A stretch of 64,000 bases of DNA from Microbispora sp. H11081 (GTDB lineage Bacteria > Actinomycetota > Actinomycetes > Streptosporangiales > Streptosporangiaceae): NCBI RefSeq assembly GCF_012999535.1, contig NZ_JABBWV010000005.1:372001-436000 (forward strand). Reading direction: 5' to 3'. A program made the translations under genes and the position numbers. Numbering within the stretch: position 1 is the first letter of the stretch; every line of letters begins with the position of its first letter. The notes beneath the pieces were generated by a model that worked only from the letters and a program-made list of their open reading frames with translations, did no database searches and was not told where the DNA came from. Shown here piece by piece: positions 1-64,000 of this stretch.

Positions 1-1
1 C

Positions 2-1282
2 ATGCCGTCGGCCCACCGCCCGGCCGGGCAGACGGCGCGGATCGCCGGCACCGCGCTCGGCCTGGCGCAGCGCGGGGCCGAGGCGTTCACGACCGCGCTG
101 TGGTGGGTGCTGTTCGTCACCGGGGCCCTGACGCTGGCCCGGCTGGCGCTCCTGGTGGTGCTGGCCCGGGTGCACGCCCGCCGCTCGCGCGACCCGGAAC
201 GGGCCGGAGGCTGGGACCGCCCGCCGGGGGTGAGCGTGATCGTGCCCGCGTACAACGAGGAGGCGGGGATCGCGGCGACCGTGCGCTCGCTCGTGGCGAC
301 CACGTACCCCGGCCCGGTGGAGGTGCTGGTGGTGGACGACGGCTCCACCGACCGCACCGCCGAGGCCGTCGCCGCGGCCCGGCTGCCGGGCGTACGGGTG
401 ATCAGGCAGCCGAACGGCGGCAAGGCGGTCGCGCTCAACACCGGCATCCGGCACGCGCGCCACGACATCCTCGTCATGGTCGACGGCGACACGGTGTTCG
501 AGCCCGACACGATCGGGCATCTGGTGCGCGGGCTCGCCGACCCTCGCGTGGGGGCGGTGAGCGGCAACACCAAGGTCGGCAACCGGCGCGGGCTCATCGG
601 TCGCTGGCAGCACGTCGAGTACGTGATCGGCTTCAACCTGGACCGGCGGGCGTTCGAGCTGCTCGACTGCATGCCGACGGTGCCGGGGGCGATCGGCGCG
701 TTCAGGCGCGAAGCGCTGGCCGCGGTCGGCGGGGTGAGCACCGACACGCTGGCCGAGGACACAGACCTGACGATGGCGCTTTGCCGGGCGGGCTGGCGGA
801 TGGTGTACGAGGAACGGGCGATCGCCTGGACGGAGGCGCCCGCGTCGCTGCGTCAGCTCTGGCGGCAACGCTACCGCTGGTGCTACGGCACGATGCAGGC
901 GATGTGGAAGCACCGCCGCGCCCTGGCCGAGCCGAGGCCGTTCGGCCGCCGCTGCCTGGGTTACCTGGCGCTGTTCCACGTGCTGCTGCCGCTGCTGGCG
1001 CCGGTGGTCGACCTGATGGCCGTCTACCACGTGGCCGTCGGCGACCCGCTGCCCGCGGTGGCGGTGTGGGCCGGGTTCGTCGTGATGCAGGCCGCCGCCG
1101 GCTGGTACGCGCTGCGCCTGGACGGGGAGCGGGTGTCGGCGCTGTGGGCGCTGCCGCTGCAGCAGGTGGTCTACCGGCAGCTCATCTATCTGGTGGTGTT
1201 CCAATCGATGGCGACCGCGCTGCTGGGGGTGCGGCTGCGCTGGCACACGGTGCGTCGGCAGGGCACTTTCGCGGCACCGTGA
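2..1282 (+). CDS. Family 2 glycosyltransferase, membrane-bound (5' end probably outside window)
   Basis: A processive-type GT2 enzyme that would polymerise a sugar nucleotide into a cell-surface glycan at the inner membrane. A membrane segment lies at about residues 30-55. The GT-A core follows with VDDGSTD at 111-117, DGDT at 161-164, the TED-like AEDTDL at 251-256 and QRYRW at 289-293 (the QxxRW product-binding motif). Three or so hydrophobic segments close the protein from about residue 315. The frame is open at the left edge, so the ATG at position 2 may be internal. Related actinobacterial proteins often carry a polysaccharide deacetylase domain before this GT2 half (family knowledge), which cannot be seen here. 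The acceptor and the sugar are unknown. Confidence 0.85.
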   Translation: MPSAHRPAGQTARIAGTALGLAQRGAEAFTTALWWVLFVTGALTLARLALLVVLARVHARRSRDPERAGGWDRPPGVSVIVPAYNEEAGIAATVRSLVATTYPGPVEVLVVDDGSTDRTAEAVAAARLPGVRVIRQPNGGKAVALNTGIRHARHDILVMVDGDTVFEPDTIGHLVRGLADPRVGAVSGNTKVGNRRGLIGRWQHVEYVIGFNLDRRAFELLDCMPTVPGAIGAFRREALAAVGGVSTDTLAEDTDLTMALCRAGWRMVYEERAIAWTEAPASLRQLWRQRYRWCYGTMQAMWKHRRALAEPRPFGRRCLGYLALFHVLLPLLAPVVDLMAVYHVAVGDPLPAVAVWAGFVVMQAAAGWYALRLDGERVSALWALPLQQVVYRQLIYLVVFQSMATALLGVRLRWHTVRRQGTFAAP

Positions 1283-1389
1283 GGGCGCGGCGAGAGCCCG
1301 GATCGCCTTCGAGCATGACGAGTGGCGTGTCGGCGCCATCCAGCTACTGGAGGGCACCGCCCAGGTCGGGGCCGTTGCCCCTGGTGATA

Positions 1390-1440
1390 AGGCCGATTTG
1401 CAAGCAGGAAGTCAGGGGTCCGATCCCTTGGCTCCGTCCA
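1390..1440 (+). other. Degenerate tRNA 3'-end-like sequence
   Basis: The stretch reads like the anticodon-to-CCA half of a tRNA. A T-arm-like hairpin (AGGGG at 1414-1418 and CCCTT at 1425-1429) encloses a TCCGAT loop one base shorter than a true T loop. It is followed by GGCTCCG, T and CCA ending at 1440. I find no matching 5' acceptor strand about 75 bases upstream, so this is not a working tRNA. Such remnants are often left as attachment sites of integrative elements (family knowledge), and a toxin-antitoxin pair follows directly. Identity as an att remnant is inference. Confidence 0.35.
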
Positions 1441-1445
1441 TTCAA

Positions 1446-1480
1446 AAGCCCAGGACAGGGACCCTTTCTCTGCTGGGCTT
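1446..1480. terminator. Hairpin after the tRNA-like remnant
   Basis: AAGCCCAG at 1446-1453 pairs with CTGGGCTT at 1473-1480, with an inner AGGGACCCT palindrome. The position just after a CCA end resembles the terminators that follow actinobacterial tRNA genes. It also lies downstream of the convergent glycosyltransferase and VapC genes and could end both transcripts. Confidence 0.5.
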
Positions 1481-1509
1481 GATGCGATCCCGGCAGGCGA
1501 AAGCACGTC

Positions 1510-1932
1510 TCAAGAGGGGTCCCACCGCGGTCGACTGACCGAAACCACTGTGAGCAGATGATCCAGGCCCTTGAAGTCCTTGGGGTTGCAAGTGTAGAGC
1601 GGCAGTTGGTTGGCGATCGCCACGCAAGCGATCATCACATCTGCTGTGCGGGGACGCGGGTTGCGGCCCGAGGCGATGACGGCGGTCCAGATTTGGCCGT
1701 ACTCACGGGCGGCGGCTTCGTCGAAGGGAAGAGGGTCGAACTCAGCCTCGGCGGCCTGAAGGATCTTCATCCGCTGAGCGAGTTCCTGCGGTCCGGACGC
1801 CACGAGTACGCCGACCGACAACTCTGCCGTTGTGATGGCGCTGATCGCCATTTCGTCGGGCAGTTCGTCCGGGTCGATCCCAGCGCGCAGGATGAGGATG
1901 TCGGTGTCGAGCAGCCCTTGCGTGAGGGTCAT
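1510..1932 (-). CDS. VapC-type PIN-domain ribonuclease toxin
   Basis: A 140-residue PIN-domain protein, the usual VapC length, predicted to cut a specific RNA using Mg2+. The acidic residues expected of the active site are visible: D9 in LLDTDIL, E37 in TTAEL, D98 in TADVMIA and D119 in NPKDF. The start ATG overlaps the stop codon of the antitoxin gene (ATGA), so the two are translated as a coupled pair, antitoxin first. The RNA target cannot be read from sequence. Confidence 0.85.
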   Translation of the reverse strand: MTLTQGLLDTDILILRAGIDPDELPDEMAISAITTAELSVGVLVASGPQELAQRMKILQAAEAEFDPLPFDEAAAREYGQIWTAVIASGRNPRPRTADVMIACVAIANQLPLYTCNPKDFKGLDHLLTVVSVSRPRWDPS

Positions 1933-2276
1933 TGCCCGCCCTCGCTGAACTCGCCTCTGCCGTACGCGCGATCGTAGGGGTCGTAGAGGTCGTCGTTGAC
2001 GTGTCGGTCCATGTCCTCGCGGTACTTCCGGTCATCGAGACGCGGCATACCTCGGGACATCGCGGCGAACTCCGCTCGTGAGACGACCCGGCGTCGCCGA
2101 CGAATCGGCACGAGGTCGCCGATGTGATGGCCATTGCGAGTCACGGCGTACCGCTCCCCGCGCTCCAGGCCATCCATGATCTCCGCAGACCGGTTGCGGA
2201 GATCGCGCTGCGAGATCTGATGGGAACGCTCAGGCTCAGAGGTGCTCACCCTATGAGGGTGACGAGAGTGTGCCAT
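1929..2276 (-). CDS. Antitoxin of the VapBC-type pair (Phd/YefM-like N terminus)
   Basis: A 115-residue antitoxin. The N-terminal part (ISQRDLRNRSAEIMDGLERG, then AVTRNGHHIGDLVP) is the Phd/YefM-type DNA-binding fold seen on many VapB proteins. The charged C-terminal third should wrap the toxin. I prefer the ATG at 2276 because AGGTGG lies 6 bases upstream. An in-frame GTG at 2249 has no ribosome binding site of its own. The gene leads the operon and probably represses it through the inverted repeat at 2246-2262. Confidence 0.8.
   Translation of the reverse strand: MAHSRHPHRVSTSEPERSHQISQRDLRNRSAEIMDGLERGERYAVTRNGHHIGDLVPIRRRRRVVSRAEFAAMSRGMPRLDDRKYREDMDRHVNDDLYDPYDRAYGRGEFSEGGQ
2246..2262. 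promoter_or_regulatory. Inverted repeat at the start of the toxin-antitoxin operon
   Basis: TCACCCT at 2246-2252 and AGGGTGA at 2256-2262 form a perfect 7-bp inverted repeat with a 3-base spacer. It lies inside the first codons of the antitoxin gene. Two related 10-mers (TGCCATCTGG and TGCCACCTAG) sit side by side at 2271-2290. These are candidate operator sites for autoregulation. Confidence 0.4.
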
Positions 2277-2472
2277 CTGGTGCCACCTAGTAGCACATAA
2301 GATGCCTATCCCTGATCGGGAAGAGCTCTCCCGGGACCGGCGGAGTCGTGCCCTCAGCGGGCCATCAAGGACGTCAACCGGGGGCGCTCGCAGGCACTTA
2401 CGGACCGCGTGCTCGGGACGCCTGGCTTTCCTCGCGGATCGGCTTGACGGCGTCCGCAGACTCGCCCGTGGT

Positions 2473-3153
2473 TCAGCGCATGAAGAGTTTGAAGATGGCG
2501 ACCACCTTCATGGCAGCACGGTCGGCGTCCCCGTCCGCGATCGCCTCGACCAGTTCGTGGTGGTGGCGGTGTGCCGCGTCCTCGTCCTCGTTCTTCTCGT
2601 CGCGCATGTGGGCGGCGAAGATGTCGAGCATGCTGGAGTACAGCTTGACGTAGAGAGGGTTGTGCGTCGCTGCCACGATCGCGCGATGCAGGGCGAGGTC
2701 CGCGCTCGCTCGCAGGTCGAGATCATCGGTCGACCAGCTCGCTTCCCGACGGTCGCGCAGCTCGCGCAGCAGTTCGACGTCGGCGTCTGAGCGGTTCAGC
2801 GCGGCCAGTGACGCTGCGGCGCTGTCAAGGGCAAGGCGTAGCTCCAGGTAGTGGCGGCGGGTGCCGCCGGCGAGCTGGCGTTCGAGAGTGCCTGTCAGCT
2901 CGGAGCTGGAGATGACGAAGGTGCCGCGGCCCTGCTCGCGGCGCAGCAGACCCGCCTGCACCAGCGACTGCACCGCCTCGCGCACCGTGTTCCTGCCGAT
3001 CCCGAACTCCGACACCAGTGCGGCCTCGGTCGGTATGCGCTCACCGACCGGCCAGCGTCCAGAGGTCACCTCTTCGCGGAAGCGCTCGGCAGCCTGTTCG
3101 ATGAGCCCCACTCGACGCATCGGCTGTTGCGTGCCAGACTCTTCGCGACTCAT
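2473..3153 (-). CDS. GntR-family regulator (FadR/FCD subfamily)
   Basis: A 226-residue one-component regulator. The winged helix occupies about residues 14-80, with the typical IPTEAALVSEFGIGRNTVREAVQSL helix-turn-helix region. An FCD effector domain follows (about 95-220); its histidines in ALHRAI and HHHELVEAI match the metal/ligand site of this subfamily. It is divergent from the MFS gene with a 42-bp gap that contains a GATGGGAT/TATGGGATGA direct repeat, so it probably controls that transporter. The ligand is unknown. Confidence 0.85.
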   Translation of the reverse strand: MSREESGTQQPMRRVGLIEQAAERFREEVTSGRWPVGERIPTEAALVSEFGIGRNTVREAVQSLVQAGLLRREQGRGTFVISSSELTGTLERQLAGGTRRHYLELRLALDSAAASLAALNRSDADVELLRELRDRREASWSTDDLDLRASADLALHRAIVAATHNPLYVKLYSSMLDIFAAHMRDEKNEDEDAAHRHHHELVEAIADGDADRAAMKVVAIFKLFMR

Positions 3154-3195
3154 CCCATAATCCCATCATCTGCTGAACTTCCACCGGAGTATAAC

Positions 3196-4434
3196 GTGAC
3201 ATCGCTATCTTCATCGGTCGTTCCGCTCCAACGTGGGCGTTTGACCTTGTGGGCCGGGCTCGCCATCGCCCTGACGGCGGTCAACCTGCGAACCGCCGTG
3301 ACCGGGTTCACTCCGCTCTTGGAGATCATCGGATCCGATCTCGGCTTCGGGGTGACGCTGGCGGGCCTGCTCGGCACTGTGCCGGCGGCCTCCTTCGGCA
3401 TCTTCGGGTTTCTCGCCCCAGCGGTGACGAGGAAGTTCGGACTTGAGCGCACGGCCACTGTGGCGCTGGGCTTGACGGCTCTGTCGCTCCTGATGCGTGC
3501 CTTCTCTCCGGCGCCCTCGTTGCTGGTCCTGTCGACCGTGCTGGCACTCGCCGGAATCGGGGCCGCGAACGTCGTGGTCGTTCCGTTGGTGAAGGCCTGG
3601 TTCGCCCATCGACTGGCCCTGGCGACCTCGCTTTACCTGATCCTCATGCAGGCGGGCCAGTTCATCGCCCCGCTCCTCGCGGTCCCGATAGCGGAAGCCG
3701 GGACATGGCGGCTCTCGGTGGGTATCTGGGCGGCACCGGCCGCGGTGGCGGGTGTGGTCTGGCTCGTCCTGGCGATCAGGCTGCCCGCCGATCACCACGC
3801 GCCCGCAGCCGTGACGGCGACCGAGGCGGGACCGAGGATCAGCCGATCGTCGACCGTCTGGGGCCTGGTGATCCTCTTCGCGATGCTGTCGCTGTCCAAC
3901 TACGGGATCATCACCTGGCTCCCGGCAGTGCTCACCGACGCAGGTGGCGGCGCGGCCCTGGGCGGCTCCATGGTCGCGCTGTACTCGTCATGGGGCATGC
4001 TCGCGGCCTTGGTGGTTCCGCACCTGGCCACGCGCATGACGAACCCTTTCGTCGTGGTCGTCGGGTGCGCGATCTTCCTGGGAGTGGGATACCTGGGCCT
4101 GCTCCTGTCCCCGCTCGGCGGGACGCTGATCTGGGTGTGCGCGCTGGGAATCGGGGTGAGCACCTTCCCGCTCTGCATGACCCTCATCAACCGTCGAACC
4201 AAGAGCCCGCAGACAGCCTCCGCCGTGTCGGGCTTCGTGCAAGGCATCGGCTATGGGCTGGCGTGCTTCGGTCCGATCGGTTTGGGCCTTCTGCGCGAGG
4301 CGGCCGGATCATGGTCGGTCCCGCTCCTGGTGCTCACGGCGACCGCCGTCCCAGGGGTGATCGCCGGTTGGTTCGCTTGCCGTCCTCGCTTCGTTGAGGA
4401 CTCCGCGCCACAGCCGGCTGAAGCGCGACGCTGA
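3196..4434 (+). CDS. MFS transporter, CynX/NimT-like
   Basis: A 412-residue, 12-helix major facilitator protein. The opening region (ALTAVNLRTAVTGFTPLLEII) and the following helices resemble the CynX/cyanate-transporter branch. I place the start at the GTG at 3196: GGAG lies 6 bases before it, and the first membrane helix begins shortly after. A longer open frame upstream overlaps the divergent regulator gene and is rejected. Divergent pairing with the GntR gene suggests induction by the transported substrate, which cannot be named. A strong hairpin follows at 4517-4551. Confidence 0.85.
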   Translation: MTSLSSSVVPLQRGRLTLWAGLAIALTAVNLRTAVTGFTPLLEIIGSDLGFGVTLAGLLGTVPAASFGIFGFLAPAVTRKFGLERTATVALGLTALSLLMRAFSPAPSLLVLSTVLALAGIGAANVVVVPLVKAWFAHRLALATSLYLILMQAGQFIAPLLAVPIAEAGTWRLSVGIWAAPAAVAGVVWLVLAIRLPADHHAPAAVTATEAGPRISRSSTVWGLVILFAMLSLSNYGIITWLPAVLTDAGGGAALGGSMVALYSSWGMLAALVVPHLATRMTNPFVVVVGCAIFLGVGYLGLLLSPLGGTLIWVCALGIGVSTFPLCMTLINRRTKSPQTASAVSGFVQGIGYGLACFGPIGLGLLREAAGSWSVPLLVLTATAVPGVIAGWFACRPRFVEDSAPQPAEARR

Positions 4435-4516
4435 CCAGCAGTCGCGACGACAAGAGTCAGCGTCGAACGGATCCGGCTCCGTGTCAGCGGCCGCACGCCA
4501 CCGAGCAGAGTGTCTC

Positions 4517-4551
4517 GAACCGGGCTTGATGGAGACCATCAAGCCCGGTTC
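4517..4551 (+). terminator. Strong intrinsic-type terminator after the MFS gene
   Basis: GAACCGGGCTTGATGG at 4517-4532 pairs perfectly with CCATCAAGCCCGGTTC at 4536-4551 around an AGA loop, a 16-bp stem. No long T run follows, as is usual in high-GC actinobacteria. It lies inside a possible N-terminal extension of the next gene, which argues against starting that gene upstream of here. Confidence 0.75.
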
Positions 4552-4641
4552 TTGACAGGGCGTGCGGCGCGGCTCGGATTGTCAGTGCGATGGGCCATAC
4601 TCCGGCAGGCCAGGATGATCACCAAAGGCGAAGGCGCTGAG

Positions 4642-5892
4642 ATGGCACAGTTGCTGCGGAGGCTCGACGACGAGGTCTACGTCCAGTACAACACGTTCGG
4701 GCTGGACGGCACCGACCTGCCGGCGTGGAGTTCCCCGACCGAAGAGATCTACCACTTCTTCGCGGGCGTGCGGCTGGAGTCCTGGGACGCCGAGCCTGGG
4801 CCCGCGGATTCCTCGTGGACGCCGGTCAGTTCGACGAGGTTCGTCGCGGAGAGCGGCGTGGTCACGATCGTCACGATGATGGACGGCAGGGGCCATGACT
4901 TCCTGATCGGGCCGCCGCGTTTCGAGTACGGCGTGGACATGCACCTGCGTGAGCCGCAGCCGGGCGACGGACATGGCACAGGTGAGTGCGACGAGGCATG
5001 GCTGCTGAGGTTCTGGCCGATACGGGACGTCTTCGACCCGATCACGCACGCGGCGCCGTTCTCCTATATCGCGCGCGGGGTTCTGTACTACTCGATCGAC
5101 CTCGAGCCCGAGCAGCTCGTGCAACCGCCGGCGAGCCGGGAGGTGCCGGTGCCGGTCTCGGAGGTGGCCGACTGGGCGTCGCTGCGTACGGACCCGGACC
5201 TGGACACTTTCGATGGCTGGCTGCGCAGGTTGCGCCGCAAGGCCGAGGACAGGGGCGTCACCGTCCACGAGGTGCTGCGCGCGGCGGGGGTGGACATCGC
5301 GGACGGTGCGGACCTCACCGCGGCCTCCTGCACACCGCCGCTCGGGCGTGCGGGGCGGTTCAAGGATCCGCTGATCGACCGTTACTACGCCGAGCAGGCG
5401 CGGTGGGGCTCGTCGTCCGGGCCGAGTCTGGGCGAGGAGCGGCTGCGCGAGTACGCCGACGGCGAGCGCATCGCCAAGGAGTTGTGCCGCACTGGCACCC
5501 ATACGTTCTCTGTGCCCGTCGAAGGCCGTGGCGCTCTGTACGTACCTCCAGGTGTCAGCCGCCGCGTGTGGCGGTGGGAGGACGACATGCTCGGCGGCGA
5601 GCTCATGGACGACGGACTGACCGTGGATCGGCAGGTTCTGGCCAGGAACCCGTGGACCAGACAGATCCTCGTCTCCGGCATCGTGACGATCCTGCGCCAA
5701 GATCACGAGAGGCGCGCCTGTGGCGACACCGTCTGGTACGTGGTGCGCGACGCCGAGCCGCACGAGGCGGCCAGGGTCTTGTGCGCGGAGGCCACCTGGG
5801 AGGAGGACCCGGATCACCGCCGGGCCTTGGACGAGGTGGCCAGGGAGAAGCTGATCGATCTGCGGGCCACCTACAGGAGCCGGGAGCAGTGA
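4642..5892 (+). CDS. Uncharacterised 416-residue protein
   Basis: I do not recognise a family. The protein is soluble (no signal peptide or membrane segment), acidic and rich in Trp, with repeated RFW-, WPIRDVFDP- and WRWEDDMLGGE-type stretches. Its C-terminal third contains VSGIVTILRQDHERRACGDTVWYVVRD, which looks beta-rich. I choose the ATG at 4642 because GAAGG sits 7 bases upstream. An ATG at 4615 and a GTG at 4510 are in frame, but the latter precedes the terminator hairpin. It stands alone, between the MFS terminator and a long gene-free stretch. Confidence 0.7.
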   Translation: MAQLLRRLDDEVYVQYNTFGLDGTDLPAWSSPTEEIYHFFAGVRLESWDAEPGPADSSWTPVSSTRFVAESGVVTIVTMMDGRGHDFLIGPPRFEYGVDMHLREPQPGDGHGTGECDEAWLLRFWPIRDVFDPITHAAPFSYIARGVLYYSIDLEPEQLVQPPASREVPVPVSEVADWASLRTDPDLDTFDGWLRRLRRKAEDRGVTVHEVLRAAGVDIADGADLTAASCTPPLGRAGRFKDPLIDRYYAEQARWGSSSGPSLGEERLREYADGERIAKELCRTGTHTFSVPVEGRGALYVPPGVSRRVWRWEDDMLGGELMDDGLTVDRQVLARNPWTRQILVSGIVTILRQDHERRACGDTVWYVVRDAEPHEAARVLCAEATWEEDPDHRRALDEVAREKLIDLRATYRSREQ

Positions 5893-6230
5893 GGGCCGGC
5901 CTCCGGAACCCCGGCCTTCGGAGAGCCGCCTGTGAGAGGGGTGCCGCGGGCGGCTCGGTCCACCCACGCCGCGATGCGCGTCGACTGACGGAGTTTCAGC
6001 GGATCGCCTCCGCCGGGGTCGCCGGGACGATGTGGCCCGGGTGTCCGCGGCGGAGGTCGTTCCGCGAGCGCGCGTGCATCTGAGCAATTACGTTCTATTG
6101 ATTTCCGCGGCACACCGCCCTGCCCAAAACGGCGCCTGCTCAGAAACGGTGCCTACTCAGAAACGGCGCCTGCTCAGAAGTGGCTCAGCCCGACAAGGTC
6201 GTACGCGCTGGGTGGCGACTTTTCGGACGC
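5893..6230. other. Gene-free interval with a short tandem repeat
   Basis: 338 bases without a convincing gene, between the 3' ends of two convergent genes. It holds the triple 17-bp repeat at 6127-6177 and otherwise nothing that I can assign. Confidence 0.6.
6127..6177. repeat. Three tandem copies of a 17-bp unit
   Basis: AAACGGCGCCTGCTCAG occurs at 6127-6143 and 6161-6177. A two-mismatch copy, AAACGGTGCCTACTCAG, lies between them at 6144-6160. A decayed fourth start (AAGTGGCTCAG) follows. Each unit contains the GGCGCC palindrome. The array lies just downstream of the secreted-protein gene on the minus strand. Confidence 0.85.
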
Positions 6231-6716
6231 TCAGTTGTAGGGGTTGTCGTAGGTCACGGTTTTGGTGCGGCTGTTGTAGTTGTTGCCGGGATAGAACCAG
6301 CCGCCCGTCACGTTCAAAGTGATGTTCGCGAGGGTGGTGGGGTGGGTGTACTCGCCGTCGTAGAGGCCCAGGTACAGCTGGCACCCGGAGGGAGCGGGCG
6401 CCGTGCCTGTCTCGGTCGGCCAGAACCCGGTGCTGCCGTTGATCGAGACGGAGAAATTCGGCCTGGGGTAGGCCCCGCTCCCCCAGCACAGCCGGAGCGA
6501 GTACTTGAACTTCCTGTTTCCGTCGTCGAAGGCCACCGTGCCGGTCAACTGCGCGAGCATGAGCGTCGGTCCGGAGTTCGAGTTCACCGTGAGGGACACG
6601 GTCTGGTCCGGGCCGTAGGCGGCGTGCGCGGGAGTGACCGGCATCAGGATCGCCGCGAGTGCGGCGATGACCATGGCCACAGAGCTGACCGCACCACGTG
6701 CTTTGGAACGTGTCAC
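6231..6716 (-). CDS. Small secreted protein of unknown function
   Basis: A 161-residue protein with a clear Sec signal peptide: positively charged start, hydrophobic core AMVIAALAAILM, and cleavage after a THAHA-like PVTPAHA. The mature part is about 125 residues, rich in Tyr, Asn, Gly and Thr, with two cysteines (RLCWGSG and PSGCQLY) that could form one disulfide. It looks like an all-beta extracellular domain. I choose the GTG at 6716 because GAGG lies 6 bases upstream and it starts the signal peptide correctly. No relative is recognised. Confidence 0.65.
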   Translation of the reverse strand: MTRSKARGAVSSVAMVIAALAAILMPVTPAHAAYGPDQTVSLTVNSNSGPTLMLAQLTGTVAFDDGNRKFKYSLRLCWGSGAYPRPNFSVSINGSTGFWPTETGTAPAPSGCQLYLGLYDGEYTHPTTLANITLNVTGGWFYPGNNYNSRTKTVTYDNPYN

Positions 6717-7172
6717 TTCCAACCTCACCTCTTCCGATGATGTGAGTGGAGCACCGAGGAGATTATGTTCGGGGATTCCCGGCGTCCAGACAGGTGATCG
6801 AGAGGCACTGATTTGGCCCGGCGATAACCCTTTGCCGAACCAGCTCTCGCGAGGGCGGGCCGGGAATTCCACCAGGTTGCGATTGGTCCGGCGAGGCCGT
6901 AATCGCGGCGGAAACCGGTGAGATTTTCATTCCACCCGGCAGTCCCCCAACGCCGTCCCCGGCGGCCGCCTCCCGTGCTGCCCGGCCGTCGCGTGCGGGC
7001 CGACTCGTGACTCGGGCGCCTCGCGGTGGCCGCGAGTCGGACGCCCCAGGCGGGCGGGATCGCCGAGCCGACCTGGGGGGAAGCTGCTTCCGCCGCGTCG
7101 ATCAGGGGCGAGATGCGCTCCGAAACATAAAGCATGTAAGCCGATAGTTTCAGACACCTGACCGCCGAAATA

Positions 7173-7202
7173 TTGACGGTCAGGTTGGGAGGGCCCTACT
7201 GT
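7173..7202 (+). promoter_or_regulatory. Candidate promoter of the carbohydrate ABC operon
   Basis: TTGACG at 7173-7178 and TACTGT at 7197-7202 are separated by 18 bases and resemble a housekeeping-sigma promoter. It would leave a leader of about 250 bases before the binding-protein gene. Confidence 0.45.
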
Positions 7203-7231
7203 CCCGTGGAAACGACGATCGTGACGTCGCC

Positions 7232-7240
7232 GAAAGTTTC
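7232..7240. promoter_or_regulatory. GAAAGTTTC palindrome, possible sugar-regulator operator
   Basis: GAAAGTTTC lies just downstream of the candidate promoter. Sugar-responsive LacI-family regulators of actinomycetes use GAAA-N-TTTC-like sites (family knowledge), but no LacI gene lies in the window, so the assignment is inference. Confidence 0.3.
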
Positions 7241-7457
7241 ATGCCGCAAAGAGTGAGGTCAGAAGGCTCTGCAGACAAAACACCCAGGTCGGCATGGCGG
7301 TGCCGAATCTGTCCGGCGCTCACGGTCCGGAGCCTGAAGCAATACGGCAGCGTCGCCGTACCGCACACGTAGGAGGGTGCCCGGCGAGCGCAGCGCGTTC
7401 TCCCGGCGCCGGGTCGCACGTCACATCCCTGACCACAGCAAGCGAAAAGAGGTCGCC

Positions 7458-8735
7458 GTGAAGTTCCGCAACGTCTCAGCGGTTGTGATCGCCGCTACCG
7501 CGGCCCTCAGCATGGCAGCGTGCTCGGGCTCGTCGTCCGGGACTTCCTCCGGCGGATCGGACGGCAAATCGTTCGAGTTCTGGTCGTTCACCGGGATCAA
7601 CGCGAAGGGGTCCGCCGAGGAGTACAAGAAGATAAGGCCGGACGTGCAGATCAAGCTGACCGAGGTGGGGAACGCGCAGGAGACGGCGCAGGCGCTCACC
7701 ACCGCGCTCGCCGGCGGCAAGGTGCCCGACCTGGTGCTGATCCAGGGCGACGACCTGCCCAAGTTCGTCCAGCAGCCGCAGAACTTCGTCGACCTGCGCA
7801 CGATGGGCGCCGACAAGATCAAGGGCGACTACCTCGACTGGGTGATCAGCCAGTCCACGACCAAGGACGGCGCGATCATCGGCATCCCGACCGACGTCGG
7901 CGGCATGGCCATCGCCTACCGGGCCGACCTGTTCAAGGAGGCCGGGCTGCCGACGGACCGCGAGGAGGTGAGCAAGCTCTGGCCCGACTGGGACGCCTTC
8001 ATCGAGACCGGCAAGAAGTACACGGCGGCCACCGGCAAGGCGTTCATCGACAACGCCGGCGGGAGCATCTACTCGCAGGTGGTCAACCAGGGGCAGGAGA
8101 AGTACTACGACCCCGCGGGCAACCTGGTGTACGAACGGAGCCCCCAGGTCAAGACCGCCTTCGACCTCGCGCTCAAGGCCGTGGCCGCCGGGATCACCGC
8201 CAAGCAGAGCACGTTCACCGAAGGCTGGAGCGCCGCGATGAAGAGGGGGGACTACGCCGTCGTGTCGGCACCGGTCTGGTTGCTCGGCTCCATCCGCGAC
8301 AACGCCCCTGACACCGAGGGCAAGTGGGACATCGCCACGATCCCCGGCGGCTCGGGCAACTGGGGCGGCAGCTTCCTCGCCATCCCCAAGGGCGCCAAGA
8401 ACCCGCAGGCCGCCTGGGACTACATCGCCGCCACGCAGTCGCCGCAGGGCCAGCTTGATCACTTCGCTCAGGCCAGGTCACTGCCCTCGACCCCGTCGGT
8501 CTACCAGGACCCGAAGCTCACCTCGGTCAAGGACCCGTTCTTCTCCGGCGCGCCCATCGGCACGATCTACACCAACTCGCTGCTCGGCCTCAAGCCGTTC
8601 CTCATCGGGCCGGACAGCACCACGATCGGCATTGAGTTCACGAACGCCATCGCCAACGTCGAGCAGGGCAAGGGTGATCCCGCGAAGGCGTGGGACGCGG
8701 CAGTGACCAACATCAAGACCGCGATCGGCGGCTGA
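7458..8735 (+). CDS. Carbohydrate ABC transporter substrate-binding lipoprotein
   Basis: A 425-residue family-1 extracellular solute-binding protein. The N terminus has a lipoprotein signal with the lipobox LSMAAC, followed by a Ser/Gly linker. The body shows features of the MalE/UgpB group (ALAGGKVPDLVLIQGDDLPKF early, WGGSFLAIPKGAKNPQAAWDYI later). The GTG at 7458 is chosen because AGAGG lies 5 bases upstream and it begins the signal sequence. It captures an oligosaccharide or sugar and delivers it to the two permeases that follow. No ATPase is encoded nearby, so a shared MsiK-type ATPase is probably used (common in actinomycetes; inference). Confidence 0.9.
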   Translation: MKFRNVSAVVIAATAALSMAACSGSSSGTSSGGSDGKSFEFWSFTGINAKGSAEEYKKIRPDVQIKLTEVGNAQETAQALTTALAGGKVPDLVLIQGDDLPKFVQQPQNFVDLRTMGADKIKGDYLDWVISQSTTKDGAIIGIPTDVGGMAIAYRADLFKEAGLPTDREEVSKLWPDWDAFIETGKKYTAATGKAFIDNAGGSIYSQVVNQGQEKYYDPAGNLVYERSPQVKTAFDLALKAVAAGITAKQSTFTEGWSAAMKRGDYAVVSAPVWLLGSIRDNAPDTEGKWDIATIPGGSGNWGGSFLAIPKGAKNPQAAWDYIAATQSPQGQLDHFAQARSLPSTPSVYQDPKLTSVKDPFFSGAPIGTIYTNSLLGLKPFLIGPDSTTIGIEFTNAIANVEQGKGDPAKAWDAAVTNIKTAIGG

Positions 8736-8748
8736 GACCCTTCACGAG

Positions 8749-8791
8749 CGCCGCCGGCGCGTGCCGTCCCTTCCGGCACGCGCCGGCGGCG
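8749..8791 (+). terminator. Intercistronic hairpin between binding protein and permease
   Basis: An 18-bp perfect stem (8749-8766 with 8774-8791) around a TCCCTTC loop. In binding-protein operons such structures protect the upstream message or partly terminate transcription, giving more binding protein than permease (established for this operon type). That role is inferred here from position. Confidence 0.7.
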
Positions 8792-8807
8792 GGGAAGTGA
8801 GCAGACC

Positions 8808-9764
8808 GTGACGACGAGCATCAGCCCCACCAAGGCGAGCCTGCCTCCGGCCCCGCCGGTGCAGGCGGCGCGGCGCGGTTTCACCGAGACCGTCGCCCCC
8901 TACGCCTACATCACCCCGTTCTTCGTGCTCTTCGCGGTGTTCGGCCTCATCCCGCTGCTGTTCACCTTCTACGTGGCGCTGTTCGACTGGAACCCGATCG
9001 GCGAGCACGTGTTCGTCGGCCTGGACAACTTCAGCCGGCTGGTCGGGGACGTGCGGTTCTGGAACGCGGCGCGCAACACCGTGAGCATCTGGTTGCTGTC
9101 CACCGTGCCGCAGTTGCTGATCGCGCTGGTGCTCGCGCACCTGCTCAACCACGTACGGCTGCGCCTCGCTCTGTTCTTCCGCATGACGATGCTCGTGCCG
9201 TACATCACCTCGGTGGCCGCCACGGCCATCGTGTTCGTGCAGATGTTCGACCGCGACTACGGGTTGCTGAACTGGCTGCTCGGCCTGGTGGGCTTCGAGC
9301 ACATCGACTTCACCCAGTCGGTGATTGGCAGCCATGTGCTGATCGCCGTCATGGTGACCTGGCGGTGGTTCGGCTACACGACGCTGCTCTACCTGGCCTC
9401 ACTGCAGGCGGTTCCCCGAGCGATCTACGAGGCGGCAGCCGTCGACGGAGCCGGAGGTGTGCGGCAGTTCCTGCACATCTCCCTCCCCTCGTTACGGCCG
9501 GTCATCGTCTTCACGATCGTGACCTCGACGATCGGCGGGCTGCAGATCTTCACCGAGGCCCTGCTCATGAACCGTGGCGCGGCCAACACCTGCGGACCGG
9601 TCCGCCAGTGTCAGACGCTCACTCTCTTCCTGTTCGAGCAGGGGTTCATCCAGTTCAAGTTCGGTTACGCCGCGGCGGTCGGGGTGGCGTTGTTCGTGAT
9701 GGTCGTCGTGCTCGCCGGCCTCAACTACTTCCTGTCCACCCGGATCCGCCCGGTCAAGGGCTGA
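8808..9764 (+). CDS. Carbohydrate ABC transporter permease (MalF-like)
   Basis: A 318-residue inner-membrane permease with six predicted helices. The cytoplasmic EAA loop is clear: EAAAVDGAGGVRQFLHISLPSLRP, the contact point for the ATPase. The start is a GTG at 8808, shortly after the intercistronic hairpin. It forms a heterodimer with the next permease, whose gene begins 10 bases after this one ends. Confidence 0.9.
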   Translation: MTTSISPTKASLPPAPPVQAARRGFTETVAPYAYITPFFVLFAVFGLIPLLFTFYVALFDWNPIGEHVFVGLDNFSRLVGDVRFWNAARNTVSIWLLSTVPQLLIALVLAHLLNHVRLRLALFFRMTMLVPYITSVAATAIVFVQMFDRDYGLLNWLLGLVGFEHIDFTQSVIGSHVLIAVMVTWRWFGYTTLLYLASLQAVPRAIYEAAAVDGAGGVRQFLHISLPSLRPVIVFTIVTSTIGGLQIFTEALLMNRGAANTCGPVRQCQTLTLFLFEQGFIQFKFGYAAAVGVALFVMVVVLAGLNYFLSTRIRPVKG

Positions 9765-9774
9765 GGGGGCGACC

Positions 9775-10620
9775 ATGAAGACTACGAGGAGACGGCGCTC
9801 CGGCGAGCGTGTCCGATGGTGGACCTACGCGCTGCTCGCGCTCGCCGCCTTCGCCTGCCTGTTCCCCCTGTACTGGATGTTCATCGTCGCCACCACCGAC
9901 ACCGCGACGGCGACGAATCTGCCGCCCGAGATCGTGCCGGGCGGCAACTTCTTCCACCTCGCCGGCCTGGTGTTCTCGACCGTGCCGTTCGTCCGGTCGA
10001 TCGTCAACAGCCTGGTCGTGGCCGGGACGATCGGCGTGGGCCAGGCGGTGCTGTGCGCGCTGGCAGGCTTCGCGTTCGCCAAGATGCGCTTCCGCGGCCG
10101 CAACGCGCTGTTCCTGTTCGTCGTTCTGACGATGACCGTGCCGACCCAGCTCGCCATCGTCCCCCAGTACATGATCATCTCGTCGCTGGGCTGGGTGGAC
10201 ACGCTCCAGGCGCTGATCGTCCCTGGGCTGGCCAACGCCTTCGGCATCTTCTGGATGCGTCAGCACATATCGTCCGCGATCAGTGACGAGATCCTTCAGG
10301 CGGCCCGCATCGACGGGGCTTCGACCTGGCAGATCTTCTGGCGCGTCGCGTTCCCGCTGGTGCGGCCCGCCGCCTTCGTGCTCGGTCTGCTGGGCTTCGT
10401 CACCGCGTGGAACGACTTCCTGTGGCCGTTCGTGGTGCTGAAGTCGCCGGAGATGTACACCGTCCAGATCGCGATCAAGGCGTTGCAGAACAGCTTCAAC
10501 ATCGACCTCGGGCTCGCCATGTCCGGCTCCTTCCTCGCCACCCTCCCGCTGCTCGTCCTGTTCGTCTTCGTCGGGCGGCGCATGGTTGCCGGGATCATGA
10601 ACGGCGCCTTCAAGGGCTGA
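9775..10620 (+). CDS. Carbohydrate ABC transporter permease (MalG-like)
   Basis: A 281-residue permease with six predicted helices and the EAA loop EILQAARIDGASTWQIFWRVAFPL. The C terminus VAGIMNGAFKG is typical of the MalG/LacG group. It is the last gene of the importer operon. The substrate cannot be named because no hydrolase or LacI regulator is linked. Confidence 0.9.
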   Translation: MKTTRRRRSGERVRWWTYALLALAAFACLFPLYWMFIVATTDTATATNLPPEIVPGGNFFHLAGLVFSTVPFVRSIVNSLVVAGTIGVGQAVLCALAGFAFAKMRFRGRNALFLFVVLTMTVPTQLAIVPQYMIISSLGWVDTLQALIVPGLANAFGIFWMRQHISSAISDEILQAARIDGASTWQIFWRVAFPLVRPAAFVLGLLGFVTAWNDFLWPFVVLKSPEMYTVQIAIKALQNSFNIDLGLAMSGSFLATLPLLVLFVFVGRRMVAGIMNGAFKG

Positions 10621-10703
10621 GGGCGCCGCCGCCTACCGGGCAGGGGCTCGAGCCGGGGCTGGGGGCGAGACAGGGCAGGAGGTCGAGGCGGGGCCGGGTG
10701 AGG

Positions 10704-11495
10704 TCACGCGTCGGCGGGCAGCGGTTCGCCGGTCTCCAGCAGCGTCTTCAGGCTCGCGATCACGTTCGGCCAGCCGTGGCTGACCATCTCGGCCAGGCTC
10801 GATCCGGGTTCGAAGCCGTCGTGCACGACGGTGAGCTTCACGACCTGCCCGGTCTCCTCGATCGTGAAGGTGACCTTCGAGCGGGCCTCGCCCGAGAGCC
10901 GGGCGAGCAGTTCGTCGTCCCACTCGAAGCGCTTGGCGAGTTCAGGGGTGACGGCGTGCCAGGTGTAGGAGAGCCGGCTGTAGGGCTCGGCCTCCAGCAC
11001 GACCTGCTCGGGGTCGCTGAGCAGCACGCCGTGGTTGTCCCATGTCATCGGCGAGCCGGCGGACCAGTCGGTGGTGAACTCGGTGGCCCAGTAGCGGCGG
11101 GTGAAGGCGGGCTCGGTCAGCGCCTGCCAGAGCTTCTGCGGGGTGGTGCGGATATAGGTGGTGTAGACGAAGGTCGGCGCGTCCATCGAGGTCTCCTCCA
11201 GGGCGAGTTTCAGGTCCGCCAGGGCTTCGACCCTGGCCCGGTCGTAGCGGCTGATCCACCGGTGGGCGATCTCGTGCACCGGCGCGGCGTTGAGGTAGTG
11301 CAGCTTCTCCCGGCCCCGCCGTACGGTGGCGACGAGGCCGGCCTCCTCCAGCACCGCGAGGTGCTTGCTGACGGACTGCCTGGCCATGTCGAGTCCGGCG
11401 CACAACTCGCGCAGCGTCTGCCCGCTGCGGGTGTTGAGCGAGTCGAGCAGCGCGCGCCTGGTCGGATCGGCCAGTGCCCTGAACACCTCGTCCAT
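10704..11495 (-). CDS. ArsR-type HTH fused to SRPBCC (AHSA1) domain
   Basis: A 263-residue fusion. Residues 1-100 are an ArsR winged helix (MDEVFRALADPTRRALLDSL, then LDMARQSVSKHLAVLEEAGLV) without the CxC metal site of classical arsenic sensors. Residues about 105-263 are an AHSA1-type START fold (TTYIRTTPQKLWQALTEPAFTRRYW, ending with SHGWPNVIASLKTLLETGE). In most genomes these are two adjacent genes; here the reading frame runs through the spot where the second gene would start (ETSMDAP). The START domain may bind a hydrophobic ligand that controls DNA binding. It most likely represses itself through the palindrome at 11531-11576. Confidence 0.88.
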   Translation of the reverse strand: MDEVFRALADPTRRALLDSLNTRSGQTLRELCAGLDMARQSVSKHLAVLEEAGLVATVRRGREKLHYLNAAPVHEIAHRWISRYDRARVEALADLKLALEETSMDAPTFVYTTYIRTTPQKLWQALTEPAFTRRYWATEFTTDWSAGSPMTWDNHGVLLSDPEQVVLEAEPYSRLSYTWHAVTPELAKRFEWDDELLARLSGEARSKVTFTIEETGQVVKLTVVHDGFEPGSSLAEMVSHGWPNVIASLKTLLETGEPLPADA

Positions 11496-11530
11496 GCCCG
11501 CCCTCCCGCCCGGGTCGTCAGCCCATCGAT

Positions 11531-11576
11531 ATGCAGCCTTCTGGGTGCCTTTATTTAGGCAGCCAGATGGCTGCAT
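11531..11576. promoter_or_regulatory. Long imperfect palindrome, candidate operator of the ArsR-SRPBCC gene
   Basis: ATGCAGCC at 11531-11538 pairs with GGCTGCAT at 11569-11576, and TGCCT with AGGCA inside, giving a 46-bp near-palindrome with few mismatches. The right half contains a perfect GCAGCCA-GA-TGGCTGC site at 11559-11574 and the left half a weaker copy. This suggests two ArsR dimers. It lies 36 bases upstream of the start codon. Confidence 0.65.
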
Positions 11577-11611
11577 GTCAAGACCTGCGGACTGCCTTGC
11601 GCCAGGCGAGC

Positions 11612-12481
11612 TCAGGCGCGTACGAACTGGAGGACGGCGCGGGCGAACTCCTGAGGCTGTTCGAGATGGCCCATGTGCCCGCTGTTCTCGAGCACCGTCA
11701 GATGGGAGTCGGCGATGCCCTCGTGGGCGACGCGCGCCCAGCGGGTGCCGCCGAAGAAGTCGTGCACGCCGGCGACGATCAGCGCGGGCGCCTTGAAGCC
11801 GGAGAGTTCGTCCCGCACGTCGAACGGCGCGGGCTCCTCGCCGCGCATCGGGTCGATCCACGCTTCCAGGGCTGCGCGCAACGGCTCCAGGTCCTGCTCG
11901 TGCGCCCAGTAGTCGGCGAAGTACGCCGGAAGGATCTCCCTCAGGGACGTGGTGTACGCCTCGTCGTCCTGCGCGGCCACCGCTCGCTGGAACGCCGCCG
12001 GGATCTCGCCGGCCGCGGGCCGGTGCGGGAGCCGCTCGGGGAACCGGGCGATGTTCGCCATCGCGTCCGACCAGAACTCCTCTCCCGTGACCGGCGAGGT
12101 CGAGTAGAGGATCGCTCCGGCGACCCGGTCCGGGTGATCGAGCGCGTAGCGCTGGACGACGAACCCGCCGTGCGAGTGGCCGAGCAGGAAGACGGTCGGT
12201 GCGCCCAGGTGCTCGACCACGCCATGGACGAACCGGACGTACGTGTCGATCCGGTAGTCGCGGGGGTCGTCGAGGCGGCCGGAGGATCCTGTGCCGATCG
12301 GTTCGAGGTAGACCATGGTCAGGTGCTCTTCTAGGGCCGGCATCCGCATGTACTGCCAGGCGATGCCCGGGCCGCCCGAATGCACCAGGCACACAGGACC
12401 GGTGCCCGCGACATGGAAGACCTGCCTCGTGCCCTCGATGCTGATCTCCTGTGCGAGGGGGAGGGATGTGCTGGGGCTCAT
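11612..12481 (-). CDS. Alpha/beta-fold hydrolase, proline iminopeptidase-like
   Basis: A 289-residue cytoplasmic alpha/beta hydrolase. It has HSGGPG near residue 34 (oxyanion-hole motif of the prolyl aminopeptidase group) and the nucleophile elbow GHSHGG near residue 101. An acid follows in VAGVHDFF and the histidine in ENSGHMGHLEQP, completing a Ser-Asp-His triad. The substrate may be a peptide, ester or lactone. It is divergent from the TetR gene, with an operator-like repeat at 12642-12659 between them. Confidence 0.85.
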   Translation of the reverse strand: MSPSTSLPLAQEISIEGTRQVFHVAGTGPVCLVHSGGPGIAWQYMRMPALEEHLTMVYLEPIGTGSSGRLDDPRDYRIDTYVRFVHGVVEHLGAPTVFLLGHSHGGFVVQRYALDHPDRVAGAILYSTSPVTGEEFWSDAMANIARFPERLPHRPAAGEIPAAFQRAVAAQDDEAYTTSLREILPAYFADYWAHEQDLEPLRAALEAWIDPMRGEEPAPFDVRDELSGFKAPALIVAGVHDFFGGTRWARVAHEGIADSHLTVLENSGHMGHLEQPQEFARAVLQFVRA

Positions 12482-12641
12482 TCGTCATCCTTCGGGTTCC
12501 GGCCGGCGTTCGGCCTGGGGTAATCGGACTTCTCGTGAAAAAGCGGACACCAGGGTAGCCAGAGGGGGGGGAGCGGGCCCCGTGGTGAACCCGCGCATCT
12601 CTGGAGTCGGACACGCGTATGGAGGCATCGCGACCCCCCAT

Positions 12642-12659
12642 AGATTACAATCATAATCT
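12642..12659. promoter_or_regulatory. Candidate TetR operator
   Basis: AGATTA at 12642-12647 and TAATCT at 12654-12659 form a perfect inverted repeat with a 6-base spacer. It is AT-rich in a very GC-rich setting, in the divergent hydrolase/TetR interval. Confidence 0.5.
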
Positions 12660-12753
12660 TAAAGATCATGCAGGGAGGGTTCGTGAGGTATCCCACGTCC
12701 GGCCCGCACAGGCCTCCGACACGGTCTCGTGATGGAGCGACGAGGGGTCGAAG

Positions 12754-13344
12754 ATGAGTCGTGTCACGCAGGCCGAGGCACGGGCCAATCGACAGCGCGT
12801 GGTGGAGTCCGCCTCGCGGCTTTTCCGCGAGAAGGGGGTGCACGACGCGAGCGTCGCCGACGTCATGCGGTCGGTCGGCATGACGCAGGGCGGCTTCTAC
12901 AAGCAGTTCGCCTCCAAGGCGGCGCTCGTCGACGAGGCGGCGGCCGAGGCGTTCTCCGACATGCTGCGGCGTCTCGCGGCCTTGGACGCCGGCGAGGGTG
13001 GTCACGATGCCGCGTGGTCGTCGCTGGTCGACTCTTATCTGTCGCCGGAAGCACGTGACGATCACGGCAGCGGATGCCCGGCGGCCGGGTTCGCCGGTGA
13101 TTTCGCCCGGGAGCCGGGACTGCGCGACACCTACGCCGCCGGAGTCCGCGACATGGCCGGGTGGATCGCTCCCGGGGAGACCGGCCTGGCGGCCCTGTCC
13201 ACGCTCGTGGGCGCTCTGCTGCTCGCCCGGGCGACGGCGGGCTCCCCCCTTTCCGAGGAGATCCTGAGCGCGGCGAGGAAGGCGGCGGTCCGGCTCACGG
13301 AACGAACCGCGGACGGGCCGCGGGCGGGCACGCCCTCGGCGTGA
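12754..13344 (+). CDS. TetR-family transcriptional regulator
   Basis: A 196-residue regulator. The N-terminal HTH (RQRVVESASRLFREKGVHDASVADVMRSVGMTQGGFYKQFASKAAL) is textbook TetR and resembles the NemR/AcrR-like branch. A variable ligand-binding domain follows, with SGCPAAGFAGDFAREP resembling the conserved GC..AA stretch of that branch. GAGGGG lies 6 bases before the ATG. It probably represses the divergent hydrolase and itself. Confidence 0.88.
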   Translation: MSRVTQAEARANRQRVVESASRLFREKGVHDASVADVMRSVGMTQGGFYKQFASKAALVDEAAAEAFSDMLRRLAALDAGEGGHDAAWSSLVDSYLSPEARDDHGSGCPAAGFAGDFAREPGLRDTYAAGVRDMAGWIAPGETGLAALSTLVGALLLARATAGSPLSEEILSAARKAAVRLTERTADGPRAGTPSA

Positions 13345-13371
13345 GGCCGTGCCCGTCCCGGGAACCGCGCG

Positions 13372-13983
13372 TCAGGCCAGGCTCTTGGCGCCGTCCAGGG
13401 ACTCGCGGATGATGTCGGCGTGGCCGGCGTGCTGGGCCGTCTCGGAGATGATCTGCATCAGCACCCGCCGGGCCGACCATCGCGCCCCGGCCTCGAACCA
13501 CGGGGCCTCCGGCAGCGGCTGGGTCGCGTCCAGGTCGGGCAGGGTGGCCACCAGTTCGTCCGTACGGCGGGCCACCTCGGCGTAGTCGGCCAGCAGACCG
13601 GCGAGCGTCTCCCCGGGCAGCATCCGGAACTGGTCGGCCCACCACGCTCGCTGGGCCTCGGTCATGGCCGAGGCGCCGCCCATCGCCGAGGGACCGTCCA
13701 GGATGAAGTTCGCCCAGCTCCGCTCGACCAGGGTGACGTGCTTGATCAGGCCGCCCAGGGTCAGCTCGCTGGCCGTGGTCCGCCGCGCCGCCTGCTCGTC
13801 GGTCAGGTCCCTGGTGGTGAGGCGCAGGAAGTGCCGGCTCTGGGCCAGCGCCGCCAGCAGGTCCGCGCGCTCGCCGCTGGTGGCGGGCGCGCCGGTGACG
13901 CCGGGAGTGCTCAGCTCGTTGACGGTCACAGTCGTCTGCCTTCCGTTGTTCCGCTCTCGGTCGAGGACCACGCTAGGAGCCAT
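13372..13983 (-). CDS. DinB/DUF664-family protein
   Basis: A 203-residue four-helix-bundle protein of the DinB/YfiT superfamily. The conserved metal-site histidines appear in GGLIKHVTLVERSW and in ETAQHAGHADIIRESLDG at the C terminus. Members act as thiol-dependent transferases or are of unknown function. I chose the ATG at 13983 because a near-perfect AGGAGGTGA lies just upstream. A GTG at 13929 is an alternative that would drop 18 residues. Confidence 0.82.
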   Translation of the reverse strand: MAPSVVLDRERNNGRQTTVTVNELSTPGVTGAPATSGERADLLAALAQSRHFLRLTTRDLTDEQAARRTTASELTLGGLIKHVTLVERSWANFILDGPSAMGGASAMTEAQRAWWADQFRMLPGETLAGLLADYAEVARRTDELVATLPDLDATQPLPEAPWFEAGARWSARRVLMQIISETAQHAGHADIIRESLDGAKSLA

Positions 13984-14162
13984 AGCGGTCACCTCCTGAC
14001 CTGAACCGGCGGGACGATCGCCGGCATGGCGAACACCGGCACCCGGACGCCGCGGCCGCTCTCCCTGCTCCGGACCCACCGCGCGGACTTCCGCGTCGTC
14101 GGGGCCCGCCGGAACTGCTCGGCCACGTCCGGGAGTGGGCTGCCCCGGTTCGAGCGGGACGC

Positions 14163-16430
14163 TCAGCCGTCGGCCGGGTGGATGGGGAAGTTGGCGCGGA
14201 ACACGTTGTCCGGGTCGTAGGCGCGTTTGACCTGCCGCAGCCGGGCGAGGTTCGGCCCGAACGCGTCGGCCAGCCTCTCCGGCCGGGTGTCGGTGTCGAA
14301 GGACAGGTAGAGACCGTCGGTGTACGGCGCGACCTCGGCGTCCCACGCGGCGTCCAGACCCGACTGGGTGATGCCCATGGCGGTGAGCGCGAAGTTCTGG
14401 TGCCGGTGTGGATAGGCGGTGGCGTCGGGAGCCAGGTCGTGCGCGGCCCCGCCGGTGGCGCGTATCTGGAGAAAGTAGGACAGCCCGGAGCGCGCGATCC
14501 TCTCGAACGCGTGGCTCACGTCGCCGTCCAGGTGGGTGACCAGCCCGGAGCGTACGGCGGGGTCGCCGCCGCCGGTGTGGTGCCTGTCGGCCGGCCGCAC
14601 CACGCCCGAGTAGGGCAGCAGGTATCCCTCGTGTCCCAGCAGCGGGCCCGCCTCGGCGAGCCGCTCCAGCTCGTTCACCGCGGCGGCGGTGTCCGAGCCG
14701 GCGTAGACGGTGAGGAGTTGGGCGACCGCGTCCTGGCCGCGGCGCGGCGGGGACAGGATCAGGAAACTCGTCAGCTCACGCGGCGCCTTCTCCACGGCCG
14801 CCCCCCAGCGTTGCAGCAGCCCGGCCGTGTCGCGGGCGTCCAGGGTCATCTGGGAGAAGACGACCTCGCCGAGCTCCATCGCCTCGATCTCGACCCAGGT
14901 CACCACCCCGAGGTTGCCCCCGGCGCCGCGCAGGCCCCAGAACAGGTCGGGGTTCTCCTCCGGCGAGGCGTGCAGCACCCGCCCGTCGGCGGTCACGACC
15001 TCCGCGGCGACGACGTGGTCGATCGTCAGGCCGAACTTTCGCCCGAGCAGGCCGATGCCGCCCGTCGTCGCGAGACCTCCCACGCCCACTCCGCCGAAGT
15101 CGCCCGAGCTGATCGCCCATCCGTGCGGCACCAGCGCCTCCGCGACCCTGCCCCAGGTCGCGCCCGCGCCCAGCCGCACCCGGCGCGTGGCCGGGTCGAC
15201 GACCTCCACCGAGTCGAGCGCGCCGACGTCGAGCACGATGCCGCCGTCGTTCGTGGAACGGCCGCTGATCCCGTGCCCGCCGGAGCGCACGCCGAGCGGG
15301 ACGTCCTGCGACCGGGCGTACGCGAGCCCATCGACGACCTGGCCGACGGTGCGGGGGCGCAGCACCAGGCCGGGAGACCCAGCGCGCAGGTAGTTGTGCC
15401 GCACGGACTCGTACGCGCGGTCGCCGGGCTCGACGGCCTCGGCCGCGAGGCTCGCCGGGACCTTGTCGTAGTCGATCCCGTCGCGGCGTAGCGCGATGGC
15501 TGCCGTGCCACGGCGGGCGGCCGCGGGGACGGTGCCGGCGACGGCCCGCTCGCGCGCCACCGCGTCACGGACGGCGGGGGCGATCTCCTCGCCGTACATC
15601 TGGATGAGCCGCGGGTCGTCGGAGCCCAGGATGAACGTGCCGACGCCGTCCTCCAGCGCCAGCGCGGTCAGCTCCTCCACCCACTGATCGACCGGCCCGC
15701 GCAGGAAGCCCTCGCGGGTCTCGGACACCTCGCCACCGATGTTCAGCAGGCGGCGCACCTGCGCCGGGTCGCGTCCGGCCGCCGCCGCGGCCTCGTCGAT
15801 GACCTCGTTGCCGCGCCGCAGGTCGCCGTCCTTGAGATAGGCGAGGCTGGGCAGCCAGCCGTCGGCGACGCGCGCCACCAGGCGCAGCATCCGCGGCTTG
15901 TAGGCGCCGACCCAGATCGGGATGTCGTGGGCGGGGGCGGGGCCGCGCTTGGCCCCGGAGACGTGGTGGTGCGCGCCGTCGACGCGCAGGACGCGGCGCT
16001 CGCGCACGTCCCAGACGCCGCGGATGATCTCGATCGCCTCCTCCAGGGCGGTCACCGACTCCGCCGGGGTCAGGCGGGTGCCGCCCATGGCCTCGATCGC
16101 GTCCCAGAAGCCGCCCGCGCCGATGCCGAGCGCGAACCGGCCGTCGGAGAGCAGGTCGAGCGAGGCCGCGGCCCTGGCCAGCACGGCGGGCGGGCGCAGC
16201 GGCAGGTTCAGCACGTTGCCGGAGACCGTGATCCGCTCGGTCCGCGCGGCCACCCAGGACAGAAGGGTCCAGGTGTCCAGGAACCCCGGCTGGTACGGAT
16301 GGTCCTGGAACGTCACGAGATCGAGCCCCGCGGCCTCGGAGGCCTGAGCGAGCCGGACCGGCTCCCCGGGGTCCCGGTTCTGCGGGGTGAGGAACGTGCC
16401 GAAAGCCAGATCGTGGCCGTAGTCCGTCAT
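14163..16430 (-). CDS. Fused luciferase-like monooxygenase and FAD-linked oxidase
   Basis: A 755-residue two-enzyme fusion. Residues 1-300 are a luciferase-like flavin monooxygenase (LLM class, F420- or FMN-dependent; LAFGTFLTPQNRDPGEPVRLAQASEAAGLD, then GIGAGGFWDAIEAMGG). Residues about 330-755 are a PCMH/berberine-bridge-type FAD oxidase. The histidine in VRSGGHGISGRS should bind FAD covalently, while the second cysteine of bicovalent enzymes is absent (SSGDFGGVGVGG). The BBE tail YDPDNVFRANFPI closes the protein. The ATG at 16430 has GGAGG 6 bases upstream. It is divergent from MarR, so it is probably induced by a phenolic or xenobiotic (inference). Confidence 0.88.
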   Translation of the reverse strand: MTDYGHDLAFGTFLTPQNRDPGEPVRLAQASEAAGLDLVTFQDHPYQPGFLDTWTLLSWVAARTERITVSGNVLNLPLRPPAVLARAAASLDLLSDGRFALGIGAGGFWDAIEAMGGTRLTPAESVTALEEAIEIIRGVWDVRERRVLRVDGAHHHVSGAKRGPAPAHDIPIWVGAYKPRMLRLVARVADGWLPSLAYLKDGDLRRGNEVIDEAAAAAGRDPAQVRRLLNIGGEVSETREGFLRGPVDQWVEELTALALEDGVGTFILGSDDPRLIQMYGEEIAPAVRDAVARERAVAGTVPAAARRGTAAIALRRDGIDYDKVPASLAAEAVEPGDRAYESVRHNYLRAGSPGLVLRPRTVGQVVDGLAYARSQDVPLGVRSGGHGISGRSTNDGGIVLDVGALDSVEVVDPATRRVRLGAGATWGRVAEALVPHGWAISSGDFGGVGVGGLATTGGIGLLGRKFGLTIDHVVAAEVVTADGRVLHASPEENPDLFWGLRGAGGNLGVVTWVEIEAMELGEVVFSQMTLDARDTAGLLQRWGAAVEKAPRELTSFLILSPPRRGQDAVAQLLTVYAGSDTAAAVNELERLAEAGPLLGHEGYLLPYSGVVRPADRHHTGGGDPAVRSGLVTHLDGDVSHAFERIARSGLSYFLQIRATGGAAHDLAPDATAYPHRHQNFALTAMGITQSGLDAAWDAEVAPYTDGLYLSFDTDTRPERLADAFGPNLARLRQVKRAYDPDNVFRANFPIHPADG

Positions 16431-16447
16431 GCCGGGCCTCCAAGAAA

Positions 16448-16466
16448 TAATCTGCGACACAGACTA
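16448..16466. promoter_or_regulatory. Candidate MarR operator
   Basis: TAATCTG at 16448-16454 and CAGACTA at 16460-16466 form an inverted repeat with one mismatch and a 5-base spacer, the size expected of a MarR dimer. It sits between the oxidase fusion and the MarR gene. Confidence 0.5.
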
Positions 16467-16519
16467 TATGCGGCACAACTGGTCGGAGGATCAGCGTATT
16501 CCGGGTTAGGGTGGACGGT

Positions 16520-17032
16520 GTGACCACGCACGAAGAGACCGGAACCCCGACGCCGTCCACGCCGGGGTCCGTGCTCGGGTGGTCCCTCACCGTGCTGCTG
16601 CGGGAGTGGAGCGCGCGCGTGGAGGACATCTCACGTGACCTGCCGCACGGGGTGCGCGGCTACCAGGTGCTGTCCGCTGTCGTCCACGACGCCCCGCCCA
16701 CCCAGGCCGCGCTCGCCGCCCGCCTCGGCATCGACCGCACCGTCATGACGTATCTGCTCGACAGGTTCGAGGGCTGCGACCTCCTGGAGCGCCGGCAGGA
16801 CCCGGCCGACCGCCGCGCGCGGCGCATCGTGCCGACCGAGCACGGCCGGCGCGTCCTCGCCGACCTCGACGCGCGTGTGGCGCGGGCCGAGGAGGAACTG
16901 CTCGCCGGGCTCCCGGCCGAGGACCGGCGGGTGCTGATGGCGCTGCTCGAGCACGCCGCCAGCGGGGCGGCCCCCGGTGAGGACCGCTGCGCCGCCGTCG
17001 CGCGATCGGCCGCGCTGACCCGGGAGCCGTGA
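16520..17032 (+). CDS. MarR-family regulator
   Basis: A 170-residue winged-helix regulator: AALAARLGIDRTVMTYLLDRFEGCDLLERRQDPADRRARRIVPTEHG is the MarR recognition helix plus wing. I choose the GTG at 16520 over the one at 16511. A TAGGGT box at 16507-16512 is spaced for transcription to begin at about 16519, which would make the message leaderless and exclude the upstream codon. It probably represses the divergent oxidase fusion. A single cysteine (residue about 84) could be redox-sensitive. Confidence 0.85.
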   Translation: MTTHEETGTPTPSTPGSVLGWSLTVLLREWSARVEDISRDLPHGVRGYQVLSAVVHDAPPTQAALAARLGIDRTVMTYLLDRFEGCDLLERRQDPADRRARRIVPTEHGRRVLADLDARVARAEEELLAGLPAEDRRVLMALLEHAASGAAPGEDRCAAVARSAALTREP

Positions 17033-17081
17033 CCAGGTTCCCGTACGGGATCAGGCGCGGCGGTGCCCCACGGCCACGCGG

Positions 17082-17621
17082 TCAGCCGCGGCGGAGCCGC
17101 CAGAGCAGGTAGGCGGCGACGGACGACGAGTCGCTGACGGCTCCGTCGAGGATCATCCGCTCGAACTCGCCGTGGTGCACCCATCGCTGGCGCATGTCCT
17201 GCTCGGTGTGCTCGCGGCGGGGCTCCCCCTTGGTGAGGCCGGTGGCCCAGTAGACGTGCAACCCCTGGTCGGTCATCCCGTGGGCGTTGTCCATGCGCCC
17301 CAGATAACGCAGCAGGTCGGCCCGGAGCCCGGTCTCCTCCACCAGTTCGCGCCTGGCCTCGTCCTCGCGGGTGTCCGCCTCGGCCACGCCCTGGGGGAAG
17401 CTCCAGGTGCGGCGGCCGATCGGGTAGCGGTACTCCTCCACGATGTGGAAGCCGTCGTCCTCCTCCGGCACGACCAGGACGAAGTCTGGCCTGACCACGT
17501 AGCCGTACAGGCCGGGGGAGCCGTCGGGGCGCTCGATCGCGTCCTCGCGCACGGTCATCCAGGCGTTGCGGTAGACGACGCGAGAGGAAACCTGGCGGAT
17601 CACGGGCTGCGCTTCGGTCAC
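17082..17621 (-). CDS. Nudix hydrolase (ADP-ribose pyrophosphatase-like)
   Basis: A 179-residue Nudix protein. The box is readable as GVAEADTREDEARRELVEETGL, with the catalytic RE-LVEETGL part intact and D in place of the first E. The N-terminal VVYRNAWMTVREDAIERPDG strand pair resembles the NudF/ADP-ribose pyrophosphatase group. The start is the GTG at 17621. It lies 38 bases downstream of the DHFR-like gene and may be cotranscribed with it. The substrate is probably a nucleoside diphosphate linked to a sugar. Confidence 0.85.
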   Translation of the reverse strand: MTEAQPVIRQVSSRVVYRNAWMTVREDAIERPDGSPGLYGYVVRPDFVLVVPEEDDGFHIVEEYRYPIGRRTWSFPQGVAEADTREDEARRELVEETGLRADLLRYLGRMDNAHGMTDQGLHVYWATGLTKGEPRREHTEQDMRQRWVHHGEFERMILDGAVSDSSSVAAYLLWRLRRG

Positions 17622-17659
17622 GTGGCCGGATACTACCGACGGCCGGACGGCCGTGGTGG

Positions 17660-18208
17660 TCACTTCTCCGTGGGCTGATAGGCGAGGGACAGCACGCCCG
17701 TGGGGAAGGTCTCCGAGGAGGTGAGCTTCATCGGGATCTCCAGGCCCTCCTCGAACAGCCGCTGGCCCTTGCCGACCACGATGGGGTGGACCAGCAGCCT
17801 GAGCTCGTCGAGCAGGCCGTGCCGCATCAGCGAGCGGACGAGGTTCGTGCTGCCGCTGATGCCGATGGTCTTGCCCGGCTGCCGCTTGAGCTTCGTGATC
17901 TCCTCGGTCAGGTCGCCGCTGACGAGGGTGGAGTTCTGCCATTCGGCGGTGTCGAGGGTGGACGAGACGACGTACTTCCGGATGTTGTTGATGAAGTCGG
18001 CGAAGGGGTCGTCCTTGTCGGTCTTGCCGGGCCAGTAGGCGGCCCAGGCGTCGTAGGTGACCCGGCCCATCATCATCGCGTCGCTCTCCGTCATCAGCGC
18101 GCCGACGGCCGCGCCCATCTCGTCGCTGAAGTAGGGGAAGTGCCACTGGTCGGGCGCCTCGACGACGCCGTCGAGGGACATGAAGAAGCTGGCGACGATC
18201 TTGCGCAT
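17660..18208 (-). CDS. Dihydrofolate reductase-family protein (RibD C-terminal-like)
   Basis: A 182-residue NADPH-dependent reductase fold: MRKIVASFFMSLDGVVEAPDQW at the N terminus, MMMGRVTYDAW, and GISGSTNLVRSLMRHGLLDELRLLVHPIVVGKG, the hallmark run of the YyaP/YwjB group. True DHFR folate-binding residues are not obvious, so the substrate is unknown. A palindrome in its promoter (18273-18288) indicates regulation. Confidence 0.88.
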   Translation of the reverse strand: MRKIVASFFMSLDGVVEAPDQWHFPYFSDEMGAAVGALMTESDAMMMGRVTYDAWAAYWPGKTDKDDPFADFINNIRKYVVSSTLDTAEWQNSTLVSGDLTEEITKLKRQPGKTIGISGSTNLVRSLMRHGLLDELRLLVHPIVVGKGQRLFEEGLEIPMKLTSSETFPTGVLSLAYQPTEK

Positions 18209-18272
18209 CTGAATCTCCTCTGTCTCGTGCTCGTGTGACCCAAGGCTCCCATCCGACAGGTTCAGCTGTCAA

Positions 18273-18288
18273 GACAAATTTATTTGTC
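18273..18288. promoter_or_regulatory. AT-rich palindrome upstream of the DHFR-like gene
   Basis: GACAAAT at 18273-18279 and ATTTGTC at 18282-18288 form a perfect 7-bp inverted repeat with a 2-base spacer. It is positioned in the promoter region of the leftward gene and is a good candidate operator for a TetR or ArsR protein encoded elsewhere. Confidence 0.5.
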
Positions 18289-18294
18289 GGTTGC

Positions 18295-18332
18295 GCCCGA
18301 GTCCTCCAGGCCCCGGGCTGGAGGACTCGGGC
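18295..18332 (-). terminator. Terminator of the I36-type gene
   Basis: A perfect 15-bp stem (18295-18309 with 18318-18332) with an 8-base loop, 42 bases downstream of the stop codon of the leftward I36-like gene. Confidence 0.7.
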
Positions 18333-18373
18333 CCGGGCGGGCCAGGAAGGAGCCCGCCCGGGTCGGGGCGTCG

Positions 18374-18952
18374 TCAGCAGAACAGCTGCACGTGGTCCGC
18401 GCGGTTGTTGTTCGCGTTCCCCACGTAGCTCCAGCCCGCATGCGGGCTGGAGCTCCAGAGCGAGTAGTCGTAGCCATGGCCGTACGCCGGAACACCCAGG
18501 TCATCGTGCTCGATGAAGGCCAGCTGCCAGTTGGTGTTGTTGTGCACTGAGGTCGTGCGGTCGTTCCATCCCCAGGTGGCGAGGTCCTGCCAGCCGCAGT
18601 CGCGGAGCTTTCCCCGGGGGTATCCGTAGTCCTTCCCGTCGTAGAAGCAGAACGAGCCGGACGGGCAGTCGGCGACCCCGGCCGCCAGGGCGGCCTGACC
18701 GGGGAGGGCGTAGGTCACCACGAACCTGCCCTTGTCGTAGGAGACCTCGTTGCGGCTCGTCTGGACGCCTCCCGGGGCGACCTTGAGCTGAAGCTCCACC
18801 TGCTGACGCAGCTCCGTGTCCGAGCGGGCCTGTCGGTGGAGCAGGGACGGGTCGTCCGCCGCGCTCGCCGCGTGCACGGAGGTCCCCGTAAGGGTGACCG
18901 CCGCGGCCGCGATGCCGGCCAGCAGGACGGCGACGATCCTCGATTTGCGCAT
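18374..18952 (-). CDS. Secreted peptidase-inhibitor I36-like protein
   Basis: A 192-residue secreted protein. The signal peptide ends near VHAASA. After a 70-residue propeptide-like region comes the I36 signature CPSGSFCFYDGKDYG, a beta/gamma-crystallin-like Greek key with paired cysteines; the chain ends in a cysteine (VQLFC). The prototype SMPI inhibits metalloproteases (family knowledge), although many relatives have no known target. It is divergent from the SARP/WD40 gene, which could control it. Confidence 0.8.
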   Translation of the reverse strand: MRKSRIVAVLLAGIAAAAVTLTGTSVHAASAADDPSLLHRQARSDTELRQQVELQLKVAPGGVQTSRNEVSYDKGRFVVTYALPGQAALAAGVADCPSGSFCFYDGKDYGYPRGKLRDCGWQDLATWGWNDRTTSVHNNTNWQLAFIEHDDLGVPAYGHGYDYSLWSSSPHAGWSYVGNANNNRADHVQLFC

Positions 18953-19174
18953 GGTGCCTCCACAAAACGAAACCGGAGAGTTCGCCCCGCACAGGGGGCG
19001 GGAGTGGGTCGAGCATCAGATGGGCCGGTATATGGGGCGTATAGCCCCTGATAGAGGCCGATTTCGCCCGCGAATCGTCCCGGCTCCGCCAGGGTCCACC
19101 GCCCTGACTGGATCATTGACAAATCGGGCGGAGATCCTGGATTCTGCACTCGTCCGGACAGAGGCGGAATCTGA

Positions 19175-22100
19175 GTGGAATTTCACGTCCTGGGGCCGCT
19201 CAGCGTTTCCCGCGATGGTCACCTGGTCTCTGTCGGCGGCGCGCCGAAACTCCGGCTCACCCTGGCCGCGCTGCTCTCCAGAGCGGGCCAGCCGGTGTCC
19301 GTCGACTGGTTGATCACCGCCGTCTGGGGCGACCGGCCGCCGGCGTCCGCGCGGCGCAACGTCCACCTCTACATCCACCAGCTACGGCGGGCGTACGGCG
19401 CCCACGTCCTGCCAGGACGGCCCGGCGGGTACGCGATCGTCACCGACGCGCTCGACGCGACCCGGTTCCACGGCCTCGCCGCACAGGCGAGCGCGGCCCT
19501 GGATGAGGGCGACCTCGAAACCGCCCGAGACCGGCTGCGCGCGGCGCTGAGCCTCTGGCGGGGGCCGGCTTTCGCGGAGTTCGCCGACTGCCCGCTCGTC
19601 GCCGACGAGGCCCGGCGGCTGGAGGAGTCGCGGCTCATCGCGTACGAGCGGCTGGTGGAGACCGAACTCGCGCTGGGACGGCACGCCGAGGTGGCCGCCG
19701 AACTCGCCGGCCTCGTCGAGGAGCATCCGTACCGCGAGAGCCTGCACGGGCATCTCATGCTCGCGCTGTACCGGTCCGGGCGCCAGGCCGAGGCGCTGGA
19801 GGTCTTCCGCCGGGCCCGCGACCTCTTGAACGCCCAGCTCGGCATCGAGCCCGGCCCCATGCTCCGGCGTCTGCACGAGGCGATGCTCCGCGGGGACGAG
19901 GACCTCCTCCCGGCACTCGCCCCGGCCGCGGAGCGGCGGAAGACGGACGACTGCCCATACCGGGGCCTGATGGCGTTCCAGCCGGAGGACGCGGAGTGGT
20001 TCTTCGGCCGTTCCCACCTGGTCGAACGGCTCCGCGAACTGGCCGGCCGGCTGCCCGTGGTCGGCGTGTTCGGCGCGTCGGGAAGCGGCAAGTCGTCTCT
20101 GCTGCGCGCCGGCCTGCTGGGGTCCATGCCGAACGGGGACGGTCAGGGGACGCCCGCACGGGGGTTGCTCATGACGCCGGGCGAACACCCGCTGGACACG
20201 CTGGCCGACGTGGTGGCGAAGGCGACCGGTGGCGACCCGGTGGCGCTGCGCGACGACCTGGCCCGGGATCCGGACGCCCTGGCCGTCGCACTGCGCGGGA
20301 CGTCGCAGGCCCGGCTGCTGCTGGTGGTCGACCAGTTCGAGGAGACCTTCACGCTCTGCGCCGACGACGCGGAGCGCCGCCGGTTCGTCGAGGTGCTCCT
20401 CGGCATCGCCCTCGACGCGGGCCGCGTCGCCCTCGTGCTCGGCGTGCGCGCCGACTTCCTCGCCCACCTGACCCAGCACCCCGCCCTGGTCGAGGCGCTC
20501 GGCGGGGAGGCGCAGATGCTCGTCGGGCCGATGTCGTCGCCGGACCTCCGGGAGATCGTCGTACGGCCCGCCGCACGGGCGGGGCTCACCGTGGCGCCCG
20601 ACCTGCTCGCCACGGTGCTGGCCGACGCCGCCGAGGAACCGGGCAGCCTGCCGCTGGTCTCGCACGCGTTGCTGGAGACCTGGCGGAACGCCACAGGATC
20701 GAGGCTCACGCTGCCGGACTACCAGGCCGCCGGCGGCGTACGCGGCGCGATCGCGCAGAGCGCGGAACGCGTCTACGGCGAGTTCGCCCCGGCGGAGCGG
20801 CGGGCGGCACGCCGGATCTTCCTCCGGCTGACCGCGCTGGGAGACGGCACCGAGGACACCAGGCGTCCCATCGCCCGGGCGGAACTCGTCGGCGTCGCCG
20901 ACCCCGGCGTCACCGCACGCGTGCTCGACCGGCTCGCCGCCGCGCGACTCGTCGTCCTCGCGGAGGAGACGGTCGACGTGGCACACGAGGCGCTGATCAG
21001 GGCCTGGCCGCGGCTTCACGAATGGCTCACCGGCGACCGCGAGAACCTGTTCGTCCACCGGCGGCTCACCGACGCCGCCCAGTTGTGGTCGGACTTGGGC
21101 CGTGACCAGGGGGCCCTGTATCGGGGCGCCCAGCTTCTCGTCGCCAGGACCTGGGCCGATGATCACCCGCAGGAGCTCAACGACACCGAAAGCGCCTTCC
21201 TTCTGGCCAGCCGCGCGCTGGAGGAGAGCGAGCGCACCACGGCGCGGCGCCGCACCCGGCTGCTGCAACGCCTCCTGGCCGGGATGGCCGTGCTCTTCCT
21301 GCTCGCCCTGCTCGGCGGCGGCGTGGCCGTGCTCCAGGGCAGGGAGGCCGCCCACCAGCAACTGGTCGCCCTGTCGCGGCAGCAGTCGCTGCAGGCGCGA
21401 TCGCTCCTCGGCACCGACCCCGACCTCGCCGGTCTGCTGGCGATCGCGGCGTTCCGGCTCGACCCCGAGCCCGAGACACGGGGCGCGCTGCTGAGCGTGT
21501 CGGCCGCCGCGCGCCGCCGCATCGAGCTCAACCAGGAAGGGCCGGCGGTCTTCGGCCTAGTGTTCAGCCCGGACGGGTCGCGCCTGGCGTCGGCCGGCAC
21601 CGACGGAGCCGTCGCCCTCTGGGACGTGCGGGCCCGCGAGCGGGTCGCCACGTTCCCAGGTGCTCTGACCCGTACGGGACCGGGGGAGATCCACGCCAGG
21701 GCGGCGGCGTTCAGCCGCGACGGCAGGCTGCTCGCCTCCGTGGTCAGGGACGCCGCGCTCGGATCGAGCAGGGGCGTGGTCGTCGTCTGGGACGTGGCCT
21801 CCCGCTTGCCCGTGTTCCGGCGGCAGGAGGACAGGCTCACCGACGCGATGGCGCTGAGCCCCGACGGCACGAGGATCGCGGTCGGGGCGGGCAAGGGCGC
21901 GGTCGAGCTGTGGGACCTGCGCGACGGGACCATGCGCACGCTCAAGGGACACCGGGAGGAGGTCGTGGCGCTCGCCTTCAGTCCCGACCAGGCGTCGCTG
22001 GTGTCGGCCACGGGCGGAACCGAGAACCCCCTCGTGTGGGACGTCTCCTCCGGGGCGAAGGTCGCGGCGCTCGACGCCGTGAACGTCCACAGGCTGGGCT

Positions 22101-23395
22101 TCGATCCCGCGAACGGAACCCTCGCCACGGGCTCGTCGCACTACGGAGTGCGGTTCTGGCGGATCGCGCACGACCATGTGACCCGGCTGCCGGGGCTGCC
22201 GAAGAGTTCGCCGTACACCTGGGACATGTCCGCTCCGGTCGCCGGCCGGATCGCCGTCGCCGACGAGGACGGCCTGATCACGATCTGGGACGTGGCGCGA
22301 CGGCAGCCCGTCGCGACCTACCAGGACAGAAGCCGCACGGAGACGCTGTCCCTCGCCCTGAGCGCCGACGGCTCGACGCTCGCCTCGGGCGGGCTCGGCC
22401 GGACCATCGTGGTCCGCGAGCGCGCCGTTCCCCCGTTCAGCGGACACAGCCAGGCCGTGAACGACATCGAGATCAGCGCGGACGGCCGGCTCGTGGCGTC
22501 GGCGAGCAGCGACAGGACCGTCCGGCTGTGGGACGAGCGCGGAAACCCGGTCGCCACGATCGGCGGCCACTCCGACCATGTGCGGGCCGTCGCCTTCAGC
22601 CCGGACGGGCGCCGGCTCGCGACCGTCACCCGCAGCCACACGCTTACCCTCTGGGACGCCGCCAGCGGACGCAGGCTCGGCAAGGCCGCCTACCAGGGGC
22701 TCGGCGCGTCCACCGACGTCGGCTTCGATCCGCGCGGGCGCTTCCTCGTCGCCACCGCGCTCGGCCGGTTCCGCTGGGACGTCGGCGATCCGGCGAAGCC
22801 GGTCGAGGCGCCGCTCCCGGGCGGATACCTCGTCTCCGCGCTGGCGTTCGCCCCTCGCGAGCCGCTGCTCGCCACGACCGGCCCCGCCGGTGACCTCACC
22901 GTCTGGGACCTCGCCCGGAACCGGGAGGTCCGCGCCCTCAGGACCGGGCAGGGCTCGGTGCTCGACGTCGCCTTCAGCCCGGACGGCACGTCGATCGCCA
23001 CGGCGGGCGCCGACCGCACCGTCAAGCTCTGGGACACGCGGACCGGGGCGGGGCGCGGCACGCTGACCGGCCATACGGCTCCGATCCAGGTCCTCGCCTT
23101 CAGCCGGGACGGCCGTTCGCTCGCGTCCGCGGGCGACGACCGCACGATCGTCGTCTGGGACCTCGGGACGATGCGGCCGTCGGCCACGCTGACCGGCCAC
23201 ACGGCTCCGATCAGGGGCCTCGCCTTCACCGCAGGCGGAGACCTGATCTCCGGTGGCGAGGACGGCCGGATCATCCGCTGGGGGCTCCGGCCCGAAGCGC
23301 TCGTGGAGCGGCTCTGCACGGAGATCGGCCGCGACCTCACCCGCGCGGAGTGGGCCGCCTACTTCCCCACGCTCGACTACCGCCCGACGTGCTGA
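19175..23395 (+). CDS. SARP-BTAD / nSTAND NTPase / membrane segment / WD40 regulator
   Basis: A 1406-residue multidomain protein. Residues 1-90 are an OmpR-type winged helix and 95-240 the BTAD helical repeat, the SARP combination. The NTPase follows, with Walker A GASGSGKSS at 300-308 and Walker B LLLVVDQFEE at 381-390. A hydrophobic segment at about 700-722 looks membrane-spanning. From about 789 onward I count 14 WD40 blades (FSPDG...LWD type), enough for two seven-bladed propellers, and the end carries two cysteines (LCTEIG and YRPTC). The start is a GTG with GAGG upstream. If the segment spans the membrane, the propellers lie outside and the DNA-binding part inside (inference). Confidence 0.85.
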   Translation: MEFHVLGPLSVSRDGHLVSVGGAPKLRLTLAALLSRAGQPVSVDWLITAVWGDRPPASARRNVHLYIHQLRRAYGAHVLPGRPGGYAIVTDALDATRFHGLAAQASAALDEGDLETARDRLRAALSLWRGPAFAEFADCPLVADEARRLEESRLIAYERLVETELALGRHAEVAAELAGLVEEHPYRESLHGHLMLALYRSGRQAEALEVFRRARDLLNAQLGIEPGPMLRRLHEAMLRGDEDLLPALAPAAERRKTDDCPYRGLMAFQPEDAEWFFGRSHLVERLRELAGRLPVVGVFGASGSGKSSLLRAGLLGSMPNGDGQGTPARGLLMTPGEHPLDTLADVVAKATGGDPVALRDDLARDPDALAVALRGTSQARLLLVVDQFEETFTLCADDAERRRFVEVLLGIALDAGRVALVLGVRADFLAHLTQHPALVEALGGEAQMLVGPMSSPDLREIVVRPAARAGLTVAPDLLATVLADAAEEPGSLPLVSHALLETWRNATGSRLTLPDYQAAGGVRGAIAQSAERVYGEFAPAERRAARRIFLRLTALGDGTEDTRRPIARAELVGVADPGVTARVLDRLAAARLVVLAEETVDVAHEALIRAWPRLHEWLTGDRENLFVHRRLTDAAQLWSDLGRDQGALYRGAQLLVARTWADDHPQELNDTESAFLLASRALEESERTTARRRTRLLQRLLAGMAVLFLLALLGGGVAVLQGREAAHQQLVALSRQQSLQARSLLGTDPDLAGLLAIAAFRLDPEPETRGALLSVSAAARRRIELNQEGPAVFGLVFSPDGSRLASAGTDGAVALWDVRARERVATFPGALTRTGPGEIHARAAAFSRDGRLLASVVRDAALGSSRGVVVVWDVASRLPVFRRQEDRLTDAMALSPDGTRIAVGAGKGAVELWDLRDGTMRTLKGHREEVVALAFSPDQASLVSATGGTENPLVWDVSSGAKVAALDAVNVHRLGFDPANGTLATGSSHYGVRFWRIAHDHVTRLPGLPKSSPYTWDMSAPVAGRIAVADEDGLITIWDVARRQPVATYQDRSRTETLSLALSADGSTLASGGLGRTIVVRERAVPPFSGHSQAVNDIEISADGRLVASASSDRTVRLWDERGNPVATIGGHSDHVRAVAFSPDGRRLATVTRSHTLTLWDAASGRRLGKAAYQGLGASTDVGFDPRGRFLVATALGRFRWDVGDPAKPVEAPLPGGYLVSALAFAPREPLLATTGPAGDLTVWDLARNREVRALRTGQGSVLDVAFSPDGTSIATAGADRTVKLWDTRTGAGRGTLTGHTAPIQVLAFSRDGRSLASAGDDRTIVVWDLGTMRPSATLTGHTAPIRGLAFTAGGDLISGGEDGRIIRWGLRPEALVERLCTEIGRDLTRAEWAAYFPTLDYRPTC

Positions 23396-23417
23396 GGGAC
23401 CACGTGCCGGCGCGCGG

Positions 23418-23897
23418 TCAGACGAACGTGAGCGCCATGGTGTCGGTGTGCCCCGACCAGTTCAAGGTCAGGCGCCAGCAGCCGGCCGTGGGCAGGCTGA
23501 CCGCCGAGGGCCCGGCGCCTCCCGTGAGCTCTCGGGTCACCGAGGTCGTCGTCCCGTCGAGACGCGCCTCGATCTCCAGCGGCCGCATCGGCTCCTGCGG
23601 CAGCCGCGACACCCACAGGATCTTGTTGCTTTCGTCGGGATCGGTGGACGCCTTCGGCGGATACTCGAACAGCACGGCGAGTATGTCGCCGCGCTCGCCG
23701 AACACGTGCGGAATCCCCGATCCGTCGTCGCTGAAGCCCCCGCGCGCCCAGGCCGGCAGCGCGTCCCGGCTGACGACGGACGCGCACGGGCCGGTCGGAC
23801 GCCCGGCGTCCCCGGCCTCGGGCGCCTGGCCACCCGCCGAGCATCCGGCTGCCGCGACAAGTGCGCCCAGGACACACAGGCCCCGTCTGATAGCCAC
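23418..23897 (-). CDS. Small lipoprotein of unknown function
   Basis: A 159-residue lipoprotein with lipobox LVAAAGC. The mature domain contains three further cysteines and ends in a predicted beta-sandwich (LPTAGCWRLTLNWSGHTDTMALTFV). The GTG at 23897 is preceded by GGAGG at 5 bases and starts the signal sequence correctly; an ATG at 23912 is possible. It is convergent with the SARP/WD40 gene. No family is recognised. Confidence 0.7.
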   Translation of the reverse strand: MAIRRGLCVLGALVAAAGCSAGGQAPEAGDAGRPTGPCASVVSRDALPAWARGGFSDDGSGIPHVFGERGDILAVLFEYPPKASTDPDESNKILWVSRLPQEPMRPLEIEARLDGTTTSVTRELTGGAGPSAVSLPTAGCWRLTLNWSGHTDTMALTFV

Positions 23898-24040
23898 ACC
23901 GACCTCCTCCATGAGGGAACCCGCGACGTCGTTCCCCATACGTCAGGAGGCGGCGCGAGGTTCCATCCCCGTCACGTGCCGCGCCCGGTGGCTCGCCCAT
24001 CGGATCGGCGCGCCGGGGCTCGCGGAGATCACCGGCGGCG

Positions 24041-24985
24041 TCAGCGCAGTGTCTCCCCTTCCGGCAGGTCCAGGGCGGGCAGTTCGGCGCGGGTGGGCAG
24101 CCCTTCCCAGTCCCCGGCGCAGGAGACGCTGGCGGCCCCCAGCAGGGTCGCCCGTTCGAGCCTGCCGTACGCGTCGAGCCCGTCGAGCCGTCCGGACAGA
24201 TACCCGGCGGTGAACGCGTCGCCCGCGCCGACGACGTCCACCACGGGCACCGTACGAGCCGGGACGTCGAACGAGGTCCGCGCGTCGTGGTAGCTCGCGC
24301 CCGCCGGGCCCCGCTTGACGACGACCTCTTCGACACCGGCGTCCAGCAGGGCCGCCACGCGGTCGCGTTCACCGTCGCCGTCCGCCACCAGGTCCAGCTC
24401 GTCGTCGGACGCGACGAGCGCCGTGACGTACGGCAGCAGCGGGCGCAGTGCCCGCGTGGCCTCCTCCCTGGACCACAGCAGGGAACGGTGGTTGACGTCG
24501 AGGCTCACCCAGGCGCCGGAGCCGCGCGCCTGCCTGGCGGCGGCGGCGACCGCCTCCAGCGGCGCGGGCCCGAGCGCCGGCGTGATGCCGGTGAGGTGCA
24601 GGCCTGCCTGACCCGCGTCGACGGCCGGGCGCACCTCGGCCCACGACAGCGTCGAGGCGGCCGAGTTCCCCCGGTAGTAGTGCACGCGGGCCCGGCCCCC
24701 GGCGGCCACGTCCCTGAGCAGCAGGCCCGTCGGGGCGTCCGTACGCCGCACGACGTGGTCGGTCAGCACGCCCTCGGCCCGCAGCGTGCGCAGGACCAGC
24801 TCGCCAGGCTCGTCGTGCCCGAGCGCGCCCGCCCAGCGGGCCGTGTGCCCGAGGCGGGACAGGGCGATCGCGACGTTGGCCTCCGCGCCTGCCATGGACA
24901 CGTGCGAGCCGCCGCCGAGGCGCAGCGGCCCGGCGGAGCGGACGGTGACCATGGCCTCGCCGATGGTCAGGACGTCCGCCCTCAC
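24041..24985 (-). CDS. kdgK: 2-keto-3-deoxy-sugar kinase, PfkB family
   Basis: A 314-residue ribokinase-family enzyme. It starts with the GGGSHVSMAGAEANVAIALSRLG substrate motif and ends with the anion-hole motif DVVGAGDAFTAGYLSG, whose Asp is the catalytic base. Context makes 2-keto-3-deoxygluconate or 2-keto-3-deoxygalactonate the likely substrate, phosphorylated at O6. Its start overlaps the stop codon of the aldolase gene by 4 bases. It is the last gene of a five-gene leftward operon. Confidence 0.85.
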   Translation of the reverse strand: MRADVLTIGEAMVTVRSAGPLRLGGGSHVSMAGAEANVAIALSRLGHTARWAGALGHDEPGELVLRTLRAEGVLTDHVVRRTDAPTGLLLRDVAAGGRARVHYYRGNSAASTLSWAEVRPAVDAGQAGLHLTGITPALGPAPLEAVAAAARQARGSGAWVSLDVNHRSLLWSREEATRALRPLLPYVTALVASDDELDLVADGDGERDRVAALLDAGVEEVVVKRGPAGASYHDARTSFDVPARTVPVVDVVGAGDAFTAGYLSGRLDGLDAYGRLERATLLGAASVSCAGDWEGLPTRAELPALDLPEGETLR

Positions 24986-25626
24986 GCGGCGCCCACCGTG
25001 TCGAGCGCCCTTCTCACGCGGCGGCGCAGGTCGTCCAGGTCACCGCCGTGCGGGGCGTCGCCGAGCAGCGGCGAGCCGAGGCCGACCGCGACGGCGCCGG
25101 CCTCCAGATAGGCGGGCACGCTGTCGAGGCCGACACCGCCGACCGGGACGAACGGCACGGCGGGGAACGGGTCGCGCAGCGCGCGCAGATAGGAGGGCCC
25201 TCCCGCGGAGGCGGGGAAGAGCTTGACGGCGGCCGCGCCGCGCGCGGTCGCGGCGATCACCTCGGATGGGGTCATCGCCCCGGCGAGCACGGGCAGGCCG
25301 AGGCGCAGCGCCTCGTCCACTCCCTCGCCAAGGCCGGGTGTGACGACGAACGTCGCGCCCGCGTCCCGGGCCGCGACGGCGTCCCGCGCGGTCAGCACGG
25401 TCCCCGCGCCGAGGTGCACGCCGTCGCCCAGGGCGGATGCCGCCTGCCTGATGACCGACAGCGCGTCGGCGCCGCTGAGCGAGACCTCCATCAGCGTCAC
25501 GCCCTCCTCGGCGAGGACGGCGATGCTGCGCAGCGCCGCCGCCGGGTCGTCGCCCCGGACGATGGCCAGGAGCCGCCGGGCGCCGAGCAGGTCGAGCAGG
25601 TCGTGTGCGTGCACGCGGGTCACCAT
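24982..25626 (-). CDS. eda: 2-keto-3-deoxy-6-phospho-sugar aldolase (KDPG/KDPGal aldolase)
   Basis: A 214-residue class I aldolase splitting KDPG or KDPGal into pyruvate and glyceraldehyde 3-phosphate. The Schiff-base lysine is in AAAVKLFPAS, and the active-site Glu region reads LLAIVRGDDP...LMEVSLSGADAL; the arginine of IVRG is also typical. The phosphate site is near PVGGVGLDSVPAYLEAGA. It overlaps the dehydratase gene by 7 bases and the kinase gene by 4, so the three are translationally coupled. Confidence 0.88.
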   Translation of the reverse strand: MVTRVHAHDLLDLLGARRLLAIVRGDDPAAALRSIAVLAEEGVTLMEVSLSGADALSVIRQAASALGDGVHLGAGTVLTARDAVAARDAGATFVVTPGLGEGVDEALRLGLPVLAGAMTPSEVIAATARGAAAVKLFPASAGGPSYLRALRDPFPAVPFVPVGGVGLDSVPAYLEAGAVAVGLGSPLLGDAPHGGDLDDLRRRVRRALDTVGAA

Positions 25627-26765
25627 TCTGCGAAGGAGCGGTCGGGATAACGCCAGACAGGAGAGCGCCAGGCGTGCCCTCGCTTGTCGGCCTCACGTAC
25701 GGCGGCCTCGTCGACCACGATGCCGAGCCCGGGGCCCGTCGGCCTGGGGAGCAGGCCGTCGCCGAAGGCGAAGACGGACGGATCGACGAGGTAGTCCAGC
25801 AGTTCGTTGCCGTCGTTGTAGTGGATGCCGATGCTCTGTTCCTGGATGAGGAAGTTGGGGGTCGCGAACGCCACCTGCAGACTGGAGGCCAGGGAGATCG
25901 GTCCCAGCGGGCAGTGGGGGGCGAGCAGTGCGCCGAACACCTCGGCCTGCGCGGCGATGCGGCGGACCTCCGAGATGCCGCCGGCGTGGGACAGGTCCGG
26001 CTGCGCCACGGCGACGCCCGCCTGGAACGCCGGCAGGAAGTCCCAGCGGGAGTAGAGCCGCTCGCCCAGGGCGATGGGGATGTTGGACGCCTCCACGAGG
26101 CTGCGCACCTGCGACAGCGACTCCGGCACGACGGGTTCCTCGACGAACAGCGGCGTGAGCGGTTCGAGCAGCGGCAGCAGCCGCCGGGCGTTGGGATAGG
26201 ACACCCGGCCGTGGAAGTCGACCGCGACGTCCCGGCCGGGGCCGAGCACCTCGCGGACCGCCGAGACGCGACCGATGACTTCGTCGATCTCCGCCGGGCC
26301 CGCGATGGGCGACATGCGTCCGCTGGCGTTCATCTTCACCGCGGAGAATCCGGCCTCCACCTGGCGCCGGGCCTCCTCCTGTATCTCGCCGGGCTCGTCG
26401 CCGCCGATCCAGGCGTACGCCCTGACGTGCTCGCGTACGGGACCGCCGAGCAGTTCGTGGACGGGGACGCCGCGGGCCTTGCCCGCGATGTCCCACAGGG
26501 CCTGGTCGAGGCCGGCGACGGCGCTGGCGAGCACCGGCCCGCCGCGGTAGAAGCCGCCCTTGGTCATGACCTGCCAGTGGTCCTCGATGCGCAGCGGGTC
26601 CGCCCCGAGGAGCAGTTCGGCGATCTCGCCTACCGCCGCCCTGACCGAGTGGGCACGCCCCTCGACGACCGGCTCGCCCCAGCCGACGTGTCCCTCGTCG
26701 GTCTCCACCCGGCAGAACAGCCACCGGGGCGGGACCAGGAACGTCTCGATGCGCGTGATCTTCAC
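25620..26765 (-). CDS. dgoD: D-galactonate dehydratase, enolase superfamily
   Basis: A 381-residue mandelate racemase-subgroup dehydratase that converts D-galactonate to 2-keto-3-deoxygalactonate. The N-terminal capping domain reads ETFLVPPRWLFCRVETDEG and VGWGEPVVEGRAHSV, almost the textbook DgoD pattern. The Mg2+ ligands are D in VAVDFHGR, E in FVEEP and E in ALGERLYSRW, and the general base histidine is in LAPHCPLGPI. The start is a GTG at 26765 overlapping the regulator stop codon, with GGGAGA just upstream. Confidence 0.92.
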   Translation of the reverse strand: MKITRIETFLVPPRWLFCRVETDEGHVGWGEPVVEGRAHSVRAAVGEIAELLLGADPLRIEDHWQVMTKGGFYRGGPVLASAVAGLDQALWDIAGKARGVPVHELLGGPVREHVRAYAWIGGDEPGEIQEEARRQVEAGFSAVKMNASGRMSPIAGPAEIDEVIGRVSAVREVLGPGRDVAVDFHGRVSYPNARRLLPLLEPLTPLFVEEPVVPESLSQVRSLVEASNIPIALGERLYSRWDFLPAFQAGVAVAQPDLSHAGGISEVRRIAAQAEVFGALLAPHCPLGPISLASSLQVAFATPNFLIQEQSIGIHYNDGNELLDYLVDPSVFAFGDGLLPRPTGPGLGIVVDEAAVREADKRGHAWRSPVWRYPDRSFAEW

Positions 26766-27466
26766 CGGTCTCCCTGGAGGCGGGCCGCGCGGTCGGCGTC
26801 GGCCATGGACTTGTCGAGCAGCGCGAGCGCGCGGGTTCTGGCGGCCTCGCCGTCCCCGGCCCTGATGGCGTCGAGCAGGGCGAGGTGGCTCGGCACCGGG
26901 TCGTCCGCGGTGACGACGTCGTGGACGATGCGGTCCCGCTCCGCCAGCACGGACTCGATGACGACCTCCATGCGGACGAGCAGCTCGTTGCCCGTCGCGG
27001 CCAGGACGGCGCGGTGGAACCGCAGGTCGGCGGAGGCCGCCTCGGCCGGGGTCGTGGCGGCGGTCATGTCCTCCAGGGCCGCCTCCAGCTCGGCGAGGTC
27101 GGTGTCGGTGCGCCGGCCGGCGGCCAGCGCGGCGGCGGCCGGTTCGAACATCTGCCGCACCTCGGCGAGCTGCCCGAGCATCTCGCTGCCCCGGTTCTCG
27201 AACTCCCAGCTGATGACGTCGGGGTCGAGCAGGTTCCACTCGCCGCGGGGGCGCACCACCGTGCCGCGCTTCTGCCGCGAGTCGACCAGGCCCTTGCCCG
27301 CGAGCACTTTCAGCGCTTCGCGCACTACGGTGCGGGACACCTGCAGCTCGGCCTCCAGCTCGACGAGGTCGATGCGCCCGTTCTCGGCGAACTGCCCGGT
27401 GACGAGGCGCCGGCCGATGATCTCGACGACCTGGCCGTGGATGCCACGCCCTTTGTAGGTGCTCAT
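26762..27466 (-). CDS. GntR-family regulator of the galactonate operon (DgoR-like)
   Basis: A 234-residue FadR-type regulator. The winged helix (ELQVSRTVVREALKVLAGKGLVDSRQKRGTVV) is followed by an FCD domain with the metal-site residues DLRFHRAVLAATGN. The run RGEWNLLDPDVISWEF between the domains is characteristic of DgoR-like proteins. It sits inside the operon and probably represses the divergent promoters at 28250-28388, relieved by galactonate or its keto-acid (inference). Confidence 0.88.
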   Translation of the reverse strand: MSTYKGRGIHGQVVEIIGRRLVTGQFAENGRIDLVELEAELQVSRTVVREALKVLAGKGLVDSRQKRGTVVRPRGEWNLLDPDVISWEFENRGSEMLGQLAEVRQMFEPAAAALAAGRRTDTDLAELEAALEDMTAATTPAEAASADLRFHRAVLAATGNELLVRMEVVIESVLAERDRIVHDVVTADDPVPSHLALLDAIRAGDGEAARTRALALLDKSMADADRAARLQGDR

Positions 27467-27484
27467 GCTCTGCGGTCATCCCTC

Positions 27485-28249
27485 TCAGGAGGAGTTCTTC
27501 GTCGCGCTCCAGCCGCCGTCGACGACGAGGGTGGTGGCGGTGATGTAGGACGCCTCGTCCGACAGCAGGAACGCGATCGCCGCGGCGACCTCGGCGGGGT
27601 CGCCGAACCGCTTGGCGATCGTGGCCTCGACGCTGAGGCGCCGGTCCTCGTCCGCCACACGGTCCCACGCGGGGGACATGATCGGTCCGGGCAGCACGGT
27701 GTTGACGCGCACCTCCGGACCGTAGTCCACGGCGAGCTGGCGGCCCAGGCCCACGAGCGCCGCCTTCGTCGCGGCGTACGCGGGATGGCCGGGCAGGCCG
27801 ACGAGGGCGTGCACGGACGAGACGAGGACGACCGCCCCCGAGGTCGCCGCAAGGTCCTCGTGTAGCGTGCGAAAGGCCAGGTAGGAGGCAGTGAGGTTCA
27901 CTTCCAGCTGCCGGTTCCACGATGCCGCGCCCAGGTCGTGCACGGGTCTCACGTCCACGACGTAGGCGTTGCTGACGAGGTGCCGCACCGGGCCGTACTC
28001 CCGGTGGGCGACGCGGCGGAGCTCCCCCCACGCGTTCTCGTCGCCGACGTCCATGCGCACGAATCTTGCCGTGCCGCCCGCCGCCGCGACAGACGCGGCG
28101 ACGTCCTCCCCTGCCGGGGAGATGTCGCACAGCAGGACGGGCATGCCCGTCGCGCCGATACGCCTGGCGGTGGCGGCGCCGATGCCGGAGGCGGCGCCGG
28201 TCACGACCGCGCAGCATCCGGCCTCCGTGGAAGGTCCGGGGAGGTTCAC
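27485..28249 (-). CDS. SDR dehydrogenase, probable sugar dehydrogenase
   Basis: A 254-residue classical short-chain dehydrogenase. It has TGAASGIGAAT near residue 17 for NAD(P), the catalytic Ser in VLVSSVHA, and Tyr/Lys in AYAATKAA. As first gene of the galactonate operon it plausibly oxidises galactose, fucose or a similar aldose at C1, supplying lactone and then aldonate to DgoD. The GTG at 28249 has no ribosome binding site but lies 7 bases after a TAGAGT box, so the message is probably leaderless. Confidence 0.85.
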   Translation of the reverse strand: MNLPGPSTEAGCCAVVTGAASGIGAATARRIGATGMPVLLCDISPAGEDVAASVAAAGGTARFVRMDVGDENAWGELRRVAHREYGPVRHLVSNAYVVDVRPVHDLGAASWNRQLEVNLTASYLAFRTLHEDLAATSGAVVLVSSVHALVGLPGHPAYAATKAALVGLGRQLAVDYGPEVRVNTVLPGPIMSPAWDRVADEDRRLSVEATIAKRFGDPAEVAAAIAFLLSDEASYITATTLVVDGGWSATKNSS

Positions 28250-28255
28250 GCCGCC

Positions 28256-28294
28256 ACTCTACGATAAGTGTTTTTTTATGACAATTAATTGACA
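28256..28294. promoter_or_regulatory. Divergent promoters and operator-like palindrome of the sugar-acid module
   Basis: Leftward: TTGTCA at 28284-28279 and TAGAGT at 28261-28256, spacer 17, placing transcription start at the GTG of the SDR gene. Rightward: a perfect TTGACA at 28289-28294, although its -10 is weak (CATCAT at 28313-28318). The palindrome CAATTAATTG at 28282-28291 lies across both -35 regions, so one GntR dimer bound there could block both directions. Confidence 0.6.
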
Positions 28295-28388
28295 GGCGCG
28301 TTACGTGCGCCGCATCATCTGGAACGTGGCGCAGCGCGCCCTACCCGGTGGCGTCGCCAACCGAAGACAGACTCATGGGAGGCCATTC

Positions 28389-29402
28389 GTGGCATCAGTT
28401 CGACTCACGGTGATGCGGTGCATCGCCCTGCTGGCCGTCGGCGCCGTGCTCGCCGCCTGCGGCCAGTCCGCCGGGTCAGGCGGCGCATCGGGCGCGAAGG
28501 AGCAGTTGCGCGTCGGGGTGATCTACCTGGACTCGCAGGGCTTCTACGCCGGCGTGAAGAAGGGCATCGAGACCGCCGCAGCGCAGGACTCGCAGCTCAA
28601 GCTGCTGGGCAACAACGCGCAGGGCGACGCGGCCAAGGAGTCCTCGTACATGTCCACCCTGGTCGCCTCCGGCGTGGACGCGATCATCACCTCGGCCGTC
28701 TCAGCCACGGCGTCCACCCCCGCGATCGCGGCGGCGAGCAAGGCCGGCATCCCTGTCGTCTGCTACAACACCTGCATCAACGATGCAGACGCCAAGAAGT
28801 ACGTCTGGGGCTACGTCCTGTCGGACCCGTACGTCTTCGGCAAGAAGCTGGGTGAGCAGGCCGGGAAGTACTTCACCTCCCAGAAGATCGACCAGCCGAA
28901 GATCGCGATCCTGAACTGCGACTTCGTCGAGGTCTGCAAGGAGCGCAAGCGCGGCTTCAAGGAAGGCCTGGCCGAGTCGGTGCCGGGCGCCCAGTACGTC
29001 GCGGACCAGGAGGGCGCGGTCGTCGACAAAGCCACCCCGGTCGCCGAGAACATCATCACCGCCAACCCGGAGCTCGACGCGTTCTACGCCGTGGCGGGCG
29101 GCGGCACCCTGGCCGGCGTCAAGGCCGTCACCACGCGCTCCCGCGTGGGCAAGACCGTCGTCTTCGGCAGCGACATGACCGTCGACATCGCCAAGGCGCT
29201 GGTGGACGGCAGCATCCTCAAGGCGGAGATCGACGTCCCGGCGCAGACCGTGGGCAAGCTGGCGTACGAGGCCGCCCGCAAGGCGTCGGGCGGCGCCAAG
29301 AATGACTCGTTCGTCATCCCGGTGGACCCGATCCTCTACACCGCCGACGACAAGGCGACGAACGAGAAGTGGCTGACCGAGCACAGCGACGGGATCCCGT
29401 AA
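28389..29402 (+). CDS. Sugar-binding lipoprotein of an RbsB/MglB-type ABC importer
   Basis: A 337-residue periplasmic-binding-protein family 4 lipoprotein (lipobox LAAC). The body has VGVIYLDSQGFYAGVKKGIETAA and DAIITSAVSATASTPAIAAASKAGIPVVCYN, typical of the ribose/galactose group. The GTG at 28389 is chosen because GGGAGG precedes it by 6 bases. It delivers a monosaccharide or sugar acid to the RbsA/RbsC-type proteins encoded next. Confidence 0.88.
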   Translation: MASVRLTVMRCIALLAVGAVLAACGQSAGSGGASGAKEQLRVGVIYLDSQGFYAGVKKGIETAAAQDSQLKLLGNNAQGDAAKESSYMSTLVASGVDAIITSAVSATASTPAIAAASKAGIPVVCYNTCINDADAKKYVWGYVLSDPYVFGKKLGEQAGKYFTSQKIDQPKIAILNCDFVEVCKERKRGFKEGLAESVPGAQYVADQEGAVVDKATPVAENIITANPELDAFYAVAGGGTLAGVKAVTTRSRVGKTVVFGSDMTVDIAKALVDGSILKAEIDVPAQTVGKLAYEAARKASGGAKNDSFVIPVDPILYTADDKATNEKWLTEHSDGIP

Positions 29403-29450
29403 ACCGCTTCAGGTCACTCGTCCCCACCGAAGGCTCCCAGGAAGGCTCCC

Positions 29451-30944
29451 ATGTCGAACACCGACGTCGTCGCGGAGGTGCGTGCGGGCACCAAGCGCTA
29501 CCCCGGCGTCACCGCTCTCAGCGACGTCGACTTCGCGGTGCGGCGCGGCGAGGTCCGCGCGCTGCTGGGCAAGAACGGCGCGGGCAAGTCCACTCTGATC
29601 AAGGTGCTGTCCGGCGCCGAGCACCTCGACTCCGGTGAGGCGCTCGTACGCGGGAAGTCGCTGGCGGGCCTCGGCACGCGGGACGTCGCCGCCCTCGGGG
29701 TGGCGACCGTCTACCAGGAGCTGAGCCTGGTGCCGGAGATGACGGTGGCGGAGAACCTGTTCCTCGGGGCATGGCCGCGCTCCCGGGCCGGGCTCGACCG
29801 GCGCAGGATGCGCGCCGACGCCAAGGAGGCGATGGCGCGCATCGGTGTGGACATCGAGGTCGACCGCACCGTCGGCTCGCTGGGCGCCGCCGGGCAGCAG
29901 CTCGTGGAGATCGCCCGCGCCGTCGCGCAGCGGCCCACCCTCCTCATCCTCGACGAGCCGACCAGCTCCCTGGCCGCCGCCGAGGTGCGGCAGGTCATCG
30001 ACGTCGTACGGACCGTCGCGGAGCAGGGGGTGGCCGTCATCTACGTCAGCCACCGGATGGACGAGATCCGGCAGGTGGCCGACACCGCCACGGTCGTCCG
30101 CGACGGCAGGATCGTGGAGACGCTGCCGGTCCGCGCGGCCTCCACCCACGAGATCGTCGCGATGATGCTCGGCGCGGCGCCCGAGGCCGTGGCGGCGAGG
30201 ACCAGGCGCCCGAGCGCCGAGCCGCCGGTGCTGTCGGCCCGCGGCCTGGTCAGCGACCGGCTGGACGGCCTCGACATCGACGTGCGCCCCGGTGAGATCC
30301 TCGGCATCGCCGGGGTGCTCGGCTCCGGCCGCACCGAGACGCTCCGCGCCCTGGTGGGGCTCGACCGCCCGGCCGCCGGCGAGATCCGCCTGCGCGGCGA
30401 GGCCGTACGGCCGGGCGCGTTCGCGGCGATGCTCCGCGCCGGCCTCGGCATGACGCCGGAGAACCGGCGGCGCGAGGGGATCGTGCCGCTGATGGGCGTC
30501 GACGAGAACATCGTCATCAGCGACCTGGGCAGGGTGAGCAGGTCCGGCGTGCTGGACCGCGGGGCGATACGGCAGGCCGCACGGGCGCTCATCGACCGCC
30601 TGGCCATCAAGACGGCCCGCCCGGGGACGCCGATCGGCACGCTCAGCGGCGGCAACCAGCAGAAGGCCGTGATCGCCCGGTGGCTGCACGCGGGGAGCGA
30701 GGTGCTGCTGCTCGACGAGCCCACCCGCGGCGTCGACGTGGAGGCCAAACGCCAGATCTACGGCCAGATGCGCCGGCTGGCCGACGACGGGCGCGCCGTG
30801 GTCTTCGTGTCCAGCGAGATGGAGGAGCTGGCCGACGTCTGCGACCGGATCGTCGTGCTGCGCGGCGGGCGTGCCGTGGCGGAGCTGAGCGGCGACGAGA
30901 TCGAGCTCACCAGGGTCATGGCCCTGGCGATTGCCGAGGATTGA
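29451..30944 (+). CDS. Sugar ABC transporter ATP-binding protein (RbsA/MglA-type)
   Basis: A 497-residue tandem ATPase. Domain 1 has Walker A GKNGAGKSTLIK and Walker B ILDEPTSSL. Its signature is altered to LGAAGQQ. Domain 2 has a degenerate Walker A (GVLGSGRTET) but a good LSGGNQQKAVIARWL signature and LLLDEPTRGVD. This asymmetry is normal for the CUT2 class. It powers the importer with the neighbouring binding protein and permease; the gap to the permease gene is 8 bases. Confidence 0.93.
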   Translation: MSNTDVVAEVRAGTKRYPGVTALSDVDFAVRRGEVRALLGKNGAGKSTLIKVLSGAEHLDSGEALVRGKSLAGLGTRDVAALGVATVYQELSLVPEMTVAENLFLGAWPRSRAGLDRRRMRADAKEAMARIGVDIEVDRTVGSLGAAGQQLVEIARAVAQRPTLLILDEPTSSLAAAEVRQVIDVVRTVAEQGVAVIYVSHRMDEIRQVADTATVVRDGRIVETLPVRAASTHEIVAMMLGAAPEAVAARTRRPSAEPPVLSARGLVSDRLDGLDIDVRPGEILGIAGVLGSGRTETLRALVGLDRPAAGEIRLRGEAVRPGAFAAMLRAGLGMTPENRRREGIVPLMGVDENIVISDLGRVSRSGVLDRGAIRQAARALIDRLAIKTARPGTPIGTLSGGNQQKAVIARWLHAGSEVLLLDEPTRGVDVEAKRQIYGQMRRLADDGRAVVFVSSEMEELADVCDRIVVLRGGRAVAELSGDEIELTRVMALAIAED

Positions 30945-30952
30945 GGGAGAAC

Positions 30953-31966
30953 ATGAGCACGACCACGCCGACGGGAACGCCCGCGGCCACGGCGGACACC
31001 CGGCGCGGGCGGCCAGGACGCGACACGCAACGGCTGAACGAGATCGGGCTCGTCGGGGCCATCGTGGTGCTGTTCGTGGTGCTCTCCGCGACGGCGCCGG
31101 GGTTCCTGTCCGTGACGAACCAGCTCGCCATCCTGCGCGACGCGGCGACGATCGGCGTCGTCGCGTGGGCGATGACCCTCGTCATCGTGGCCGGTGAGAT
31201 CGACATCAGCATCGGCCCTGCCGTGGCGTTCTCCTCGGTGCTGCTGGCCAAGGCCACCGGGGAGTGGCACGTCCCGTTCGCCCTCTCCGTGCTGCTCTGC
31301 CTCGTGGTGGGCCTGCTGCTCGGGGCGGGGGCGGGCTTCCTGCGCGCCCGATGGGGCATCCCGTCGTTCGTGGCCACGCTGGGCCTGTGGAGCGCCCTGC
31401 GCGGGCTCGCGCAGTACATGACGGACGGCCTGCCGGTCCCGCTGGAGGCCAACGGGTTCCTCGACCTCCTCGCCGGGAGCATCCTCGGCATCCCGACCCC
31501 GGCCATCGTCATGGCGGTCCTGTTCGCCGTGTTCCTGTTCGTCGCCAACCGCACGGCGTACGGCCGTTCGGTCTTCGCGGTCGGCGGGAACGCCGAGGCC
31601 GCCCGCCTCGCGGGGATCGGCGTCTCCAGGATCCGGGTGATCCTGTTCGCGACGACCGGCCTGCTCGCGGCGGTCAGCGGCCTGCTGCTGGCCGCGCGCC
31701 TCGGCTCCGGCAACGGCGGCGCGTCGGTCGGCCTGGAGTTCGACGTGATCGCCGCGGTCGTGATCGGCGGCACGTCCCTCGCCGGCGGCAAGGGATCGCT
31801 GCTCGGCACCCTGCTGGGGGTCGCCTTCATCACCGTCATCGGCAACGGCCTTGTGCTGCTCGGGGTCAACGCCTTCTTCCAGGACGTGGTCCGCGGCGTC
31901 ATCATCGTCGGCGCCGTGCTGATCAACGTGTTGCTCTCCAACCGGAACGGAGCCCGCAGCTCATGA
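30953..31966 (+). CDS. Sugar ABC transporter permease (RbsC/MglC-type)
   Basis: A 337-residue CUT2 permease with 8-10 predicted helices. Hallmarks are LVIVAGEIDISIGPAVAFSSV near the N terminus, GIPSFVATLGLW, FAVGGNAEAARLAGI and GGTSLAGGKGSLLGTLLG. The ATG follows GGGAGA by 3 bases. Its stop overlaps the dehydrogenase start (ATGA). Confidence 0.93.
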   Translation: MSTTTPTGTPAATADTRRGRPGRDTQRLNEIGLVGAIVVLFVVLSATAPGFLSVTNQLAILRDAATIGVVAWAMTLVIVAGEIDISIGPAVAFSSVLLAKATGEWHVPFALSVLLCLVVGLLLGAGAGFLRARWGIPSFVATLGLWSALRGLAQYMTDGLPVPLEANGFLDLLAGSILGIPTPAIVMAVLFAVFLFVANRTAYGRSVFAVGGNAEAARLAGIGVSRIRVILFATTGLLAAVSGLLLAARLGSGNGGASVGLEFDVIAAVVIGGTSLAGGKGSLLGTLLGVAFITVIGNGLVLLGVNAFFQDVVRGVIIVGAVLINVLLSNRNGARSS

Positions 31967-33030
31967 CCACCATGCAAGGCGTCTTCCTGCCCGGCGACCG
32001 CACCGCCGTCCTCCGCGACGTCGAGGTGCCCACGCCCGGTCCCGGTCAGCTGCTCGTACGGGTGGGCGCGTCCGGCATCTGCGGCAGCGACCTGTCCTAC
32101 ATCTACCGCGGGCACAAGAGCCATGTCGGCCAGGAGGGCGCGGCCTACAAGGGGGTCGTCGCCGGGCACGAGCCGAGCGGCCAGGTCGTGGAGACCGGTC
32201 CCGGCTGCCGCCGTTTCGGGGTGGGCGACCGCGTGATCGTCTACCACATCTCCGGCTGCGGGCGCTGCGCCAACTGCCGGCGCGGTCACATGATCAGTTG
32301 CTCCGACCCCGACCGCAGGTCGGCGTACGGCTGGCAGCGCGACGGCGGGCACGCCGAGTACATCCTGGTAGAGGAGAGCACGGCCGTGCCCCTGCCGGAC
32401 GAGCTGTCCTATGTGGACGGCGCCCTGATCGCGTGCGGGTTCGGCACGGCGTACGAGGGACTGCTGCGCACCGGGGTTGGCGGGCGTGACGACCTGCTGG
32501 TGGTCGGCCTCGGGCCCGTCGGGCTGGCCGCCGGCATGATCGCGCGCGGTCTCGGCGCGACCCGGGTGCTCGGCGTGGAGCGCTCGCCCGAGCGCGCCGC
32601 GCACGCCAGGTCCCTCGGCCTGTTCGACGAGGTCCTGATCGCCGACGACGGGGTGGCGGAGGCGGTGGACGAGGCGACCGAGGGCCGCGGCTGCTCGGTG
32701 ACGATGGACTGCTCGGGCTCGGCGGCGGGCCGGAGCGTGGCGATCAGGGGCGCGGCGGAGTGGGGCAGGGTCTCCCTGGTGGGTGAGGGCGGCAGGCTGG
32801 AGACCGAGGTCTCCGATCTGCTGCTGCACCGCCAGCTCACCCTGTACGCCTCCTGGGTCACCTCGCTGCAGTCGATGGAGGAACTGGCCTTCCGCCTGGT
32901 GCGGTGGGGCGCGAGCCCCGAGCGGCTGGTGACCGATCTGCTGCCGCTGGAGAAGGCCGACGAGGCGTACCGCCTGGCCGACTCCGGGCAGACCGGCAAG
33001 GTCTGCCTGGTCCCCTCGCCGAACCGATGA
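31963..33030 (+). CDS. Zinc-dependent medium-chain dehydrogenase
   Basis: A 355-residue medium-chain dehydrogenase of the threonine/sorbitol dehydrogenase type. It has the catalytic zinc site GICGSD and AGHEPSG, the structural zinc cluster CGRCANCRRGHMISC, and the NAD motif VVGLGPVGLAAG. It probably oxidises a secondary hydroxyl of the imported sugar or sugar acid. Tight overlaps on both sides (ATGA at each end) show that it belongs to the importer operon. Confidence 0.88.
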   Translation: MTTMQGVFLPGDRTAVLRDVEVPTPGPGQLLVRVGASGICGSDLSYIYRGHKSHVGQEGAAYKGVVAGHEPSGQVVETGPGCRRFGVGDRVIVYHISGCGRCANCRRGHMISCSDPDRRSAYGWQRDGGHAEYILVEESTAVPLPDELSYVDGALIACGFGTAYEGLLRTGVGGRDDLLVVGLGPVGLAAGMIARGLGATRVLGVERSPERAAHARSLGLFDEVLIADDGVAEAVDEATEGRGCSVTMDCSGSAAGRSVAIRGAAEWGRVSLVGEGGRLETEVSDLLLHRQLTLYASWVTSLQSMEELAFRLVRWGASPERLVTDLLPLEKADEAYRLADSGQTGKVCLVPSPNR

Positions 33031-33980
33031 CGAGTTCGGAGCCGCTGGTCCGGCTCGCCGCGCCCTGGGGGGAGGCGGTCGTGCTGCCGGGGCGCGGCGG
33101 GCGGATCATCTCGCTGCGCGCCGCGGGCCGCGAATGGCTGTGGCGCAATCCGGACCTGCTCGACGCGTCGCTCGCGCTCACCCCCGCCGCGCGCCGGCTG
33201 CCCGCCCCCACCGGCTTCGCGAGCTGGGCCAACTGGGGCGGCGACAAGACCTGGCCGGCTCCGCAGGGATGGTCGTCGGGCGAGGAGTGGGCGGGGCCGC
33301 CCGACCCGGTGCTCGACGCCGGCGCCTACACCGTGCTGGAGCGGGACGGCCTGCGGGTGCGGATGCGCAGCGGCGACGACCCGCGAACCGGGCTGGCCGT
33401 CACCCGCACGGTCACGATGACGGCCGGCGAGCCCGTCCTGGTGGTGGACAGCGAACTGGAGAACGTCACCGGCCACCCCGTGCGGTGGGCGGCCTGGACG
33501 GTGACCCAGTTCGAGACGGAGTCGTTCCACGGGCACGAGGACGACCGGTGCGGGGTGTGGGTCGGGCTGACCGACCGGCACCGGGCGCCGGTGACGTTGT
33601 TCGCGCCCGACGGCGCGCCGGTCCTGGAACGGGTCACCCCTTCCGTGGGCCGAGTGCCGGTGCGCGACGTGGTCGGCAAGATCGGCGTCGGCGGCACGGC
33701 CGGATGGCTGGCTGTGGTGGTCCCCGGCGGGGCGACGCTGACGCAGCGGTTCGACGTGCGGCCTGGCGCGCCGTACCCGGACGAGGGCTCCGAGATCGCG
33801 ATCTGGATGCAGTACCCCAAGGAGGAGGAACTGGCTGGGCTGGAGGGCCTGCGCCCCACGGCCCGATTGGTCGAGGCCGAGACCATGTCGCCCCTGACCC
33901 TGCTCGCGCCGGGCGAGGTGCTGCGCCACCGCGTGACCTGGTCGGTGACGGACGTGCCGCCGCCCGGCGCCGGGGAGTGA
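33027..33980 (+). CDS. DUF4380-like protein, aldose-epimerase fold suspected
   Basis: A 317-residue protein resembling DUF4380. Sequence features are LPGRGGRIISLRAAGREWLWRNPDLL, GGDKTWPAPQ and VTGHPVRWAAWTVTQFE. The arrangement of beta strands and conserved His/Glu (FHGHEDD) recalls galactose mutarotase-like sugar-binding folds. Its start overlaps the dehydrogenase stop codon, so it is the last gene of the importer operon. It may interconvert or bind the imported sugar (inference). Confidence 0.75.
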   Translation: MTSSEPLVRLAAPWGEAVVLPGRGGRIISLRAAGREWLWRNPDLLDASLALTPAARRLPAPTGFASWANWGGDKTWPAPQGWSSGEEWAGPPDPVLDAGAYTVLERDGLRVRMRSGDDPRTGLAVTRTVTMTAGEPVLVVDSELENVTGHPVRWAAWTVTQFETESFHGHEDDRCGVWVGLTDRHRAPVTLFAPDGAPVLERVTPSVGRVPVRDVVGKIGVGGTAGWLAVVVPGGATLTQRFDVRPGAPYPDEGSEIAIWMQYPKEEELAGLEGLRPTARLVEAETMSPLTLLAPGEVLRHRVTWSVTDVPPPGAGE

Positions 33981-34004
33981 CCCGCACCGGATAGCGTCGG
34001 GGCC

Positions 34005-34868
34005 ATGCGGCTTCATGTGGGATGCGCGATGTGGACGCACGCGCCGTGGCGGGGACGTCTCCTGCCGCATCCGCTTCCTCAGGGGGAGCGGCTGCGGGCC
34101 TACGCGACCTGGTGCAACGCGGTCGAGGGCAACACGACGTTCTACGCGACGCCCTCGCGGGCCACGGTCGAGTCCTGGGCGGAGCAGACCGATCCCGGCT
34201 TCCGCCTCGTGGTCAAGCTGCCCAGGCCGATCACCCACGAGCGCCGTCTCACCGGCGCGGACGAGGACCTGCGCGCGTTCCTCGACGCGATCGAACCGCT
34301 GGGCCCGCGCGCCCATGCGCTGTGGATCCAGCTTCCCGGCTCGTTCGGCCCGGCGGACACCGGCGCGCTGGCGGCCTTCCTTGGCCGCCTTCCCCGCGAC
34401 CACCGCTACGCCGTGGAGGTCCGGCACCGCGCCTTCTTCGAGGACCCCCGGGCCGTACGGCTCCTGGAGCGGGTGCTGTCCGGAGCAGGCGCGGAATGGG
34501 TTCCTTTCGACACGACCGTCCTGTTCCGCAGCCCGCCGACCAGTGACGCCGAACGGGACGCCTGGTCGAAGAAGCCGCGCCTGCCGCTGCGGACCGCCGC
34601 GCTCACCGACCGCCCGATCGTCCGCTACATCGGCCGCGACGACCCGGAGCGTACGGCCGAGGGCTGGCGGCACTGGGTGGAGGCGGCCGCCGGGTGGCTG
34701 CGCGAGGGCCGCTCGCCCACGATTTTCGTCCACACCCCGGACAACGCCGACGCGCTGACGCTCGCCCGCCGGTTCCACGACGACGTACGCGCCGAGGTGC
34801 CGGGGGTCGAACCGCTGCCGGAGCCCGTGTCCGCGGAGGCGCCGGACGAGCCGCTGACCCTGTTCTGA
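34005..34868 (+). CDS. DUF72-family protein (YecE-like)
   Basis: A 287-residue TIM-barrel protein of the DUF72 family. Signature regions are VGCAMWTHAPWRGRLLP, VEGNTTFYATPSRATVESWAEQT, FRLVVKLPRPITHERRL, WIQLPGSFGP and YAVEVRHRAFF. The function of the family is not established. A TAGCGT box at 33992-33997 is spaced so that transcription would begin at or next to the ATG at 34005, so this gene is probably leaderless and separate from the preceding operon. Confidence 0.88.
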   Translation: MRLHVGCAMWTHAPWRGRLLPHPLPQGERLRAYATWCNAVEGNTTFYATPSRATVESWAEQTDPGFRLVVKLPRPITHERRLTGADEDLRAFLDAIEPLGPRAHALWIQLPGSFGPADTGALAAFLGRLPRDHRYAVEVRHRAFFEDPRAVRLLERVLSGAGAEWVPFDTTVLFRSPPTSDAERDAWSKKPRLPLRTAALTDRPIVRYIGRDDPERTAEGWRHWVEAAAGWLREGRSPTIFVHTPDNADALTLARRFHDDVRAEVPGVEPLPEPVSAEAPDEPLTLF

Positions 34869-34885
34869 GCCGGTTCGGAAACAGG

Positions 34886-36064
34886 TCAGCGTTTGACGGC
34901 GCGCAGCACGACGAACTTGGGGTCGCTCGCGACGACCTCGCAGTTGCCGAAGAGCCTGCGCAGCTTCACGTGGTAGCCGAGGTGGCGGTTGCCGACCACC
35001 CACAGTTCGCCGCCCCGCCGCAGCGCGGCACGCGCGCCGTTGAACATCCGCCAGGCGGTCGCGTCGGTCCTGCCCCGATGGGTGTGGAACGGCGGGTTGT
35101 TCAAGACCAGGTCGGCCGTGCCCGGCGGGAAGCCGGAAAGGCCGTCGGCCGCCACGAACCGGGCGGTGGCGCCCGCCGGGGCGTTCGCCAGGAACGTCGC
35201 CTCCGCCGAGGCCAGCGCCTGATGGGACTCGTCGATGAAGGTCACCTCGGCCTCGTCGCCGGACAGCGCCGCGGCGAGCCCGAGCACGCCGTTGCCGCAG
35301 CCGAGGTCGACCACGTGCTCGGGTCCCTTGCGCGCGGGCAGGCCGCTCAGCAGGAGCCGGGTGCCGGCGTCGAGACGCTCGGCGGAGAAGACGCCGGCGT
35401 GGCCGACGACGGTCAGGCCGGAGACCACCCCGGCGCCGGCGGGCAACGTGTAGCTCCGCGGCCACGGGCTCGGGCTCCGAGGCAGGCCGGGGTCGGGCGA
35501 GCAGAAGATCAGCCGCGCCTTCCGCACCGCCAGCGAGGTCCTGGTCGGCCCGAGGACGCGCTCGAACAGCTTCAGCGTCGAGGTGTGGATCTCGGTGACC
35601 ATCCCCGCGCCGACGACCACCGTGCTCTCGTGCACGTGGGGGGCCAGGCGGTGCAACTGGTCCTCCAGGAGGGCCAGGCTCTTGGGCACCCGCACCAGCA
35701 GCACGTCGATCCGGTCCGGCGGCGCGTCCCTCGTCGTGCGCAGCCGTACGGCGTCCGCGTCGAGGCCGTTGCGCTCCAGGTTGGCGCGGGTGGCCTGCTG
35801 CCCGAGGAAGGAGTCGCTGATCTGCACGGGACTGAGGACGGGGCGCTGGGCGGCGAGTGCGGTGGCCAGTGCGGTTGACAATGCGCCCCACCGGTCGCCC
35901 AGCACGACCACGGTCCCCGACAGGTCCACCGGCCCGCCCTCGCGCTCGTCGAGGTGGCGCAGCAGGTATTCGTCGGCCGCGTCCCACGCGCGGAGCGGGT
36001 CGCGGGGATCCTCGGGGAAGCGGGCGAGGTCGAAGTCGCCCCGCGCCGTCGTCATACGGTCCAT
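34886..36064 (-). CDS. RlmG/RsmC-like class I methyltransferase
   Basis: A 392-residue protein with two Rossmann-like halves, as in RlmG and RsmC: a degenerate N-terminal half (about 1-190) and a catalytic C-terminal half. The latter has the SAM loop VVDLGCGNGVLGLAAAL and the catalytic NPPFHTHRG, which targets a guanine N2 in the family. It is most likely a 23S or 16S rRNA guanine-N2 methyltransferase. It converges with the DUF72 gene with a 17-bp gap. Confidence 0.85.
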   Translation of the reverse strand: MDRMTTARGDFDLARFPEDPRDPLRAWDAADEYLLRHLDEREGGPVDLSGTVVVLGDRWGALSTALATALAAQRPVLSPVQISDSFLGQQATRANLERNGLDADAVRLRTTRDAPPDRIDVLLVRVPKSLALLEDQLHRLAPHVHESTVVVGAGMVTEIHTSTLKLFERVLGPTRTSLAVRKARLIFCSPDPGLPRSPSPWPRSYTLPAGAGVVSGLTVVGHAGVFSAERLDAGTRLLLSGLPARKGPEHVVDLGCGNGVLGLAAALSGDEAEVTFIDESHQALASAEATFLANAPAGATARFVAADGLSGFPPGTADLVLNNPPFHTHRGRTDATAWRMFNGARAALRRGGELWVVGNRHLGYHVKLRRLFGNCEVVASDPKFVVLRAVKR

Positions 36065-36135
36065 CGCCGCTCAGGCTAGTGCCCCGCTCCACTGACAGCC
36101 GAAACAACCGGCTCGGAGATGATCTACGGCTGTGC

Positions 36136-36141
36136 TAGCGT
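36136..36141 (+). promoter_or_regulatory. Candidate -10 box of the threonine leader
   Basis: TAGCGT ends 7 bases before the leader-peptide ATG at 36149. Transcription would start at or next to the ATG, giving a leaderless leader peptide. No clear -35 is visible. Confidence 0.45.
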
Positions 36142-36148
36142 TCGCGGC

Positions 36149-36199
36149 ATGATGCGCGCCAGCCTGACGACGACGCCGGAAACCGTCCCGGCGCGCTGA
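36149..36199 (+). CDS. Threonine-rich leader peptide
   Basis: A 16-codon open frame, MMRASLTTTPETVPAR followed by TGA. Four of 16 residues are Thr, three of them consecutive (codons 7-9, 36167-36175) plus codon 12. It lies immediately upstream of an attenuator-like set of hairpins and of a threonyl-tRNA synthetase gene. Its predicted role is cis regulation: the translating ribosome senses charged tRNA-Thr. It is probably translated from a leaderless message, because a TAGCGT box lies 7 bases before it and there is no ribosome binding site. Confidence 0.7.
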   Translation: MMRASLTTTPETVPAR

Positions 36200-36243
36200 C
36201 ACGTACTCTCACCGAAGCCCCGGGGCGAGCGCCCCGGGGCTTC
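36154..36243 (+). promoter_or_regulatory. Ribosome-mediated threonine attenuator
   Basis: Arm 1 (GCGCGCC, 36154-36160) pairs with arm 2 (GGCGCGC, 36190-36196), with the Thr codons in the loop. The terminator is a perfect 13-bp stem, 36214-36226 with 36231-36243, loop GAGC. The antiterminator pairs 36187-36197 with 36228-36238 at 10 of 11 positions, which destroys the terminator. A ribosome stalled on the Thr codons would cover arm 1 and free arm 2, allowing readthrough. A ribosome reaching the stop codon would cover arm 2 and allow termination. The pairings are seen directly; the mechanism is inference from the classical model. Confidence 0.7.
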
Positions 36244-36290
36244 GTCGTCCGGTCACTCGCCTCGCCGCCGACCAACGCGAGGAGACCACG

Positions 36291-37523
36291 ATGCACGACC
36301 ACCGCAAGCTGGGCCGCGAGCTCGGCCTGTTCGACACCGACCCGCTGATCGGTGCGGGGCTGCCCTACTGGCTGCCCGACGGCGCCGTGATCCGGCACAC
36401 CCTGGAGGAGTACATCCGCGACGCCGAACGGCGCGCGGGCTACCGGCACGTGTACTCCCCCGTGCTCGGCAAACGGGAGCTGTACGAGATCTCCGGGCAC
36501 TGGTCGCACTACAGCGACGACATGTTCCCGCCCATGGACCTCGGGGGAGAGCAGGTCGTGCTGCGGCCGAGCCTGTGCCCCCACCACGCGCTGATCTACC
36601 GCTCCCGCTCGCACAGCTACCGCGAGCTGCCGCTGCGCGTCGCCGAGCTGGGCGGCATGTACCGCTCCGAGCTGTCGGGCGTGCTCGGCGGGCTCACCCG
36701 CGTGCGGGCGATCCAGCTCAACGACGCGCACATCTTCTGCACCCTCGACCAGGTCGCCGCCGAGGCGTCCGGGGCTCTGGAGATGATCCGGCGGGCGTAC
36801 GCCGTGCTCGGCATCCGCCCGGTCCGCTACCGGCTGTCGCTGCCGGGGGCCGGGGGGAAGTACGTCGCCGCCCCGGAGATGTGGCGGCGGGCGACCGCCA
36901 TGCTGACCGGCGTCCTCGACCGCTCCGGGCTGGCGTACGAGGCCGTGGAGGGCGAGGCGGCGTTCTACGGCCCGAAGATCGACGTGCAGATCGCCGACGG
37001 CGCCGGGCGCGAGGCCACTCTGTCCACCGTGCAGGTCGACTTCCACCAGCCCGAGCGGTTCGACCTGCACTACATCGGACCGGACGGCGGCAGGCACCGT
37101 CCGGTCATGGTCCACCGCAGCATCATCGGCAGCGTGGAACGCGCGGTCGCGCACCTCATCGAGGTGTACGGCGGCGCCTTCCCGGCCTGGCTCGCCCCCA
37201 CCCAGGTCGTGGTGCTGCCCGTGACCGAGGCCGAGGCGGCCCCGGCCGAGGCGCTCGTACGGCGCTGCGCCGAGCTGGGCCTGCGGGCGGAGGTCTCCGG
37301 CCCCGAGCACGGCAGCCTGGGCGCCCGTGTCCGGTCCGCCCGCCTGGTGCCGTACCAGGCGGTGATCGGCGCGAGGGAGGCCGGGAGCGACCAGGTCGCG
37401 CTGCGCCTGCGCGACGGGCGCGCGCTGGAGCCGATGCCCGCCGCCGAGGCGCTGGCCCGCATCGGCGCTCTCGCCGATGCGCGCGCCGCCGAGCTGTGGG
37501 AACCGGCCGTCCAGCCGGCCTGA
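36291..37523 (+). CDS. thrS: Threonyl-tRNA synthetase without TGS and editing domains
   Basis: A 410-residue class II synthetase charging tRNA-Thr. The housekeeping enzyme is about 640-680 residues; this one lacks the N-terminal TGS and editing domains and consists of the catalytic core plus the anticodon-binding domain (about 305-400). The zinc ligands that recognise threonine are present: C96 in SLCPHH, H147 in NDAHIFC and H275 in VMVHR. Motif 2 arginine is R125 (MYRSE) and motif 3 is SIIGSVER. AGGAG lies 6 bases before the ATG. Such short paralogues can serve as a second enzyme under threonine stress or as resistance to ThrRS inhibitors (family knowledge). Expression is probably set by the upstream attenuator. 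Confidence 0.88.
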   Translation: MHDHRKLGRELGLFDTDPLIGAGLPYWLPDGAVIRHTLEEYIRDAERRAGYRHVYSPVLGKRELYEISGHWSHYSDDMFPPMDLGGEQVVLRPSLCPHHALIYRSRSHSYRELPLRVAELGGMYRSELSGVLGGLTRVRAIQLNDAHIFCTLDQVAAEASGALEMIRRAYAVLGIRPVRYRLSLPGAGGKYVAAPEMWRRATAMLTGVLDRSGLAYEAVEGEAAFYGPKIDVQIADGAGREATLSTVQVDFHQPERFDLHYIGPDGGRHRPVMVHRSIIGSVERAVAHLIEVYGGAFPAWLAPTQVVVLPVTEAEAAPAEALVRRCAELGLRAEVSGPEHGSLGARVRSARLVPYQAVIGAREAGSDQVALRLRDGRALEPMPAAEALARIGALADARAAELWEPAVQPA

Positions 37524-37563
37524 CCACAAGCGGCGTTACTCGATGGGACGGTGATCCCGCCGA

Positions 37564-37595
37564 GCCCCGGGGTGGCGAGCCGGCCGCCCCGGGGC
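37564..37595. terminator. Bidirectional terminator between thrS and the SRPBCC gene
   Basis: GCCCCGGGG at 37564-37572 pairs with CCCCGGGGC at 37587-37595 in a 79-bp gap between convergent genes, so it can serve both strands. Confidence 0.6.
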
Positions 37596-37602
37596 GTCCT
37601 GG

Positions 37603-38115
37603 TCAGACGTACGCGGCCGTCATCGCGTTGAGCGTCTCGATCATGTGCTTGCGCAGTTCGCCCGTGCGTACGTCGAGGATGAGCTGCGCCAGCTCCGGGT
37701 GGGTGCGGATCCTCTCGCGCAGGCCGCTGTCGCCCGGGCCGTGCACGAAGCTGTGCCGCACCCGGGTCCGGCCGGGGAGGTCGCCCGGTTCGAGGTCGTA
37801 GCGCCAGAACGACGAGGGGCGCTCGGGGTCGCCGGCCGCGTCGAGCACGATCCAGGCGAACGAGCGCGGGCGCTCGACCTCGGTCACGACGCAGTTGACC
37901 GTCCACACCCGCTCCTCGCGGCGGTTGCGTCCCTCGAAGCGGGTCCCGGTGGTGACCGGTCCCTCGCCGTCGTCGAGCAGGGCGGTGTGCTCGCACTCGG
38001 GGCTCCACTCGCTCACCCGGTGCACGGCGGTGATGAGGTCCCACAGCCGTTCCGGCGGCATGTCGACGACCACGTCGATGTCCACCCGAACGCCGGTCAC
38101 GCCGTAGTCCTCCAT
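37603..38115 (-). CDS. SRPBCC-family protein (polyketide cyclase/dehydrase-like)
   Basis: A 170-residue START-fold protein: VDIDVVVDMPPERLWDLITAVHRVSEWSPECEHTALL at the N terminus and RTRVRHSFVHGPGD before the long C-terminal helix that closes the cavity. It probably binds a hydrophobic small molecule. GGGAGG lies 5 bases before the ATG. It stands 92 bases downstream of the MFS gene on the same strand and could be cotranscribed. Confidence 0.82.
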   Translation of the reverse strand: MEDYGVTGVRVDIDVVVDMPPERLWDLITAVHRVSEWSPECEHTALLDDGEGPVTTGTRFEGRNRREERVWTVNCVVTEVERPRSFAWIVLDAAGDPERPSSFWRYDLEPGDLPGRTRVRHSFVHGPGDSGLRERIRTHPELAQLILDVRTGELRKHMIETLNAMTAAYV

Positions 38116-38207
38116 GCCGACCTCCCTGCGCGATGATCCGTCATCTCTCACCATGGACCAAGAGCGTGCCGGTGAACAGACCGCTTTCGGGCGGAACGCG
38201 TGGAGTC

Positions 38208-39455
38208 TCAGGACACGGTCGCGGGCTCCTCTTCGGCGGCCCGCAGCCCGCGTACGCCGGGGGAGAGCAGCGCGACCAGCGTGACCAGGACGATGATCGC
38301 ACCGCATACGGCCAGCGCGGGCCGCGGCCCGAACGCGATGGCGGCGGGCCCGGCCAGCAGCAGGCCGATCGGCCCGAACATCAGGGACCCGAGCGCGTCG
38401 TAGGAGCTGACCCGCGACAGCGACTCCGGCGGGATTTCGCGCTGCATGGTGGTCTGCCACAGCACCCCGAAGATGTCGAAGCACACCCCCATCACGAACG
38501 CGCCGCCGACGACCGTCCAGAGCGGCGCGCTCATGCCGAGCAGCAGGTACGGCAGGGCCGTCGGCAGGGTGACGAGCGTGCCGAGCAGGATCGGCCGCCG
38601 TGGCCGCAGCCGAAGCGTGACGACCACGCCCACGAGCATTCCGACGGCCTCGCCCGCCAGGACGGCCGACCAGGCGGGCGCTCCGCCCAGCGACTCCTTG
38701 GCGACAAGCGGCCCGAGCACGCCGTGGGCGGCCTGCAACGCCATCACCAGGATCGAGAACTGGGCGACCACCACCCAGAGCCACTGCCGGGAGGCGAACT
38801 CGCGCCAGCCGGCCCGCAGGTCGGCCAGCACGGAGTGGCCGCCGCCGGGGGCCCGCTCCGCGGGGGTGAGGCGCAGCAGCGCGATCAGCACGCCGGCCGT
38901 GGCGAACATCACCCCGCTGACGGCCAGCGCCCAGCCTCCGCCCAGCAGGACGACGGCGGCGCCGCTCAGCACCAGGCCGGCGACCCGGGAGATGTTCTGT
39001 CCCAGTCCCAGCAGGGCGTTGGCGGTCTGCAACCGAGCGGTGGGCACGACGTCGGGGATGATGCCGGTCAGGGCGGGGAACAGAATCGCGGTCGCGACGC
39101 CGCTCACCGCCGCCGCGATCACCAGCGCGGGCAGCGGCGTCCATCCCGTCAGCATCATCGCGGCCAGGCAGAAGTACGCCAACGCGTTGATCGACTCCCC
39201 CGCCGTCATGACCCGCTGGCGCGGCAGCCGGTCGGCGATCACGCCGCCCACCAGCATGAACAGCACCATCGGCAGGGCCTCGGCGGTGAGCACGGCCGAC
39301 AGCGTCCTGCCGTCCGCGCCGGGAAGGCCGAGCACGCCGAACGCGAGGGCCACGGGCGCGAAGGCGGCGCCGAGTACGGAGATCGTCCGGGCCACCAGCA
39401 GCAGGGCGAACCGCCGGTCCCTGAGCAGGCCGAGATCGCGGTTGAAGCCAGGCAT
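38208..39455 (-). CDS. MFS exporter, EntS-like (MFS_3)
   Basis: A 415-residue 12-helix transporter. The opening LGLLRDRRFALLLVARTISVLGAAFAPVALAFGVL and GGVIADRLPRQRVM belong to the enterobactin-exporter/macrolide-efflux-like MFS_3 branch. I start at the ATG at 39455, which has GGAG 7 bases upstream and begins just before helix 1. The substrate is unknown; drug or metabolite export is likely. Confidence 0.85.
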   Translation of the reverse strand: MPGFNRDLGLLRDRRFALLLVARTISVLGAAFAPVALAFGVLGLPGADGRTLSAVLTAEALPMVLFMLVGGVIADRLPRQRVMTAGESINALAYFCLAAMMLTGWTPLPALVIAAAVSGVATAILFPALTGIIPDVVPTARLQTANALLGLGQNISRVAGLVLSGAAVVLLGGGWALAVSGVMFATAGVLIALLRLTPAERAPGGGHSVLADLRAGWREFASRQWLWVVVAQFSILVMALQAAHGVLGPLVAKESLGGAPAWSAVLAGEAVGMLVGVVVTLRLRPRRPILLGTLVTLPTALPYLLLGMSAPLWTVVGGAFVMGVCFDIFGVLWQTTMQREIPPESLSRVSSYDALGSLMFGPIGLLLAGPAAIAFGPRPALAVCGAIIVLVTLVALLSPGVRGLRAAEEEPATVS

Positions 39456-39533
39456 GGGAGAGCTCCGGATGACACGGGACACGAGGATGAGGACATTCCA
39501 TCGTGCCGCCGCCGGTCACGCCCGTCACCTCAT

Positions 39534-40394
39534 TTATGCCGCGCGCGCGTCGAGGGCGGGGGGACCGGCGGGTGAGGCGGACTGGCGGCGGCATCGGCCG
39601 GCGAGCCAGGCGCGGTAGTCGGGGGTGTGGCTGGTCATCACGCTGGTGGGGGCCTGGGCGAGCACGGCCTGCCACCGCGGCTCGTTGAGCTGCCACGAAG
39701 GCGGTGGCTCGTCCCAGGTGACGCCGTCGGTCCACTTCGCCGCGGCGCCGCGCAGGTGCGCGGGCAGCCGGTCGGCGAGCTGCGCCTTGATCCACTGGTC
39801 CCGCGAGTAGACCAGGATCGGCTGGGCGTCCCGCCGTTCCATGACGGGATCGACGATCTCCCGCCACGCCGAGGGTCCGTACGCCGGGTCGGCCAGGACG
39901 GGGGCGGCGGACTTCTTGATCTCCAGCAGCGCGACCAGCCCCCGCGTGCGTACGTGGTCGAGCCACTCCGGCAGCGTCGGCACGCGCTCACCCGCGTACG
40001 GGCCGCGGGCGACGCGCCGGTCCCGCAGGTTGCCGGGCCCGTCGGCCCACCAGGTCTCGCGGATCTCCTGCCTGGGGCCGGTCAGCCCCTCGGTCGTCCT
40101 GTTGTGCCACATGACCGCCTTCGCCCCGTGCTTCGTGAGCTGGACGTCGGCCTCGACCCCGTCGGCTCCCCACGACCACTGGTCGTCGACCGCCCGCAGC
40201 AGGTTGGGCTGCCGGATCGCGTCCTTCGCCTTCGCCCCGGCGCTCTTGGGGTAGCCGCCGTGCCCGAAGATCAGCGGGCACGGCGGCAGCTCCCCTGCGG
40301 GCGCGGGCGCGGGTGCCGGTGTGGGCGCGGGTGTGGGCGCGGCGAACACCGTCACCGCGAGGGTCAGCGCGACGGCCGCACATGCCCCGGTCAT
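39534..40394 (-). CDS. Secreted glycerophosphodiester phosphodiesterase-like protein
   Basis: A 286-residue exported protein. The signal peptide (ACAAVALTLAVTVFAA) is followed by a Pro-Ala linker and then a GDPD-type TIM barrel. Visible features are IFGHGGYPKSAG (the first catalytic His), GADGVEADVQLTKHGAKAVMWHNRTT (the metal-site E and D and the second His), and LVALLEIKK (Glu and Lys). It would hydrolyse glycerophosphodiesters or similar lipids outside the cell. GGAGG lies 5 bases before the ATG. Confidence 0.85.
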   Translation of the reverse strand: MTGACAAVALTLAVTVFAAPTPAPTPAPAPAPAGELPPCPLIFGHGGYPKSAGAKAKDAIRQPNLLRAVDDQWSWGADGVEADVQLTKHGAKAVMWHNRTTEGLTGPRQEIRETWWADGPGNLRDRRVARGPYAGERVPTLPEWLDHVRTRGLVALLEIKKSAAPVLADPAYGPSAWREIVDPVMERRDAQPILVYSRDQWIKAQLADRLPAHLRGAAAKWTDGVTWDEPPPSWQLNEPRWQAVLAQAPTSVMTSHTPDYRAWLAGRCRRQSASPAGPPALDARAA

Positions 40395-40612
40395 CGTTTC
40401 CTCCCGTCTGCCGGCCAGCAGGCATTCTGCGCAGACGCCGGGGCAGGGGAGAGACCGGTGCGGGACAGGGAACGGTAAAAATCCCTGGGCCTTCTCATGA
40501 GCCCGCGGGGGCGTGCCAGGACGGAGGGATCGCAGGGTGACGGAACACCGCCGGGAGACCAAAGGGTCTGCGGCACCTATCCTGACGCGTGACGGGTAAC
40601 CTCATCGAGAAG

Positions 40613-40645
40613 GCAAGAGCGGTTCTCCTGACGGTTTGCTCTTGC
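40613..40645 (+). promoter_or_regulatory. Hairpin before the PAS-SpoIIE gene
   Basis: GCAAGAGC at 40613-40620 pairs perfectly with GCTCTTGC at 40638-40645, ending 28 bases before the start codon. A TATCCT box lies at 40579-40584. The hairpin would lie in the 5' leader; its role is unknown. Confidence 0.35.
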
Positions 40646-40673
40646 GGACGCACGAAGGGTGGCCGGCGGATCG

Positions 40674-42254
40674 ATGAGCGGAGGTGATCGCATCCTGCGG
40701 CTCACTCCAGTGAGCGGCCCGTCTGCCAACATGGGCGAGCCGTCTGCCGAGGTGATGGCCGGGCTGGTGCAGACCATGCTCGACGCGGTCCCCATCCAGA
40801 GCGCCTGGCTGACGCCGGTCCGCGACGAGACGGGCAAGGTCGTCGACTTCGAGGTGCTCGCGGCCAGTCCCGGCGCGAGGGACATCCACGAGAGGGCAGG
40901 CAAGGAGCTCGTCGGTCTGCGCACGCTCGATGCGTACCCGGGCGTCGGCGGTTCCCCTCTGTGGGACGCCTTCATCCGTGTCCTGGAGACGGGGGAGCCC
41001 GAGGAGATCGATCCGCACGTCCAGCGGCGACACGAGGAAGGCTTCCCAAGCCTGGCCACGTACGGCGTCCGCCTCGCCCGGCTGCAGGGCGGCCTGTTCG
41101 TCTCCTGGGTGCGCCACGACCAGGAGGAACGCCTCTCGGCCCGGCTGCTCCACACCGAGCGCCTGGGTCACCTCGGGTGGGGACACTGGAGCCTGGTCAC
41201 CGACGAGGCCGAGTGGTCCGACCAGCTCTACGCCATCCACGGGCGCGACCCGGCCGAGGGGCCCTTCGCGCTGGAGTACTACCGCGAGATCGCCCACCCC
41301 GACGACGTGCCGATCGTCGAGCACGCGCTGACGACGCTGACCAGCAGCGGCGGGCCGCACGAGTTCGAGGTCCGCATCCGCGTCGGAGACGAATACCGGC
41401 ACATCAGGGCGACGGCCGAGGTCAGCAGGGACGCGAGCGGGCGGCCCCTCGAGATCCACGGCGTCGTGCAGGACGTGACCGACTGGCGCAGGACCGCCAG
41501 CGAGCTCGCCGAGGTCACCCAGCGGCTGGAAGAGGAGTCGCAGCTCACCGCGCGACTGCAGAGCATCATCCTGCCCGTGCAGGACGCGGTGCCTGGGCTG
41601 CAGATCGCCGTGCGCTACTTCCCCGCGGAGACCGCGCCGCTGGGCGGCGACTGGTACCAGGCGATCCACCTCGACCACGGGGAGACGCTGCTGGCCGTGG
41701 GCGACGTCGCCGGGCACGGCCTGGCCGCGGCGTCCGCGATGGCCAAGCTGCGGCATGCGATCACCGGGCTCGCCTTCGCCGACCACGACCCGGCGCAGAT
41801 CCTCGTGGCGCTCAACCGGCTGCTGCGGCGGATGCGGCCCGACGTGCTGGCGACGTCGGTGGTGGCCCGTTACCGCACGAAGGACCGCGTGCTGCGGTGG
41901 ACCCACGCGGGGCATCCGCCGATGCTGCTGGTCAGGGGGACGAGGGTGCACCGGTTGCTGCACCCCGGTGTGCTGCTCGGCGTCTTCGAAGACGTGACCT
42001 ACAGCTGTGCCGAGATCCAACTGGAGCCTGACGATCTGCTCCTCATGTTCACCGACGGTCTCATCGAGCGGCCGGGCCGGGACCTGTTCGAGGGCCTTGA
42101 CATCCTCAGCGCGGCGATCGCCGAGACGGTGCCCAAGGTGCCGCCTCGGGACCGGGTGGCGGCGGTGATGGACGCTCTGGCCCCGAGTAACACCGGTGAC
42201 GACACCTGCATTCTGGTCGCGCGCATCCTGCCGGACTCCACGGAAGTGTCCTGA
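40674..42254 (+). CDS. PAS-PAS-SpoIIE (PP2C) phosphatase
   Basis: A 526-residue signalling phosphatase. An N-terminal PAS-like region (about 30-130) is followed by a PAS_3 domain (about 160-275: GHWSLVTDEAEWSDQLYAIHGRDP, ending HGVVQDVTDWRR). A short coiled linker leads to the SpoIIE-type phosphatase (about 300-525). That domain has ETAPLGGDWYQAI, AVGDVAGHGLAAASAMAKLRHAI and MFTDGLIE for the metal acids, and NTGDDTCILVARI at the end. It should dephosphorylate the STAS protein encoded next and so free a sigma factor. The start is uncertain: a GTG at 40659 is also in frame. Confidence 0.85.
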   Translation: MSGGDRILRLTPVSGPSANMGEPSAEVMAGLVQTMLDAVPIQSAWLTPVRDETGKVVDFEVLAASPGARDIHERAGKELVGLRTLDAYPGVGGSPLWDAFIRVLETGEPEEIDPHVQRRHEEGFPSLATYGVRLARLQGGLFVSWVRHDQEERLSARLLHTERLGHLGWGHWSLVTDEAEWSDQLYAIHGRDPAEGPFALEYYREIAHPDDVPIVEHALTTLTSSGGPHEFEVRIRVGDEYRHIRATAEVSRDASGRPLEIHGVVQDVTDWRRTASELAEVTQRLEEESQLTARLQSIILPVQDAVPGLQIAVRYFPAETAPLGGDWYQAIHLDHGETLLAVGDVAGHGLAAASAMAKLRHAITGLAFADHDPAQILVALNRLLRRMRPDVLATSVVARYRTKDRVLRWTHAGHPPMLLVRGTRVHRLLHPGVLLGVFEDVTYSCAEIQLEPDDLLLMFTDGLIERPGRDLFEGLDILSAAIAETVPKVPPRDRVAAVMDALAPSNTGDDTCILVARILPDSTEVS

Positions 42255-42637
42255 TGTCTGATCTGCACAACATCTCGACAGCCGAGACCACGTTCACCGC
42301 CGAGAGCAACGGAAGCATCGGAGTGCTGACGATGCGGGGGACGCTCGACTTCACCACCCACGAGGTGGCCACGGAATTCTTCGACAAGGCCTTCGCCCAG
42401 TTCGGGCCGCACCTCGTGGTGAGCCTGCTCGAACTGGACTTCCTCGACTCCAGGGCTACCGGCCTTCTGGTCAACTGCTGGAAGCGCGCCGTCGACACGG
42501 GGGGCTGGCTGGCCCTGGTCGCGGTCGAGCGGGGCGCGGCCCGCGCGTTGTGGATAACCGGGCTGGCCTCCCACGTGCCGGTCTTCCCCACCGTGGCGGA
42601 GGCCGTCGCCGCCGCGCCCTCCCGCGAGCCGGAGTAG
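42254..42637 (+). CDS. STAS-domain anti-anti-sigma factor
   Basis: A 127-residue SpoIIAA/RsbV-like protein. The phosphorylatable serine is in LDFLDSRATGLL, the usual D-S motif before helix 2. Its ATG overlaps the phosphatase stop codon, coupling the two. Unphosphorylated protein would bind an anti-sigma kinase, which is not encoded in this window. Confidence 0.85.
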   Translation: MSDLHNISTAETTFTAESNGSIGVLTMRGTLDFTTHEVATEFFDKAFAQFGPHLVVSLLELDFLDSRATGLLVNCWKRAVDTGGWLALVAVERGAARALWITGLASHVPVFPTVAEAVAAAPSREPE

Positions 42638-42747
42638 CCCCGCGGTCCCCCGTCCGCGACCGCGTCCTCTCCGGGCACCGCCATGGGCGGGTAGAGCCGT
42701 GGAGCCGGGGTAGCACCCGAGGAAGTCGGCCGTGGAGGGGCGAGATC

Positions 42748-43224
42748 ATGAAACGTCTCATCGCCGGAGCGGCGGTCCTCGTGGCCGCGGGCCTGGGAAC
42801 GGCGCGCTGGGCTGCGTCGCGTGGCCGCAGGCCGGCCGTGGCGAAGGACCCCCTGGAGTCGAGCCGCTGGCTGGGCATCACGATCAACAGGTCGCCAGAC
42901 GAGGTCGCCCCGGGCGGGCACCTGCCGGATCCCCTGGCCAGGGCGGACGCCGAGGTGCGGATGAATCGGGCGCCCGGCGACCGGGGCACGGAGATCTACG
43001 CACGGCCCAGGGAGCACCGCGCCGGCATCGGCGGCCTGCTCGCCCGGCCGCGAGGCGACGACGCGCGCACGGCGGTCCGTACGGCGTTGCGTGAGACGAA
43101 GTGCCTGCTGGAGACCGGCGACGTGCTGCGGTCGGACGAGGAGATCGGCACGACCAGGCCGACGGTCACGGGCAGGGTGCTCGACATGGCGCTGGGCCGC
43201 GCGGCGGAGGGGGGACGACTGTGA
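42748..43224 (+). CDS. Membrane-anchored SRPBCC-like protein paired with a zinc dehydrogenase
   Basis: A 158-residue protein with one N-terminal hydrophobic segment (LIAGAAVLVAAGLGTARWA). The remainder resembles a shortened START/cyclase fold (SSRWLGITINRSPDEVAP, then RMNRAPGDRGTEIYARP, then RTALRETKCLLETGDVLRSDE). GGAGGGG lies 7 bases upstream of the ATG, and the stop overlaps the next start. Its tight coupling to the zinc dehydrogenase suggests a shared pathway. No reaction is known. Confidence 0.75.
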   Translation: MKRLIAGAAVLVAAGLGTARWAASRGRRPAVAKDPLESSRWLGITINRSPDEVAPGGHLPDPLARADAEVRMNRAPGDRGTEIYARPREHRAGIGGLLARPRGDDARTAVRTALRETKCLLETGDVLRSDEEIGTTRPTVTGRVLDMALGRAAEGGRL

Positions 43225-44396
43225 AGGCGCTGTGCTGGCAGGGCGTGAACGAGCTGTCCGTCGAGCAGGTGCCCGACCCCGCGATCCTCAACTCCCAGGA
43301 CGCGATCGTGAAGGTGACGGCGAGCACCACCTGCGGTTCCGACCTCCACCTGCTCGGCGGCTACATCCCCGCGATGCGGGCGGGCGACGTCATCGGGCAC
43401 GAGTTCATCGGTGAGATCGTCGACGTCGGCCCGGAGGCGAACCGGCGCCGCGTGGGCGAGCGCGTCGTGGTCTGCTCCGTCATCGGATGCGGCCGCTGCT
43501 GGGCCTGCTCGCACGACGAGTGGTCGCTGTGCGAGAACAGCAACCCCAACCCCGGCGTTACGGATCTGATGTGGGGTGGCACGACCGCCGGCATCTTCGG
43601 CTACTCGCACGCCATGGGAGGCTTCCGGGGCAGCCACGCCGAGTACGTCCGCGTGCCCTTCGTCGACTACAACGCGTTCCCCGTGCCCGAGGGCATCTCC
43701 GACCTCGACGCGTTGTTCGCCTCCGACGCGGCCCCGACCGGCTGGATGGGCGCCGAACTCGGCGGCGTGAAACCGGGGGACGTGGTCGCGGTGTGGGGGT
43801 GCGGCGGCGTGGGCCAGATGGCCGCCAGGGCCGCAATGCTCCTCGGCGCAGAGCGGGTCATCGCGATCGACCGCTACCCGGAGCGCCTGGCCATGACGGC
43901 CCGCCGCGTCGGCTGCGAGGTGGTCGACTACACGAGCACCGACGTTACCGCCGAGTTGCGCGAGCGCACCGGCGGCCGGGGCCCGGACGTGTGCGTCGAG
44001 GCCGTCGGCATGGAAGCCGACGGCACCGGGATCGAGCGCGTGTACGACGCGCTCAAGCAGCGGCTCCGCCTGGAGCAGGACCGCCCGATCGCGGTACGCG
44101 AGGCGATCCACGCCTGCCGCAAGGGCGGCTCGGTGTTCGTGCTGGGGGTCTTCGCCGGGCTCGTGGACAAGTTCCCGCTCGGCGCGCTGATGAACAAGGG
44201 CCTCACGCTGCGGGGCGCGCAGCAGCACGGCCAGCGCTACATCCCGAAGATCCTCGACCGGATCGCGAAGGGCGACCTGAGCACCGCCTATCTCGCGACG
44301 CACACGATGACGCTGGACGAGGGGCCTAAGGGCTACGACCTGTTCAAGCACAAGAAGGACGGGTGCGTCCGCGCGGTCTTCCGTCCCTGGGCGTGA
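43221..44396 (+). CDS. Zinc-dependent dehydrogenase, formaldehyde dehydrogenase-like
   Basis: A 391-residue medium-chain dehydrogenase of the glutathione-independent formaldehyde dehydrogenase branch. Catalytic zinc ligands lie in TTCGSDLHLL and IGHEFIGE, the structural cluster is CGRCWACSHDEWSLCEN, and the NAD motif is WGCGGVGQMAARA. The long insertion before the C terminus (YDALKQRLRLEQDRPIAVREA) is typical of this branch. The GTG at 43221 overlaps the upstream stop codon. The in vivo substrate may be an aldehyde or alcohol. Confidence 0.88.
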   Translation: MKALCWQGVNELSVEQVPDPAILNSQDAIVKVTASTTCGSDLHLLGGYIPAMRAGDVIGHEFIGEIVDVGPEANRRRVGERVVVCSVIGCGRCWACSHDEWSLCENSNPNPGVTDLMWGGTTAGIFGYSHAMGGFRGSHAEYVRVPFVDYNAFPVPEGISDLDALFASDAAPTGWMGAELGGVKPGDVVAVWGCGGVGQMAARAAMLLGAERVIAIDRYPERLAMTARRVGCEVVDYTSTDVTAELRERTGGRGPDVCVEAVGMEADGTGIERVYDALKQRLRLEQDRPIAVREAIHACRKGGSVFVLGVFAGLVDKFPLGALMNKGLTLRGAQQHGQRYIPKILDRIAKGDLSTAYLATHTMTLDEGPKGYDLFKHKKDGCVRAVFRPWA

Positions 44397-44406
44397 CGTG
44401 GGAGGT

Positions 44407-44437
44407 CGCCCGCCGCCCCATGCCGGGGCGGCGGGCG
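44407..44437. terminator. Terminator after the zinc dehydrogenase
   Basis: CGCCCGCCGCCCC at 44407-44419 pairs with GGGGCGGCGGGCG at 44425-44437, loop ATGCC. It lies 10 bases after the dehydrogenase stop and next to the 3' end of the convergent small gene. Confidence 0.7.
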
Positions 44438-44442
44438 GTCGA

Positions 44443-44700
44443 TCAGCGTACGGCTGGGGCGGCCAGCCGTTCCGCCTCATGGTGCAGTGCCTCGATCAGG
44501 ACGAGCTCCAGGCGGAGCTCGCCGTCCACGAGGCTCTCGAGGACGTCCATCCGGGCCTCCTTGTCTCGAAAGACGTCCCGCGGCCCGTGGCGGTTGACCA
44601 TGGTGCGAGGTGAATCCAGATGGAATGTGACGATCTCTCCCGCCGGCCGCGCCGGATGTCGGCTACCCAGAACGAACGCGACATCACTCACAACCGTCAC
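44443..44700 (-). CDS. Small hypothetical protein (85 aa)
   Basis: An 85-residue open frame from a GTG at 44700 that ends just before the dehydrogenase terminator. The second half is an acidic amphipathic helix (MDVLESLVDGELRLELVLIEALHHEAERLAAP), which suggests a real, possibly oligomeric protein. No family is recognised. It lies directly downstream, in its own direction, of the two-hairpin leader at 44716-44774, which could regulate it. Confidence 0.45.
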   Translation of the reverse strand: MTVVSDVAFVLGSRHPARPAGEIVTFHLDSPRTMVNRHGPRDVFRDKEARMDVLESLVDGELRLELVLIEALHHEAERLAAPAVR

Positions 44701-44715
44701 ATAGGTCCCAGAAAC

Positions 44716-44774
44716 AAAAAATCCACCCCGGAACGGGGTGGAGATCGAGGCTCGCGCCTCGGAGATGCCCTATA
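44716..44774 (-). ncRNA. Candidate small RNA or attenuator leader on the minus strand
   Basis: Reading leftward: a TATAGG box (complement of 44769-44774), then a GNRA-like hairpin (CGAGGC-GCGA-GCCTCG, 44761-44746). A 9-bp stem TCCACCCCG/CGGGGTGGA with loop TTC (44742-44722) is followed by six T (44721-44716). The T tract makes this the most classical intrinsic terminator in the window, and it works only leftward. It is either a short sRNA of about 50 bases or a premature terminator in front of the 85-residue gene that starts at 44700. Confidence 0.5.
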
Positions 44775-44834
44775 GTGAGAGGTTGCCAAGCACCTGAAAA
44801 TCAGACGCCCTCTCAATAGGAGTTTAACACGAGA

Positions 44835-47096
44835 ATGGGTGACCGTCAATCGGACTCCGCCCGGGCCGAAGCGCTGCGGGTCGAACAGTCCTACGTCTCC
44901 ATGGTGTACGACCGCCTCGACATCGCCCGTGAGCGGGCCGAGCGCGGCATGCGGGAGGTCCTCCGCCGCGGCGGCACGGGTACCCGGCAGGCCGTCGTGG
45001 AGCGGGAGGTGACGGCGGCCGAGCACGCCCGCCGCCTCGCGCGGCTGTCGGCCGTCGAACGCGGCCTCTGCTTCGGCCGAATCGACGACGCCGACGGCGA
45101 GAGCCTCTACATCGGCCGCGTCGGGCTGCGCGACGACGACCACACGTCCGTGCTCGTCGACTGGCGCGCCCCCGCCGCCCGCCCCTTCTACGTGGCCACC
45201 CCCAGCGATCCCGGCTCACTCGTACGCCGCCGTCACCTGCACACGCGGCACCGTGAGGTCGTGGGCATCGACGACGAGGTCTTCGACCTCGACCGGATGG
45301 CCGACGGAGACCGCCGTACGCTCGTCGGCGAGGCCGCGCTGCTCGCGGCGCTGCGCCGCGGGCGCACCGGACGCATGGGCGAGGTCGTCGCCACCATCCA
45401 GCGCGAGCAGGACAGGGTGATCCGCTCCGGCCTGGCGGGGGCGCTCGTCGTGCAGGGCGGACCGGGCACGGGCAAGACCGTCGCCGCCCTGCACCGGGCG
45501 GCGTACCTGCTCTACACCCACCGCGACACGCTGGAGCGGCGTGGCGTGCTCGTCGTCGGACCCAACGCGACGTTCTCCCGCTACATCAGCCAGGTGCTGC
45601 CCGCGCTGGGCGAGACGCAGGTGGTGCTGACGAGCATGGGCGGGCTCCACCCGGGGGTGCGGGCCACGGCCGAGGACGAGCCGGCCGTCGCCGTCGTCAA
45701 GGGCGACCTGCGCATGGCCCGGGTGGTCGAGGAGGCGGTCCGCGACCGCGAGCGAGTGCCCGAGGGCGACCTGGGGGTGAGGATCCCCGTCCGCACGTCG
45801 GTGCGCGGCGGCGTGGAGGTCGTGGTCGAGGAGATGACGCTGCGGGTGGACCACGCCACCTGCCTGCGGGCCCGCGACCGCGCCCGCGGCCTGCGGCGGC
45901 AGCACAACATCGCCCGCTGGGCGTTCGTGGACCCGGTGCTGCGGGCGCTCGCGCTCGACGAGGCGGCACAACTCGACCGGCCGCTGGAGGACGGCGACCT
46001 GGAGTACGCCGCCAAGACCTTGTGGGAGCACCGGACGGTGCGCGACGCGCTCGACGCCCTGTGGCCGGAGATCACCCCGGAGCGGCTCGTCCGCGAACTC
46101 CTGTCGGACGAGGAGCGGCTGCGCGCGGCGGCCGGGCCGTACCTGTCGGAGGAGGAGCTCGGGGTCTTGCTGCGGCCCCGGGAGGCGCCGTGGACGGTCG
46201 GCGACGTGCCCCTGCTGGACGAGGCCGCGGAACTGCTCGGCGAGTACGACTACGGGGCCGGGGCCAGGCGGCGCCGTGCGGAGGACGAGCGCCGCGAGGA
46301 GGAACTGTACGCGCGGGAGGTCCTGACCATCACCGACGTCGATCCCGTGCTCGACGCGGCCCTGCTGGCGGGCCGCAACCGCGAGGACCGGCCGTACGTG
46401 ACGACGGCCGACCGGGCCGGTCGCGACCGCACCTGGGCGTACGGGCACGTGATCGTGGACGAGGCGCAGGAACTGTCGGCGATGGCCTGGCGGACGGTGA
46501 TGCGGCGGGTCCCGGCCCGCTCCCTCACCGTGGTCGGCGACATCGCGCAGACCGGCTCGGCCGCGGGAGCGCGGTCGTGGGGCGAGATGCTCGATCCGTA
46601 CGTGAAGGGCCGCTGGCGGGAGGAGCGCCTGCTGGTCAACTACCGGACACCGGCCGAGATCATGGAGGTCGCCGCCGACGTGCTGCGTGCCGTGGCTCCC
46701 GGGGAGGAGCCGCCCGAGTCGGTCAGGTTCGGCGGCGCCCGCCCCCGAGCCGTGCCCGTCGCCGGGACCGACCTGCGGCTGCTCGTGGAGTCGGAGTTGC
46801 GGGAAGTCGGAGAGGGACGGGTCGGCGTCGTCACGCCGGACGCCCGGCACGCGGAGGTCGCGGCGCTGTTCCCCGAGGCCGTCGACCCCCTGGACAGCCC
46901 GGTCGCCGTCCTCACCGTACGCGGCTCGAAGGGCCTGGAGTTCGACGCGGTGGTGGTCGTGGATCCCGAGGGGATCCTGAACCAGTCGCCCAAGGGCGGC
47001 CAGGACCTGTACGTCGCCATCACCCGGGCGACCCGGCGGCTCACCGTCCTCTACGAGGACCGCCTGCCCCGCATGCTCCACCGCCTCATGGCCTAG
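44835..47096 (+). CDS. HelD-like RNA polymerase-associated helicase-family ATPase
   Basis: A 753-residue SF1 helicase-like protein of the HelD group. An N-terminal coiled-coil arm (about 1-80, RAERGMREVLRRGGTG...VTAAEHARRLARL) precedes the ATPase, whose Walker A is GGPGTGKTVAALHRAAYLLY. Walker B lies in VIVDEAQELSAMAWRTVMRR, and motif VI-like QDLYVAITRATRRLTVLYE closes it. HelD proteins remove stalled RNA polymerase from DNA. The HelR subgroup displaces rifamycins from polymerase (family knowledge), and membership cannot be decided here. AGGAG lies 12 bases before the ATG. Confidence 0.88.
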   Translation: MGDRQSDSARAEALRVEQSYVSMVYDRLDIARERAERGMREVLRRGGTGTRQAVVEREVTAAEHARRLARLSAVERGLCFGRIDDADGESLYIGRVGLRDDDHTSVLVDWRAPAARPFYVATPSDPGSLVRRRHLHTRHREVVGIDDEVFDLDRMADGDRRTLVGEAALLAALRRGRTGRMGEVVATIQREQDRVIRSGLAGALVVQGGPGTGKTVAALHRAAYLLYTHRDTLERRGVLVVGPNATFSRYISQVLPALGETQVVLTSMGGLHPGVRATAEDEPAVAVVKGDLRMARVVEEAVRDRERVPEGDLGVRIPVRTSVRGGVEVVVEEMTLRVDHATCLRARDRARGLRRQHNIARWAFVDPVLRALALDEAAQLDRPLEDGDLEYAAKTLWEHRTVRDALDALWPEITPERLVRELLSDEERLRAAAGPYLSEEELGVLLRPREAPWTVGDVPLLDEAAELLGEYDYGAGARRRRAEDERREEELYAREVLTITDVDPVLDAALLAGRNREDRPYVTTADRAGRDRTWAYGHVIVDEAQELSAMAWRTVMRRVPARSLTVVGDIAQTGSAAGARSWGEMLDPYVKGRWREERLLVNYRTPAEIMEVAADVLRAVAPGEEPPESVRFGGARPRAVPVAGTDLRLLVESELREVGEGRVGVVTPDARHAEVAALFPEAVDPLDSPVAVLTVRGSKGLEFDAVVVVDPEGILNQSPKGGQDLYVAITRATRRLTVLYEDRLPRMLHRLMA

Positions 47097-47122
47097 GAGG
47101 GCCCCCTCAAGCGCCCCGGGGC

Positions 47123-47380
47123 GAAGCGGGAAACACCGAGCGAGCCGGAGGGGCGCGCCGGTGTCTGGACTGAGGAGCGCGCGGAGCGAGGAACGAGCGA
47201 GCACGTGACGAGGGAAGACATCGGGAGTGAGCGCCGCGACGGTGAAGCGGGTAACACCGAGCGAGCCGGAGGGGCGCGCCGGTGTCTGGACTGAGGAGCG
47301 CGCGGAGCGAGGAACGAGCGAGCACGTGACGAGGGAAGACGGCGGAAGTGAGCGCCCCGCCGAGCGAAGCGGGAAACACA
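47123..47380. repeat. Two 97-bp direct repeats plus a partial third, period about 121 bp
   Basis: 47123-47219 and 47244-47340 are 97-bp copies that differ at one base. A third start (GAAGCGGGAAACAC) appears at 47366-47379. Spacers of 24-25 bases share the core AGTGAGCGCC. Each copy holds ACACCG...CGGTGT as inverted arms and several GAGCGAG-type words. The third copy breaks off into the terminator hairpin at 47376-47415. Confidence 0.9.
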
Positions 47381-47415
47381 GTACGGCCGGCGGGGGGACG
47401 CCGGCCGTACTGTGT
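47376..47415. terminator. Terminator between helD and the DUF5324 gene
   Basis: A perfect 16-bp stem: 47376-47391 with 47400-47415, loop of eight. It lies between convergent genes and could act on both strands. Confidence 0.75.
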
Positions 47416-47432
47416 GGCTGTTGAGGGATGAG

Positions 47433-47933
47433 CTAGGACATTTTTCCCGAGATCTCGTCGGCGGCCTTGTCGGCCTTGTCGCCGACGTCCTCGGCCTTGT
47501 CTCCGACCCACTTGCTGGCGTCGGATCCGGTGTGCCGCATGCTTTCCCGCATCGTCTCGGTCCAACGCTGGGCGTTGTTCCGGTACATCGCCACACCGAC
47601 CGCGCCGATCGCGACGCCGCTCAGCAACGCGAGGACCGGCCAGCGGCGGCGCGGCTTCCTGGTGCTGGACACGTCGATCCGGCGGGCCATCTCGGTCAGG
47701 AACGCGCTCACGATCGGCGCGATCTGTTCTTCGACCGACTGAGCCGCCTGGTCGAGCTTCGGCGCCGCCCAGACTCTGGCGTCTTCGATCCGGTGCGTCG
47801 CGAGATCCCGTGCGGTCTCCGCCACCGGGCTCACGCGGCCACCGGCTCTCCGAGCCTGGTCCCTCATTCTGCTCAGCCACGTCTGCGGGATGACCACTTC
47901 GGCGCGGCGCCTTCTGTTCATTGTCAGGGACAC
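47433..47933 (-). CDS. DUF5324-like membrane protein
   Basis: A 166-residue protein with one membrane segment (WPVLALLSGVAIGAVGVAMY, about residues 100-119). A helical cytoplasmic part lies before it (AETARDLATHRIEDARVWAAPKLDQAAQSVEEQIAP), and a charged tail after it (DKAEDVGDKADKAADEI) has YtxH-like repeats. The GTG at 47933 is chosen because GGGGAGG lies 6 bases upstream. The family is actinobacterial, of unknown function, and typically neighbours the cyclophilin gene as here. Confidence 0.75.
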   Translation of the reverse strand: MSLTMNRRRRAEVVIPQTWLSRMRDQARRAGGRVSPVAETARDLATHRIEDARVWAAPKLDQAAQSVEEQIAPIVSAFLTEMARRIDVSSTRKPRRRWPVLALLSGVAIGAVGVAMYRNNAQRWTETMRESMRHTGSDASKWVGDKAEDVGDKADKAADEISGKMS

Positions 47934-48073
47934 GATCAACCTCCCCAATCGGACGGGGCCCCGGAACGACCCCTTCCCGCATGGTCGCGGCTCAATCACG
48001 AGCGGTGCTTGCGGGAGCGCTCGATACCCTGTTCACCGACAACAAACACGATCAGACAAAGGGGGCGGCCCTC

Positions 48074-48607
48074 GTGGCTGACAACCTCATCGCGAACCTG
48101 CGTACGAACCACGGCACGATCCGCATCCAGCTGTTCCCGAACAAGGCGCCGAAGACCGTGCGCAACTTCGTGGAACTCGCCGAGGGCACCCGGGAGTGGA
48201 CCCACCCGGAGACCGGCGAGAAGCAGACGAATGTCAAGCTGTACGACGGCACGATCTTCCACCGGGTCATCAACGGCTTCATGATCCAGGGCGGCGACCC
48301 GCTCGGCCAGGGCGTCGGCGGCCCCGGCTACAGCTTCGACGACGAGATCCACCCGGAGAACCAGTTCAACCGGCCCTACCTGCTCGCCATGGCGAACGCG
48401 GGCAAGCGGTTCGGCAAGGGCACGAACGGCTCCCAGTTCTTCATCACCGTCGGGCCGACGCCGCACCTCAACCAGGGGCACACGATCTTCGGTGAGGTGA
48501 TCGAGGGCACCGAGGTGGTCGACGCGATCGCCAAGACCCCCACCGGCCGCAACGACCGGCCGGTGAACGACGTGGTCCTCGAAGAGGTCACCATCGAGCG
48601 GTCCTGA
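48074..48607 (+). CDS. ppiA: Cyclophilin-type peptidyl-prolyl isomerase
   Basis: A 177-residue cytoplasmic cyclophilin without signal peptide. The core motifs are KLYDGTIFHRVINGFMIQGGDPLGQGVGGPGY (catalytic Arg in FHRV), LLAMANAGKRFGKGTNGSQFFITVGPTPHLNQGHTIFGEV and the final VVLEEVTIE. The GTG at 48074 begins the isomerase domain directly, with a GGGGG stretch 9 bases upstream. It assists protein folding; its place near crgA is conserved in actinomycetes. Confidence 0.92.
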   Translation: MADNLIANLRTNHGTIRIQLFPNKAPKTVRNFVELAEGTREWTHPETGEKQTNVKLYDGTIFHRVINGFMIQGGDPLGQGVGGPGYSFDDEIHPENQFNRPYLLAMANAGKRFGKGTNGSQFFITVGPTPHLNQGHTIFGEVIEGTEVVDAIAKTPTGRNDRPVNDVVLEEVTIERS

Positions 48608-48630
48608 CGCCGTCCATGCCGGCCTGCTGA

Positions 48631-48667
48631 GACGCCTCTGCCGCGCGAACACGCGGCCGGGGCGTTT
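48631..48667 (+). terminator. Terminator after the cyclophilin gene
   Basis: GACGCC (48631-48636) and GCCGCG (48640-48645) pair with CGCGGC (48652-48657) and GGCGTTT (48661-48667), a two-part stem 24 bases after the stop codon. Confidence 0.6.
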
Positions 48668-48730
48668 CCGGCTTATAGGCTGGCTTGTGGATGCGCTCCC
48701 CTGACAGGGACTGGCCCAGGAAAGGACCCC

Positions 48731-49597
48731 ATGACCTCCCAGCCTCCGCCGCCCCCGCCGCCGGGGGCGCAGGCCGTGCCCACCTGCTACCGGCACCCCG
48801 ACCGCGAGACGTACGTCCGCTGCCAGCGCTGTGAGCGCCCGATCTGCCCCGACTGCATGAAGGACGCGGCGGTGGGCCACCAGTGCCCCGAGTGCGTCCG
48901 CGAGGGCAACCGGGATATCCGGCAGGCCCGCACCACGTTCGGCGGCGCAGCGGTCGTCACGCCGCGCGTCACGTGGACGCTGCTGGTCCTCAACGTGCTC
49001 GCGTACGCGGCGGAGGTGCTGCGCCCCGACGAGGTCGTCCAGCGGTTCGCGATGTGGTCGCTCGGCGTCCACCTGGGCGAGTGGTGGCGGTTGATCACCA
49101 GCGCCTTCCTGCACGCCCCGCCGCCGTCCTTCTGGCACATCCTGTTCAACATGTGGGCGCTCTACGCGCTCGGCCCCGAACTGGAGCGCAGGCTCGGCTC
49201 GGGCCGGTTCGCGGTGCTCTACCTGTTGTCGGCGCTGGGCGGCTCGGTCGCCATCTACCTGTTCGGCACGTCGGCCGTCGGCGCGTCCGGCGCCATCTAC
49301 GGCCTGTTCGGCGCGTTGTTCGTGGTGGCCCGCAGGCTCGGCTACGACGCGCGCGGCGTGCTGTGGCTGATCGGCATCAACGTGGTGCTCACGTTCGTCG
49401 TGCCGGGCATCAGCTGGCAGGGGCACCTGGGCGGCCTCGTGGTCGGCGCGATCGTCGCGGGCGGCTTCGCCTACGCGCCGCGCGGCAACCGCGCCGCTGT
49501 GCAGTTCGGCGTCGCCGTCGCCGTGCTGGTGGCGCTGGTCCTGCTCGTGACCATGCTCCCGCCGTACGGACTGCGCCTGGTGGGCGCCTTCACCTGA
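48731..49597 (+). CDS. Rhomboid-family intramembrane protease with N-terminal zinc-finger
   Basis: A 288-residue membrane protease. Residues 17-58 form a B-box-like zinc finger (CYRHPDRETYVRCQRCERP, then ICPDCMKDAAVGHQCPEC). Six membrane helices follow. The catalytic serine is in GASGAIYGLFG, the histidine in WQGHLGGLVVG, and the oxyanion-side Asn in HILFNMWAL. It should cleave membrane-anchored substrates. AAGGA lies upstream of the ATG. Confidence 0.92.
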   Translation: MTSQPPPPPPPGAQAVPTCYRHPDRETYVRCQRCERPICPDCMKDAAVGHQCPECVREGNRDIRQARTTFGGAAVVTPRVTWTLLVLNVLAYAAEVLRPDEVVQRFAMWSLGVHLGEWWRLITSAFLHAPPPSFWHILFNMWALYALGPELERRLGSGRFAVLYLLSALGGSVAIYLFGTSAVGASGAIYGLFGALFVVARRLGYDARGVLWLIGINVVLTFVVPGISWQGHLGGLVVGAIVAGGFAYAPRGNRAAVQFGVAVAVLVALVLLVTMLPPYGLRLVGAFT

Positions 49598-49700
49598 CGC
49601 TCCCCTCGCCGGGCTGCGTGATGCGGTCGAGCCGGCGCCGGAGCAGGGCGGTCTCGACCGGCTCAAGGGCGTCGGCGCCTGCGAGGTCGAGCTGCGCGCG

Positions 49701-49802
49701 CAGGCGCAGCGCGGCCTCGCGGAGGCCGTCGCCTTCCTGGCGAGCCCTGCGGGGCACTGGGTCAACGGGCAGGTCGCACGTGCCAACGGCGGCATCGTCT
49801 GA
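49701..49802 (+). pseudogene. C-terminal remnant of a short-chain dehydrogenase
   Basis: The frame ending with TGA at 49800-49802 reads GLAEAVAFLASPAGHWVNGQ followed by VARANGGIV. This is the characteristic C-terminal end of SDR enzymes. Upstream of about 49701 the same frame no longer resembles an SDR, and no start or nucleotide-binding motif remains. It is a decayed fragment. Confidence 0.7.
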
Positions 49803-49880
49803 CGCCCGCGGCGAGCGCGGGGCCAGGGCAGCACAGAGTCACAGGCGTCCGGAAGACGGCCGGCGCCCGTCGGTCACGAG

Positions 49881-49914
49881 TTGCCCACAGGCTGTGGATA
49901 AAGACTGTGGAAAG
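49881..49914. promoter_or_regulatory. Cluster of three DnaA-box-like 9-mers
   Basis: TTGCCCACA at 49881-49889 is one base from the actinobacterial box TTGTCCACA. TGTGGATAA at 49893-49901 is the perfect E. coli-type box TTATCCACA on the minus strand. TGTGGAAAG at 49906-49914 is a third, weaker minus-strand box. The cluster lies 15 bases beyond the 3' end of crgA, with no other origin features nearby. Confidence 0.5.
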
Positions 49915-49928
49915 ATTTCGGAAGCGGG

Positions 49929-50174
49929 CTAGCGCCACTTCGTCGAGAGCACGACACCGATGATGATGAGCCCGAAACCGATCAACAGGTTCCAGTTCTG
50001 CAGGCTGGCGATACCGGGCACGTTCGGCGCGATGTAGTAGACCGCGATCCAGGCGATGCCGATGATCCAGGTGGCAACCATGACAGGGGCGAGCCAGCGC
50101 GGGCTGACCTTCACCGTCTGCGCCTTCTGCGGCGGCGTGTAGACGGCCTTCTTACGAGTCTTCGACTTGGGCAC
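49929..50174 (-). CDS. crgA: Cell division protein CrgA
   Basis: An 81-residue protein with two membrane helices (WLAPVMVATWIIGIAWIAVYYI and NWNLLIGFGLIIIGVVLSTKW) and the MPKSKTRKK N terminus diagnostic of CrgA. It interacts with FtsZ and penicillin-binding proteins and inhibits or coordinates septation in actinomycetes (established for Streptomyces and mycobacteria). The start is a GTG with AGGAG 8 bases upstream. It is divergent from pabA. Confidence 0.95.
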   Translation of the reverse strand: MPKSKTRKKAVYTPPQKAQTVKVSPRWLAPVMVATWIIGIAWIAVYYIAPNVPGIASLQNWNLLIGFGLIIIGVVLSTKWR

Positions 50175-50368
50175 GGGAGCGTCTCCTGATGGGTACCCGC
50201 GCGGTCGTGCGGGCTGGTGTCAATAGCGTAATCGCTGTGGCGGTGAGGTCCCGAGCAAGGATAGTCGGCGCGGACGCGCCGGGCGATCCCCCACGAGGGA
50301 TTGCCGTACGCTGAAAGTCCGATTTTCCCTACGAACGCCCAGCCACGCCGGTGACGCGGGAGACACCT

Positions 50369-50947
50369 ATGAGCCCGATCCGGGTGCTCGTGGTCGACAA
50401 TCACGACAGCTTCGTGCACACGATCGTGCAGTATCTGCGCGGTCTGGGCGCCGACTGCGACGTACGGCCGCGTGACCATGTCGTCGTGGACGACGCCGAC
50501 GGCTTCGACGCCGTGCTCGTCTCCCCCGGGCCTGGCACGCCGGAGGCCGCCGGGGTGTCCGTGCCTCTCGTACGGCACTGCGCCGACCGCGGCCTGCCGC
50601 TGCTCGGCGTCTGTCTCGGCCACCAGGCGATCGCCGTGGCGTACGGGGCGGCGGTGGACCGCGCGCCCGAACTCATGCACGGCCGCACCAGCCTGATCTC
50701 CCACGATGGGCGGGGCGTGTTCCGTGAGCTGCCCTCACCGGTCACGATGACGCGCTACCACTCGCTGGCCGTGGTCCCTGGCACCGTGCCGGAACCGCTG
50801 GAGGTGACGGCCACGACCCCCGACGGCGTCATCATGGGCCTGCGCCACCGCGCGGCTCCCGTCGAGGGCGTGCAGTTCCACCCCGAGTCCGTCGTGTCGG
50901 AGCACGGCCACCGGCTGCTCGGAAACTGGCTCGCGCAAATCGTGTAA
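50369..50947 (+). CDS. pabA: Aminodeoxychorismate/anthranilate synthase glutamine amidotransferase subunit
   Basis: A 192-residue class I glutaminase. The nucleophile is in LLGVCLGHQAIA, the His-Glu pair in EGVQFHPESV, and the oxyanion loop is SPGPGTPEAAG. It supplies ammonia to PabB or TrpE to make p-aminobenzoate (folate) or anthranilate. Its place next to pknB and crgA is that of the actinobacterial pabA/trpG gene. The ATG at 50369 has GGGAG 6 bases upstream; a GTG at 50351 is less likely. Confidence 0.9.
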   Translation: MSPIRVLVVDNHDSFVHTIVQYLRGLGADCDVRPRDHVVVDDADGFDAVLVSPGPGTPEAAGVSVPLVRHCADRGLPLLGVCLGHQAIAVAYGAAVDRAPELMHGRTSLISHDGRGVFRELPSPVTMTRYHSLAVVPGTVPEPLEVTATTPDGVIMGLRHRAAPVEGVQFHPESVVSEHGHRLLGNWLAQIV

Positions 50948-50980
50948 CGCTTTCCGCTCTCGTTACGAATACCTGAGTGA

Positions 50981-51015
50981 GGGCTTCCGCCATTGCCCCC
51001 GAGTGGCGGAGGCCC
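50981..51015 (+). terminator. Terminator after pabA
   Basis: GGGCTTCCGCCA at 50981-50992 pairs with TGGCGGAGGCCC at 51004-51015 (one G-U pair), followed by TTCCTT. Confidence 0.75.
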
Positions 51016-51067
51016 TTCCTTATGCCCTCGTACGGCAGGCGCGTCGCCGCAGGCGGGCGGAAACGCC

Positions 51068-51100
51068 GACGGCGGCCACCGCCTCGCGGTGACCGCCGTC
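51068..51100 (-). terminator. Terminator at the end of the pkn/fha operon
   Basis: A 15-position stem with one mismatch (51068-51082 with 51086-51100, loop CTC), 12 bases after the pknB stop on the minus strand. Confidence 0.65.
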
Positions 51101-51111
51101 CACTCACGTCG

Positions 51112-53010
51112 TCAGTTGCCGAACGGGTTGTCCCCCTCGTCGCCAGGGGGGCCGACCTGGACGCTGTCGCCCCCGCCGTCGCCCGTGTCTCCGCCGTCAC
51201 CCGTGCCGTCGGTCGGGTCGTCCGTCGGATAGTCCTGGGTCGGCGGCTGGGTCGGCGTCTGCTCCTGGGACGGGCCGCTGGACACCGTCAGCGTGATCGT
51301 GGTGCCGGGGTTGAGCTTGGCTCCGGGCTGCGGCGCCTGGTCGATCACGTTGCCCTCCGGCACCGTGTCGCTCGGCTGCGGCGTGGTCTTGACCTTGAAC
51401 CCGGCGCCTTCCAGCGTCTGCTTGGCGTCGTCGACCGTGAGCCCGAGCACGCTCGGCAGCTCGGTCATCTCCTTGGGCACGTACAACGTGACCAGGGCGC
51501 CCTTCTCGACCTTCTCACCCGGCTTGGGCTTGGTGTCGAACACCTGGCCCTGCGGCTTGGTGGAGGCCTTCGGCACGATGCTGACCTTGAGTCCCATCGC
51601 CTCCAGTTCGGCCCTCGCCTCCTCCGGCGCCTTGCCGACCACGCTGTCGGGGATGACGACCTTCTCCTGGCCCTTGGAGACGATGACCGTGACCGTGGCC
51701 CCAGGTTCGGCGTCCTCGCCGCCGGCGGGATCGGTGCTCACGACGGCGCCCTTGGGCACGTCGCCGTTGAACTCCTCCGGCCCGAAGGCGACCTTGAATC
51801 CGGCTGCCTTCAGCGCCTGCTCGGCCGCGGCCTTGGTCTGGTTCGTCACCGTCGGCACCTGAACGGTGTCGGACGACGAGGAGCCGTCGGACCCGAGGAA
51901 CGCGGCGCCGACGCCGATCATCGCGCCGATCACCAGCAGCGGGATGAGGATCCACAGGGCCGTCTTCAGCGCGTTGTTGCCGCCGCCGCTGCGCCGCCGC
52001 CCGTCGTACCTGCCGCCGCGCTCCTCCTGGGCGTACTCGTAGTCGGGGATGGCGCGGGTGTTCTGGGTCATGGGGGCGCCGCCGGCCGAGGTCATCGTCC
52101 GCGTGCGGTCCGGCGCGCCGTACCCGTTGTACTGCTGGGTGGCCATCGCCATCGTCTGCGGGTCGACCGGCATGCCGGACAGCGCCCGCTGGAGGTCTCC
52201 GCGCATCTCGGCGGCGCTCTGGTAGCGGTGGACCGGGTCCTTGGCCATCGCCTTGAGCACGATCGCGTCGGCCCACTGCGGGATCTCGGGGTCGATCCGC
52301 GACGGCGGGATGGGGTCCTCCCGCACGTGCTGGTAGGCGATCGCCACGGGGGAGTCGCCGGTGAAGGGCGGCTGGCCGGTGAGCAGTTCGTACAGCACGC
52401 AGCCGGTCGAGTAGATGTCGCTGCGCGCGTCCACGCGCTCGCCGCGGGCCTGCTCGGGCGACAGGTATTGCGCGGTGCCGATCACCTGGGCCGTCTGGGT
52501 CATCGTGGCGGCGGAGTCGGCCATCGCCCTGGCGATGCCGAAGTCCATGACCTTGACCTCGCCGTTGACCGTCAACATGATGTTGGCCGGCTTGATGTCC
52601 CGGTGGACGATGCCGCCCCGGTGGCTGTAGTCCAGCGCCCGCAGGATGCCGTCCACCAGTTCCACGGCCCGCTCAGGCAGCAGTCGCCGGTCGGCGCGCA
52701 GCAGGTCGCGCAGCGTCCGCCCGTCGACGAACTCCATCACGATGTACGGCACGGGGGTGCCGTCCATCATGTCCTCGCCGGTGTCGTACACGGCGATGAT
52801 CGACGGGTGGTTGAGCGAGGCGGCGGACTGCGCCTCACGCCGGAAACGCGCCTGGAAGGTGTGGTCCCTGGCGAGGTCGGAGCGGAGCGTCTTGATGGCG
52901 ACGACACGGTCCAGGCGGATGTCCCGGGCGCGATACACCTCGGCCATGCCGCCACGCCCCACGACGCCATCCAGCTCGTAGCGTCCGCCGAGAAGTCGTG
53001 GCTGAGTCAT
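51112..53010 (-). CDS. pknB: Serine/threonine protein kinase PknB with PASTA repeats
   Basis: A 632-residue transmembrane kinase. The kinase domain (about 10-275) shows GRGGMAEVY, VAIK, HRDIKPANIM, DFGIARA and an activation loop with TMTQTAQ, where the TxT is the autophosphorylation pair of PknB. After a linker comes the membrane helix (LWILIPLLVIGAMIGVGAAF). Three extracellular PASTA domains follow (VQVPTV..., KVVIPDSVVG..., TELPSVLG...), which bind muropeptides or lipid II. The chain ends in a Pro/Asp/Gly-rich tail. It regulates cell-wall synthesis and is the last gene of the operon. The ATG at 53010 is preferred to a GTG at 53019. Confidence 0.95.
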   Translation of the reverse strand: MTQPRLLGGRYELDGVVGRGGMAEVYRARDIRLDRVVAIKTLRSDLARDHTFQARFRREAQSAASLNHPSIIAVYDTGEDMMDGTPVPYIVMEFVDGRTLRDLLRADRRLLPERAVELVDGILRALDYSHRGGIVHRDIKPANIMLTVNGEVKVMDFGIARAMADSAATMTQTAQVIGTAQYLSPEQARGERVDARSDIYSTGCVLYELLTGQPPFTGDSPVAIAYQHVREDPIPPSRIDPEIPQWADAIVLKAMAKDPVHRYQSAAEMRGDLQRALSGMPVDPQTMAMATQQYNGYGAPDRTRTMTSAGGAPMTQNTRAIPDYEYAQEERGGRYDGRRRSGGGNNALKTALWILIPLLVIGAMIGVGAAFLGSDGSSSSDTVQVPTVTNQTKAAAEQALKAAGFKVAFGPEEFNGDVPKGAVVSTDPAGGEDAEPGATVTVIVSKGQEKVVIPDSVVGKAPEEARAELEAMGLKVSIVPKASTKPQGQVFDTKPKPGEKVEKGALVTLYVPKEMTELPSVLGLTVDDAKQTLEGAGFKVKTTPQPSDTVPEGNVIDQAPQPGAKLNPGTTITLTVSSGPSQEQTPTQPPTQDYPTDDPTDGTGDGGDTGDGGGDSVQVGPPGDEGDNPFGN

Positions 53011-53077
53011 TTCCTGCACTGTCCCTTGCCGTTCATCTTGGGGTGCCGCCGGTCTCCATCATCAACCCCTCTGCTCA

Positions 53078-54565
53078 TCACTCCCCCTCATCCGGAGGGT
53101 TCGTGTCGTCGGGTGGGGGTTCCGTGGGGAGTGGAGTCTCATCGGTATCCGGGGCCGAGGTGGACGTCGGAGTAGGGGTCGAGTTCGGGGACGAAGCCGG
53201 TTCGGGCGACTGGGTTGTGGGTGGTGCCGACGTGCTTACGGTAGCCGACGGAACGGCGTTCGGCTCGGCCGACGTCGTGACCGGGGAAGGCTGACGTGTC
53301 CGCGGAATCTCTGACCTGGGCGTACGTGCCGGCGACGGCGATGGCGACGGCGAGGATGACGGGGTGACGGGGACGGCGGTCTCACGCGGGTCCAGCGGCG
53401 CTTCGCCGTTCCTGGCGGCCGTGAAGGCGAGGACCCCGATGCAGACCGCGGCGACGCAGCCGGCCGTCGCGAGGAGCAGGGCCGGCGGGCGGCGCCGCCC
53501 GCCGGTGGGGCCCTCGGGACCGTCCTGCACCCGTGTACGGGCGACCGCGTGCGTGGGCGGGGCGGCGGGGACGGGGTCCAGCGGCGCGGTGGCGCCGGGA
53601 CGCGAGGTGGCGTGCCCGGGAGACAGAACCGGCGGCGGGACCGGCGGCGGGACCGGCCCGGGTGCGGCGGTGGCGCGGCCGGCGCCACCGGTCGCGGGGA
53701 AGCCCTGGGGGTCGGTCAGCGAGCCGAGCACCGCCGTCGCGGCGCCCGTGCCCGTGAGCGCCTCCCACAGCACCCGCACCCTTTCGAGGAGGTCGGGGCC
53801 GGTCTCCGGCCGCACGGCGGGGTCCTTGGCCAGCATGGACATGACGAGAGCCGCCACCGGCGCGGGGACGTTCCCCGGCAGCGGCGGGGGCGTGTCGTTG
53901 AGGTGCCGCAGGGCGAGCGCCACCGGAGCCTCCGCCGTGAACGGCGGACGGCCGGCGAGGCACTCGTAGGCCACCACTCCGAGCGAGTAGATGTCGCTCG
54001 CCGGGGTCAGGGTGCTGCCGGACGCCTGTTCCGGGCTCACGTACTGGGCGGTGCCGAGGATCAGGCCGGTCGCGGTCAGCGGCGCGGCCTCCAGCGCGCG
54101 GGCGATGCCGAAGTCGGTGATCTTCACCTGGCCGGTCGCGGTGACGAGCAGGTTGCCCGGCTTGATGTCGCGGTGGATCACCCCGGCCCGGTGGGCGGCG
54201 TACAGGCCCCTGGCGGTCTGCTGGACGATGTCGAGCGTGACGTCCGGCCCGAGCGCGCCGTTGCGGGCGAGGATGGCCGACAGCGGCTCTCCCCGCACCA
54301 GTTCCATCACGAGGTAGGCGTGGCCGTCGCTCTCGCCGTAGTCGAAGACCTGGGCGATGCCGGGGTCGGTGAGGCCGGCGGTGATCCTGGCCTCCGAGCG
54401 GAACCGGTCGCGGAAGGTGGCGTCGCCCGCGACGTGGCGGCCGAGCAGCTTGATCGCCACTTCCCTGCCGAGCAGCTCGTCGTCGGCCCGCCAGACCTCG
54501 CCCATGCCGCCCGCGGCGATGGGAGAGGTCAGCCGGTACCGCCCGCCTAGCACGGTGTCGGTCAT
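53078..54565 (-). CDS. pknA: Serine/threonine protein kinase PknA-like
   Basis: A 495-residue kinase. The catalytic domain (about 9-270) has AAGGMGEVW, VAIKLLG, HRDIKPGNLL, DFGIARA and TATGLILGTAQYVSPEQ. A Pro/Ala-rich juxtamembrane region and one membrane helix (about 360-385) follow. The external part is about 100 residues of Ser, Thr and Pro without PASTA domains, so it cannot sense muropeptides as PknB does and may be glycosylated or span the wall. It lies 58 bases before pknB. Confidence 0.92.
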   Translation of the reverse strand: MTDTVLGGRYRLTSPIAAGGMGEVWRADDELLGREVAIKLLGRHVAGDATFRDRFRSEARITAGLTDPGIAQVFDYGESDGHAYLVMELVRGEPLSAILARNGALGPDVTLDIVQQTARGLYAAHRAGVIHRDIKPGNLLVTATGQVKITDFGIARALEAAPLTATGLILGTAQYVSPEQASGSTLTPASDIYSLGVVAYECLAGRPPFTAEAPVALALRHLNDTPPPLPGNVPAPVAALVMSMLAKDPAVRPETGPDLLERVRVLWEALTGTGAATAVLGSLTDPQGFPATGGAGRATAAPGPVPPPVPPPVLSPGHATSRPGATAPLDPVPAAPPTHAVARTRVQDGPEGPTGGRRRPPALLLATAGCVAAVCIGVLAFTAARNGEAPLDPRETAVPVTPSSSPSPSPSPARTPRSEIPRTRQPSPVTTSAEPNAVPSATVSTSAPPTTQSPEPASSPNSTPTPTSTSAPDTDETPLPTEPPPDDTNPPDEGE

Positions 54566-54572
54566 GTGTCGG

Positions 54573-56027
54573 TCACCGCCCGAGCACCGCCTGCATGACG
54601 TCGTGCGCGATCGGCGCGGCGACCGCGCCGCCGGTGGCGTCGTTGCCCGCGCTGCCCGACTCCACGAAGACCGCCACGGCGACCTTCGGGTCGTCGACGG
54701 GGGCGAAGGAGATGAACCACGCGTGCGACGGCTTGCCCGGCAGCGTCTCCGCCGTGCCCGTCTTGCCGGCCACCGTGATCCCGGGAAGCCTGGCCGCGCC
54801 GCCGGTGCCGCGCTCGACCACGTTGACCATCATCTTGGTCAGCTCGCTCGCCACCTCGGGGCTGACGGCCGCGTCCAGCTCGTCGGGGTCGGTCCCGTCG
54901 ATCTCCGAGCCGTCCGCCATGATCTTGTTGACCAGGTACGGCTTCATGACCGTGCCCTGGTTGGCGATCCCGGCGGCGACCATCGCCATCTGCAGCGGGG
55001 TCATCTGGTTGCTCTGCTGGCCGATCGCGGTCTTGGCGAGGGCGGCCTTGCTCTCGTCCGGGCCGATGTCGCTGGGCGAGACCTCCAGGGGGATCTTCAG
55101 CGGCTGGCCGACGCCGAACTTCTCGGCCTGCTCCTTCAGCTTGTCGTAGCCGACGTCCATGCCCATGATGGCGAACGGCGTGTTGCAGGAGATCGTCAGG
55201 GCCTCGAGCAGCGTCGCCCGGCCGCCGCACGACTCGCCGTGGTAGTTGGGCAGCGAGATGTTCGTGCCCGGCAGCGGCAGCGAGTCGGGCGCGTCGACCT
55301 GGGTGTTCTCGTCACGCGACCCGTCGTCGCTGAGATAGGCCGCGGCGGTCACGGTCTTGAACGTGGACCCCGGGGCGAACGTCAGGTTGATGGCCCGGTT
55401 GAGGAGCGGCTTGTCGCCGTCCTTGTCGAGCTTGTTGTACGCCTTGTTGACCGTCGCCTTATTCGCCTTGGCCAGCGGGTTCGGGTCGTACGACGGCACC
55501 GAGACCATCGCCAGGATCTTGCCGGTCTTCGGTTCGAGCGCGACGACCGCGCCGCGCTTGCCGGTTTCGGCCAGGTCCTTGTACGCGATCTCCTGGGCCT
55601 TGGTGTTCAGCGTGAGGTCGACGCTCGCGCCCTTGGCGGGCTTGCCGCTGACCATGTCGATGGCCCGGCGGACGACCAGGTCGGGGTGGGTGCCGTCGAG
55701 GTAGCGGCTCATCGCGGCCTCGATGCCCGCGGCGCTCTCCGGCGCGAACCAGCCGACCACGTGCGTGAACGGCTTGCCGAGCGGATACTCGCGCTCGAAC
55801 CTGAACTGCTTGTCCCCGGTGTCCACCGTCTTGGCGAGGGTGGTCTTGCCGTTGTCGGCCGTGATCCAGCCGCGGTCGATGTTGTAGCGGGCGTACAGCA
55901 TGCGCACGTTGCGGGAGTCCTCGCGCAGCCCTTCGGCGCGCACCGCGCCGAGGTACGTCACGTTGGCCATGAGCAGGCCGAACATGAGCAGGCAGGCCAC
56001 GGCGACCCGCTTCAGCGGGCTGTTCAT
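54573..56027 (-). CDS. pbpA: Class B penicillin-binding protein PbpA
   Basis: A 484-residue transpeptidase with one N-terminal membrane anchor. The active-site triad is complete: S-x-x-K in APGSTFKTV, S-x-N in TISCNTP, and K-T-G-T in VAGKTGTAE. It cross-links peptidoglycan with the glycan polymerase RodA encoded just upstream; the two genes overlap by 4 bases. In mycobacteria the orthologue acts in septation and is controlled by PknB (family knowledge). Confidence 0.94.
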   Translation of the reverse strand: MNSPLKRVAVACLLMFGLLMANVTYLGAVRAEGLREDSRNVRMLYARYNIDRGWITADNGKTTLAKTVDTGDKQFRFEREYPLGKPFTHVVGWFAPESAAGIEAAMSRYLDGTHPDLVVRRAIDMVSGKPAKGASVDLTLNTKAQEIAYKDLAETGKRGAVVALEPKTGKILAMVSVPSYDPNPLAKANKATVNKAYNKLDKDGDKPLLNRAINLTFAPGSTFKTVTAAAYLSDDGSRDENTQVDAPDSLPLPGTNISLPNYHGESCGGRATLLEALTISCNTPFAIMGMDVGYDKLKEQAEKFGVGQPLKIPLEVSPSDIGPDESKAALAKTAIGQQSNQMTPLQMAMVAAGIANQGTVMKPYLVNKIMADGSEIDGTDPDELDAAVSPEVASELTKMMVNVVERGTGGAARLPGITVAGKTGTAETLPGKPSHAWFISFAPVDDPKVAVAVFVESGSAGNDATGGAVAAPIAHDVMQAVLGR

Positions 56028-57400
56028 CGCTGCATCACCTGGGTCATCCCCTCGTCCTGGATCGCCTGCGGCGGCGGCCGGCGGGCCGCGTCGGACATCC
56101 GTACGAGCAGGGCGATGAGCATCCAGTTGGCCAGCAGCGCCGAGCCTCCCGCGGACATGAACGGCGTCACGAGACCGGTCAGCGGGATCAGCCGGGTCAC
56201 GCCGCCCACGATGATGAACACCTGCCAGGCCAGGATGAACGACAGGCCGCCCGCGAGCAGCTTGGTGAACGGGTCGCGGGCCGCCAGCGCGGTGCGCAGT
56301 CCCCGCTCGACGATCAGCGCGTAGACCATGAGGATGGCCATCAGGCCGGTCAGGCCCAGCTCCTCGCCCACGGCGGGGAAGATGAAGTCGGAGAACGACA
56401 GCGGGATCCGGTACGGGTAGCCCTGCCCGAGCCCGGTGCCGAGGATGCCGCCGGAGCCCATCGCGAACTGGCCCTGCATGAGCTGTTCGCTGCCGCCCAC
56501 GGCGGTGTAGAGCCTCTGGTCCTCCGCGTGCAGCCAGACGTCGAAGCGGGCCTCGACGTGGCTGAAGATCTGCCCGGCGACGAAGGCGCCGCCGATGAAC
56601 AGCAGGATGCCGATGAGCACCCAGGAGGTGCGCTGGGTGGCGATGTACAGCATCACGATGAACGCGCCGAACAGCAGCAGCGAGCTGCCGAGGTCCTTCT
56701 GCAGGACGAGGACGCCGAGGCTGATCACCCAGGTGATGACGATGGGACCGAGGTCGCGTGCCCTGGGCAGGTCGATGAACAGCAGGCGGCGGCCCGCGAG
56801 GGCCAGCACGTCGCGTTTGGCGACCAGGTAGCCCGCGAAGAAGACGACCAGGGCCAGCTTGGCGAACTCGGCGGGCTGGATGCTGAAGGGGCCGACGCCG
56901 ACCCAGATGCGCGCGCCGTTGATCTCTCTGCCGATGAAGGGCAGCATCGGCAGCACGAGCAGGCCCAGCCCGGCGAAGCCGGCGGTGTAGGTGAGGCGCT
57001 GCAAGACGCGGTGGTCCCTCAACGCGATCAGGGTCGCGGAGAACATCACCACGCCGAGCGCCGTCCACATGAGCTGGCTGGCCGCGGACGCGAGTCGCTC
57101 ACCGGCCAGCTCGATCCGGTAGATCATCACCAGGCCGATGCCGTTGACCAGCGTCACGAGGGGAAGCAGCAGAGGGTCGGCCCATGGCGCCCACCTGGCC
57201 AAAACCAGATAGGCCGCGAGCATCAGGCCGCCGAGGCCGAGGCCGTAGCCGAGCATGCCGGACGGGACCTTGCCGTTGATCCCGAGCCCTACGCTGGCGT
57301 ACGCGCCCATCACGATCAGCACGGCGAAGGCGAGCATGCCCAGCTGGGCTCCCCGCCTCTTCGCGGTCATCGGTACGGGCGTGGCTTCGACAGCAGTCAC
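56024..57400 (-). CDS. rodA: SEDS glycosyltransferase RodA/FtsW-like
   Basis: A 458-residue SEDS protein with about 10-12 helices, polymerising lipid II into glycan strands. Conserved regions are GREINGARIWVGVGPFSIQPAEFAKLALVVFFAGYL, VLQKDLGSSLLLFGAF and GLGQGYPYRIPLSFSDFIFPAVGEELGLTG. The C terminus reaches TGLVTPFMSAGGSALLANW. Gene order with pbpA identifies it as the partner polymerase. Confidence 0.94.
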   Translation of the reverse strand: MTAVEATPVPMTAKRRGAQLGMLAFAVLIVMGAYASVGLGINGKVPSGMLGYGLGLGGLMLAAYLVLARWAPWADPLLLPLVTLVNGIGLVMIYRIELAGERLASAASQLMWTALGVVMFSATLIALRDHRVLQRLTYTAGFAGLGLLVLPMLPFIGREINGARIWVGVGPFSIQPAEFAKLALVVFFAGYLVAKRDVLALAGRRLLFIDLPRARDLGPIVITWVISLGVLVLQKDLGSSLLLFGAFIVMLYIATQRTSWVLIGILLFIGGAFVAGQIFSHVEARFDVWLHAEDQRLYTAVGGSEQLMQGQFAMGSGGILGTGLGQGYPYRIPLSFSDFIFPAVGEELGLTGLMAILMVYALIVERGLRTALAARDPFTKLLAGGLSFILAWQVFIIVGGVTRLIPLTGLVTPFMSAGGSALLANWMLIALLVRMSDAARRPPPQAIQDEGMTQVMQR

Positions 57401-58671
57401 TTAGTGGACCTCGTGGGGGTCGGTGTCGCCTCGGCGTCCGGTGTGGGGGTCGCCGAGGCGCCGAAACTCTTGATCCTGGTGATGCCGGCCTGCAGGTCGT
57501 CGACCGGGATGCCGGTGCGGACCTGGTCCTGCTGCACGGCCGGCAGCGACGAGACGCGCAACTCGTCGGTGTAGGCGACCTTCTTGAAGGACACCGGCCC
57601 GACCTCCGCGTCGACGCCCTGGAAGACGACGAGTTCGTCCCCCTTGGCGCCCACGTAGAACTGGCTCTGGGTCCACTCGTAGCCGAAATAGCCGCCGGCC
57701 CCGAGTGCGGCGGCGACGACCAGCACCCCGGCGGCCACTTTCGGGCCCGACCGGCGTTTGCGCGAACGCCGCGCGGAGGCCTGGGCCTCGCGCGCGGGTT
57801 CGTCGTCCAGGTCGTCGTCCGTGATCACCGGTTGCGGCGCGGTCACGGTGGTGGCCCGGCCCGCGGGGGTGTCCGGCGGCGCGGAGCGCACCCGGCCCGT
57901 GCCGGCCGCGCCCACGACCGCCGCCGCGCCCAGCGGCGGCTGGACGTCGTCCACCTCGATCACGTCGGCGACCACACAGGTGATGTTGTCCGGCCCGCCG
58001 CCCCGGTTCGCCAGGTCGATGAGCTGCCGGACGACGTCCTCTGGGTCGTCGATCGTGCTCAGGGTGTGGTGCAGGGTCTCGGCGCTGACCACCGTGGACA
58101 GGCCGTCCGAGCACAGCAGGTAACGGTCGCCCACCTGGGCCTCCCGGTCCTGCAGGTCGGGGTCGACCTCGCCGCTCCCGTCCAGCGCGCGGAGCAGGAT
58201 CGAGCGCTGGGGGTGGTTGGCGGCCTCCTCCTGCGTGATCCGCCCGTCGTCCACGAGGGACTGCACCAGCGTGTGGTCATGGGTGATCTGGTACAGCTCG
58301 CCGTTCCTGAGCAGGTACGCGCGGGAGTCGCCCACGTGGACCAGCGCGAAGCGTGAACCGCTCCAGAGCATCGCGGTGAGTGTGGTGCCCATGCCCTTGA
58401 GGCTCGGGTCGCGGGCCACCATCGCGTGCAACTGGTGGTTGGCGTCCCGTACGGCCGCCTCGATGGCGCTGAGCAGGTCACCGCCGAAGGCGTCCCTGTC
58501 GAGGGACGACAGTGCGGCGATGGCGACCGAGCTGGCCACCTCGCCGTGAGCATGCCCGCCCATGCCGTCGGCGACGGCAAGCAGGCGGCCGCTGGCGTAC
58601 GCCGAGTCCTCGTTGCCTTCACGGAGGAGCCCGACGTCGGAGCGAGCGGCGTAGCGGAGTGCGATGGTCAT
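57397..58671 (-). CDS. pstP: PP2C-family protein phosphatase PstP
   Basis: A 424-residue metal-dependent Ser/Thr phosphatase. The catalytic domain (1-240) has VADGMGGHAHGE, ALVHVGDSRAYLL, LCSDGLS and GGGPDNITCVV, which carry the metal-binding acids. A linker and one membrane helix (VAAGVLVVAAALGAGGYFGYEW) are followed by an external domain of about 90 residues. It reverses PknA/PknB phosphorylation. It overlaps rodA and fhaB by 4 bases on each side. Confidence 0.95.
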   Translation of the reverse strand: MTIALRYAARSDVGLLREGNEDSAYASGRLLAVADGMGGHAHGEVASSVAIAALSSLDRDAFGGDLLSAIEAAVRDANHQLHAMVARDPSLKGMGTTLTAMLWSGSRFALVHVGDSRAYLLRNGELYQITHDHTLVQSLVDDGRITQEEAANHPQRSILLRALDGSGEVDPDLQDREAQVGDRYLLCSDGLSTVVSAETLHHTLSTIDDPEDVVRQLIDLANRGGGPDNITCVVADVIEVDDVQPPLGAAAVVGAAGTGRVRSAPPDTPAGRATTVTAPQPVITDDDLDDEPAREAQASARRSRKRRSGPKVAAGVLVVAAALGAGGYFGYEWTQSQFYVGAKGDELVVFQGVDAEVGPVSFKKVAYTDELRVSSLPAVQQDQVRTGIPVDDLQAGITRIKSFGASATPTPDAEATPTPTRSTK

Positions 58672-59132
58672 TTGCGCAATTCGATGACGGTCTTGCCGAT
58701 GCGGATCGGAACTCCGAGAGGCACCGGGGTCGGGCGGGTCACTTTCGAGCGTTCGAGGAACGTGCCGTTCGTGGAGCCGAGATCCTCCACGATCCACTGG
58801 CCGTCCTGAGGAAAGAGCCGGGCGTGCCGGCTCGAAGCGTAGTCGTCGCTGAGAACCAGCGTGGCGTCGTTCGCCCGGCCGATGGTGATTGGCGTCTCCG
58901 TGAGGTTGATGATGGTCCCTTGCAGGGGACCACCGGTGACGATCAGCTGGCGGGGTTCGCCCTTTTTGGGCTTGGAAACCGGTCGGGGCTGCTTGACCGG
59001 CTTGCGTGCGGGCGCGGGTGCCGTACGCGGACCGAACAGGTCCGTCCGGATGACGCCGACCGCGGCGATCACGAAGAACCACAGCACCGCCAGGAAGGCG
59101 AGCCGGATCAGCAGCAGCGTTAGCTCGGACAT
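58668..59132 (-). CDS. fhaB: FHA-domain protein FhaB (FipA-like)
   Basis: A 154-residue protein with an N-terminal membrane helix (LLLIRLAFLAVLWFFVIAAVGV), a basic linker and a C-terminal FHA domain. The phosphothreonine-binding residues are visible in ITIGRANDATL, SSRHARL and STNGTF. It recruits phosphorylated partners of the kinases to the division site. Confidence 0.94.
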   Translation of the reverse strand: MSELTLLLIRLAFLAVLWFFVIAAVGVIRTDLFGPRTAPAPARKPVKQPRPVSKPKKGEPRQLIVTGGPLQGTIINLTETPITIGRANDATLVLSDDYASSRHARLFPQDGQWIVEDLGSTNGTFLERSKVTRPTPVPLGVPIRIGKTVIELRK

Positions 59133-59149
59133 GGACCGTGTGTCTACCT

Positions 59150-59890
59150 CTAGTCGCGCCTGAACACCAGTGTCGTTCGGCCCAGCGTCACCCGGGTCCC
59201 GTCCTGCATCTCTACCCTGCGGACGGGCTGGCCGTTGACGAATGTGCCGTTGGTCGACCCCAGGTCAACGAGCACGACCTGCGGCCCTTCCACTCTTAGC
59301 TCGGCATGATGCCGTGATACGCCGGGATCCACCAGCCGAAGATCACAATCGGTTCCGCGGCCCAGCAGCGTCACCGGCGTGGTCAGCTCGTACGACCGCT
59401 GACCCTGGGGGTCGTCCTGGGTCGAGACGAGCAGCCGGGGACGGCCGTTGAACGCGCTGGGGCGGCCGGCGGGCACGTCGGTCGGAGGCTGGCGGATCTC
59501 GTCCTGCTCCACCGTCGCGCCGCGGATCACTCCCGAACGGATGCGGAAAAGCCCGACCGCGAGATCGTCGGCCGTCTCGAACCGCACCCGCACCGGCCCG
59601 ACGAACGAGTAGCCCTGCTCCTTGGCGTACTCCCTCGCGAGCGTGGCGAGCTCATGGCTGATGCTGTCGGCGTACACCTCCAACCGCTCGCTGTCGGTCG
59701 TCGACAGCTCCACCACGAAGTCGTTCGGCACGAGCGTGCGACCCTGAGCGACTATCGCGGCGCGCTCGTCCATCTCCCTCTGCACGGCGCTGGCAACCTC
59801 GACCGGCTGGAGTTCGGACTTGAACGCCCGCGCGAAGGCCCCTTCAACCATCCCTTCGAGCCTGCGCTCGAAGCGCTGAAGGACTCCCAC
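59150..59890 (-). CDS. fhaA: FHA-domain protein FhaA (DUF3662)
   Basis: A 246-residue protein. Residues 1-120 are the DUF3662 domain (MGVLQRFERRLEGMVEGAFARAFKSELQPVEVA). A short linker precedes the FHA domain (about 165-246) with LLGRGTDCDLRL, VSRHHAEL and STNGTF. In mycobacteria the orthologue binds phosphorylated MviN and controls lipid II export (family knowledge). It is the first gene of the seven-gene operon. Confidence 0.94.
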   Translation of the reverse strand: MGVLQRFERRLEGMVEGAFARAFKSELQPVEVASAVQREMDERAAIVAQGRTLVPNDFVVELSTTDSERLEVYADSISHELATLAREYAKEQGYSFVGPVRVRFETADDLAVGLFRIRSGVIRGATVEQDEIRQPPTDVPAGRPSAFNGRPRLLVSTQDDPQGQRSYELTTPVTLLGRGTDCDLRLVDPGVSRHHAELRVEGPQVVLVDLGSTNGTFVNGQPVRRVEMQDGTRVTLGRTTLVFRRD

Positions 59891-60048
59891 CAGATCCCTC
59901 CCTTCCCATTGCCACTACGGTCGCGACCGCTCCGGTGCTGCGCTGAGCTCCTTCGCATCGTCGTTTAGAAGGATCGTATCCGGGTTCGTAAGCACCGGCG
60001 GATACGTGCTAACCTTTCCAGGCACCCAGAGATGGGGGCCAACCGCAG

Positions 60049-60134
60049 GGGCAAGTGGCGGAATGGCAGACGCGCACGGTTCAGGTCCGTGTGTCCGAAA
60101 GGACGTGGGGGTTCAACTCCCCCCTTGCCCACCA
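60049..60134 (+). tRNA. tRNA-Leu (anticodon CAG)
   Basis: An 86-base class II tRNA. Acceptor GGGCAAG (60049-60055) pairs with CTTGCCC, followed by discriminator A and an encoded CCA ending at 60134. The anticodon stem CACGG/CCGTG encloses TTCAGGT, giving anticodon CAG. The long variable arm (GTCC-GAAA-GGAC) confirms a leucine-type tRNA, and the T loop is TTCAACT. This tRNA neighbours fhaA in many actinobacteria. Confidence 0.96.
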
Positions 60135-60140
60135 GATGGT

Positions 60141-60182
60141 AGCCCTGTGGGGTCGGAGACGAGGTCTCCTTCCCACAGGGCT
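60141..60182 (+). terminator. Terminator of the tRNA-Leu gene
   Basis: AGCCCTGTGGG at 60141-60151 pairs with CCCACAGGGCT at 60172-60182. An inner GGAGAC/GTCTCC stem lies at 60155-60160 and 60164-60169. A T-rich TTTCTCTTTT follows. Confidence 0.85.
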
Positions 60183-60767
60183 TTCTCTTTTCACAGCTTT
60201 CACGGCCCAGGAGGGCGGCCACGAGGGCTCCCCGGCCGGACGGCGCGCCTCGCCTGGGAGCGAGCGAAGCTTCCACGTCCGGCCTTCCCTCCCGGCCCGT
60301 ACGGCTCGGGCCTCGTGTGCGTGTCACGGCAGGGGCCCCGAAGAATCGGGGCCCCTCCGTTCGCACTGCACATTCTCCGCAGGCCGCCTTTCAAACCACT
60401 TTCCGCATGGTTGCAGGTGACGGCCCTTTCATGCGCTGTCCCACTTGGTGGGCACAGGTGTCTCGCCTGATGAGACATCCCGCATCGCACGAGGTCCCTC
60501 AGGTCCCGCGCTCGCCTGATCGAGGCGGCCGCTCAGCTCCCGCCGGGGGGCCCAGATCGGCGACGAGCGGAAGGGCGGGCGCTGGTACGTGCGGATGGAT
60601 CCACACCCGTCGCCGTATGGGCCGTGCGACGGTGCAGGCTCACATCGTGTGCGGGCGGGGCTGGAGGGCCAGAGCCCGTCGTGCCGGGCGGGAACGGCAT
60701 GGAGGGCTCTGGGCGGATGACACACCGCAGCGGTCGGGAGATCGTCGGCTGTTGGTGCGCAGGTGAA
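60183..60767. other. Gene-free interval with hairpins
   Basis: 585 bases without a supported gene. A perfect 11-bp hairpin (60331-60341 with 60346-60356, loop AGAA) looks like a second terminator and suggests an unrecognised short transcript. An inverted repeat TGTCTC-7-GAGACA lies at 60459-60477. Nothing else can be assigned. Confidence 0.55.
60331..60356. terminator. Perfect hairpin in the tRNA-Leu/SDR gap
   Basis: AGGGGCCCCGA at 60331-60341 pairs with TCGGGGCCCCT at 60346-60356. There is no T tract. It lies 150 bases beyond the tRNA terminator with no gene on either side. Confidence 0.5.
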
Positions 60768-61514
60768 TCAGGTGAGGAAGCCTCCATCGACGGCGAGGTG
60801 GGCGCCAGTGATGTATGAGGCGTCATCGGACAGGAGGAAGGCGACCGCGGTGGCGATCTCCCTGGGCTCACCCACGCGCCGGGCTGCGATGGCGGCCGCG
60901 ATGCCCTCCGCTTCCCCCTCGTTCGCGGAGTCGAGCATCGGGGTGGCGATGACCCCGGGCTGCAACTCGTTGATACGTACTCCGCGGGCGGCCCAGTCCT
61001 GGGCGGCCGAGCGGGTGATGCCGCGGATGCCGTGTTTGGACGCCGAGTAGGCTGCCCGAAGCGGCAGGCCACGATCGGCGAACACGCTGGAGACGTTCAC
61101 GATGGCCCCGCCCCCGGAGGCGTGGATGACGGGCAGTTGGGCCTTCATGCCGTAGTAGATCGACGACAGGTTGATGGCGAGCGTCCGCTCCCACGTCTCT
61201 TCGGGCAGGTCGGGCAGATCATGGTTCTCGCTGCTGACGCCGGCGTTGTTGACGGCGTAGTGCAGGGAGCCGAAACGCTCCACCATGGTGGTGACCACGC
61301 GCTGCACAGCCCTGGTATCGGAGACGTCGGCGGGTAGGACGAGGGCTTCGCCCCCCGCCTTGGTGATCTGGGCCGCGACTTCGCGCAGCGGCTCCTCACG
61401 GCGGCCCACCAGGGTCACCCTGGCACCGCGCTCGGCCAGCAGGATGGCAGTGGCCGCGCCCATACCGGTGCCGGCACCGGTTACGAGGGCGACCTTGTCG
61501 TGGAAGGGGATCAT
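60768..61514 (-). CDS. SDR-family oxidoreductase
   Basis: A 248-residue classical SDR. The cofactor motif TGAGTGMGAAT and VTLVGRREEPL (Arg suggesting NADPH) are followed by NNAGVSS, the catalytic Ser in VNVSSVFA and Tyr/Lys in YSASKHG. The end SYITGAHLAVDGGF is standard. AAGGA lies 8 bases before the ATG. It follows the second SDR by 40 bases and is probably in its TetR-controlled operon. Confidence 0.85.
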   Translation of the reverse strand: MIPFHDKVALVTGAGTGMGAATAILLAERGARVTLVGRREEPLREVAAQITKAGGEALVLPADVSDTRAVQRVVTTMVERFGSLHYAVNNAGVSSENHDLPDLPEETWERTLAINLSSIYYGMKAQLPVIHASGGGAIVNVSSVFADRGLPLRAAYSASKHGIRGITRSAAQDWAARGVRINELQPGVIATPMLDSANEGEAEGIAAAIAARRVGEPREIATAVAFLLSDDASYITGAHLAVDGGFLT

Positions 61515-61554
61515 GTCTTTTGTCCTTCTGGTGTTTCTTTCCGCAGCGCCGTGC

Positions 61555-62421
61555 CTACTTCTCCGTGTCCGCGGGGAGGTCGACAGGGTAGGGGGCGCCG
61601 AAGTCCGCCGAGGCGGAGACGGCCTGCCAGGCGTGGGCCTCCGCGATTTGCGTGCGGGAGTAGTCCAGTGCCATGCGTGCGCCGACGGCGCCGAGGAGCA
61701 GGTGGCTGGGCAGGTGCTCGCGCTTGGCGACGCGCACCAGGATCGTGGCCGCCCTCTCTGGGTCGCCCGCGGCGTCGTTGCCGCGGAGCCGCTCGGCGAA
61801 GGCGCCGACGGTGCCCCGGTAGTACTCGGGGATGGAGTGGACCTCCATTGACGCGCCGGCCCAGTCGGTGGCGAAGCCCGCGGGCTCGACCACCAGGTAG
61901 CGGATGTTGAAGGGGGCACTCTCCGTGGCCAGCGTGCGGGTCAGGCCGTCGACGGCGAACTTCGCGGCCTGGTAGGACCCCAGGCCCGGGGTGCCGCCGA
62001 CTCGGCCGCCCACCGAGGAGAACTGGATGACGATGCCGCCGCCTTGGGCCCGTAGGAGCGGCAGCGCCGCCTTGGAGACGTTGTACACGCCGAAGAAGTT
62101 CGTCTCGAACTGGCGCCGGAAGTCCTCCTCCGGGGCGGTCTCGACCGGGGCGATGTTGGCGTAGCCGGCGTTGTTGACGACCACGTCGATACGTCCGAAG
62201 CGCTCGCGGCCGGCGTCGAGGGCGGCGGACGCGGCGGCGGCGTCCGTCACGTCGAGGGCCACGGGAAGAAGCCGGTCGCCGTATGCGGTGGCGAGGTCGT
62301 CGAGTTGCTCGGGCTTCCGGGCCGTGGCGACGACCTGGTCGCCTGCTTCGAGCGCCGCGATGGTGAGGGCGCGGCCGAAGCCGCGCGAAGAACCGGTGAT
62401 GAACCATGTCTGGACTGTCAT
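61555..62421 (-). CDS. SDR-family oxidoreductase, retinol dehydrogenase-like
   Basis: A 288-residue SDR of the longer type. It has WFITGSSRGFGRALTIAAL at the N terminus, NNAGYANIAP, the catalytic Ser in IQFSSVGG and YQAAKFA, followed by the extended C-terminal substrate region (EPAGFATDWAGASM). It is divergent from the TetR gene; the twin 19-bp repeats at 62439-62479 lie right upstream of its start. Confidence 0.87.
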   Translation of the reverse strand: MTVQTWFITGSSRGFGRALTIAALEAGDQVVATARKPEQLDDLATAYGDRLLPVALDVTDAAAASAALDAGRERFGRIDVVVNNAGYANIAPVETAPEEDFRRQFETNFFGVYNVSKAALPLLRAQGGGIVIQFSSVGGRVGGTPGLGSYQAAKFAVDGLTRTLATESAPFNIRYLVVEPAGFATDWAGASMEVHSIPEYYRGTVGAFAERLRGNDAAGDPERAATILVRVAKREHLPSHLLLGAVGARMALDYSRTQIAEAHAWQAVSASADFGAPYPVDLPADTEK

Positions 62422-62438
62422 GGTTTTAGTGAAACACG

Positions 62439-62479
62439 GTTGCGCTATTAAGGCAACCCTGTTGCGCTATTAAGGCAAC
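62439..62479. promoter_or_regulatory. Two identical 19-bp operators for the TetR regulator
   Basis: GTTGCGCTATTAAGGCAAC occurs at 62439-62457 and again at 62461-62479. Each copy is an inverted repeat (GTTGC...GCAAC). The centres are 22 bases apart, two helical turns, so two dimers would bind on the same face of the DNA and cover both divergent promoters. Confidence 0.8.
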
Positions 62480-62501
62480 GCGAGTGCGTTAGGCTGGAGC
62501 T

Positions 62502-63179
62502 GTGACCAGCCGGTTCCAGCGAGCACGCAGCCCCGAAGCCAAACGTGAGCGGGAAGAGGCGATCCTCGACGCCGCGACGCAACTCGCGGGAGAGCGCGGC
62601 GTCCGCGAGGTCACCCTCACGGACATCGCCGACGCCGTCGGCATGCACAAGTCCGCGATGCTCCGCTACTTCGAAACCCGTGAAGAGATCTACCTCCGCC
62701 TCACCGCACGAGGTTGGACCGAGTGGGTCGCCGCCCTGCGGGCGCAGCTCGACGATGTCGGCCGGCGGACGGCGGGCGCCCCCCGGGAACGCGTCCCCGC
62801 CGCGGCCCAGGCCCTGACTCGCTCCCTCGTCAGTCGGCCTCTGTTCTGCGACCTCCTCGCGCACGCCCCCCTCAACCTCGAACGCAACGTCTCCCTGGAG
62901 ACCGTCCGCACCTTCAAACTCAGCGCACTCGCCCAGTCCGCGGCGGCCTCACGGGCCCTCGCCACCTGCCTCGGCCTGGAGGAAGCACAGGCCCGCAACG
63001 TCATCACCGCCGCCACAACCATGGCCGGCGCACTCCACCAGATCGCCGCCCCTCACACTCCCGCCCTTCGGCACCTCTACGCGTCCGACCCCGACCTCAC
63101 TCACGCCCTGGTGGACGTCGAGCCCCGCCTCACCGACATCCTCACCGCCCTGATCACCGGATACCTCGCCACCTCGTGA
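62502..63179 (+). CDS. TetR-family regulator
   Basis: A 225-residue regulator. The HTH reads AILDAATQLAGERGVREVTLTDIADAVGMHKSAMLRYFETREEIYLRL. The C-terminal domain resembles the TetR_C_17-type with HAPLNLERNVSLETVRTFK. The GTG at 62502 lies 7 bases after a TAGGCT box (62490-62495), so the message may be leaderless. It should repress itself and the two SDR genes. Confidence 0.9.
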   Translation: MTSRFQRARSPEAKREREEAILDAATQLAGERGVREVTLTDIADAVGMHKSAMLRYFETREEIYLRLTARGWTEWVAALRAQLDDVGRRTAGAPRERVPAAAQALTRSLVSRPLFCDLLAHAPLNLERNVSLETVRTFKLSALAQSAAASRALATCLGLEEAQARNVITAATTMAGALHQIAAPHTPALRHLYASDPDLTHALVDVEPRLTDILTALITGYLATS

Positions 63180-63189
63180 TCAGTGGGCG

Positions 63190-63333
63190 GTGGCTGACGC
63201 GTGCACGTACGAGTTGCATGCGGAGGCGTGCCCGTTTCTGGCCGGGTTGCGGAGCAAGGGCCGGTCGCCGAACACGGAGCGGGTTCACGTCGGCCGTCAC
63301 CTTCTGCACCTGAACCACTGTGCCGAGCGCCGT
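63190..63333 (+). pseudogene. N-terminal remnant of a tyrosine recombinase/integrase
   Basis: The frame from the GTG at 63190 reads CPFLAGLRSKGRSPNTERVH and then VGRHLLHLNHC. This is the SAM-like core-binding start of phage-type integrases (FL..LR.KGRSPNT...Y...L..FL..C). After about 48 codons the similarity stops at the palindrome at 63334-63363, and no catalytic domain follows. It is a truncated remnant of a mobile element. Confidence 0.6.
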
Positions 63334-63363
63334 GCCGGTGCGGGCCCCAGGGCCCGCACCGGC
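63334..63363. repeat. Perfect 14-bp palindrome at the break point of the integrase remnant
   Basis: GCCGGTGCGGGCCC at 63334-63347 pairs with GGGCCCGCACCGGC at 63350-63363 with a 2-base spacer. It could end a transcript or mark the deletion junction. Confidence 0.6.
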
Positions 63364-63461
63364 CACCAATCGTCTCGACGGCCTGTGCGAACGAGCCACG
63401 GATCGACTCGCGGACCGCGAGGCGCTTGATCCCGTGGCTGCGCCGACCATCCGGCACCGCC

Positions 63462-63486
63462 TTCTCTACCGACACGGTAGAGAAGA
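63462..63486 (-). terminator. Hairpin downstream of the CorC-like gene
   Basis: CTTCTCTACC at 63462-63471 pairs with GGTAGAGAAG at 63477-63486, loop GACAC, 12 bases beyond the stop codon of the leftward gene. Confidence 0.65.
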
Positions 63487-63498
63487 CACCACCCTCCG

Positions 63499-64000
63499 TC
63501 AGGCGGCGAGCAGCTCGCCGACCAGCGTCGTGAGATCGATCACACCGACCGGTGTGCCGTCGCCGTCGGTGACGAGCCCGAGCTGGGCGCGCGCCTCCTG
63601 CATCAGGGAGACGGCGTCGGAGATCGTGGTGCTCTTCGCCACACGGGGGACCGGGGTCGCCAGCTCGCCGGCCAGGCGGTCCGGCTGGAGCACCGCGTCG
63701 CGCACGTGGAGCACCCCGGCCACGTCGTCGGGGGTGACGACCAGCATGCGCAGGCTGCCGTCGCGCGCCGCCGTACGGCGCACGAGCGGCGCGTCGGCGT
63801 TCGCGGGCACCGAGGTCGCCTCGCCCACGGGCACCATCAGCCGTTCGACCGGCTGGGAGTGCACCCGTAGCGCGCGGGTGAGCAGGTCGTGCTCGTCGCG
63901 GTCGAGCATGCCCATCCGGCCGGACTCGGCGACCAGCATGGCGAGCTGACGGGGCGTGCGCGTGGTGGCCAGCTCGTCGCGTGGCCGTACGCCGGCCAGC
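63499..64000 (-). CDS. CorC/HlyC-like protein with CBS pair (5' part outside window)
   Basis: Only the C-terminal 166 codons are present; the frame is open through the right edge. The visible part is a CBS-domain pair (QPVERLMVPVGEATSVPANAD as the first strand, VPRVAKSTTISDAVSLMQE and VTDGDGTPVGVIDLTTLVGELL as the second). It is preceded by the RTPRQLAMLVAESGRMGMLD linker typical of CNNM/CorC membrane proteins, proposed Mg2+ or Co2+ efflux systems. The ATG at 63939 is internal. Confidence 0.82.
   Translation of the reverse strand, partial: LAGVRPRDELATTRTPRQLAMLVAESGRMGMLDRDEHDLLTRALRVHSQPVERLMVPVGEATSVPANADAPLVRRTAARDGSLRMLVVTPDDVAGVLHVRDAVLQPDRLAGELATPVPRVAKSTTISDAVSLMQEARAQLGLVTDGDGTPVGVIDLTTLVGELLAA

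Follow-up and report, generated by a model that had tools for sequence, protein, structure and literature searches.

An ACG-rich leader frame precedes an ACG-poor auxiliary threonyl-tRNA synthetase gene in Microbispora sp. H11081 and many other actinobacteria

In Microbispora sp. H11081, the auxiliary threonyl-tRNA synthetase (ThrRS) gene thrS2 is preceded by a short frame with a run of threonine codons, thrL, and by a series of segments that are complementary to one another in several alternative ways. The features are given below in coordinates of the window, meaning the whole 64,000-nucleotide stretch of DNA that was analysed, and all lie on its forward strand. On the reverse strand (34886-36064), a divergent neighbour with an MTS (small-methyltransferase) domain starts about 70 bases from the -10-like site of thrL.

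36136..36141, forward strand: -10-like hexamer TAGCGT, ending 7 nt 5' of the leader ATG
36149..36199, forward strand: thrL leader frame, MMRASLTTTPETVPAR, 16 codons from the ATG at 36149 to the TGA stop at 36197-36199
36167..36175, forward strand: putative regulatory codons ACG ACG ACG
36174..36179, forward strand: arm 1, CGCCGG, presumably covered when a ribosome stalls at the Thr codons
36185..36197, forward strand: arm 2, GUCCCGGCGCGCU, with arm 1, arm 3 (36217-36226), or the loop plus arm 4 (36228-36238) as possible partners
36213..36226, forward strand: arm 3, CGAAGCCCCGGGGC, 5' strand of a 14-bp GC hairpin
36223..36234, forward strand: apex of the GC hairpin, GGGCGAGCGCCC, with complementarity to box 5, more weakly here than in most relatives
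36231..36244, forward strand: arm 4, GCCCCGGGGCTTCG, 3' strand of the terminator-like GC hairpin, which has no U-tract
36251..36261, forward strand: arm 5 (box 5), putative anti-Shine-Dalgarno box GGUCACUCGCC
36277..36287, forward strand: arm 6, GCGAGGAGACC, with the Shine-Dalgarno sequence of thrS2
36291..37523, forward strand: thrS2, auxiliary ThrRS of 410 aa that lacks the editing domain; its Thr codons are 9 ACC, 1 ACT and 0 ACG

An earlier note on this DNA described the synthetase as a short ThrRS lacking the editing domain, and it was right: our domain search of thrS2 returned tRNA-synt_2b and HGTP_anticodon only, with no N-terminal editing domain (tRNA_SAD), and the protein aligns to positions 171-561 of the 565 in the full-length model TIGR00418. 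A second ThrRS encoded elsewhere in the same genome is of full length, contains tRNA_SAD, and has a core that is 43% identical to thrS2. The short protein has a class II core, an anticodon domain, relatives in the PDB and the Cys-His-His residues that we take to be zinc ligands; since the alignment places the same residues in the housekeeping ThrRS, thrS2 probably encodes a working synthetase that does not proofread. It is also about 50% identical to ThrRSs of Bacillota (Anoxybacillus, Paenibacillus, Listeria), the Anoxybacillus gene being full length, and its being nearer to these than to its own housekeeping counterpart gives a hint of an old transfer.

The leader frame carries Thr at codons 7, 8 and 9 (ACG) and again at codon 12 (ACC), as read directly from the sequence. 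Because the hexamer TAGCGT ends only 7 nt before the ATG, the thrL transcript of Microbispora sp. H11081 is probably leaderless; the 16-codon frame with four Thr codons that had been proposed, probably leaderless, is present, and its relatives conserve it. Of 124 loci, 123 have TANNNT 6-7 nt 5' of an in-frame start and one has it 10 nt away, as compared with 89 of 6200 random positions that pass a looser rule of 4-10 nt. In a scan of 139 leaders, we took the T(A/G)NNNT closest to the Thr run and an ATG or GTG 6-7 nt later, with frame ignored: the distance from start to Thr run took nine values between 15 and 54 nt, all multiples of three (139/139). More than one candidate was met in four leaders, and 2 of all 143 candidates were out of frame. 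From this conservation of frame we infer that thrL is probably translated, in which case the locus has what characterises amino-acid-type leader-peptide attenuators, a short frame with a run of Thr codons before thrS2. A leaderless start was mapped by RNA-seq for thrL of Streptomyces lividans (PMC8079986), and at WblC-activated promoters of S. coelicolor transcription mostly starts 7-8 bp 3' of the -10 (PMC7157823).

Residues 5' of the Thr run differ in number and kind among leaders, and the run alone is constant, while in most loci the peptide ends (M-K/Q-R-A ... TTTPESVPAR) are strongly conserved. Such conserved ends could belong to an arrest peptide, a nascent thrL product that, erm-like, senses a drug or metabolite and not Thr-tRNA, and a WblC/WhiB7-like box in part of the relatives suggests that the gene may join an antibiotic response. 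We nevertheless consider an arrest peptide very improbable, given the variable residues before the run, and dropped it in view of leaders L065, L119 and L121, in which the frame changes after the Thr run, so that the C-terminal residues are lost, but the Thr codons are retained, as is arm 2, whole or as its core. What is conserved, these frame changes indicate, is the RNA at the 3' end of the leader and the codons in the Thr run. In one leader (L046) there is an insertion 5' of the run, and its additional Thr codons are ACC rather than ACG.

The WblC promoter has been described as having GAAAWY 3 nt 5' of the -35, about 32-33 nt 5' of the -10 (PMC7157823). This motif has 33 matches in our 124 loci, all of them 32-34 nt 5' of the -10 and none elsewhere within 90 nt. 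WblC/WhiB7-type activation of the promoter would add to the leader's control in part of the relatives. The thrS2 promoter of Microbispora sp. H11081 shows no full WblC motif, only GAAACA 35 nt 5' of the -10. Among WblC-activated genes of S. coelicolor, thrS2, alaS2 and trpS are named (PMC7157823, Table 1), and alaS, thrS and trpS genes with leader peptides are listed for S. lividans (PMC8079986, Table 4); matching the two species by gene name, WblC activation together with a leader peptide is possibly a general double control of spare synthetases.

How widely the leader occurs was assessed in two samples, and the conservation of the Thr codons before short thrS genes, which the earlier note had proposed to check by alignment, was found in both. 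Among the best 80 of at least 565 thrS2 matches, the leader is present before 79, and the exception (L059) has just 102 nt upstream; the closest relative among the matches listed is that of Microbispora sp. H13382, with a ThrRS 96% identical. Leader-bearing members of these best 80 belong to Streptomyces, Kitasatospora, Embleya, Streptosporangium and Sphaerisporangium, and further to Saccharopolyspora, Nocardiopsis, Nocardia and Frankia. The second sample consisted of 394 evenly drawn Actinomycetes genomes; an auxiliary ThrRS (54-100% identity) is encoded in 62 of them. The exact leader pattern occurs in 50 of the 394, and 49 of these are among the 62; the 13 auxiliary-ThrRS genomes without it comprise 11 with a diverged leader that keeps TTTP and two cut by contig ends, and the leader precedes 60 of the 60 auxiliary thrS genes that could be tested. 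Among the 332 genomes without auxiliary ThrRS, one (G234) has the exact pattern, near a contig end (164 nt away), and the same-genus genomes G016 and G161 have neither the enzyme nor the leader. Across these genomes, the Thr-codon leader is strictly linked to thrS2, and a spare ThrRS with such a leader appears to be carried by many soil actinobacteria.

At the contig end in question (G234:C18, about 164-196; L146, L106), a whole leader with its hairpin and box is followed by a frame that looks unrelated (MTVSSRLRGWRGGGEQ...). The gene thrS2 is also found on Streptomyces plasmids, as in L217 (NZ_CP109126.1, an S. anulatus linear plasmid), which is typed mobilizable and has an IS5 transposase nearby; there the leader is present and ACG accounts for 0 of 18 Thr codons of thrS2. 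The leader frame of L217 is absent from the PLSDB gene table, which is incomplete. A phage origin was considered and rejected, the exact leader pattern not being found in viral contigs.

The comparison also extended to the codon ACG. It makes up 412 of the 417 run codons (three per leader, 139 leaders); although our run-placing script required ACG at the second and third codons, zero loci were dropped thereby, and the leaders had been collected by peptide or by a pattern with free third bases. In the genes that follow, which give a contrast not described in the earlier note, ACG represents only 8 of 1258 Thr codons (0.6%; 109 thrS2 genes), and none of the 149 Thr codons of 20 further thrS2 genes, as against 69 of 291 (24%) in 20 housekeeping thrS cores from genomes having both genes and 32% of 4137 in 177 flanking ORFs chosen by a rough rule. 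Threonine itself constitutes 2.8% of residues in thrS2, 3.7% in the housekeeping cores and 6.0% in the flanking ORFs. The tRNA-Thr genes of Microbispora sp. H11081 are CGU, UGU and GGU.

This avoidance might be unrelated to the leader and reflect a general optimisation of the gene, or the leader ACGs might be kept only by pairing, since they adjoin and partly sit in the 1:2 hairpin, whose predicted fold also takes in the CGs of the Thr codons. Pairing may indeed partly maintain ACG in the leader, but this would still leave an ACG-poor thrS2 without explanation. Codons other than ACG that end in G are common in thrS2 (GCG 37%, CCG 57%, TCG 36%, GTG 39%, CTG 65%), and avoidance like that of ACG was not seen in its seven other four-fold families; in the other two reading frames, ACG makes up 41% and 29% of AC-starting triplets, and the housekeeping gene, as noted, uses ACG at an appreciable rate. 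The avoidance is therefore no general or DNA-level bias, an explanation that we rejected on these counts, and its being independent of the leader seems to us unlikely. We read thrS2 as a gene purged of the codon that its own leader would sense. Experiments with E. coli Thr isoacceptors support the selective-charging theory, in which one isoacceptor discharges first (PMC1183508). The ACG-reading tRNA-Thr may be the first to lose its charge in actinomycetes, and a leader made of the first-discharged codon, followed by a gene free of it, would be a design matching that theory.

Downstream of the Thr run, the leader RNA has alternative ways to fold. In the 1:2 hairpin, already pointed out in the earlier note, CGCCGG (36174-36179) pairs with CCGGCG (36188-36193); the motif CGCCGG-N5..10-CCGGCG is kept in 139/139 leaders, and arm 2 reads GTCCCGGCGC in 131 of the 139. 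Arm 2 can also pair with arm 3 (GUCCCGGCGC, 36185-36194, with GCCCCGGGGC, 36217-36226; 9/10, one G-U), which is the classical 2:3 pairing. The antiterminator proposed before, with 10 of 11 positions paired, exists as well (36187-36197 with 36228-36238), but it makes use of the loop and 3' arm of the GC hairpin. That hairpin (36213-36244, loop GAGC) is as perfect as claimed, with 14 bp instead of 13. Pairings 1:2, 2:3 and 3:4 are mutually exclusive, as judged from the sequence and duplex energies: in Microbispora sp. H11081, L010 and L022, the GC hairpin 3:4 has -34 to -38 kcal/mol and the 2:3 duplex -19 kcal/mol, and arm 2 with the loop plus arm 4 reaches -24.9 kcal/mol in Microbispora sp. H11081 and about -23 in the other two. 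With the usual footprint, a ribosome stalled at the Thr codons would cover arm 1 and leave arm 2 free, and a ribosome at the stop codon would cover arm 2. The spacing noted earlier is right in this respect, even if arm 2 (from 36185) begins 10 nt past the last codon of the run and not about 12.

At minimum free energy, 36149-36293 folds into the 1:2 and GC hairpins together with a helix between box 5 and the Shine-Dalgarno region (-69.7 kcal/mol, z -3.4), and 0 of 200 dinucleotide shuffles were as good; together with the recurrence of its parts before orthologues, this suggests a leader fold beyond chance. As arms 1-3 are nearly invariant, covariation is no test of pairings 1:2, 2:3 and 3:4. 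In the same three leaders, hairpin 3:4 is still predicted when folding is confined to the RNA not covered by a ribosome at the Thr codons; the OFF fold is the more stable by calculation, which led us to reject equilibrium folding as a demonstration of the ON state and means that switching would have to be kinetic.

Strong conservation of the RNA would also be expected if the small frame merely overlay a structural RNA bound by ThrRS or another protein, for which the E. coli thrS operator, bound by ThrRS, is a precedent. Several observations speak for translation of the frame instead: its start codon shares the frame of the Thr run and adjoins a -10-like site, and the run codons match the amino acid of the enzyme. 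Searches against Rfam gave no match near the leader above gathering score; the only such match in the window is a tRNA away from the leader, and the six matches at 36080-36320 (up to E 5) are all far below gathering scores. We give very little credence to the protein-binding alternative. A T-box riboswitch, or another known RNA, was rejected too, no T-box being found among the gathering-score match or the six sub-threshold ones.

It is in the U-tract that the claim that every element of classical attenuation is present breaks down: a T-run of four or more follows the hairpin in only 4 of 139 leaders, and the hairpin of Microbispora sp. H11081 lacks a U-tract. For this reason we did not file the leader as a classical transcription attenuator. 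The hairpin stem has at least 10 bp in 127 of the 139 leaders and 9 bp or less in 12, including L137, where a longer stem is divided by an indel; five of these 12 have no T within the next 10 nt. T content is 27% in the first 8 nt after the hairpin and 11% further on, and a weak terminator at the GC hairpin is possible.

A second feature that the earlier note did not include is the box 3' of the GC hairpin (GGTCACTCGCC, 36251-36261), which is able to pair with the Shine-Dalgarno region in arm 6: GGUC (36251-36254) pairs with GACC (36284-36287), and CUCGC (36256-36260) with GCGAG (36277-36281). In Microbispora sp. H11081, L010 and L022, this 5:6 helix has -16 to -19 kcal/mol, and the competing pairing of box 5 with the hairpin apex -20 to -23 kcal/mol. 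In 72 of 86 representatives, box 5 matches the Shine-Dalgarno region of its own locus better than it matches, on average, those of other loci (Wilcoxon p 1.2e-9, kinship ignored); among representatives with divergent Shine-Dalgarno regions, the same is true of 29 of 39 (p 0.005). In an alignment of 99 rows, cells changed on both sides number 36 versus 22.6 in shuffles, a value that 0 of 500 shuffles reach; of five measures based on counts of 5:6 pairs in the 99 sequences, three lie above 500 shuffles and the remaining two give no clear excess (176/500 and 44/500 shuffles). True 5:6 partners pair in 82.9% of cases and slid partners in 26-61%, with lower covariation scores for the latter, but two slid versions have more pairs changed on both sides (7 and 8) than the true register (6). 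Distant relatives keep the helix with other letters, as in L125 (GGGCUCC with GGAGCCC), L128 and L086.

Other measures of this pairing are less favourable. The pairing probability of the Shine-Dalgarno sequence is 0.67 with the real box 5 and 0.67 with a shuffled one, even though the fold energy is -17.5 with the real box and -13.3 with the shuffled box. For 16 of 139 regions, the shuffles on average fold better than the real sequence. Tree-aware tests of single 5:6 pairs gave no signal, there being too few independent changes, and do not support the outer pair beside GGUC (CG 33, UA 22) as strong covariation. For the alternative partner of box 5, the own apex pairs better than others' in 67 of 81 leaders; among rare apex types this holds for 19 of 28, which is not significant (p 0.081). 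The apex pairing is weak in the Microbispora sp. H11081 leader, and it overlaps with pairing 2:3 in part of arm 3.

Control could still be purely transcriptional, with the GC hairpin as a U-tract-less actinobacterial intrinsic terminator and the Shine-Dalgarno pairing incidental. The length and perfection of most hairpins and the enrichment of T behind them fit such an attenuator, as does a Shine-Dalgarno pairing probability no higher than in shuffles, and the auxiliary trpRS1 of S. coelicolor is reportedly controlled in this way. Under transcriptional attenuation, however, box 5 would be superfluous, as would its match to the Shine-Dalgarno region of the same locus, and neither the rarity of T-runs nor the short stems lacking any T would be expected; termination was also unclear to the authors who described the S. 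lividans leader (PMC8079986). We hold a purely transcriptional mechanism to be possible but somewhat doubtful. The missing U-tract and the conserved box 5 make control of translation at least as likely as termination.

In the reading that we prefer, the leader would act at least in part on translation. Where ACG is read fast, the ribosome would reach the stop codon and cover arm 2 (or 1:2 would form), the GC hairpin 3:4 would fold, and box 5 would pair with the Shine-Dalgarno region (5:6), turning thrS2 off; this OFF state would act by hindering the start of translation, probably with some termination in addition. In a shortage of Thr-tRNA, a ribosome stalled on ACG would lie over arm 1, leaving arm 2 to capture arm 3; hairpin 3:4 would then form late, the free apex would pair with box 5 (4:5), leaving the ribosome-binding site exposed. 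The mRNA of thrS2 could be translated even in starvation, because it contains nearly no ACG and few Thr residues, and thrS2 would serve as a spare synthetase for failure of the housekeeping ThrRS or of the threonine supply.

That thrL is a ribosome-stalling leader sensing the charging of ACG-reading tRNA-Thr, and controlling the auxiliary editing-less thrS2, appears probable to us. The comparison of sequences supports it through selection on the frame of the Thr codons, the probable leaderlessness, the alternative pairings and the strict link to thrS2. Of the threonine attenuation of thrS first proposed, the Thr leader, the exclusive pairings, their order and their spacing stand, and classical termination as then worded does not. 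We lean, with less assurance, towards a codon-insulated emergency switch, in which one isoacceptor is sensed, the gene has been purged of ACG and of many Thr residues, and what is probably a six-arm relay (1:2, 3:4 and 5:6 off; 2:3 and 4:5 on) ends at the Shine-Dalgarno sequence, instead of or besides a terminator. According to the selective-charging theory, synonymous codons fail at different times, which explains the choice of codons in E. coli leaders, thrL of that species having eight ACC codons (PMC1183508). The thrL-thrS2 pair seems to join both halves of the theory, with ACG in the sensor and ACC and a little ACT in the output gene. The circuit suggested here for spare editing-less synthetases would also make them candidates for tolerance of ThrRS inhibitors, at the risk of loading serine.

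Among known systems, the auxiliary trpRS1 of S. coelicolor, for which Vecchione and Sello reportedly established ribosome-mediated transcriptional attenuation in 2010, is comparable in being a spare inducible synthetase said to have a leader with the matching codon, and trpS is also in the WblC regulon. It differs in that its control is said to be transcriptional, and since tryptophan has one codon, its leader has no synonymous choice. The polycysteine leaderless short ORFs of mycobacteria, reportedly the subject of work by Canestrari in 2020, are likewise said to be leaderless, actinobacterial and amino-acid-sensing; they would differ in responding to cysteine and serving no synthetase. In E. 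coli thrL, Thr codons lie in a leader with alternative hairpins, but it serves the thr biosynthetic operon, uses ACC and not ACG, and has a U-tract terminator. The thrZ gene of Bacillus subtilis is T-box controlled. Both thrZ and T2 of Anabaena are, like thrS2, spare ThrRSs induced upon failure of the main one, but by a tRNA-binding T-box (thrZ) or low zinc (T2), not by a leader peptide. Low zinc induces T2 as a second ThrRS of Anabaena, and its editing domain is retained in degenerate form (PMC4787780, PMC9437257). Translational T-boxes before actinobacterial ileS have a predicted hairpin over the Shine-Dalgarno box (PMC1262725) and thus resemble thrL-thrS2, on the description given there, in synthetase gene and Shine-Dalgarno hairpin, with a T-box RNA as a different sensor. 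The same comparative survey of 2005, in its accessible text, reports no conserved structure upstream of actinobacterial threonine operons (PMC1262725).

The nearest system is already in print, contrary to the earlier note, which knew of no described case: a leaderless Thr leader, MKRVRPFLETTPGFVPAR, is listed before thrS (SLIV_19410) of S. lividans TK24 (PMC8079986, Table 4), with one hairpin and no U-rich stretch according to its authors. Judged on this description of leader and hairpin, it is very probably the same element, with two Thr instead of three, and the existence of the element is therefore not new. The accessible part of that paper presents it as a single list entry for a single strain, with no pairing model, species comparison, Shine-Dalgarno box or remark on codons, and our literature search, largely confined to papers outside subscription, found nothing on how thrL-thrS works or how widely it occurs, nor on a Shine-Dalgarno box or codon insulation in it. 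Compared across genomes, thrL is a real Thr-codon leader that was known in one strain, and it is both broader in distribution and odder in design than the earlier note held.
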